This document shows positions 1 through 32,607 of a stretch of 32,607 bases of DNA, piece after piece. The DNA is from an uncultured Spirochaeta sp. (GTDB taxonomy: Bacteria; Spirochaetota; Spirochaetia; DTKZ01): the NCBI GenBank assembly GCA_937140905.1, contig CAKZQO010000253.1, positions 1-32,607 on the forward strand, written 5' to 3'. A program made the position numbers and the translations under genes. Position 1 is the first letter of the stretch. Each line of letters opens with the position of its first letter. The notes beneath the pieces are model-generated. The model was given only the letters and a program-made list of their open reading frames with translations. It was not told where the DNA came from and ran no database searches.

Positions 1-314
1 GCCGCGTCTTCGAAGGGAGATTGAAGGTACTCGAGAGATTTTAAGAACCCTTCGAGGGTTTCCTTTCCATACGCTAGCAACTCCGGCCTCTGGAGCATCT
101 TCTCAACTTCGGTTCGGAAAAACTCCTGAGTCCAGGGCCTGCGGGCGAATCCCACGATCTTGAACCGGCTAAGATGCCCTTTCGCGTATAGGGAGAACAA
201 CGCGGGCATCAACTTCTTTTTAGTCAAGTCTCCCGTTACCCCGAAGATAACGAACACGAAGGATTGGGCTTCCCGGCTAACGGATAAACCTGAGCGAAAC
301 GGATTGAAATCCAT
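1..314 (-). CDS. zwf: Glucose-6-phosphate dehydrogenase, N-terminal part (truncated by window edge)
   Basis: Reverse complement from ATG at 314 reads MDFNPFRSGLSVSREAQSFVFVIFGVTGDLTKKKLMPALFSLYAKGHLSRFKIVGFARRPWTQEFFRTEVEKML..., with the G6PDH nucleotide-binding motif (FGxTGDLxxKKLxPALxxLY) and GFARRxW. Not listed in the ORF track because it runs off the edge. Confidence 0.93.
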   Translation of the reverse strand, partial: MDFNPFRSGLSVSREAQSFVFVIFGVTGDLTKKKLMPALFSLYAKGHLSRFKIVGFARRPWTQEFFRTEVEKMLQRPELLAYGKETLEGFLKSLEYLQSPFEDA

Positions 315-320
315 GGTTAC

Positions 321-349
321 AATATCCGTATCTCCGGTTGAAAAATCAA
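321..349 (-). promoter_or_regulatory. Putative sigma70 promoter for zwf (TTGATT-N17-GATATT, minus strand)
   Basis: -35 at 344-349 (rc TTGATT), 17 bp spacer, -10 at 321-326 (rc GATATT); start codon only 6 nt beyond the -10. Confidence 0.5.
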
Positions 350-366
350 GGGTAACCAGTTAGTAT
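338..366 (+). promoter_or_regulatory. Putative sigma70 promoter for birA (TTGAAA-N17-TAGTAT)
   Basis: TTGAAA 338-343, 17 bp spacer, TAGTAT 361-366; ATG of birA at 374. Confidence 0.6.
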
Positions 367-373
367 CCCTCCC

Positions 374-1192
374 ATGCTGGAACTAAAGTTGTCTACTCCA
401 TTTAAAAACGCGCCGATTTTTTACAAACCGGAAACAGAATCCACCATGATCGATGCCCGGAACCTTGTCTCCCAAGGGTTCCCCTCGGGCACGTTGATCG
501 TCACTTCCTATCAAATAGCGGGTCGCGGGAGGTTCCCCGACCGAAAATGGGAATCCCCTCCCGGTGAGAGTCTCCTCTGTACCCTAATCCTGCGAACTGC
601 GGACTTACCCTCCCCTTTGGGCCCCCTTTCCTTAAAAGCTGCCCTCTCGCTGGCAACTCTATTGGAGGAAGAGTTCGAACTGAAACCTGCCATCAAATGG
701 CCCAACGATGTGCTCCTGAAGGATCGAAAAGTTGCCGGTATCCTGGTGGAAACGAAAGAACCAGCGATCTTAGTCGGTATGGGAATCAACTGTCTACAGA
801 AGTCCTTCCCCAAAGAACTTCGGAAAACCGCCACCTCCATCCGAAAGGTTTCAGGCAAGAAGTTCGAGATCCAGGACCTGATTTCACCCCTCCTTACCCA
901 TCTTTATAGATGGATTATGGCTCCGGCCGAAGAAGGGAAAGATCCAACTATAAAATCACCCAACATCGCAGCAGCCATCCCATCGAGCCGCTGGAAATCC
1001 GAGATAGAGAATCGGCTCTACCGGAAGAATGAGTCCGTCTGGTTCCAACCGGGGATTCCAGGCATGGAAGAACCTTTTGCGGGAGTGATCCTTGGCATTT
1101 CGGAAGAAGGACTTTTGTTGATAAAACCCGAGGGATCCGCCGAAATACGGGAATTTGCCGCTGGAGAGATCCTATTTCTTTCAAAAAGATGA
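374..1192 (+). CDS. birA: Biotin--[acetyl-CoA-carboxylase] ligase
   Basis: 272 aa; GRGRFPDRKWESPPGESLLCTLIL and KWPNDVLLKDRKVAGILVE motifs of the BirA catalytic domain. Confidence 0.92.
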   Translation: MLELKLSTPFKNAPIFYKPETESTMIDARNLVSQGFPSGTLIVTSYQIAGRGRFPDRKWESPPGESLLCTLILRTADLPSPLGPLSLKAALSLATLLEEEFELKPAIKWPNDVLLKDRKVAGILVETKEPAILVGMGINCLQKSFPKELRKTATSIRKVSGKKFEIQDLISPLLTHLYRWIMAPAEEGKDPTIKSPNIAAAIPSSRWKSEIENRLYRKNESVWFQPGIPGMEEPFAGVILGISEEGLLLIKPEGSAEIREFAAGEILFLSKR

Positions 1193-1201
1193 AAAATTTA
1201 C

Positions 1202-1230
1202 TTGGCGATTTATAAAAAGATTTGTATCTT
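1202..1230 (+). promoter_or_regulatory. Possible sigma70 promoter for groEL (TTGGCG-N17-TATCTT)
   Basis: Hexamers with 17 bp spacing upstream of groEL; overlaps an A/T-rich inverted repeat (AAAAAGAT-TTGT-ATCTTTTT, 1214-1233). Confidence 0.3.
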
Positions 1231-1290
1231 TTTTTACAGATCACATATCAACCCTATATCACATCACATACTGTCAAAGTGAGGGAGTAG

Positions 1291-2919
<1,629 letters not shown>

Positions 2920-2949
2920 GACACGGACCGGATTAAAACCAATTGTTCA

Positions 2950-2979
2950 AAGCCGTTCCCAAAAGGAACGGCTTTTTTA
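2950..2979 (+). terminator. Rho-independent terminator of groEL
   Basis: AAGCCGTTCC-caaaa-GGAACGGCTT-TTTT: 10 bp perfect stem followed by a T run; lies between convergent genes. Confidence 0.93.
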
Positions 2980-3069
2980 TGGATTATTGAATAAACGTTT
3001 TTAGTAGGATACTTCAAACCTTAAATAAAGCCTGTGTGCCGCACGGATGGATGAATGGTGAAACAGAAC

Positions 3070-4254
3070 TTAAGCTCTTTGCTTTCGGGATACCACATCG
3101 AAGATCACCGCTCCTACCAGAACAAGTCCCCTAATCACGTACTGGAGCGAAATATCCGTCCCTAGCAGATTCATTCCGTTCATCAAGGACATGTACACCA
3201 ACGCTCCCACGAGGGAACCGGTGATGGAACCGATCCCTCCCGCCGCAGATACTCCACCGATGTAGCAAGCTGCGATGGCGTCTAGCTCAAAGAGAGTACC
3301 CGCCTGTGGAGAGGCCGACTTCAACCTAGCAGTAAACAGGATCCCCGAAAGGCCAGATAGGATCCCCATGGAGGAGAAGACAAAGAGAGTGATCTTTTTC
3401 ACATCGATCCCAGACAGTTCCGCCGCTTCCGGGTTTCCACCCACGGCGAAGATATGCCGGCCTAACACCGTCTTACGAGCCGTGAAATCGTACACGATCA
3501 CCACCAAAATCATGATGACGAAGGTCCAGGACAAACCATTGTATCCCGCCAGGATCCAGGTGATGTAAGCAATTACCCCAGTCAAGAACACCGCCTTAAG
3601 TACATCGATGGGAACCGGGAGGACCTCAAAGTTGTATTCCAACTTCCTCTTCCTATCCAAAAACTGCGCGAGGATACTAAGGGCAATCACCACTACCCCA
3701 ATGAGAAGAGTAGTCTTATGGAGACCAGGAAGGAACGTATCGCTGGCAAGGAGATCCGGGATAAAGCCGTTTCCAATGTCATTAAACGTCTCGTTGGGGA
3801 TAATGATAGTGCCCGTCGCAGCCGTCACCAGCATCAAAGCTCCCCGATAGATGAGCCATCCCGCTAGGGAAGAAACGAAGGCAGGAATTCCAAGCAAGGC
3901 TACCGGAGCGCCCGTGATGAATCCAGCCACAGCTCCTAGAACTAAGACTGCCAAGATAGTGAGCCATACCGGCATCTGGAATCTAGTGAGCAGCACAGCA
4001 GCGACGGCTCCCAAGAATCCTGAAAGAAAACCCACAGACAGATCGATGTGCCGGATCACGATAATCAATGTCATTCCCACCGCGAGCACTGCAATGTACC
4101 CCGTCTGGTTCAACAGGTTCGCGATGTTTCGGGAAGACATGAAACTACCCCCCGTCAGAACACTAAACACAATCATGATGAGCACCAGGGCTAGATACAT
4201 AGCATAGTCACGGAGTTTCTTTCGAATCAACGCTTGTATTTCCTTCTGAACCAT
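3070..4254 (-). CDS. Multiple-monosaccharide/xylose-type ABC transporter permease (MmsB/XylH-like)
   Basis: 394 aa hydrophobic protein; GMTLIIVIRHIDLSVGF and GGVSAAGGIGSITGSLVGALV motifs of the RbsC/XylH permease family. Confidence 0.9.
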   Translation of the reverse strand: MVQKEIQALIRKKLRDYAMYLALVLIMIVFSVLTGGSFMSSRNIANLLNQTGYIAVLAVGMTLIIVIRHIDLSVGFLSGFLGAVAAVLLTRFQMPVWLTILAVLVLGAVAGFITGAPVALLGIPAFVSSLAGWLIYRGALMLVTAATGTIIIPNETFNDIGNGFIPDLLASDTFLPGLHKTTLLIGVVVIALSILAQFLDRKRKLEYNFEVLPVPIDVLKAVFLTGVIAYITWILAGYNGLSWTFVIMILVVIVYDFTARKTVLGRHIFAVGGNPEAAELSGIDVKKITLFVFSSMGILSGLSGILFTARLKSASPQAGTLFELDAIAACYIGGVSAAGGIGSITGSLVGALVYMSLMNGMNLLGTDISLQYVIRGLVLVGAVIFDVVSRKQRA

Positions 4255-4264
4255 CGAATCCTCC

Positions 4265-5791
4265 TCAATACTGAGTAGCCAGCTCCATCACTCGTTCCTG
4301 GGTAGCTTCCTTTGCCGTTAGTTCCCCTGTGATATGACCGTTGGCCATCACGTAGATCCGGTCACTCATCCCCAGAACTTCCGGCAATTCGGAAGAGATG
4401 AGGACAATACTCATTCCTTTGATGACCAGTTCATTCATGATGGTGTGAATCTCGCACTTCGCGCCCACATCGATTCCCCGCGTAGGTTCGTCCAGGATGA
4501 GAAGGTCCGGATTCACGAAGAGCCATTTGGCTACAGAAACTTTCTGCTGGTTCCCCCCCGAAAGGTTCAATACTAGCTGTTCAATGCTGGGAGTCTTGAT
4601 TCCGAGGGACCGGACGAACCCAGAGGCAATCTTCACTTCTTGCTCTTCAGACAACACCCCTTGCCGATTCGAGACAGCTGTAAGATTCGCCAAAGTGATG
4701 TTGGATTTCACCGGTTGGATGAGGATCAGCCCATTCCGTTTTCGATCCTCCGTGGCATAGGCCATCCCCGCACGAATGGCCTGTCTAGGATGGGTGAACC
4801 GCATCGGTTTTCCTTTGAAAATCATCTCTCCTGATAGGATGTACCCATCGGGGTTTCCAAATAAGCTCCGGGCTAGTTCAGTCCTTCCTGAACCAATCAA
4901 GCCGGCTATTCCTACCACCTCCCCTTTCCGTACATGGAATTGCACATCCCGGAGGATCTGCCTACCCAACCGAGGATCGAACGCGTTCCAATTCTTCACT
5001 TCGAGGATCCTCTCCGGTTGTATCCTCGTTTCCCGTGAGGGGAAGATCGCATCGATGGATCGTCCAACCATGTGCTTGATCAAGATCTGCTCGGTCACCG
5101 CATCTTTTTCACGATCCAACGTGCAGATCGTCTCACCGTCCCGTAGGACTGTGATCGTATCCGCGATACTCAACACTTCCTTCAACTTATGGGAGATCAT
5201 GATGCAGGTTACACCCTGTCCTTTTAATTCCCGGATGATCTGTAGCAGGTTCTCGCAGTCTGCTTCGTTGAGGGCAGCGGTTGGCTCGTCCAAAATAAGA
5301 AGTTTCACATTCCGGCTTAGAGCTTTCGCGATCTCTACCAATTGTTGTTTTCCAATCCCCAGATCCCGGACCTTCATGGTGGAAGGGATATCTAGATGCA
5401 CCAACTTGAGTAGTTCTTCCGTTCTTTGGATCATGCGGTGTACGTCCAACGCAATCCCTTTCCGGATCTCGTGTCCAAGCATGACATTCTCGTACACCAT
5501 CATTTCCGGCACTAGAGCCAACTCCTGGTAGATGATTCCGATACCGGCAGCTTCACTGTCCTGAATGCGGTTGAAGGCAACCTCTTTCCCATCGAAAACG
5601 ATCTCGCCTTCGAAGGATGATCTAGGATGCACCCCACTGAGAATCTTCATAAGGGTAGACTTCCCTGCCCCATTCTCTCCCACTAGACAGTGGATTTCTC
5701 CCCTCTTTACCGAGAAGGTGACATTCTTCAGCGCCAACACACCGGGAAACTTCTTGGTTATGTGCCTCATCTCGAGAATATGATCATTCAT
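4265..5791 (-). CDS. Sugar ABC transporter ATP-binding protein, two ABC domains (MmsA/XylG-like)
   Basis: Likely start at MNDHILEM (5791) rather than 5821. Walker A GENGAGKST, LDEPTAAL, second domain GLIGSGRTE, LSGGNQQK, LDEPTRGIDVGAK. Confidence 0.93.
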   Translation of the reverse strand: MNDHILEMRHITKKFPGVLALKNVTFSVKRGEIHCLVGENGAGKSTLMKILSGVHPRSSFEGEIVFDGKEVAFNRIQDSEAAGIGIIYQELALVPEMMVYENVMLGHEIRKGIALDVHRMIQRTEELLKLVHLDIPSTMKVRDLGIGKQQLVEIAKALSRNVKLLILDEPTAALNEADCENLLQIIRELKGQGVTCIMISHKLKEVLSIADTITVLRDGETICTLDREKDAVTEQILIKHMVGRSIDAIFPSRETRIQPERILEVKNWNAFDPRLGRQILRDVQFHVRKGEVVGIAGLIGSGRTELARSLFGNPDGYILSGEMIFKGKPMRFTHPRQAIRAGMAYATEDRKRNGLILIQPVKSNITLANLTAVSNRQGVLSEEQEVKIASGFVRSLGIKTPSIEQLVLNLSGGNQQKVSVAKWLFVNPDLLILDEPTRGIDVGAKCEIHTIMNELVIKGMSIVLISSELPEVLGMSDRIYVMANGHITGELTAKEATQERVMELATQY

Positions 5792-5818
5792 GGAAGAACC
5801 CCTTCCCTTAGTATAGAA

Positions 5819-5858
5819 CAAAGGGTGCAGGAAATGGTATTATTCACTGCACCCTTTT
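5819..5858 (-). repeat. Intercistronic stem-loop between binding-protein and ATPase genes
   Basis: AAAAGGGTGCAG (5819-5830) / CTGCACCCTTTT (5847-5858), perfect 12 bp inverted repeat with a 16 nt loop. Confidence 0.85.
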
Positions 5859-5886
5859 CGAGTTCTTACCCCGCCAGTTTACCGGT

Positions 5887-7008
5887 TCACTTCTTCAGCT
5901 TCTCCAATCCAGTAAACTTGTCAGCAGGCCAATACCCGGAATCAATTATCTCTTTGATGAAGTTTTCCTGGGTCACTGTGACAATGGCGGTAGGCTTCGC
6001 AGGAACATCTTTCTTTCCGTTATTATAAGTAGTGGTTACGGGAGGTGTTTTATTGTTCATATAGGCAACGGCGGCATTGATCGCGTCCTTTACCAGTGTT
6101 CGCACATCCTTCAGTACTGTCATAGACTGTTTACCATCGATGATATACTGGAGGGATGCAATTTCCGCGTCCTGTCCTGTAATGTAGTACTTGGTGACTG
6201 CCTTGTCTGCTGCGAAGGCATCCGCAATTGCTCGGGCCGTACCATCGTTGGGGGCGCAAATGAATACTTCCCCCTTAGCCGCGGGACCTACCGCGGTTAG
6301 GTTCGCTTCAGCCTTGCTTTTCGCATCGTTAAAATTCCAGTTCGTAGTTACCTGACCAATGATCTGAGCCATCTCATCCCGAGTAAGTTTCGCTTTACTC
6401 GATAGAGCGACCGCTTTGTCTGAGTTGCGGACGATGAAAGTACCATCAGCAATTTTAGGTTGCAGTTCCCTCCAGGCTCCTTCGAAAAAGAGGAAAGAAT
6501 TGTTGTCGCTCGCCGCCCCCGCATAGAGGTATAGATTATTCCCTTTCTTCCCTTGGGGAACCTTAGAAACAAGGTACTTGCCCCAGGCTGCTCCCACTTC
6601 CACGCTATCGAAGGTCACGTAATAATCGACGTTTACCGTGTCCCGGATGAGCCGGTCGTAGGAGATTACCTTCACGCCGGCTTTCGCGGCTAGGTCCGCT
6701 GAAGCCGCTGCGGCCGTACCGTCGTGTGGGCAAATGATCAATACTTTGATCCCTTCACTAACTAAAGCTTCCACGTTCGCCTTTTCCTTGGCCGAATCCC
6801 CCTGACTAAAGAGAACCTTTGCACTAAATCCGGCAGCTTTCAGGGCATCCATGAATCTCGTCTGATCTTGGATCCAGCGAGGTTCATCCTTGGTTGGCAG
6901 GACGATTCCTACCTGAGTTTTGGCCTCTTTTGATTTGCATCCCACAAATAGCCCTATGGCCACCACCGCCAGTACGAGTACAGTGACTACGATTCGTACC
7001 ACACGCAT
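5887..7008 (-). CDS. Sugar-binding lipoprotein of ABC transporter (ChvE/XylF family)
   Basis: ORF track starts at 7128 but MRVVRIVVTVLVLAVVAIGLFVGCKSK at 7008 gives a lipoprotein signal and an SD (CAGGAGGAACTTATG). GVKVISYDRLI, DNNS and periplasmic-binding-protein fold motifs. Confidence 0.9.
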   Translation of the reverse strand: MRVVRIVVTVLVLAVVAIGLFVGCKSKEAKTQVGIVLPTKDEPRWIQDQTRFMDALKAAGFSAKVLFSQGDSAKEKANVEALVSEGIKVLIICPHDGTAAAASADLAAKAGVKVISYDRLIRDTVNVDYYVTFDSVEVGAAWGKYLVSKVPQGKKGNNLYLYAGAASDNNSFLFFEGAWRELQPKIADGTFIVRNSDKAVALSSKAKLTRDEMAQIIGQVTTNWNFNDAKSKAEANLTAVGPAAKGEVFICAPNDGTARAIADAFAADKAVTKYYITGQDAEIASLQYIIDGKQSMTVLKDVRTLVKDAINAAVAYMNNKTPPVTTTYNNGKKDVPAKPTAIVTVTQENFIKEIIDSGYWPADKFTGLEKLKK

Positions 7009-7223
7009 AAGTTCCTCCTGTTTCTCGGTTTTCCCGATTCCTACTGAATCGAGGAGAGGACACTGCGGCACATTCCTGCGCGCATACCCCCACAAGTGCA
7101 TCTTCCCATGAGAAGGGTATATTCGCATCAGGAGAATTTTGTGAAAAGCCAGGCACCTCTTGATGGCAGGAACGTGTACTATAGAGCAGGACTTTTTTAT
7201 CTGAAACGACGATTAAGAAAATG

Positions 7224-8258
7224 CTAATTTTTCACATTCCGAAATACATCTTCTCGCTTATGAAAGCCATCCTTGATTATGGTAGATTCCAGATTTTTCC
7301 GGGTGACGAGGATGGGCTCAATCTTAATGTAGGGGACGTTATGTTCGCCATCGAAAATCGTGTGTGGAGTTTCGATCTTCTCCTTCTTTGCAAGCATTAC
7401 AGCGAATCCAGCAGCTTTGAGGGCCAGCGCATCGATCGGTTTGTACACCGTGCCGAACTGTGAACCTTCGGCGATCCGCTGGCACGCTGCAAGTTCCGCA
7501 TCCTGCCCAAATACCTTAGCGGTTCGAATGAGGCGATTCTCCGACAGAATTTGGATGACTGTTTCCGCTAGCATATCGTTTCCACAAAGCACCACATCGA
7601 TGGGTGTATCCCTCCTGTCGTTCAATAACTTCTCAAACCGTACTTTCACTTCGTCACTAATCCAGTCGCCTGGCCATATCTCTCCAATCAAGCGGATAGT
7701 GCCCTTTTCGATCGCACTGTCCAGAACCTGATGTATCCCCCGGTTGATCATGTGTGAGTTGTTATCCGTTACGGCACCGTTGATCACTACGTAATGGCCT
7801 TTAGGGACCACCCGGACAGCTTCCTCAGCCATGAGGGATCCTACCCGCTCATTGTCGAAGGATATATAGAGGTCCACCCCCGCATGGTACACCAATCGGT
7901 CATAACTGATTACAGGAATCCCCCTTCGCTTCACCTGCTTGCAGATTTCGCCTAACTTTTTCGCATCATTCGGGATGATTACCAGCACATCGATTCCGGA
8001 GTCCATGAGCTCTTGCACTTGGGAAATCTGAGTATCCGCATCTTGGTTTGCGATCCTCAATTTCACCGTTGCGTCGAGATCCTCTGCTGATCGGCTGAAT
8101 AAATCCACGTCCCGCCTCCATCGCTCCACCACGAGCGAATCGAGGGATAAACCTATGACTGGCTTATATCCCTCTCGGGCTTTTGTTCTGCTCCCACAAC
8201 AGTTCAGCAGGATTGTCAGGAGAACCAATGATAGACCCAGATGGATCCCTCTGCGCAT
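7224..8258 (-). CDS. XylF/ChvE-like periplasmic-binding lipoprotein, candidate sensory (XylFII-like) component
   Basis: 344 aa; lipobox LLNC; GIPVISYDRLVYHAGVDLYISFDN and TDNNSHMINRG parallel the transporter binding protein next door. SD AAGGAGGTGGAGAATG lies inside the upstream response-regulator gene. Confidence 0.85.
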   Translation of the reverse strand: MRRGIHLGLSLVLLTILLNCCGSRTKAREGYKPVIGLSLDSLVVERWRRDVDLFSRSAEDLDATVKLRIANQDADTQISQVQELMDSGIDVLVIIPNDAKKLGEICKQVKRRGIPVISYDRLVYHAGVDLYISFDNERVGSLMAEEAVRVVPKGHYVVINGAVTDNNSHMINRGIHQVLDSAIEKGTIRLIGEIWPGDWISDEVKVRFEKLLNDRRDTPIDVVLCGNDMLAETVIQILSENRLIRTAKVFGQDAELAACQRIAEGSQFGTVYKPIDALALKAAGFAVMLAKKEKIETPHTIFDGEHNVPYIKIEPILVTRKNLESTIIKDGFHKREDVFRNVKN

Positions 8259-9792
8259 TCTCCACCTCCTTCCTCCTTCTGGTGTATTCCCGGGGAGTCA
8301 TCCCTACGCTCCGTTTGAACAATCGGGCGAAGTAGTTTGGATCCGGGTATCCACAAGCACTGCTAATTTCTTTGATCGTATGTGTCCCTTCCTCCAGAAG
8401 GGCTTTCGCTTTTGCGAGCCTTTCCTGGGTAAGGGTTTTCGCGAACCCCATCCCTGTCTCTTCCGTAAGAAGTCGAGACAGGGTGACCGGTGAAACATTC
8501 AGCATGTCTGCTACGGATTCGAGGGATATCGGTTCGTTGAAATGGTTTTTAATGTACTGTAACGCTCGCTGAACCATGGGAGGATGAGCATAGGGTTGTG
8601 TGGAAAGAAGTCGAATCTGATCGAACCGCTTTCGTACTTCCCGTAGAAAGAATTCCGTTAATCCTTTCTCCGCACTTCCCAGAAGGTCGGTGAAATCGAA
8701 TAACTCTCGAATGGTTTCATCGGGGAGAATCTTTCTGCGGATAGCTTTCAGGTTCAAGAACCCTAGTAAGGTTAGGATGCGGAATACTTCGTGCGGGAAT
8801 AATGGGGTTTCGGGATTCAGTCGGGATAGTATCTCCTCCATCTGCCTCACCACATTCCCCATTCTCCCTTCCTCTGCCTCCTTCATCAAGCGTTGATCCC
8901 ATTCAATAGGCCATCGCAAGGTTGTAAAGGACTCAAACCCACCTGTTCCCATAAAGAGAGAGCGCATAGCCTTCCGAAAGGATTCAGAGAGGCGTGCCCG
9001 ATGTTCCGTAGTTCCGTAGGCAAGTACCAGGTCCCCCAGAGAGAGTTCGGCATCAAATTCCCTCCGCATTCCCTGATGGAAAGCGCGTAAATCTCCGGGA
9101 TCTCGGACTGGTATGTATACTATGCAATACCGGTTGTCCAACAGGTTGCTCACCAGCGAGTCCGTCTTGAACTGAAGGAATCGAGAAAAACGCTGGTACA
9201 GGGGGAAGACCTGGTCTCTCTGCTCGGGCAAAAAACAGGCTACAGCTATACAAGCTGTCTTTCGCTGTTGATGGAGAAGGGTAAGAAGAAAGTCGATGTC
9301 CTCTTCCGCAGCAGTTCCGCTTCCCAGAACATGAAAAAAAGCCTGTTTCAGATAGGGAACGAGCCGCTTCTCTCGCTCCAGGAGAGCCAACTCCCTATCC
9401 TCTAGAAAACGAGATCGTTCCAGGTATAAAGATGCTGAGTTGAGAGCCACTTCCAATCGGTCTCTCGAAACCGGTTTTAACAGGTAGTCACAGACCCCCA
9501 GTTTCAAGGCTTCGCGGGCGATCTCGAACCGCTCGTAGGCGGTAATCAAGACAAAGGCTTTGGATGAACCGGATTGGGACAAGGTGCGTATCACATCTAA
9601 ACCAGATATACCCGGCATCTGTACGTCGATCAAAATGATGTCTGGACTGTATTCCTTCGCCTTCTCGATCGCTTCCTTACCCGATCCAGCTTCAGCGACC
9701 ACTGAATAGCGATCGCCAAAGTATCTCTTAATTAGCATCCGTAGACCAGAAACGATATGACTTTCATCGTCTACTAGAAGGATTTTTTTCAT
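8164..9792 (-). CDS. Response regulator, REC + AraC-type HTH (YesN family)
   Basis: 542 aa; MKKILLVDDESHIVSGLRMLI, DIILIDVQMPGISGL, C-terminal YIKNHFNEPISLESVADMLNVSPVTLSRLL...SSACGYPDPNYFARLFKRSVGMTPREYTRRR. Confidence 0.93.
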   Translation of the reverse strand: MKKILLVDDESHIVSGLRMLIKRYFGDRYSVVAEAGSGKEAIEKAKEYSPDIILIDVQMPGISGLDVIRTLSQSGSSKAFVLITAYERFEIAREALKLGVCDYLLKPVSRDRLEVALNSASLYLERSRFLEDRELALLEREKRLVPYLKQAFFHVLGSGTAAEEDIDFLLTLLHQQRKTACIAVACFLPEQRDQVFPLYQRFSRFLQFKTDSLVSNLLDNRYCIVYIPVRDPGDLRAFHQGMRREFDAELSLGDLVLAYGTTEHRARLSESFRKAMRSLFMGTGGFESFTTLRWPIEWDQRLMKEAEEGRMGNVVRQMEEILSRLNPETPLFPHEVFRILTLLGFLNLKAIRRKILPDETIRELFDFTDLLGSAEKGLTEFFLREVRKRFDQIRLLSTQPYAHPPMVQRALQYIKNHFNEPISLESVADMLNVSPVTLSRLLTEETGMGFAKTLTQERLAKAKALLEEGTHTIKEISSACGYPDPNYFARLFKRSVGMTPREYTRRRKEVENAQRDPSGSIIGSPDNPAELLWEQNKSPRGI

Positions 9793-11258
9793 GGGGCAGA
9801 CTCCAGAGGAAGAAGGATCTGGACTAGGGTACCGTTCCCCGGTTCGGAATGGATGTGTACCTTTCCCTTTCCCGAAGTGGCAAGGACTACCCTTCGTACC
9901 ACGTTGTACAATCCGATCCGAATGGACGGATGGGTTGCTTCTGCATGGGCAGCATTGAGTACTTTCTCCATTTCCTCTTTTTCCATCCCCTTACCTGTGT
10001 CACTCACTACCATCTCCAAGTAAGGAGCACGGATTTGTACCGAGATATACACCTTTCCCCCGTTCTCTAGATCGTGCAAACCATGAACTATAGCATTTTC
10101 GATGAGAGGCTGTAAAAGTAATGCGGGTGTTTGGTATAAAAATACTCCCTCAGCGATTTCCCACTCGAATTGGAACCGATCCTTGAAGCGTAGTTGTAAA
10201 AGCCAGACGTACCTACGTGCGCATTCGATCTCCTCCGACACCAATACAAAGCGGTTGGACGGTCGTAGGACATATCGTATAAAATCCGCCAATTTTTCCA
10301 GGAACTCAGCGGTAGCTTCGTCTTTCTCTGCCAGAGCAAGTTGCCAGCCTGCCGATAGAGTGTTGTACAGGAAGTGAGGATTGATCTGGCTCTGCAAGGC
10401 AAGTAGTTCGGCTTCTTTTAATTTATGCTCGTAATCTAGCACGTGCATCTGTTGTTCGAGAAGTTTCCGCTCCAATTCCGCCTTTCGTTGTAACTCTTCG
10501 AAAGCTTCCCGTATGCTCTTCTGCATCCGGCTGAATGCACTATGGAGAGTTCCGATCTCATCGTTACCCTCATAGGGAGGAAGCTCGGAGTGATAGTTCC
10601 TGCGCTCCATCTCCTCCACTGTATTGGATAACCGTTCTAGTGGCTCACTGATCATAAAGGAGTACCGGATCATCAGTAGGGTACTGAGCAGAAAGGCGAG
10701 AAGGATAAGCAGCAAATTAAAAAGGAGAATGGTGTTTAGGATTTTCCTGTAACCTGTAAAAGCCTGCAACACTCCATCGAGATAGAGGGTATTCATTCTC
10801 GTGAGAAGGAATTGGATCAACCCCTCTAACTGCTTGCATTCCTCGTACAGATTCACGTAGGTACTTACATCCCTTCCTCTCTTCGCTTTTACTGCCCCTT
10901 CACTAGCGGATAGATACTCTCGGAGAAGGGAAGCTAGGTTCTTCTCCAACAGCAAGAGTTCATCCTTTCGGATCTCCTTGTTCAATGCCTTGATCTGGTC
11001 ATTAAGAAAGGAAGAATACCGGATGTATTCCTTCAAGGATTCAGAGTTCTTTGCCAGTAGGTAGCCGGTTAGATACTGTTGGGTCTTCTCTAGATTCTCC
11101 CAGATGTTCCTCTTCAGGAACAGGTTATTCTTCAGGAGCAGTTCAATGCTCTGTGCCAGTTCCAAAGAACTAAATACGGTATAAAGAGTTATGGAGGAGA
11201 GGATTAGAATGATGATGAAGGAGTTCCCAACGATACGGTTCCGTAGTTTGTGCTTCAT
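9789..11258 (-). CDS. Sensor histidine kinase, LytS/YesM type (two TM helices, HAMP, His_kinase)
   Basis: 489 aa; LALQSQINPHFLYNTLSAGWQLA phosphoacceptor region, LLLQPLIENAIVHGL N-box, DTGKGM; TM helices flank a roughly 150 aa helical extracytoplasmic region. ATGA overlap with the response regulator. Confidence 0.93.
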   Translation of the reverse strand: MKHKLRNRIVGNSFIIILILSSITLYTVFSSLELAQSIELLLKNNLFLKRNIWENLEKTQQYLTGYLLAKNSESLKEYIRYSSFLNDQIKALNKEIRKDELLLLEKNLASLLREYLSASEGAVKAKRGRDVSTYVNLYEECKQLEGLIQFLLTRMNTLYLDGVLQAFTGYRKILNTILLFNLLLILLAFLLSTLLMIRYSFMISEPLERLSNTVEEMERRNYHSELPPYEGNDEIGTLHSAFSRMQKSIREAFEELQRKAELERKLLEQQMHVLDYEHKLKEAELLALQSQINPHFLYNTLSAGWQLALAEKDEATAEFLEKLADFIRYVLRPSNRFVLVSEEIECARRYVWLLQLRFKDRFQFEWEIAEGVFLYQTPALLLQPLIENAIVHGLHDLENGGKVYISVQIRAPYLEMVVSDTGKGMEKEEMEKVLNAAHAEATHPSIRIGLYNVVRRVVLATSGKGKVHIHSEPGNGTLVQILLPLESAP

Positions 11259-11260
11259 CC

Positions 11261-12274
11261 TCAGTAAGTCCTTCCATACTTTGTGTTGGAATTTATCTTT
11301 ATGATGCCCATGGGAGGTGTGCCAGCCCAGATCTGCTCGAGCGTTCTAACCGCGGCCTTCCCCATTTCTAGGGCATCCCGCACAACCGTAGCCTGTACAA
11401 CTCCTTTTTCCAGTAACCGGCTGATTTCAGCGTTCTCGTCTGCACCGATAATCAGGATCTTTCCTACCAATCCCCGATCGATGATCACCTGGGCTACCCC
11501 AACAGTACTTCGCGCGCTAGTGCAGAGAAACGCATTGATCTCGGGATGGTTTTGTAGCATGGTACTGCACGCCTCTTCGCTTCCCAAGATGCTCACCGCT
11601 TCCCTCTCTACCGCTACAATTCTTCCTTTTCCCCGCTTCTCCAACTCAAAGATAGCTCCTTTTAGAAAAGGTTCCTCCGTTAAGGTGAATGAATTCGGTG
11701 TACCAGAGGGAAGGATTATGCCCAGTCGAGCATCTTTCCCGAGTAGACCAATCACAACGGAGGCTCCTTCCTTTCCTAGCAAGAAGGAATCACTACTGAC
11801 GAACCCTCGACTTGGTCTCGGGGGAACATCCATTGCCACTGGTACAAAGGGAATCCGGTACCGTTCTGCTTTTTCGATGAACTGCTCTACCTTCTCACCC
11901 GCCGGGAAGTACATAATCAGTCCATCAGGAGCCGAGCGGATGGCGATCTCGAAATACCGAAAAGCCTCAGCAGGAAGGTAAGATCCCTTCGTGTTCGTAT
12001 CCGAAGGGTAGTAGAACACCTGCATTGCCGTTTGGGAGGCATCCGCCTCTTCTTGGATTCCCTGGATGATGTTGGAAAGGAAGGGATCCGTATAAGAAGG
12101 CAGGATAGCGATCAAATGGTGTTTCGCAATCCCCAGAGATACAGGGTGTCTCAATACTGTCTTCGATAGTTCTACTCGTGCCCTTCCTATCAAATGCACG
12201 TTGTAGATAGTAAGTCCAACCATCAGACAGGCAAGAACAATAATGAAAGCTAGAATCACATGCGTCTTTCGCAT
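11261..12274 (-). CDS. Membrane-anchored periplasmic-binding (LacI/ribose-binding type) protein, probable sensor subunit
   Basis: 337 aa; N-terminal TM helix without lipobox (MRKTHVILAFIIVLACLMVGLTIYNV), then HHLIAILPSYTDPFLSNIIQGIQEEADAS and AFLCTSARSTVGVAQVIIDRGLVGKILIIGADE. Confidence 0.82.
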   Translation of the reverse strand: MRKTHVILAFIIVLACLMVGLTIYNVHLIGRARVELSKTVLRHPVSLGIAKHHLIAILPSYTDPFLSNIIQGIQEEADASQTAMQVFYYPSDTNTKGSYLPAEAFRYFEIAIRSAPDGLIMYFPAGEKVEQFIEKAERYRIPFVPVAMDVPPRPSRGFVSSDSFLLGKEGASVVIGLLGKDARLGIILPSGTPNSFTLTEEPFLKGAIFELEKRGKGRIVAVEREAVSILGSEEACSTMLQNHPEINAFLCTSARSTVGVAQVIIDRGLVGKILIIGADENAEISRLLEKGVVQATVVRDALEMGKAAVRTLEQIWAGTPPMGIIKINSNTKYGRTY

Positions 12275-12283
12275 ATTACTAGT

Positions 12284-12289
12284 ATTGTA
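12284..12289 (-). promoter_or_regulatory. Possible -10 element (rc TACAAT) of the sugar-sensing operon
   Basis: TACAAT 9 nt upstream of the ATG at 12274; no SD-like sequence and no clear -35. Confidence 0.35.
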
Positions 12290-12325
12290 TCACCGTCTAT
12301 CGAATCACTGCTACAACCCGCCCCC

Positions 12326-12354
12326 TTGATCCCTTCGTTTCTTCTCCCTACAAT
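12326..12354 (+). promoter_or_regulatory. Putative sigma70 promoter TTGATC-N17-TACAAT
   Basis: TTGATC 12326-12331, TACAAT 12349-12354; followed by SD aaggggtgagcaATG. Confidence 0.65.
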
Positions 12355-12372
12355 GCTTGGAAGGGGTGAGCA

Positions 12373-12666
12373 ATGAAACGGGAAGACTTCATCTTCATCA
12401 TCGGCTACCAGGGGGATGTAGCGATCGTCGACGGTAAGGCAAAGAGAAAGTACGGCTCTTACACGACCCGGCAGCTAGTGGAAGCAGGACTCTTCAAACC
12501 CGCTTTTTGCTCTGCCCTTTATTCAGAAGACCCCAAAGAAATGGAAGAGTTTCTAACCCTGTTCAACGCTGCCCATCCGGGTCCTCCCTACACGAAAGAG
12601 CAGTTGAGTCGCTTGTTCGGGGTGTTCGAAGTACCTAAAGAACCCATCCGGTACAAGATTCTCTAG
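12373..12666 (+). CDS. Uncharacterised 97 aa protein
   Basis: Own promoter, good SD (AAGGGG) and non-shadow ORF in a gene-sized gap; no family recognised. Confidence 0.7.
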   Translation: MKREDFIFIIGYQGDVAIVDGKAKRKYGSYTTRQLVEAGLFKPAFCSALYSEDPKEMEEFLTLFNAAHPGPPYTKEQLSRLFGVFEVPKEPIRYKIL

Positions 12667-12676
12667 AAGAAATTCA

Positions 12677-12705
12677 TTGACGCCTTAAAACTTCTCGGTT
12701 ACAAT
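12677..12705 (+). promoter_or_regulatory. Putative sigma70 promoter of the 2-oxoacid oxidoreductase operon (TTGACG-N17-TACAAT)
   Basis: TTGACG 12677-12682, TACAAT 12700-12705, exact 17 bp spacing. Confidence 0.75.
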
Positions 12706-12770
12706 GTCTTTGAGTATTGCAATAAAAGCAATTTTACTATGCATAATTCACAACACAAACGAGGTCGTGT

Positions 12771-13307
12771 ATGGAACTGATCCACAATGAGATACCCCTG
12801 GAGTTCCTTAGCGCTCTTCCCGAAGGAATCAAATACGTGGTGCGGCATGGAAAAGACTTTCTTGTGGTGGAAGAAGTAACCTGCCCCAATGGGCATTCCC
12901 TAATGAGCGAAAACGTCCGTATTCACGGCGAACCTTCGATCAAAATAGGCGTGGAAATTGCCAACGAAAAGGGGCATTTCTTCATCGATTCCTACTGGGG
13001 AAGCCATAAAAAACTATTTGATTTCATTCCATCCCTAGGGCACGCTCCCGTGATTGTCCAGTCTTTCTGCCCCACCTGCGGAACCAGCCTCATGGTAGAG
13101 GATCAGTGTTCCATACAGGGTTGTAAAACCAAGGAACACATTCTCATGTTACTCCCTGGAAGAAAGAATCGGATCCTCGTATGTGCCCGTTTAGGTTGTC
13201 CCGGACATCGGCTGGATATCCAGGAACTTCCTCATGAAGTCACGGAGAAGATCAGTGGCATCAACTTCTTTGGTACAGGAATAGACGACTACTTTGGAGG
13301 GATCTAA
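12771..13307 (+). CDS. Uncharacterised Cys/His-rich (zinc-ribbon-like) protein at head of oxidoreductase operon
   Basis: 178 aa with CPNGH, CPTCG, CSIQGC and CARLGCPGH motifs; TAATG overlap with the downstream ferredoxin subunit. Confidence 0.8.
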   Translation: MELIHNEIPLEFLSALPEGIKYVVRHGKDFLVVEEVTCPNGHSLMSENVRIHGEPSIKIGVEIANEKGHFFIDSYWGSHKKLFDFIPSLGHAPVIVQSFCPTCGTSLMVEDQCSIQGCKTKEHILMLLPGRKNRILVCARLGCPGHRLDIQELPHEVTEKISGINFFGTGIDDYFGGI

Positions 13308-13543
13308 TGCAGGAGAACTATATCGAAATAGAAATCGAGCAATGCAAAGGATGCCGTCTCTGCGTGGAGACCTGCCCTCATCACTGCATCGTGCAGGGAT
13401 CGGATATAAACAAAATGGGATACCAGTACATCCGCTTCGTGCAGAACGGTTGCACCGCCTGTGGTTTCTGCTATTACATCTGCCCAGAACCGGGAGCCAT
13501 CACTGTGATCAAAGCGGAGAAGCGGGAGGCTGTCCATGGCTAA
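13307..13543 (+). CDS. 2x[4Fe-4S] ferredoxin subunit (delta) of 2-oxoacid:ferredoxin oxidoreductase
   Basis: 78 aa; CKGCRLCVETCP and CTACGFCYYICP; followed by alpha and beta/gamma subunits. Confidence 0.92.
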   Translation: MQENYIEIEIEQCKGCRLCVETCPHHCIVQGSDINKMGYQYIRFVQNGCTACGFCYYICPEPGAITVIKAEKREAVHG

Positions 13544-14597
13544 GCAGTTGATTAAAGGAAACGAAGCGGTTGTGTATGGAGCCCTCTTGGGAGGGGCCAC
13601 CCACTTTTTCGGCTATCCCATTACCCCTGCCAGTGAAATTGCCCACGCTGCAGCGGAATACTTTGTGTCCACCGGCAGGTGTTTTCTCCAGGCAGAGGAT
13701 GAAGTGAATGCCATCAACATGCTGTACGGAGCCGCTTCTGCGGGAGGAAGGGTAATGACCGCATCCTCTGGGCCGGGGATCGCCCTCATGTCCGAAGGGC
13801 TATCCTACCTAGCGGGAGCCGAATTACCAGCCGTAGTGGTAGACGTCCAGCGCGCGGGCCCTGGATTGGGAAACATCTGGCCCGAACAAGCGGACTACAA
13901 CATGGTGGTGAAGGGAGGAGGCCATGGAAACTACCGGAACATCGTGCTCGCCCCTTTCTCCGCGCAAGAGATGTGCGATTTCGCCTACCGAGCCTTTGAA
14001 CTGGCAGAGCGGTACCGGATGACCGTGTTCATTCTGGCGGACGCGTACATTGGTCAGATCATGGAAGCGGTGGAAGTCCCCACAAAAGTCCACCATTCTC
14101 CTAGAAAAGAATGGGCCTTGTACGCGGACCGGGAAAGCCGGCACAACCTGATTACTTCCATCCTAATGAACACGGAACTTCTCTACCACCACAATAAAAA
14201 GCTCCAGGAGAAGTACGCCAAAGTGGAACGGGAACTAGTGGAGTGGGAGGAGTACGATACCGAGGATGCCGACTTCCTTTTCGTGGCCTATGGAATCAGC
14301 GCCCGGATCAGTCTATCGGTGGTCCGGGAACTTCGAAGGTTGAACCAAAAGGCAGGCCTCCTGCGTCCCAAGACCCTCTACCCCTTCCCCAGCGCACGGA
14401 TCGCGGAGCTGTCCCGGCAAGTACGTCAGATAGCCGTTGTAGAACTGAGCAACGGGCAGATGGCAGCGGATGTCGAACTGGCAGCCAGGCGATCGGTTCT
14501 CAAATACAACTGGATGGGAGGCAAGGTCCCTTCAATCCAGGAAGTGTTAGAGCTGGCCAAAGAGGACATGAAACAAACCACCACCGTAAGGGGATGA
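13536..14597 (+). CDS. 2-oxoacid:ferredoxin oxidoreductase alpha subunit (VorB/KorA-like)
   Basis: 353 aa; KGNEAVVYGALLGGATHFFGYPITPASEI, TASSGPGIALMSEGLSYLAGAELPAVVVDVQRAGPGLG. Confidence 0.93.
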   Translation: MAKQLIKGNEAVVYGALLGGATHFFGYPITPASEIAHAAAEYFVSTGRCFLQAEDEVNAINMLYGAASAGGRVMTASSGPGIALMSEGLSYLAGAELPAVVVDVQRAGPGLGNIWPEQADYNMVVKGGGHGNYRNIVLAPFSAQEMCDFAYRAFELAERYRMTVFILADAYIGQIMEAVEVPTKVHHSPRKEWALYADRESRHNLITSILMNTELLYHHNKKLQEKYAKVERELVEWEEYDTEDADFLFVAYGISARISLSVVRELRRLNQKAGLLRPKTLYPFPSARIAELSRQVRQIAVVELSNGQMAADVELAARRSVLKYNWMGGKVPSIQEVLELAKEDMKQTTTVRG

Positions 14598-14600
14598 TCT

Positions 14601-16037
14601 ATGGTAAAACACGCGAAACCAAAAACCTTCTATGACACGTTCGAACGAAGGGGGCCAGGTGAAAAGAACACCACCTACTGCCCTGGCTGTGGCCATGGAA
14701 ACGCGCATAAACTGATTGCCGAAGTGATTGCCGAACTGGGAATCCAGGACCGAGTGATTTTCTGTTCCCCGGTAGGTTGCAGCGTGTTCGCATATTACTA
14801 CTTCGATACGGGCAACGTTCAGTGTTCCCATGGCCGGGCTCCGGCAGTGGCAACGGGACTTTCACGGGCGCGGGACAACGCCATCGTCATTTCCTACCAG
14901 GGGGATGGAGACCTGGCAGGCATTGGGATGGGCGCCATCATGCACGCCGCTAATCGGGGAGAACACATGGCCGTGTTTTTCATCAACAACGCTATCTATG
15001 GGATGACGGGTGGTCAGATGGCTCCCACTACTCTGATAGGGCAAAAAACTACCACTACCCCATTTGGCCGATCCCCCGGACGGGAAGGGTTCCCCATCCG
15101 GATGTGCGAATTGATCAATGAACTTCAAGCCCCCGTATACATCGAACGGGTCTCCTTGGGGGATGCGGCCCGAATTATGCGGGCCAAACGGGCGGTAAAA
15201 CAAGCCCTTCTCAATCAGGTGAACAAGAAAGGCTTCTCTTTCGTGGAGCTCTTATCCCCCTGCCCCATCAATTGGAAGATGACTCCCATCGAAGCTCGAA
15301 AATGGCTGATCGACACGATGGAACCTCTGTTCCCGGTAAAGGTGTTCCGGAATATCGAGGAACCTCCTGTGAAATACGAACCTCCAAAAGTACTTTCCGA
15401 TGCTGAACTGGTAAATCATTTTGCCGCAACCACAGAAATCGAAATCCCCGTGTCGCCCCGGGAAGTGGAAGACCAATACATCAAGATCGCCGGCTTTGGA
15501 GGCCAGGGTGTCATGTCCGCGGGCGTGTTCCTGGCTAACTGCGCCATCAAGGAAGGGTTCAACGCCACGTGGCTTCCTTCCTACGGTCCGGAAATGCGAG
15601 GCGGAACAGCCAATGCTAGCGTCATCATCTCCAACAACCAGATTGGCACACCCCTCGTGAGTAGCCCCAACGTGCTGATCGCCATGAACGCCCCTTCCCT
15701 AGACACGTTCGAAGAAACGGTAGTCTCCAGTGGTCTGGTGATCGTCAATTCCTCTCTAGTATCCCGCAAACTTCGCCGGGAAGACGTACGGGCCATCTAC
15801 GCTCCTGTAACGGAAATAGCGAAGGATGTGGGATTGATCGCGGCGGCCTCGGTGGTGGCCCTTACCCTCTACGCATGCATATCCGGAGCGGTGCAGATCG
15901 AAACGATCAAGAAGGTAATTCCTCTTTCCCTCAAGAAGAAAGCCTTGGTGGACGTAAACTTGAAGGCAGTGGAGGCCGCCGTAGAGTACTACCAGAAAAA
16001 CATTAAGGAAGCGTATTCCTACACGTCTGTCAAATAG
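14601..16037 (+). CDS. 2-oxoacid:ferredoxin oxidoreductase, fused beta (TPP-binding) and gamma subunits
   Basis: 478 aa; N-terminal YCPGCGHGNAHKLIAEV, GCSVFAYYYFDT, SYQGDGDLAGIGMGAIMHAANRGEHMAVFFINNAIYGMTGGQMAPTT; C-terminal IAGFGGQGVMSAGVFLANCAIKEGFNATWLPSYGPEMRGGTANASVIIS. Confidence 0.93.
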   Translation: MVKHAKPKTFYDTFERRGPGEKNTTYCPGCGHGNAHKLIAEVIAELGIQDRVIFCSPVGCSVFAYYYFDTGNVQCSHGRAPAVATGLSRARDNAIVISYQGDGDLAGIGMGAIMHAANRGEHMAVFFINNAIYGMTGGQMAPTTLIGQKTTTTPFGRSPGREGFPIRMCELINELQAPVYIERVSLGDAARIMRAKRAVKQALLNQVNKKGFSFVELLSPCPINWKMTPIEARKWLIDTMEPLFPVKVFRNIEEPPVKYEPPKVLSDAELVNHFAATTEIEIPVSPREVEDQYIKIAGFGGQGVMSAGVFLANCAIKEGFNATWLPSYGPEMRGGTANASVIISNNQIGTPLVSSPNVLIAMNAPSLDTFEETVVSSGLVIVNSSLVSRKLRREDVRAIYAPVTEIAKDVGLIAAASVVALTLYACISGAVQIETIKKVIPLSLKKKALVDVNLKAVEAAVEYYQKNIKEAYSYTSVK

Positions 16038-16044
16038 GGTAGCG

Positions 16045-16067
16045 AGACAAGGGTGTTCCCCTTGTCT
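16045..16067 (+). terminator. Stem-loop downstream of oxidoreductase operon (terminator-like, weak U tract)
   Basis: AGACAAGGG-tgttc-CCCTTGTCT perfect 9 bp stem, followed by agtttatat. Confidence 0.55.
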
Positions 16068-16131
16068 AGTTTATATAGGCGGGTTGCATTGGTAACTTAG
16101 TACCCTACCTTTAGCGCCCCTCCATCTCCTG

Positions 16132-16166
16132 CGGCTTGGACATCTAGTCCAAGCCGTATTTTTTTA
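16132..16166 (+). terminator. Rho-independent terminator of oxidoreductase operon overlapping the 3' end of the convergent ntrC-like gene
   Basis: CGGCTTGGA-catctag-TCCAAGCCG then tattttttta; the right arm is the last codons of the minus-strand gene ending at 16144. Confidence 0.85.
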
Positions 16167-17478
16167 TCTTGTATTGCAAGGTTCTCCGACTGATTCCTAG
16201 CTCCTTTGCCGCTTTCGTTCGATTTCCACCCTGACGCCGAAGAGCTAATTCGATAGATGCCCTTTCTAGATCCTCCAACCGGGTAGCCCCAGATAGAACG
16301 GTCCCTTTTGGCTCTTCCATTATTCTCGATTCCTTCAACTCAATATGGTCGGGAAGGATTTCCCGCCCCTCGCTCAGGATGACCGCTCGTTCGAGGATGT
16401 TTTCCAATTCCCGAACATTTCCTGGATACTCGTAGGAAAGAAGCTTTGCCAAGCTCTGGGAGCTTAACCGTTTGGCCCCTACATTCAACCTCTTACAGAT
16501 TCGTACCAAAAGGTACTCTGCAATCAAGGGGATATCCGATTTTCGCTCCCGTAACGGGGGAATATCGATCCGGATCACGTTCAACCGATAGAATAAATCC
16601 TCCCGGAACTCGCCCTGTCGAACCCGCTCCTCCAGATTCCGATTTGTAGCCGAAAGGATTCGCGCCCGGATCGGAATGTCCCGGTTTCCACCGATCCGAC
16701 GGATCTTCCTATCCTGTAGGACCCGAAGGAGTTTTACCTGAAGGGCAAGGGGCATTTCCGCTATCTCGTCCAGGAACAAGGTTCCGGCCCCTGCTAGTTC
16801 GAATAGACCGATCTTCCGGCAATCTGCCCCGGTAAAAGCCCCCTTTTCATGACCGAACAATTCACTTTCGATGAGGGTATGAGGCAAAGCGCCCACGTTT
16901 ACGCCGATAAAGGGCTCCTCCTTCCGTGAAGAAGCCGCGTGGATCTGCCGAGCCACGATCTCTTTCCCGGTTCCTGTTTCCCCCGTAATGAGAACCGTGG
17001 AATCGGTACCGCCTACCTTGAGGATGAGGGATCGGATCTCTTCAATTCTTGGATGCTTCCCGATTAAAGAATACTCCTTCGGTTCTATCCTACGACTCGC
17101 TTCCCATACCTGCTTCCTTCGTTCCTCTTCCACCAGGGTGCGGATTTTCTGCAGCAGCAAATCGGTATCTAAGGGCTTTTCCAGGAAATCCCGGGCTCCG
17201 CTCTTCAGGGCCTGAACCGCATCCGGAATCTCCCCATGGGCAGAGATCATCACGATAGGAACCAACACCCCCTCTTCTAGTGTCCACTCCAACACTTCCT
17301 GGCCGGACATCCCGGGCATTTTCAGATCCAGGATCGCCACGTCAAACCGCTCCTCTGCTAGAAGATCCCGCGCCGTGATACCATCCGGTGCCGTTACCGC
17401 CTCGATTCCCTCTAGTAGAAAGATTCTTTTAAGGGTTTCCCGAATATTTCGCTCATCGTCCGCGATCAGCACCCGCAT
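16144..17478 (-). CDS. NtrC-family sigma54-dependent response regulator (REC, AAA+, Fis HTH)
   Basis: 444 aa; DVAILDLKMPGMSG, GETGTGKEIVARQIH, GHEKGAFTGAD, LFLDEIAEMPL, NRTKAAKELGISRRTLQYKIKKYGLD. Confidence 0.97.
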   Translation of the reverse strand: MRVLIADDERNIRETLKRIFLLEGIEAVTAPDGITARDLLAEERFDVAILDLKMPGMSGQEVLEWTLEEGVLVPIVMISAHGEIPDAVQALKSGARDFLEKPLDTDLLLQKIRTLVEEERRKQVWEASRRIEPKEYSLIGKHPRIEEIRSLILKVGGTDSTVLITGETGTGKEIVARQIHAASSRKEEPFIGVNVGALPHTLIESELFGHEKGAFTGADCRKIGLFELAGAGTLFLDEIAEMPLALQVKLLRVLQDRKIRRIGGNRDIPIRARILSATNRNLEERVRQGEFREDLFYRLNVIRIDIPPLRERKSDIPLIAEYLLVRICKRLNVGAKRLSSQSLAKLLSYEYPGNVRELENILERAVILSEGREILPDHIELKESRIMEEPKGTVLSGATRLEDLERASIELALRRQGGNRTKAAKELGISRRTLQYKIKKYGLD

Positions 17479-18868
17479 CTTCAGCCTCCGGTAAAGTTAT
17501 CCGCGCGATCGTCCCGCCCCCTTCCCTTGGTTCGACCCTCAAAGTTCCCCCAGCAGCTTCCACGAATCGTTTCGAAAGGAAAAGTCCAATTCCAAAACCC
17601 TTCGTTTTCGTCGTGTAGAAGGGATCGAACAACCGATCGAGTTCTTTTCCCGAAAGTCCTTCTCCCCGGTCCCACACCTCGACCACGATCTTCTTACCGA
17701 TCGAAGAAGCCCGGACTTTCACGGGTTCCACAGCTTCCGGATCCCTAATGCTTTCCCACGCGTTCTGGATCAGGTTTTCCAGAGCGGAACGGAAGCGATC
17801 CGTGTCCATCCACACGCGTTTCCCTAAGAGAGTTTCTGCGATTTCTATCCGTACCTCCGGGAATCGCTTCTTTACCACTCCTTCAACCATTTCCCGGGCA
17901 TCCCACACCGTGGGTTGCCCAAGAGGTTCCCGGATGAGGTCACCAATTCGGTCTACCATTCGCCTCATTCTATTCACTTCTTCCCGAATCACCGATAGTT
18001 CCTCCGAGACCGTACCTGAACATACCCGTTGAAGGAGATCCGCTTGAAGTGCAATGGCGCTCAAGGGATTCTTAAACTCATGGGCTAACGCCCGGGAAGC
18101 GGAACCCAATAGGACCAATTCCTCTTGCTCCCGGAGTTTCGTTCGGTATTCCCAGTTCCGAAGAACCAACCCTCTCCCTACGTACAACCCCAGGAGGAAA
18201 AGTCCTTCCAGCACAAAAAAAACCACGTAACACACTGTCCGTTGAACCCAGTAGTTCGGATTGTACAACTCCAGGTAGAGGAACTGGTTGGGAGCTTCGT
18301 TCGGATGGAGCCGTACCCTTCGAAAGTCGACCAGGGGCTGTAGAATGACGAGACTTCGATTCTTTGGGTTGAACAGGTAATGTCTGTAGGGAAAGTCCAT
18401 GGCAGACCTTTCAGGAGAGGGCATTCTGAACAAAGGAGGGGCGCTTCCGAACCGAACTAGAGCGTCCCCGTTCGCTTTATACAAACCCACTCCCGCCACT
18501 CGATTCTTGAGTTGTTCATTGCTCTGAACGATCCCTTCCAGGATCCGCACGTCCCCCTCGAAATCGGGGAATGGGGGTTCCCTGCTCTCCACAGGAGAAC
18601 TTCTGTCCCCGGGCGGAGGTCTTCTTTTCCATCCTTCCGCTTCCCGGATAGCGCGCAAAGAGACTGCGAGGTAGTTGAGAAACCGTTCTCCCTCGTTCCG
18701 AGCGGTCAGTTCCAAGGCGAACAATTGCCCTTTCAGGATTATCCACCCGATCAGAACGCTCAACGCCATTAGACTCCCCGTGACGACCCAGGATAAAAGG
18801 ATCGTGCGAGAAGAAAGACGTCCGTAAGGGCTACTTTGTTTGTCTGAGAAAGGTAACAAAGGAATCAT
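17453..18868 (-). CDS. Sensor histidine kinase partner of the NtrC-type regulator
   Basis: 471 aa; two TM segments, ALAHEFKNPLSAIALQADLL H-box, ALENLIQNAWESI, FDPFYTTKTKGFGIGLFLSKRFVE. Start may be TTG at 18859, since GAGGAGG directly abuts the ATG at 18868. Confidence 0.93.
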   Translation of the reverse strand: MIPLLPFSDKQSSPYGRLSSRTILLSWVVTGSLMALSVLIGWIILKGQLFALELTARNEGERFLNYLAVSLRAIREAEGWKRRPPPGDRSSPVESREPPFPDFEGDVRILEGIVQSNEQLKNRVAGVGLYKANGDALVRFGSAPPLFRMPSPERSAMDFPYRHYLFNPKNRSLVILQPLVDFRRVRLHPNEAPNQFLYLELYNPNYWVQRTVCYVVFFVLEGLFLLGLYVGRGLVLRNWEYRTKLREQEELVLLGSASRALAHEFKNPLSAIALQADLLQRVCSGTVSEELSVIREEVNRMRRMVDRIGDLIREPLGQPTVWDAREMVEGVVKKRFPEVRIEIAETLLGKRVWMDTDRFRSALENLIQNAWESIRDPEAVEPVKVRASSIGKKIVVEVWDRGEGLSGKELDRLFDPFYTTKTKGFGIGLFLSKRFVEAAGGTLRVEPREGGGTIARITLPEAEDAGADRGR

Positions 18869-20234
18869 CCTCCTCGAATCCCAGTAGATACTTCAATTGT
18901 AACCAGTATCTATAGAGGGCATACCGGGCCGAAAGCAACTGCGCCCTCGCGTCGGAAAGGGTGCTTTCCGCATCGGAAACCTCCATCAAGGTCGCCTTGG
19001 AAAGGGAATACTTCTCATACACCTGTCGATAGTTCTCTTCTCCAAACTCCACCGAGGCTTGCGCTGCTTCGATCCTTCGCAAAGCTACCACGATCCCCTG
19101 TACATACTCCACCACGCTGGATTCAACGGCACGGACCTGTTCCCGTAGTTGAGCGCTTAGAGTTACCTTCGCGTTTTCCGCTTTCCCAACGGCCGCCTTT
19201 TTGTCCTGAAAGGGAAGGATGGGAACGGTAGCCGACACGGTTACTTTGCCCGTATCGGTGAAGGATCCCGCATCTTTCCATAACCCCGAAAAAGTATGGG
19301 ACCACCCCAAGGAGAGGGTCGGATAGAAAGCTGCCTCTTTAATCTGAACGTTCAGGTCTTGGATCTGTAGGGACAGTTCCAGCGCGTTCAGATCTGGATT
19401 GTGTTCCAGCGCGAAAGCCTTCAATTTTTCGATGAACGGGGCAAGAGAATCTAAAGAAATCGTTCGTTCGACATCCAGAAAAAAGAGGTCTTCCGGCACG
19501 AGGGAAGGGGTTAAATACAACTCCCCTATACGGGATAAACCCAACGCAATCTGTAGTTTGCTTCTACTGAGTCTCTCAGCATACTCCGCCTGGTACAAAG
19601 CCGCCTGTTTGGTCTTGTACTTCGATTGAGCCTGGAGGTACACCACTTTGTCCACCGCGCCCACCTCATACCTCCCTCTGGCTACCTCTAGAGATTTTTC
19701 CGCTGCTTGGAGTTCCTTTTGGGCGACTGCGCGGGCATCCTGTTTTTCCAATAGATCGAAGAACAAAGTCTCCGCTGTTTGCAAGACGCTGTTGCGAACC
19801 GAAGCTTCACTGATCTTGGCTTTGGTAATCGATAGGGCAGTCTGCCTGAGAGAAGCCAACCGGGCTCCTCCCGAATAGAGTTGCTGGGAAAGACTGATCC
19901 CGTAACTAGCACTGGGATCGGTGGAACTAGGCCCATCGTTGAGGGAGGGATAGGGGATACCCACGGAACCCTGCAGGGAAAGATTCGGATAGAAGGAAGC
20001 AATGGCAGAGTCTCGATCCAGCTTACTGTTTTCAACATCCTGCATCGCGCTAATGACCTTGGATGAGTTGGCGAGGGCGAGTTTTCGCACCTGTTGTAAG
20101 GTAAGAGGCTCCCCTCCTTCGGCCCAAGAAACTCCAGCACCCGTCCCGATAAGAAATAGTACCATCCAGATCGCCACAGCGGGCATCTTTATGGGTATAA
20201 AATTACATTTCCTTGGCATATACGCTTTCCTCAT
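18831..20234 (-). CDS. TolC-family outer-membrane efflux protein
   Basis: 467 aa; signal peptide ending in WAEG, LTLQQVRKLALANS, duplicated helical repeats, ISLSQQLYSGG. Start could be an internal Met. Confidence 0.9.
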   Translation of the reverse strand: MRKAYMPRKCNFIPIKMPAVAIWMVLFLIGTGAGVSWAEGGEPLTLQQVRKLALANSSKVISAMQDVENSKLDRDSAIASFYPNLSLQGSVGIPYPSLNDGPSSTDPSASYGISLSQQLYSGGARLASLRQTALSITKAKISEASVRNSVLQTAETLFFDLLEKQDARAVAQKELQAAEKSLEVARGRYEVGAVDKVVYLQAQSKYKTKQAALYQAEYAERLSRSKLQIALGLSRIGELYLTPSLVPEDLFFLDVERTISLDSLAPFIEKLKAFALEHNPDLNALELSLQIQDLNVQIKEAAFYPTLSLGWSHTFSGLWKDAGSFTDTGKVTVSATVPILPFQDKKAAVGKAENAKVTLSAQLREQVRAVESSVVEYVQGIVVALRRIEAAQASVEFGEENYRQVYEKYSLSKATLMEVSDAESTLSDARAQLLSARYALYRYWLQLKYLLGFEEDDSFVTFLRQTK

Positions 20235-20246
20235 ACAGGTCCTTTC

Positions 20247-21440
20247 TCATTCAGTGCGTAACGCTTCGATCGGATTGAGGCCGGAAGCTTTGCGAGCCGG
20301 ATAGTACCCGAAAAAGACCCCCACGGAACCCGCGAACCCGGCAGAGACTAGGATGAACAGGGGGTTCACGATCGCTCGAATAGGGCTGAACTTCCCCAAC
20401 CCCGCCACCACTCCTAGGGAAAACAGGATCCCGATAGCACCGCCCAACAGGCTCAGCACGATGGATTCCGTGAGGAATTGGAGCAAGATATCCTTCCGCC
20501 TAGCCCCAACGGCCAACCGAACCCCGATTTCGCGGGTCCGTTCGGTTACCGAAACCAGCATGATGTTCATGATTCCGATCCCCCCTACCACGAGGGAAAC
20601 TCCCGCGATACAGGCCAGAAGGATCGTAAGGATCCGGGCTGTGGAGGAAGCCACTTCGATGATCTGGGATTGATTGAGGATCTCGAAATCGTTCTCTTTG
20701 TCATCGGCTAGCCGGTGGGAATCCCGAAGGATCCCCTCCACCTCTGCCTGCGCTTCCGTCATCTTATCCTCGGAAATCGCGCTGATTTCGATGGTACTCA
20801 GGTAGTTGTTACGGCTCAACCGTACTAACGCGGTTGTCAACGGAACCAGCACCACGTCATCCAAATCCTGTCCCATGGAATTGGTCCCCCGACTCTTCAA
20901 CAATCCCACCACCTGGAAGGGGGCATTCCCGATACGGAGGGTCTCTCCCACTCCGGTCACCCCGCCGAACAGATTCTTGGCTACCGTGCTACCGATGACC
21001 GCGATCTTGCGCCTCCCTTTCACGTCTTGTTCTGAAATGAACTCCCCTTCCTGCAGTTCCCACTGCTTGATCGCTTGGTAGTCGGGTTCGACCCCATACA
21101 CGATAGTGGACCAGTTCCCCGATCCTCCCACCACGGTAACCGATCGCCTTAGGGTACCGGAAACAGCCGAAACAAGGGTTGCCTCCGTTCGAATACGCTC
21201 CGCGTCCTTCTGGGTGAGCCGGTTGGCATCGAACCGGCCTCGGGGTGGCATCACGATCAACAGGTTTGATCCCATGGAATTGATGGTATCCCGGATCTGC
21301 GCCTGCGACCCTTCCCCGATCGCCACCATGATGATCACGGAACTCACTCCAATGATAATCCCCAGAGTCGTTAACAGGCTCCGCATTCGATTGCGAAAGA
21401 TACTCCTGAAGGAAAGCTTCACCAACACGGTAGGTTTCAT
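20247..21440 (-). CDS. MacB-type ABC transporter permease (FtsX/MacB)
   Basis: 397 aa; FRSIFRNRMRSLLTTLGIIIGVSSVIIMVAIGEGSQAQI, GGIGIMNIMLVSVTERTREIGVRLAVGARRKDILLQFLTES. Confidence 0.95.
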   Translation of the reverse strand: MKPTVLVKLSFRSIFRNRMRSLLTTLGIIIGVSSVIIMVAIGEGSQAQIRDTINSMGSNLLIVMPPRGRFDANRLTQKDAERIRTEATLVSAVSGTLRRSVTVVGGSGNWSTIVYGVEPDYQAIKQWELQEGEFISEQDVKGRRKIAVIGSTVAKNLFGGVTGVGETLRIGNAPFQVVGLLKSRGTNSMGQDLDDVVLVPLTTALVRLSRNNYLSTIEISAISEDKMTEAQAEVEGILRDSHRLADDKENDFEILNQSQIIEVASSTARILTILLACIAGVSLVVGGIGIMNIMLVSVTERTREIGVRLAVGARRKDILLQFLTESIVLSLLGGAIGILFSLGVVAGLGKFSPIRAIVNPLFILVSAGFAGSVGVFFGYYPARKASGLNPIEALRTE

Positions 21441-22186
21441 AGGGTATGCTCCTCCCGAAACCGTACCAGCACTTCTTCCGCTCGGGCGGGGTCTGGGATA
21501 GGACCATCCTGTAGGATTTTCCCATCCCTCACCACTACTTTCCTCTGGGCGAACCGAGCGATATCCGGCTCATGGGTGACCATCACGATGGTGATTCCTC
21601 CCCTATGCAACTCTTGGAATAGGGTCATGATTTCGAGGGACATCTCGGTGTCCAGGTTTCCCGTAGGTTCATCCGCTAAAATGAGGGAAGGCCGATTCAC
21701 CAACGCTCGAGCGATGGCTACCCGTTGCTGCTGACCTCCGGAAAGTTGGGAAGGCACATGATCCATCCGGTCTGCCAACCCTACCCGGGAGAGGGCCTCC
21801 TTGGCTTGATCCCTTAGGGCTCGGGTAGATTGACTTCCCCTCCGATACAGAAGGGGAAGCTCCACGTTTTCCAATGCCGTGGTCCGGGGAAGGAGGTTGA
21901 AACTCTGGAACACGAACCCAATCTTCGAGTTCCGGATTTCCGCGATCCGATCTGGATCCAGAGTGGTGACATCGATCCCTTCTAGGTAGTACTTTCCCTC
22001 GGTTGGGAGATCCAAGCATCCCATGATGTTCATGAGAGTAGTCTTCCCGGAGCCCGAGGCTCCCATGATCGCCACAAACTCTCCGGGATGAATCTCGAGA
22101 TCGATCCCATCCAGAGCTTTTACTGTTACACCCCCGTTCCCTGTACCATAGTACCGGCGAAGGCTCTCCATAACCACCAGGCTCAT
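21437..22186 (-). CDS. MacB-type ABC transporter ATP-binding protein
   Basis: 249 aa; GASGSGKTTLMNIMG, QLSGGQQQRVAIARAL, LADEPTGNLD; ATGA overlaps with both neighbours. Confidence 0.96.
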   Translation of the reverse strand: MSLVVMESLRRYYGTGNGGVTVKALDGIDLEIHPGEFVAIMGASGSGKTTLMNIMGCLDLPTEGKYYLEGIDVTTLDPDRIAEIRNSKIGFVFQSFNLLPRTTALENVELPLLYRRGSQSTRALRDQAKEALSRVGLADRMDHVPSQLSGGQQQRVAIARALVNRPSLILADEPTGNLDTEMSLEIMTLFQELHRGGITIVMVTHEPDIARFAQRKVVVRDGKILQDGPIPDPARAEEVLVRFREEHTL

Positions 22187-23547
22187 TGCTTCATCCTCAC
22201 GATCACCTGTAGACCATCCAGCGATTCCCCATCCATCACTTCGGTGAACTTGCCATCCGAGATTCCTGTACGCACATACCGGAGTCTAATGTTTCCATCC
22301 TCCTGGAGAATCCAAATCGGTTTTCCCTCAAACCGAGCTTCTCCGGACGAAGCACCCGGGGCTCCAGTGCCCGGACTGTTTCGGTTCGGTATAGACCCAC
22401 TACCCAAAGAACCACCGCTAGAGGATCTAGCGGGAGGACGCCCCGCTCCGGGCACGAAGGGCATTCCCCCCAACACTCCGACCTGCGCGTTGGGTCTACC
22501 CGTACCCCCCTTTTTGATCGCTTCATCGTACTGCTTCAGCATCCTTTCCCTCTCCTCCTGGGGCAGGTGAGCGATCCGTTCTTCGAACTGCTTCCTTCGC
22601 ACAGCCGCAGCCACATCAGCGGGTGGGTTGAACTTCAACGCTGCGTTAGGGACCATCCACACGTTTTCCTTACGATTCACGAAGAACTCCACGGTAGCGG
22701 TGAGGCCGGGCAGGAGAAGATTGTCTGGGTTCTTGGAATCGATCACCACTGTATAGTTCACGATATTGTTCGAGGTGGTGGGCATTTTACGGATCTGCCG
22801 TACCTTTCCGGTAAACTTACGATCGGGAAACGCCTCCACGGTGAATCGAACTTCCTGTCCATCCCGGATCTTCCCAATATCGATTTCATCTACTTGGGCG
22901 TAGATTTCCAGGTTCTCCAGGTTTTCTGCCAGGGTAAACAGCCTGGTTACCGATCCGGAGTTTGCCACCACCGTCTGACCCTTATCGATGTTCCGCTCCA
23001 ACACGATTCCGGTGATGGGAGATAGGATCTTCGCATACTGCTCCAGGTTCAACCGCGCCTTCTCGTACGCTACCTGAGCGCTTTCCAGGTCCGCCTTTGC
23101 CGATTCCAGACTAGTCCTACTGGATAAAAGATCGGCCTCGGAAAGGAGGTTCCGCTTCTGGAGTTGTAGGTTCTTATCGTAGGTAGCCTGAGCCTCCTCT
23201 GCCTTCGCCTTCGCTTTCCGTAGAGTAGCTTCTTGTTCCCGCAGGCTGAGGAGCAACATACTCTTATCCAATTCCGCAAGGAGCTGCCCCTTCCTAACTC
23301 GATCATTGTAATCCACGTATACCGATTCAATGGTTCCCGTCAGTTGGGTGAGTACTTCCACACTTCCCTTGGCCTGGATCGTCCCCGTGCTGCTCACCGT
23401 CTCTTCGATGGTTCCGCGGCGAATCGCCTGGGTTTCATACCCTATCTTCTTCGTTTCCTTCGAGTTGAAGAATGCGTAGGTTACCGCGCCCATCACCAGA
23501 ATAACCAAGAGAAAAATCGAAACTTTGATACCTGTTTTTCCTCTCAT
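22183..23547 (-). CDS. Membrane fusion protein of tripartite efflux pump (MacA/HlyD-like)
   Basis: 454 aa; N-terminal TM, IRRGTIEETVSSTGTIQAKGSVEVLTQLTGTIESVYVDYNDRVRKGQLLAELD, coiled coil, SPITGIVLERNIDKGQTV. Confidence 0.92.
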   Translation of the reverse strand: MRGKTGIKVSIFLLVILVMGAVTYAFFNSKETKKIGYETQAIRRGTIEETVSSTGTIQAKGSVEVLTQLTGTIESVYVDYNDRVRKGQLLAELDKSMLLLSLREQEATLRKAKAKAEEAQATYDKNLQLQKRNLLSEADLLSSRTSLESAKADLESAQVAYEKARLNLEQYAKILSPITGIVLERNIDKGQTVVANSGSVTRLFTLAENLENLEIYAQVDEIDIGKIRDGQEVRFTVEAFPDRKFTGKVRQIRKMPTTSNNIVNYTVVIDSKNPDNLLLPGLTATVEFFVNRKENVWMVPNAALKFNPPADVAAAVRRKQFEERIAHLPQEERERMLKQYDEAIKKGGTGRPNAQVGVLGGMPFVPGAGRPPARSSSGGSLGSGSIPNRNSPGTGAPGASSGEARFEGKPIWILQEDGNIRLRYVRTGISDGKFTEVMDGESLDGLQVIVRMKQ

Positions 23548-23557
23548 GCAAATCTAG

Positions 23558-23574
23558 ATGCAAATCTTATGCCA
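23558..23574 (-). promoter_or_regulatory. Putative sigma54 (-24/-12) promoter of efflux/two-component operon
   Basis: Minus strand TGGCATAAGATTTGCAT: GG-N10-GC with TGGCA and TTGCA cores; predicted +1 near 23548. Confidence 0.75.
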
Positions 23575-23725
23575 TAATAACGGGGAAACCAGGGAATGTA
23601 GAAGGCAGAATGATAGTGAAGTTTATCTATTTATCTTACGATGAATTAGATTTGAATATCGAAGGATTTCGATGGGCCTGCTTGAACTGATTCACTACCC
23701 CACTAGCCGGATTAACTCCATTAGC

Positions 23726-23740
23726 GCGCAAATATTGCGC
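23726..23740. promoter_or_regulatory. Palindrome, candidate activator-binding site 1 (GCGCAA-ATA-TTGCGC)
   Basis: Perfect 6 bp arms; about 185 bp upstream of the predicted sigma54 start. Confidence 0.65.
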
Positions 23741-23746
23741 TACTGT

Positions 23747-23763
23747 CGCGCATGAATTGCGCG
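23747..23763. promoter_or_regulatory. Palindrome, candidate activator-binding site 2 (CGCGCA-TGAAT-TGCGCG)
   Basis: Perfect 6 bp arms; centre 22 bp from site 1. Confidence 0.65.
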
Positions 23764-23811
23764 CTCGTTACGGTCTTACCCGGATCGTTGTAGGTACGTG
23801 GAGCAAACAAT

Positions 23812-24888
23812 TTACCTGTATTCTTTCGGGGTTACCTTGCCTTGTAGAACCCGTAATCCATTGTAGGCGAGAGCACGTAGCTCATCTTCCCCTGGATAGA
23901 TGAAAACGGGCCCTAAGTGCTTGATCCGATCGATCAGTTCCCGGGTAAAGGTCTCGCTAAAGGCGATGCCCCCCGTGATCAGGATCCCATCCACCTGACC
24001 TTTCAACACAGTGGAGAGGGCGCCAATCTCTTTTGCCACCTGGTACACCATCGCGTCCCGAACAAGCTTGGCTTTCGCGTCCCCCGAGGAAACCCGTTGT
24101 TCCACTTCCTGAGCGTTGTTGGTTCCCAAGTACGCCACGTACCCACCCTTTCCCGTGATCATCTTTTTCACGTCTTCCAGGGTGTACTTACCGCTGAAGC
24201 AGAGCTTTGCCAGATCCCCGGCGGGCAGGGTGCCGCTTCGTTCCGGCGAGAAGGGGCCTTCCCCGTCCAACGCCTGGTTCACGTCAATGACCCGCCCTTT
24301 GTAATGGGCGCCCACGCTAATACCACCCCCCAAATGCGCCACGATGAGGGACAGTTCTTCGTAAGATTTTCCGATTTTTTCCGCATGAAGACGGGCAATG
24401 GCTTTCTGGTTTAGGGCATGAAAGATCGATTTCCGTTCGAACAAGGGATGCCCCGAGATGCGGGCCACATCTTGCAGTTCATCTACTACCACAGGATCGG
24501 CGATGTATGCCTTGGCTCCGGGGATGGATCGGGCAATGTCCCGAGCGATCAAGCCCCCCAAGTTACTGGCATGTTCCCCTAAAAGGCCCGCTCTAAGGTC
24601 TTCCTCCATCTGGTCGTTCACCTCGTATACCCCGGAAGGCAAGGGTTTTATGAGTCCTCCCCGACCCATTACCACTCGGATAGCGGACACGTCTACTCCC
24701 GCTTCGGCTAATTCCTTTAGAATCGTGTTTTTCCGAAAATCGTACTGATCGGTGATCTTCTTAAAGGGGGCAAGTTCCTCCGCTGAATGGCGGATCGTTC
24801 TTTCCAGAATCAATTCCTCACCCTGGAATACCCCGATTTTGGTAGAAGTAGATCCAGGATTGATGGTGAGGATAAGTGCCTGTTCCAT
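23812..24888 (-). CDS. buk: Butyrate kinase (or branched-chain fatty acid kinase)
   Basis: 358 aa; LTINPGSTSTKIGVF, MGRGGLIKPLPSGVYEVN, AHLGGGISVGAHYKGRVIDVNQALDGEGPFSPERSG. Confidence 0.95.
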   Translation of the reverse strand: MEQALILTINPGSTSTKIGVFQGEELILERTIRHSAEELAPFKKITDQYDFRKNTILKELAEAGVDVSAIRVVMGRGGLIKPLPSGVYEVNDQMEEDLRAGLLGEHASNLGGLIARDIARSIPGAKAYIADPVVVDELQDVARISGHPLFERKSIFHALNQKAIARLHAEKIGKSYEELSLIVAHLGGGISVGAHYKGRVIDVNQALDGEGPFSPERSGTLPAGDLAKLCFSGKYTLEDVKKMITGKGGYVAYLGTNNAQEVEQRVSSGDAKAKLVRDAMVYQVAKEIGALSTVLKGQVDGILITGGIAFSETFTRELIDRIKHLGPVFIYPGEDELRALAYNGLRVLQGKVTPKEYR

Positions 24889-24915
24889 GATGAGACCTTC
24901 CTTACTTAGCGGCGT

Positions 24916-25818
24916 TCAATCGCGGCTCAATGCCACCGCCAGAGCAATGGAATAATGCTTACTTTGTTCCGAATCGGCCCGGCTAGTGAGTACGATCGGA
25001 GCCGCTGCTCCCAGTATAACCCCCGCAGCTACCGCGCCTCCGAGGAAGTTCAGAGCCTTGTAGATTAGGTTTCCGCTTTCGATATCGGGAACCAATAGGA
25101 TGTCGGCATCCCCCGCTACTTCACTTTCTATCCCTTTGTGTTGGGCTGCTTCCTTGGATACGGCATTGTCCAACGCGAGGGGGCCATCGATAAGGCACCC
25201 CTTGATCTGACCCCTTCGGTTCATTTGGGTCAGAAGGGCGGCATGAACCGTGGCGTCCATCTTTGGGTTCACCGTCTCCACTGCCGCTACCACCGCCACT
25301 TTGGGCAGATTGATTCCAATCTTATGGAACATTTCTACCGCGTTGGTGAGGATCGAAATCTTATCTTCGAAAGAGGGGGCCACGTTCATTCCCGCATCGG
25401 TTACGGCAAACAGTTTGTGGTAGTAGGGAGAATGAAACAAACCCAGATGACTTAGCAAGGCCCCAGAGCGAAGCCCTTTTTCCTTATCCAACACGACCTT
25501 CAGAAGGGCGGCTGTTTGCACCAACCCTTTCATCAACACCTCTGCCTTCTTTTCCCGAATGAGACTTACAGCTTTGGCGGCTGCTTCTACGGGATCCGAA
25601 GCGGGAATAAGCTCTGCCGCGGAGTAGTCGAATCCAATCTCCTTCATCAGACGTTCGGTTTCCTGCTTCGATCCTACGAGAATTGCTTCCACAATTCCTT
25701 CTTTTATCGCATCCCGGACAGCTTCCAGCACATGTTTGTCCTCGGATGCAGCCACAGCGATCCGTTTTTTCTTGCCCTGCTTAGCCTCTTCCACGAATTC
25801 TGCCAGGTTTTTCCGCAT
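24916..25818 (-). CDS. ptb: Phosphate butyryltransferase
   Basis: 300 aa; phosphate acyltransferase motifs AVTDAGMNVAPSFEDKISILTNAVEM and LLVPDIESGNLIYKALNFLGGAVAAGVILGAAAPIVLTSRADS; next to buk. Confidence 0.93.
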   Translation of the reverse strand: MRKNLAEFVEEAKQGKKKRIAVAASEDKHVLEAVRDAIKEGIVEAILVGSKQETERLMKEIGFDYSAAELIPASDPVEAAAKAVSLIREKKAEVLMKGLVQTAALLKVVLDKEKGLRSGALLSHLGLFHSPYYHKLFAVTDAGMNVAPSFEDKISILTNAVEMFHKIGINLPKVAVVAAVETVNPKMDATVHAALLTQMNRRGQIKGCLIDGPLALDNAVSKEAAQHKGIESEVAGDADILLVPDIESGNLIYKALNFLGGAVAAGVILGAAAPIVLTSRADSEQSKHYSIALAVALSRD

Positions 25819-25851
25819 ACGGTTCCCCTAAGAATAGAGAGATTTAGGGAG

Positions 25852-25881
25852 ATTATAAAGGCAGGAATCGCATTCCGTCAA
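25852..25881 (-). promoter_or_regulatory. Putative sigma70 promoter of ptb-buk (TTGACG-N18-TATAAT)
   Basis: rc hexamers TTGACG (25876-25881) and TATAAT (25852-25857), 18 bp spacer; SD AGGGG near the start. Confidence 0.75.
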
Positions 25882-25898
25882 GAAAAAATGTTTCTCAC

Positions 25899-25913
25899 GC
25901 AATACTATATTGC
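25899..25913. promoter_or_regulatory. Palindrome upstream of ptb -35 (GCAATA-CTA-TATTGC), candidate operator
   Basis: Perfect 6 bp arms, centre about 61 bp upstream of the predicted ptb start. Confidence 0.45.
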
Positions 25914-25933
25914 AATTTTGACAACAATTTTAC

Positions 25934-28264
25934 TTAATTCTTCAGTACTGTTTCTCGGGTTCGTCTCACGTTTAGGCTCTTCCCAGGCAGGGAAAAGACG
26001 TACTTTTCGGTAAACAAATGTTCTTCCCGGATTCCATCGGTTACAATGACCTTTTCGAACCGATCGTACACAACGAAACTGAGTCGGCAGGGTTTGAAAT
26101 GAAAGGATTTTTCCAATAGTCGAACCCGGACCGTGTCTCCTGACACAGAGACTACCATGGAAAACTCTGTTCGGATCCCTTTTCGATACCCATACGTTTC
26201 CCCATCGTCGAAGCGGTACCGGTACTGCCCTTCGATCGTTGTGTCTTTTCGGAGGAAGAGATGGAATTCTACAGCCGAAAGATCCTTCTCCATCAGGGAA
26301 GCCTCTGCCGGTTGCACGGGAAGAACGGCTCCTTCCCGCACGAAGATCGGAGTACTCGAAGGGGTGGTTTTTACCTTCAAACGAGTTCCCCCTTCCTCCC
26401 ACTTGTCCTTGAACCAATCGTACCAGCGAACACCCTTGCCGGGAAGAAACACTTCCCGTTCCTTCCCTTCCACAATAGGGGCATGGAGAAGAGAAGGCCC
26501 CACAAAGAACTCGGTATCTAGGAAAGGAGAGGCTTCCTCTCTCTCCTCGGGAAACTCGAGAAAGAGGGGTCGCAAGATAGGTTCACCCGATTCCTCTTCC
26601 TGGGCAAAAAGGTTGTATAGGTACGGCAAGAACCGGTATCGAAGACGAATGTAGTCCCGAATGAGGGAAAGGGCTTTTTCTCCAAATTGCCAGGGTTCTT
26701 GGGGCTTACTCCCCTTTACGGAATGGTTCCGGAAGAGGGGGAACAAAAAACAAGCTTTGTACCAATCCACTGCCAATTCCGGATCCGCGTCTCCTCCAAA
26801 ACCAGGGATATCCACACCACAGAAAGGCAGTCCACTGAGGGAGAGTCCCAAGCAGAGGGGTATGGAGAGGGATAGATGGTGACGGTTCGACCAGTTGTCT
26901 CCACCCCAGACACCCCCATACCGGCTGGAAGAGACAAAGGCGCTCCTGCTTATTAGGAAGGGTCTCCGATTGGGGAAAGCTTTCAGAAACCCCTCCCAGA
27001 CCGCCTTCTGCATTCCTAGACAATAGGCGTTGTGAAAATAGGCATGAGGTTTCTTCCCTCGCTGGAACAGCATACTCTGCGGGTCCACCGGACCCGTAGA
27101 AGGATCGTTCATGTCGAGCCATACCCCTTCCACTCCGGAACTCAAGAACTTCTTCACCCTCTCGGCCCACCACTCTTGGGCTTCTGGAAGAGAGAAGTCA
27201 GGGAATACCGTTTCCCCTGGCCACACGAACCCCACGAAAGGTCTTCCTTCCGGGGTCAGACAGAGCAGATCCTTTTCTTTGGCTTCCCGATACACGTCAA
27301 AGGAATCTTCTTTCTTGATGCCTGGGTCGAGGATAGGGACAACCTTTCGGGAACGTTTCCGCAAATCTTCTATTTGATTCTTAGGATGACTGAACTTTCT
27401 TTCGTCCCAGCTAAAGACCCGAAACCCATCCATATAATCGATGTCTAACCACAGAGCATCACAGGGAATATCGTGCTTTTGGAATAGCCTGTCTAGTTCA
27501 TCCAGATCCGTATAGCTACCATACCCCCACCTGCTCTGATGGTACCCTATAGCCCAGAGGGGGGGGAGCGGCACCTTTCCCTGAAGCCTTTGGAGGCGAG
27601 CGGTTACCGTTCTGGGATGGTCCGAGAGTAGAACGTACAATTCGGGTTTACCCCCTTCAGCGCCCAGGGAAAACCACTTGGATAGAGAACTACCCCCATG
27701 AAGAGAATTCGCAATGGCATCATCCGCCATAAGAGAGGCAAAGGTAGGGTAGGAGGAGCTAAGGAGCATCCCCACCCACGCGGATCCTGTGTCTATCAGT
27801 ACGTAGGGGATAGAAGCATACAAGGGATCTGGGTTTCCATCCTTATGGACGGGCGCAGGAAAATCGGCCCATACGTCCGTATTGTAGAACTTGGTGCGAA
27901 CGCCCGAACGTTCCACGGGGAAGGCCTTTTCTCCTAGACCAAACATGCGGAATCGTTCATTGGCCTCGAAGTTCACCACCCAGCTCTGTCCCAAGGCCCC
28001 GAACCCTTTCCCTTCCAACGTGGAAAGGACCCGTTCCTTCCCCCAGTAGATTTCAAACCCGTTTCCTTTTGAAAGTACGTTTCCCTTTTTTTCCCTGCTC
28101 CACCCTGTCTTGGTCAACTCTACCGGGTTTTCCTCATCCGCCCATCTTGGTTCTTCCCATACCACCCTATACACGTCCTCGCCCAGATGGGTGATATCCA
28201 TGCGAATCGTGGCTGTTTCGAAATAGGTAAAGTTGATGGGGTGAAGGATCTTATGAAGGTACAT
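25934..28264 (-). CDS. Glycoside hydrolase family 31 (alpha-glucosidase-like)
   Basis: 776 aa; PLPPLWAIGYHQSRWGY, DALWLDIDYMDGFRVFSWD, GVWLDMNDPS, RYGGVWGGDNWSNRHHLSLSIPLCLGLSLSGLPFCGVDIPGFGGD. Confidence 0.93.
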   Translation of the reverse strand: MYLHKILHPINFTYFETATIRMDITHLGEDVYRVVWEEPRWADEENPVELTKTGWSREKKGNVLSKGNGFEIYWGKERVLSTLEGKGFGALGQSWVVNFEANERFRMFGLGEKAFPVERSGVRTKFYNTDVWADFPAPVHKDGNPDPLYASIPYVLIDTGSAWVGMLLSSSYPTFASLMADDAIANSLHGGSSLSKWFSLGAEGGKPELYVLLSDHPRTVTARLQRLQGKVPLPPLWAIGYHQSRWGYGSYTDLDELDRLFQKHDIPCDALWLDIDYMDGFRVFSWDERKFSHPKNQIEDLRKRSRKVVPILDPGIKKEDSFDVYREAKEKDLLCLTPEGRPFVGFVWPGETVFPDFSLPEAQEWWAERVKKFLSSGVEGVWLDMNDPSTGPVDPQSMLFQRGKKPHAYFHNAYCLGMQKAVWEGFLKAFPNRRPFLISRSAFVSSSRYGGVWGGDNWSNRHHLSLSIPLCLGLSLSGLPFCGVDIPGFGGDADPELAVDWYKACFLFPLFRNHSVKGSKPQEPWQFGEKALSLIRDYIRLRYRFLPYLYNLFAQEEESGEPILRPLFLEFPEEREEASPFLDTEFFVGPSLLHAPIVEGKEREVFLPGKGVRWYDWFKDKWEEGGTRLKVKTTPSSTPIFVREGAVLPVQPAEASLMEKDLSAVEFHLFLRKDTTIEGQYRYRFDDGETYGYRKGIRTEFSMVVSVSGDTVRVRLLEKSFHFKPCRLSFVVYDRFEKVIVTDGIREEHLFTEKYVFSLPGKSLNVRRTRETVLKN

Positions 28265-28267
28265 ACG

Positions 28268-28993
28268 CTAGAACAGATGCCCCATTTTTTTTCGTTTCGT
28301 TTCCAGATACTGTTTGTCGTACGGGTTGGGAGGGATCACCAGGGGAATTCGTTCGGTGATCTGAACCCCTTCCTTTCGTAACTTCTCGATCTTGTCTGGA
28401 TTGTTGGTGAGGAGGGCTACAGACTGAATTCCTAAAAGTTGAAGGATCTTAGCGGCCACTCGATAGTCCCGTGCCTCTCCCGGGTATCCTAAAAAATGGT
28501 TCGCCTCCACCGTGTCCAGACCCAGATCTTGCAGTTGGTACGCTTTGATCTTGTTCAGTAACCCGATTCCCCTGCCTTCCTGCATCAAGTAGATGAGCAC
28601 CCCCTCTTCCTTGCTACCGATATACCTTAAGGCGGCTTCCAATTGATCCCTGCAATCACACCGAAGCGACCCTAGCACGTCTCCTGTATGGCACTGGGAG
28701 TGTACCCTTAGCGGTACTCCTTCCTTTCCCTGCACATCTCCTCTAACTACGGCGGTATGCTCCTTGTCTTCCCTCCCATCGTAAAACCCATACAGGGTAA
28801 ACTCCCCGAAACGAGTTGGGAAATGGGCCCTCGCTACCAGTTGAACGCAGAGATCTTCTTCCAAACAGTACTGACCCATCCCCTTGCAGTAGTACTCCTC
28901 TGGGACAAAGTCGGGCACTCCCTTCATCTTCTTTAAAAGCTCTTCCCGGGAAACAACCTGGTCACAATGGGAAAACAATTCGGATTTTTCCAT
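28268..28993 (-). CDS. ribA: GTP cyclohydrolase II
   Basis: 241 aa; HSQCHTGDVLGSLRCDCRDQLE (Zn Cys motif), QEGRGIGLLNKIKAYQLQDLGLDTVEANHFLGYPGEARDYRVAAKIL. Confidence 0.92.
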   Translation of the reverse strand: MEKSELFSHCDQVVSREELLKKMKGVPDFVPEEYYCKGMGQYCLEEDLCVQLVARAHFPTRFGEFTLYGFYDGREDKEHTAVVRGDVQGKEGVPLRVHSQCHTGDVLGSLRCDCRDQLEAALRYIGSKEEGVLIYLMQEGRGIGLLNKIKAYQLQDLGLDTVEANHFLGYPGEARDYRVAAKILQLLGIQSVALLTNNPDKIEKLRKEGVQITERIPLVIPPNPYDKQYLETKRKKMGHLF

Positions 28994-28997
28994 GTAT

Positions 28998-29702
28998 TTA
29001 TTTTTTCTCTTCTACGATCATCAGGGTCTTGGGATCGAGGTGCACGCTTAGATCCTTCCTTGGATAGGAGTCCCTATCTTTCACCAGGCGTACAAGAATG
29101 CTCCCATCCGATTCTCCCAGGGTGATGATCACGTCGATCAGTTCTTCGAAGGGTTTTAGAGAAGGTGGAACATCCCGATTCCAAATTTTTTCATTTTCCG
29201 GTTTCACGGTTGCGCTGAACCAGATCATTACCCCAACTTCGTTGGCAAACTGCTTGATCAACCGAAGATCTTCTGTCGTGGCCAGATAGAAGTTATATCC
29301 ATCTACGATAATCTGATCTGCCGCGAAGTTTCCATCCCGAATCATCGCGGTTAAGCTTCGGATAATCTGCTGAGTTTTTACCCCTTCCTGGTTGAAGCTC
29401 ATGATCACTCGATGCCGGATGATCTCGTCGTGCACCTCCATCGCTGCGTTCAGTTTACGAGCTACTTCCTTGAAAATGTCTTCGTACCAACTAATGATAT
29501 GATCTGTTCGAGTTGAAAAAGAAACATGGATTACCTGTTTTCCCTGCAGGAGGGCGTCGGTCGCGATATGGACTAGGCATCCTGTTTTACCGATTCCCTT
29601 TGGCGAAGCTACGACGGCTATTTCCCCTTTCCTTAGGGGCTCCTTCAGGGATTTCTCTAGGGCCCGTAAAGGGCTACGACGGATCAATTCTTTCCTTACC
29701 AT
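28998..29702 (-). CDS. RecA/DnaB-like P-loop ATPase of unknown function
   Basis: 234 aa; Walker A VVASPKGIGKTG, Walker B-like DQIIVDGYNFYLA; SD GAGGGAAGAGCATG. Confidence 0.75.
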   Translation of the reverse strand: MVRKELIRRSPLRALEKSLKEPLRKGEIAVVASPKGIGKTGCLVHIATDALLQGKQVIHVSFSTRTDHIISWYEDIFKEVARKLNAAMEVHDEIIRHRVIMSFNQEGVKTQQIIRSLTAMIRDGNFAADQIIVDGYNFYLATTEDLRLIKQFANEVGVMIWFSATVKPENEKIWNRDVPPSLKPFEELIDVIITLGESDGSILVRLVKDRDSYPRKDLSVHLDPKTLMIVEEKK

Positions 29703-29744
29703 GCTCTTCCCTCACTTTTCCTTGATTGTATCATGGATCTTTAC

Positions 29745-31829
29745 CTATTTCTGTTCCTTTCGCCGTTTTTCCTGATAAGCCTTCTTCAATTCTTCCGCAA
29801 TGGTGTTGGGTACGCGACCGTACTTCAGGAACTCCATGGAAAACTCAGCTTTTCCCTGTGTCAAGGATCGTAGTACCGTGGAGTATCCGAACATTTCACT
29901 TAAGGGGACCTCCGCTTCGATACGACAGAAGTTGTTGTCTTCCGTAGAACTTACGATAATTCCTCTTCGCTGGTTCAAGCTTCCGAAGATATTCCCTTGG
30001 AACTCGGAAGGACCCTCTACCGTGACCTTCATAATGGGTTCGAGAATTACTGGTTTGGCCTTCTCGTACGCTTGACGGAAAGCTCCAATGGCAGCTTGCT
30101 GGAAGGCAATGTCCGAGGAATCCACCGGGTGGGTACTCCCGTCATTGATCACGCAACGGATGTTAACCACGGGGAAACCAATCAACGTACCCTTCATCCG
30201 GGCAGCCTGGAACCCCTTGTCACAGGAAGGGATGAACTCGTTGGGAATAACTCCCCCCTTGATCATATTTACGAACTCATACTCCTTTTCCTCACAAGGT
30301 TCCATGTATCCCGCTACCCTACCAAACTGCCCAGCGCCTCCCGTCTGTTTCTTGTGGGTATAATCGAAATCGGCCCTTTGGGTAATCGTCTCTCGATAGG
30401 CTACCTGGGGCATACCCGTTTCCACCTCTGCCCGGTACTCCCGTTTCATGCGCTCGATGTACACATCCAGGTGGAGCTCTCCCATTCCTTGGATGATGGT
30501 CTGGTTGGATTCCGGATCAACATAGGTTCGAAAGGTGGGATCCTCCTTGGTGAACCGTCCCAAGGCTTTAGCCATCTGATCGGCCGAGGCTTTATCCTTG
30601 GGGAACACGGCCAAAGAGATAACCGGGGCCGGAATATACATGGAAGTCATCGAATAGTTGATTCCTGGACTGCAGAACGTATCTCCCGAAGCGCAATCAA
30701 TACCGAATAAAGCGACGATATCCCCGCACACCGCATCGGTGATATCCTCCATCTCATGGGCATGCATCCGAATCAATCTTCCTACCTTGAACTTCCTCCG
30801 TAACCGGGGATTGTACAGTTCGTCCCCTTTGCGGAGCATTCCCTGGTAGATCCGAATGTAGGTCAACTGCCCATACTGTCCCTCTTCTAGCTTGAACGCC
30901 AGTGCCACAAGAGGCTCCTTGGGATCCGCCTTCAATTCTACCTCTTTTTCTCCATCGTTGAGGTCTAGGGCCGTATTCTTTACCTCGGATGGATTGGGAA
31001 GGTAATGGATCACTCCATCCAGTAAGGGCTGCACTCCCTTGTTCTTGTAGGCCGAGCCCATGAATACAGGGATCAACTTCCGTGTCAAAACACCTTTTCG
31101 AATGGCGGCATAGATCTGAGATTCTGTCTCGGCCCCTTCGAGAAAAGCTTCCGCTAGTTCATCGGAGAATAGGGATGCCGCGTCGATCAGTTCTTCCCTC
31201 CGTTTTTCCGCTTCCGCCCGTAATTCCGCAGGGATCTCTCGTTCTACCACCTCTTCACCATTGGGACCTTCAAAGTACAGGGCCTTCATCTGGATCAGAT
31301 CCACCAATCCTTGGAACTTGTCCTCCAACCCAATGGGTATCTGAACGAGTACCGCATTGTGTCCTAGCTTGTCCCGGATCTGTTCTTTCACCTTGTATGG
31401 GTTCGCCCCTGTGCGGTCCAACTTATTGATGAAAGCGACGAAAGGCACATTGTACCTTCGGAGTTGCCTGTCTACCGTGATCGACTGAGACTGTACTCCA
31501 CCAACAGAGCAAAGCACGAGAATCGCTCCATCCAGTACCCGTAAGGATCGTTCCACCTCGATGGTGAAATCCACATGACCTGGAGTATCGATGATATTGA
31601 TCGTGTGTTCTTTCCAGGTAACGTTGGTAGAGGCGGATGTAATGGTAATGCCCCGCTCCCGTTCCAACTCCATGTAGTCCATCGTGGCTCCATGTCCATC
31701 CTTGCCCTTCACTTCATGGATCATGTGAATCTTGTCGCAGTAGTACAGGATCCGTTCCGTCAATGTGGTTTTGCCGGAATCGATATGGGCGCTGATCCCG
31801 ATGTTTCGCATTTTTGAGATGTCCATCAT
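29745..31829 (-). CDS. fusA: Elongation factor G, spirochaete/mitochondrial (spdEFG1-like) type
   Basis: 694 aa; [91 protein letters not shown]. Start could be MDIS at 31826. Confidence 0.96.
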
Positions 31830-31917
31830 ACGTATTTAACCCTCTTACCTCTGAATAGAATACTCTACCCTAGCCTTGAATACCGAGACCGTCATCAACT
31901 GCTTTAGGGATTGTGTG

Positions 31918-32601
31918 CTATTTAAATTCGTTGAAATACACACTGAATACCAGAAACACTTCCTTGCTCGTCATTTCTATTCCTTCCGCTTTCAACTTCT
32001 CTCGGGCTTCATCCATTGTTAACTTCGGTTGCTGTTTCTTTAACTCGACGAGCCGGTTGATTCCTGCTTCGGAAGGTAAGCGTATACTACCGAAAAAGCC
32101 ACGATTGTTCAAGACCAGCAACGCGTACCTGAGAAGTAAGAACTCTGTATAGAGATCCGAAACCTTTCTCTCCAATCCTTGTTGGGTCTGAAAATTCTGA
32201 CCCACCTCCTGTTTCAACGAACCGAGAAGACCTCGGATTTCCTGAACCTCTTTCCCAAGCCGAGTGCCGATCTGCTCCCCTTCGTTCAACAACCTATCCA
32301 ACCGAGCTTCTATATCCTGAAACCGCTTTAAAATGTATTCGGGATCCTGGGATTGAATGTATGCGTAGGGATTCAATACCGCGGCTAGTATCTTTTCCGC
32401 GAATTCTTCCTCCTTGAAGAATTGGCCCTTAACTCGTAAGAATAGGTTCTCCACGACGATTCGGAAATCGAATTCGAGGAAATTGGTGTAGAAGAACTGT
32501 ATTCCTGAAGGCATGTAAACCGATAGATCCCTATCTTTGTATAGGAAAGAACGAGGAATTACCAAGATTTCGGCCCGTTCATCCTCGAAAATCACCCTCA
32601 C
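31918..32601 (-). CDS. Uncharacterised protein, possibly incomplete at its 5' end
   Basis: 227 aa open to near the window edge with a GTG start in the track; central coiled-coil-like region; no family recognised. Confidence 0.6.
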   Translation of the reverse strand: MRVIFEDERAEILVIPRSFLYKDRDLSVYMPSGIQFFYTNFLEFDFRIVVENLFLRVKGQFFKEEEFAEKILAAVLNPYAYIQSQDPEYILKRFQDIEARLDRLLNEGEQIGTRLGKEVQEIRGLLGSLKQEVGQNFQTQQGLERKVSDLYTEFLLLRYALLVLNNRGFFGSIRLPSEAGINRLVELKKQQPKLTMDEAREKLKAEGIEMTSKEVFLVFSVYFNEFK

Positions 32602-32607
32602 AGAGGA

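Follow-up and report, generated by a model that had tools for sequence, protein, structure and literature searches.

Organization of the locus

The window analyzed here is a 32,607-nucleotide stretch of DNA from an uncultured Spirochaeta sp. (the whole of contig CAKZQO010000253.1), whose minus strand carries six genes running from 23547 to 16144, with mostly overlapping junctions (4–38 bp by ORF coordinates) and a single gap of 12 bp. The first gene (22183–23547) encodes a periplasmic adaptor, or membrane fusion protein (TIGR01730, 172 bits against a cut-off of 94.9), and lacks a Shine-Dalgarno (SD) sequence. It is followed by genes for an ABC transporter ATPase of the MacB/LolD type (21437–22186; PF00005, 1e-35), an FtsX/MacB-type permease (20247–21440; PF12704, 1.6e-49, and PF02687, 6e-20) and a TolC-family outer-membrane channel (18831–20234; PF02321, 2e-53), such that all components of a tripartite ABC exporter are encoded side by side. 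The last two genes code for a membrane histidine kinase with HisKA and HATPase_c domains (17453–18868) and an NtrC-family σ54 activator (16144–17478) with the domain composition of such response regulators: a receiver domain (REC), an AAA+ domain with the GAFTGA motif and a Fis-type helix-turn-helix (HTH_8) with a GISRRT recognition helix. An earlier note on this DNA had read the 3' end of the operon as a histidine kinase and a GAFTGA-containing NtrC-family regulator, and the domain searches agree. The N-terminal sensor region of the kinase, outside the catalytic core, gave no Pfam match above threshold.

Upstream of the operon lie genes for butyrate kinase and phosphate butyryltransferase (23812–25818). 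The same pair adjoins the pump in genomes G001 and G003, and was not detected there in the other relatives examined.

A putative σ54 promoter and paired palindromes

The region upstream of the adaptor gene contains a near-consensus -24/-12 element, TGGCATAAGATTTGCA, on the minus strand (23574–23559), with the GG-N10-GC spacing of σ54-dependent promoters. It is the sole match in the window to TGGCACN5TTGCW at up to one mismatch. The 3.57 Mb genome (G000) encodes rpoN (PF04552, E=2e-60, at G000:C168). Both the -24/-12 site described in the earlier note and the sigma factor whose absence would have counted against its proposal are present.

Further upstream are two palindromes that we predict to be enhancers. 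The proximal one, GCGCAAATATTGCGC (23726–23740), matches GCGCAAN3TTGCGC without mismatch and the distal one, GCGCATGAATTGCGC (23748–23762), with one mismatch. Their centers, at 23733 and 23755, are 22 bp apart, as had been claimed, and the ATG at 23547 is 186 and 208 bp downstream of them. Nothing else in the entire genome matches GCGCAAN3TTGCGC at 0–1 mismatch; allowing up to two mismatches gives 46 hits in total, fewer than the 65 obtained with a reversed-pattern control. A wider regulon marked by this palindrome was considered and rejected, there being no site at 0–1 mismatch elsewhere in the genome.

Conservation across the Spirochaetia

The six-gene operon recurs in multiple families of the Spirochaetia. 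Orthologous operons with the regulator gene at the 3' end are found within the same genus or family (G001 and G005–G008) and in other families of the class (G013, G413, G343 and G189), and in G396, G380 and G402 the regulator is located on a different contig from the pump. TolC was not detected within the operons of G005–G008, and in G003 the contig ends inside the ATPase gene. The pump-associated regulators (n=13) form a single supported clade (100/98), with four homologs that do not adjoin a detected pump falling outside it.

Upstream of the adaptor gene, σ54 scores are bimodal, being either near-perfect or at background. Sites were called at 18.5 or more of 20, a cut-off picked after the scores had been seen, using hand-set weights that in one run were slightly stricter (only C accepted at one position) than in later runs (C or T). 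By this measure, pump loci tend to have the σ54 site where the genome also has the orthologous NtrC-type regulator: the site is present by the adaptor gene at 48 of 50 loci whose genome has a regulator ortholog versus 12 of 33 without (Fisher p=2e-9, which, like the other p-value for this association, is only descriptive because the loci share ancestry and kinship is uncorrected). Many of the compared genomes are incomplete; among family f33 genomes at least 90% complete the counts, compiled by hand, are 17/17 with the regulator versus 3/10 without (p=1e-4). The 12 site-bearing loci in which a regulator ortholog was not detected are mostly in genomes less than 90% complete; in one case, G304, a sister homolog is present. 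G008 possesses the regulator and an adaptor gene with no adjoining σ54 site. A search for rpoN in the site-bearing genomes more than 90% complete gave no hit in G402, G380, G464 and G488.

Two genomes, G506 and G528, each contain two copies of the pump (L159/L203 and L179/L200 respectively), one with a σ54 site and one without.

In one genus, the regulators of G005–G008 (L053, L054, L055 and L056) have GAFTSA rather than GAFTGA in the σ54-contact loop. The σ54 promoter is intact in G005 and G006 despite this substitution.

Start codon and an apparently missing leader

The reading of the σ54 promoter in the earlier note is supported. A feature unremarked there is that the -12 element nearly abuts the start codon. 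Both in the window and in G001 the adaptor ATG begins 13 nt past the -12 C, and no SD sequence is present, leaving virtually no room for a 5' leader. The GG and GC boxes of σ54 promoters are numbered -24 and -12 (PMC4842269), and this numbering would place the adaptor ATG at +1 to +3 with a leader of about 0–3 nt; the predicted transcription start zone (23546–23549, minus strand) thus overlaps the ATG. As such, the adaptor mRNA is predicted to be leaderless or to have a leader of about 0–3 nt.

Transcription could instead begin further upstream, or translation at another start codon, with the remainder of the σ54 circuit unaffected. The start site is deduced from consensus spacing, and G003, of the same genus, has a 40-nt spacing and an SD sequence. 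However, no earlier start is possible for the adaptor because an in-frame stop sits just upstream, there is no alternative in-frame start before codon 14 in the window, and the N-terminus is conserved between the window and G001. The distribution of spacings among orthologs, for which start codons were chosen by rule, also argues against it. At 15 loci (the window, G001 and 13 other orthologs) the start codon lies at C+13 to C+15, is always ATG and has no usable SD sequence; in one of these, G504, an AGGA is present but precedes the predicted transcription start. Of the loci that have a σ54 site and whose start could be assigned, none falls at C+16 to C+19, and the others all have their start codon at C+20 or beyond, mostly behind AGGAG-like sequences. 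We therefore regard an upstream start or different codon as rather unlikely and retain the prediction of a leaderless adaptor mRNA.

The leaderless class is scattered over the adaptor tree, requiring seven changes by parsimony, at least four of which are forced by well-supported branches, in a tree that includes many partial sequences and several uncertain long branches. Leaderless and leadered neighbors occur within the same genus in three instances (G000/G001 versus G003, G538 versus G521, and G528 versus G506). On balance we favor the view that this σ54 promoter repeatedly drives a leaderless mRNA in the Spirochaetia, with several evolutionary switches to a downstream, usually SD-led, start. 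If so, an autogenous pump circuit would combine the most tightly gated type of promoter with leaderless translation. Such translation is plausible in spirochetes, since leaderless mRNAs abound in Leptospira: for L. interrogans, leaders that are very short or absent number in the hundreds (PMC5243855).

When σ54-to-ATG spacings were surveyed generally across 41 genomes, the result was too noisy for interpretation. In G000, G001 and G002 the σ54-like sites inspected include both SD-led starts and chance matches. Most of the other clear σ54-linked genes looked at in G000 and related genomes have an SD sequence and a start codon about 24–49 nt past the -12 C. An exception is a pdxA-like gene that follows a σ54-like site with its ATG at C+19 in G000 (L096, G000:C107:3945) and at C+16 in G001 (L101, G001:C82:3506), and has no clear SD sequence. 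The G005 locus (L053) differs from its close relatives in having an apparent leader of about 180 nt between the σ54 site and the adaptor ATG, which carries GC-rich inverted repeats.

Predicted enhancer-site variants and the recognition helix

The GCGCAAN3TTGCGC palindrome is found upstream of the σ54 site at 10 or more of 12 positions in 7/7 of the family f1, G013 and G413 loci (shuffled mean 0.1), and both σ54 site and palindromes are thus conserved in orthologous operons, contrary to what would have spoken against the original proposal. The two sites of a pair are spaced by 22 bp in G000 and G001, by 20 bp in G005 and G006, and by 28 bp in G013; G413 has one site, and G003 has a strong site with a weak overlapping second.

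The same sequence was tried in family f33, where the signal is weak: 11 of 51 loci match at 9 or more of 12 positions (shuffled mean 4.2, maximum 9) and only 1 of 51 at 10 or more. A generic best-pair palindrome score was insensitive. A de novo search of the 51 f33 regions returned GGGTA-N5-TACCC and its in-register variants as the top gapped palindromes, with exact copies in 7 loci as against 3 for the best among the nulls listed. The resulting motif, GGGTAAN3TTACCC, differs from GCGCAAN3TTGCGC at two positions in each half-site while keeping the 15-bp inverted-repeat geometry. With at least 10 of 12 positions matching, it occurs in 18 of 51 f33 loci (shuffled 0.3), often in pairs 28–33 bp apart, compared with 20–22 bp in f1. 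No clear palindrome was found in about half of the f33 loci.

The recognition helices of the regulators differ correspondingly, with SRRT in the genomes with GCGC sites and SRKT or TRKT in the f33 regulators examined (n=5). Taken together, the conserved, clade-specific sites and the differing recognition helices argue strongly, if indirectly, that the regulator encoded in the same operon binds the palindromes. The distance from the -24 element to the predicted enhancers varies from about 55 to 250 bp across loci, and is compatible with activation by looping and not by contact. A dedicated regulator with two clade-specific predicted binding sequences of one geometry would provide a natural data set for specificity change in the recognition helix of NtrC-type proteins.

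Alternatively, the palindromes might bind another protein or form a terminator hairpin at the 3' end of the butyrate kinase gene, leaving the σ54 promoter to be served by a distant activator. Their position, roughly 50–86 nt past the butyrate kinase stop codon, and the ability of the outer arms to pair in RNA would fit a hairpin, but a terminator search found none and there is no Rfam match, and the reading as a terminator or RNA element was rejected. Moreover, the palindromes are kept where butyrate kinase was not detected beside the pump (G005, G006, G013 and G413), which sequence variant they show goes with the clade of the regulator encoded in the operon, and the genome holds no further copy at 0–1 mismatch. 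We consider such an arrangement very unlikely, and treat the palindromes as probable sites of the operon's regulator in what follows.

In G396 (L060) the palindromic repeat AGTGTCTGACACT is arrayed in tandem within about 300 bp upstream of the σ54 site at 10271, a region in which relatives carry the predicted enhancer sites.

A proposed autogenous circuit

These comparisons suggest that the split MacAB-TolC-like pump operon is very probably driven by an autogenous σ54 two-component circuit with paired enhancers, and that its adaptor mRNA is probably leaderless. That the efflux operon is controlled by σ54 and by the regulator encoded at its own 3' end was the central proposal of the earlier note, and it gains support from the co-occurrence of site and regulator and from the clade-matched enhancer variants. 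It is very improbable that a sigma70-type promoter drives the operon to give a leadered transcript lacking an SD sequence, with the σ54 match incidental. Several genes in the window do lack an SD sequence, and a weak TCTACA-17-TATTAT match (9 of 12) overlaps the promoter region, but such matches occur at the chance rate, and dozens of orthologs retain the σ54 site, which most pump loci without the regulator lack.

Beyond the observed genes, sites and start-codon geometry, we infer how the σ54 circuit would work, from its signal, the phosphorylation of the regulator and its binding to DNA to the point at which transcription starts, the translation of a leaderless message and the export of a substrate. 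The kinase would sense an envelope or periplasmic signal and phosphorylate the NtrC-type regulator, dimers of which would bind both palindromes and assemble an AAA+ oligomer that opens the σ54 promoter at 23559–23574 through DNA looping. The transcript would begin no more than about 3 nt from the adaptor ATG; the adaptor would be read from this leaderless message, and translation of the downstream genes would rely on SD sequences and translational coupling. Transcription would raise both the pump and its regulator, forming a positive autogenous loop like that of glnA-ntrB-ntrC.

Comparison with known systems

The glnA-ntrB-ntrC (glnALG) operon of enteric bacteria is an autogenous σ54 operon. 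The operon described here resembles it in having a structural gene first, the kinase and NtrC-type regulator last, and a predicted σ54 promoter with paired upstream palindromes as putative enhancers. It differs in that the output is an efflux pump and not glutamine synthetase, the regulator is not an NtrC (NR-I) ortholog (TIGR01818, 398.2 bits against a cut-off of 558.6), the site sequence is different, and a 5' leader is apparently lacking.

The combination of a membrane kinase and a σ54 activator is shared with NtrC-family two-component systems of the ZraPSR and AtoSC type. Among NCBIfam models the kinase scores best against AtoS/ZraS and the regulator against AtoC, in every case below the equivalog cut-off; gene context and the sensor region differ. 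The pump has the adaptor, MacB-type ATPase and permease, and TolC of MacAB-TolC, although the ATPase and permease are separate proteins (237 and 257 bits against 966 for fused MacB) and scores fall under both the MacA and MacB equivalog cut-offs.

A 2025 study predicted σ54 control of FtsX-like ABC systems (COG0577/COG1136) in Gammaproteobacteria, Opitutia and Bacteroidia (PMC12316311), with σ54 promoters upstream of the same ABC class as here. In the available portion of that source the Spirochaetia are not named for COG0577/COG1136, and the regulator, enhancer site and leader of the present system are not analyzed. The very short or absent leaders of Leptospira interrogans offer a spirochetal parallel, and the accessible text of PMC5243855 does not link them to σ54 promoters.

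The description of this arrangement as not typical was thus overstated, because its wiring resembles glnA-ntrB-ntrC and σ54 control of FtsX-type ABC systems has been predicted (PMC12316311). A search of open-access papers found no account of the circuit itself. What appears to be new is a Spirochaetia-wide circuit, two enhancer variants with different recognition helices, and a recurring leaderless σ54 geometry. The circuit would make the promoter of an efflux pump strictly dependent on an activator, in a phylum with few known σ54 targets and, should the mRNA be leaderless, the joint use of σ54 transcription and leaderless translation for stress-responsive genes becomes testable. The closest named relative found, 'Spirochaetes bacterium isolate SKW186', has an adaptor 90% identical to that of the window.
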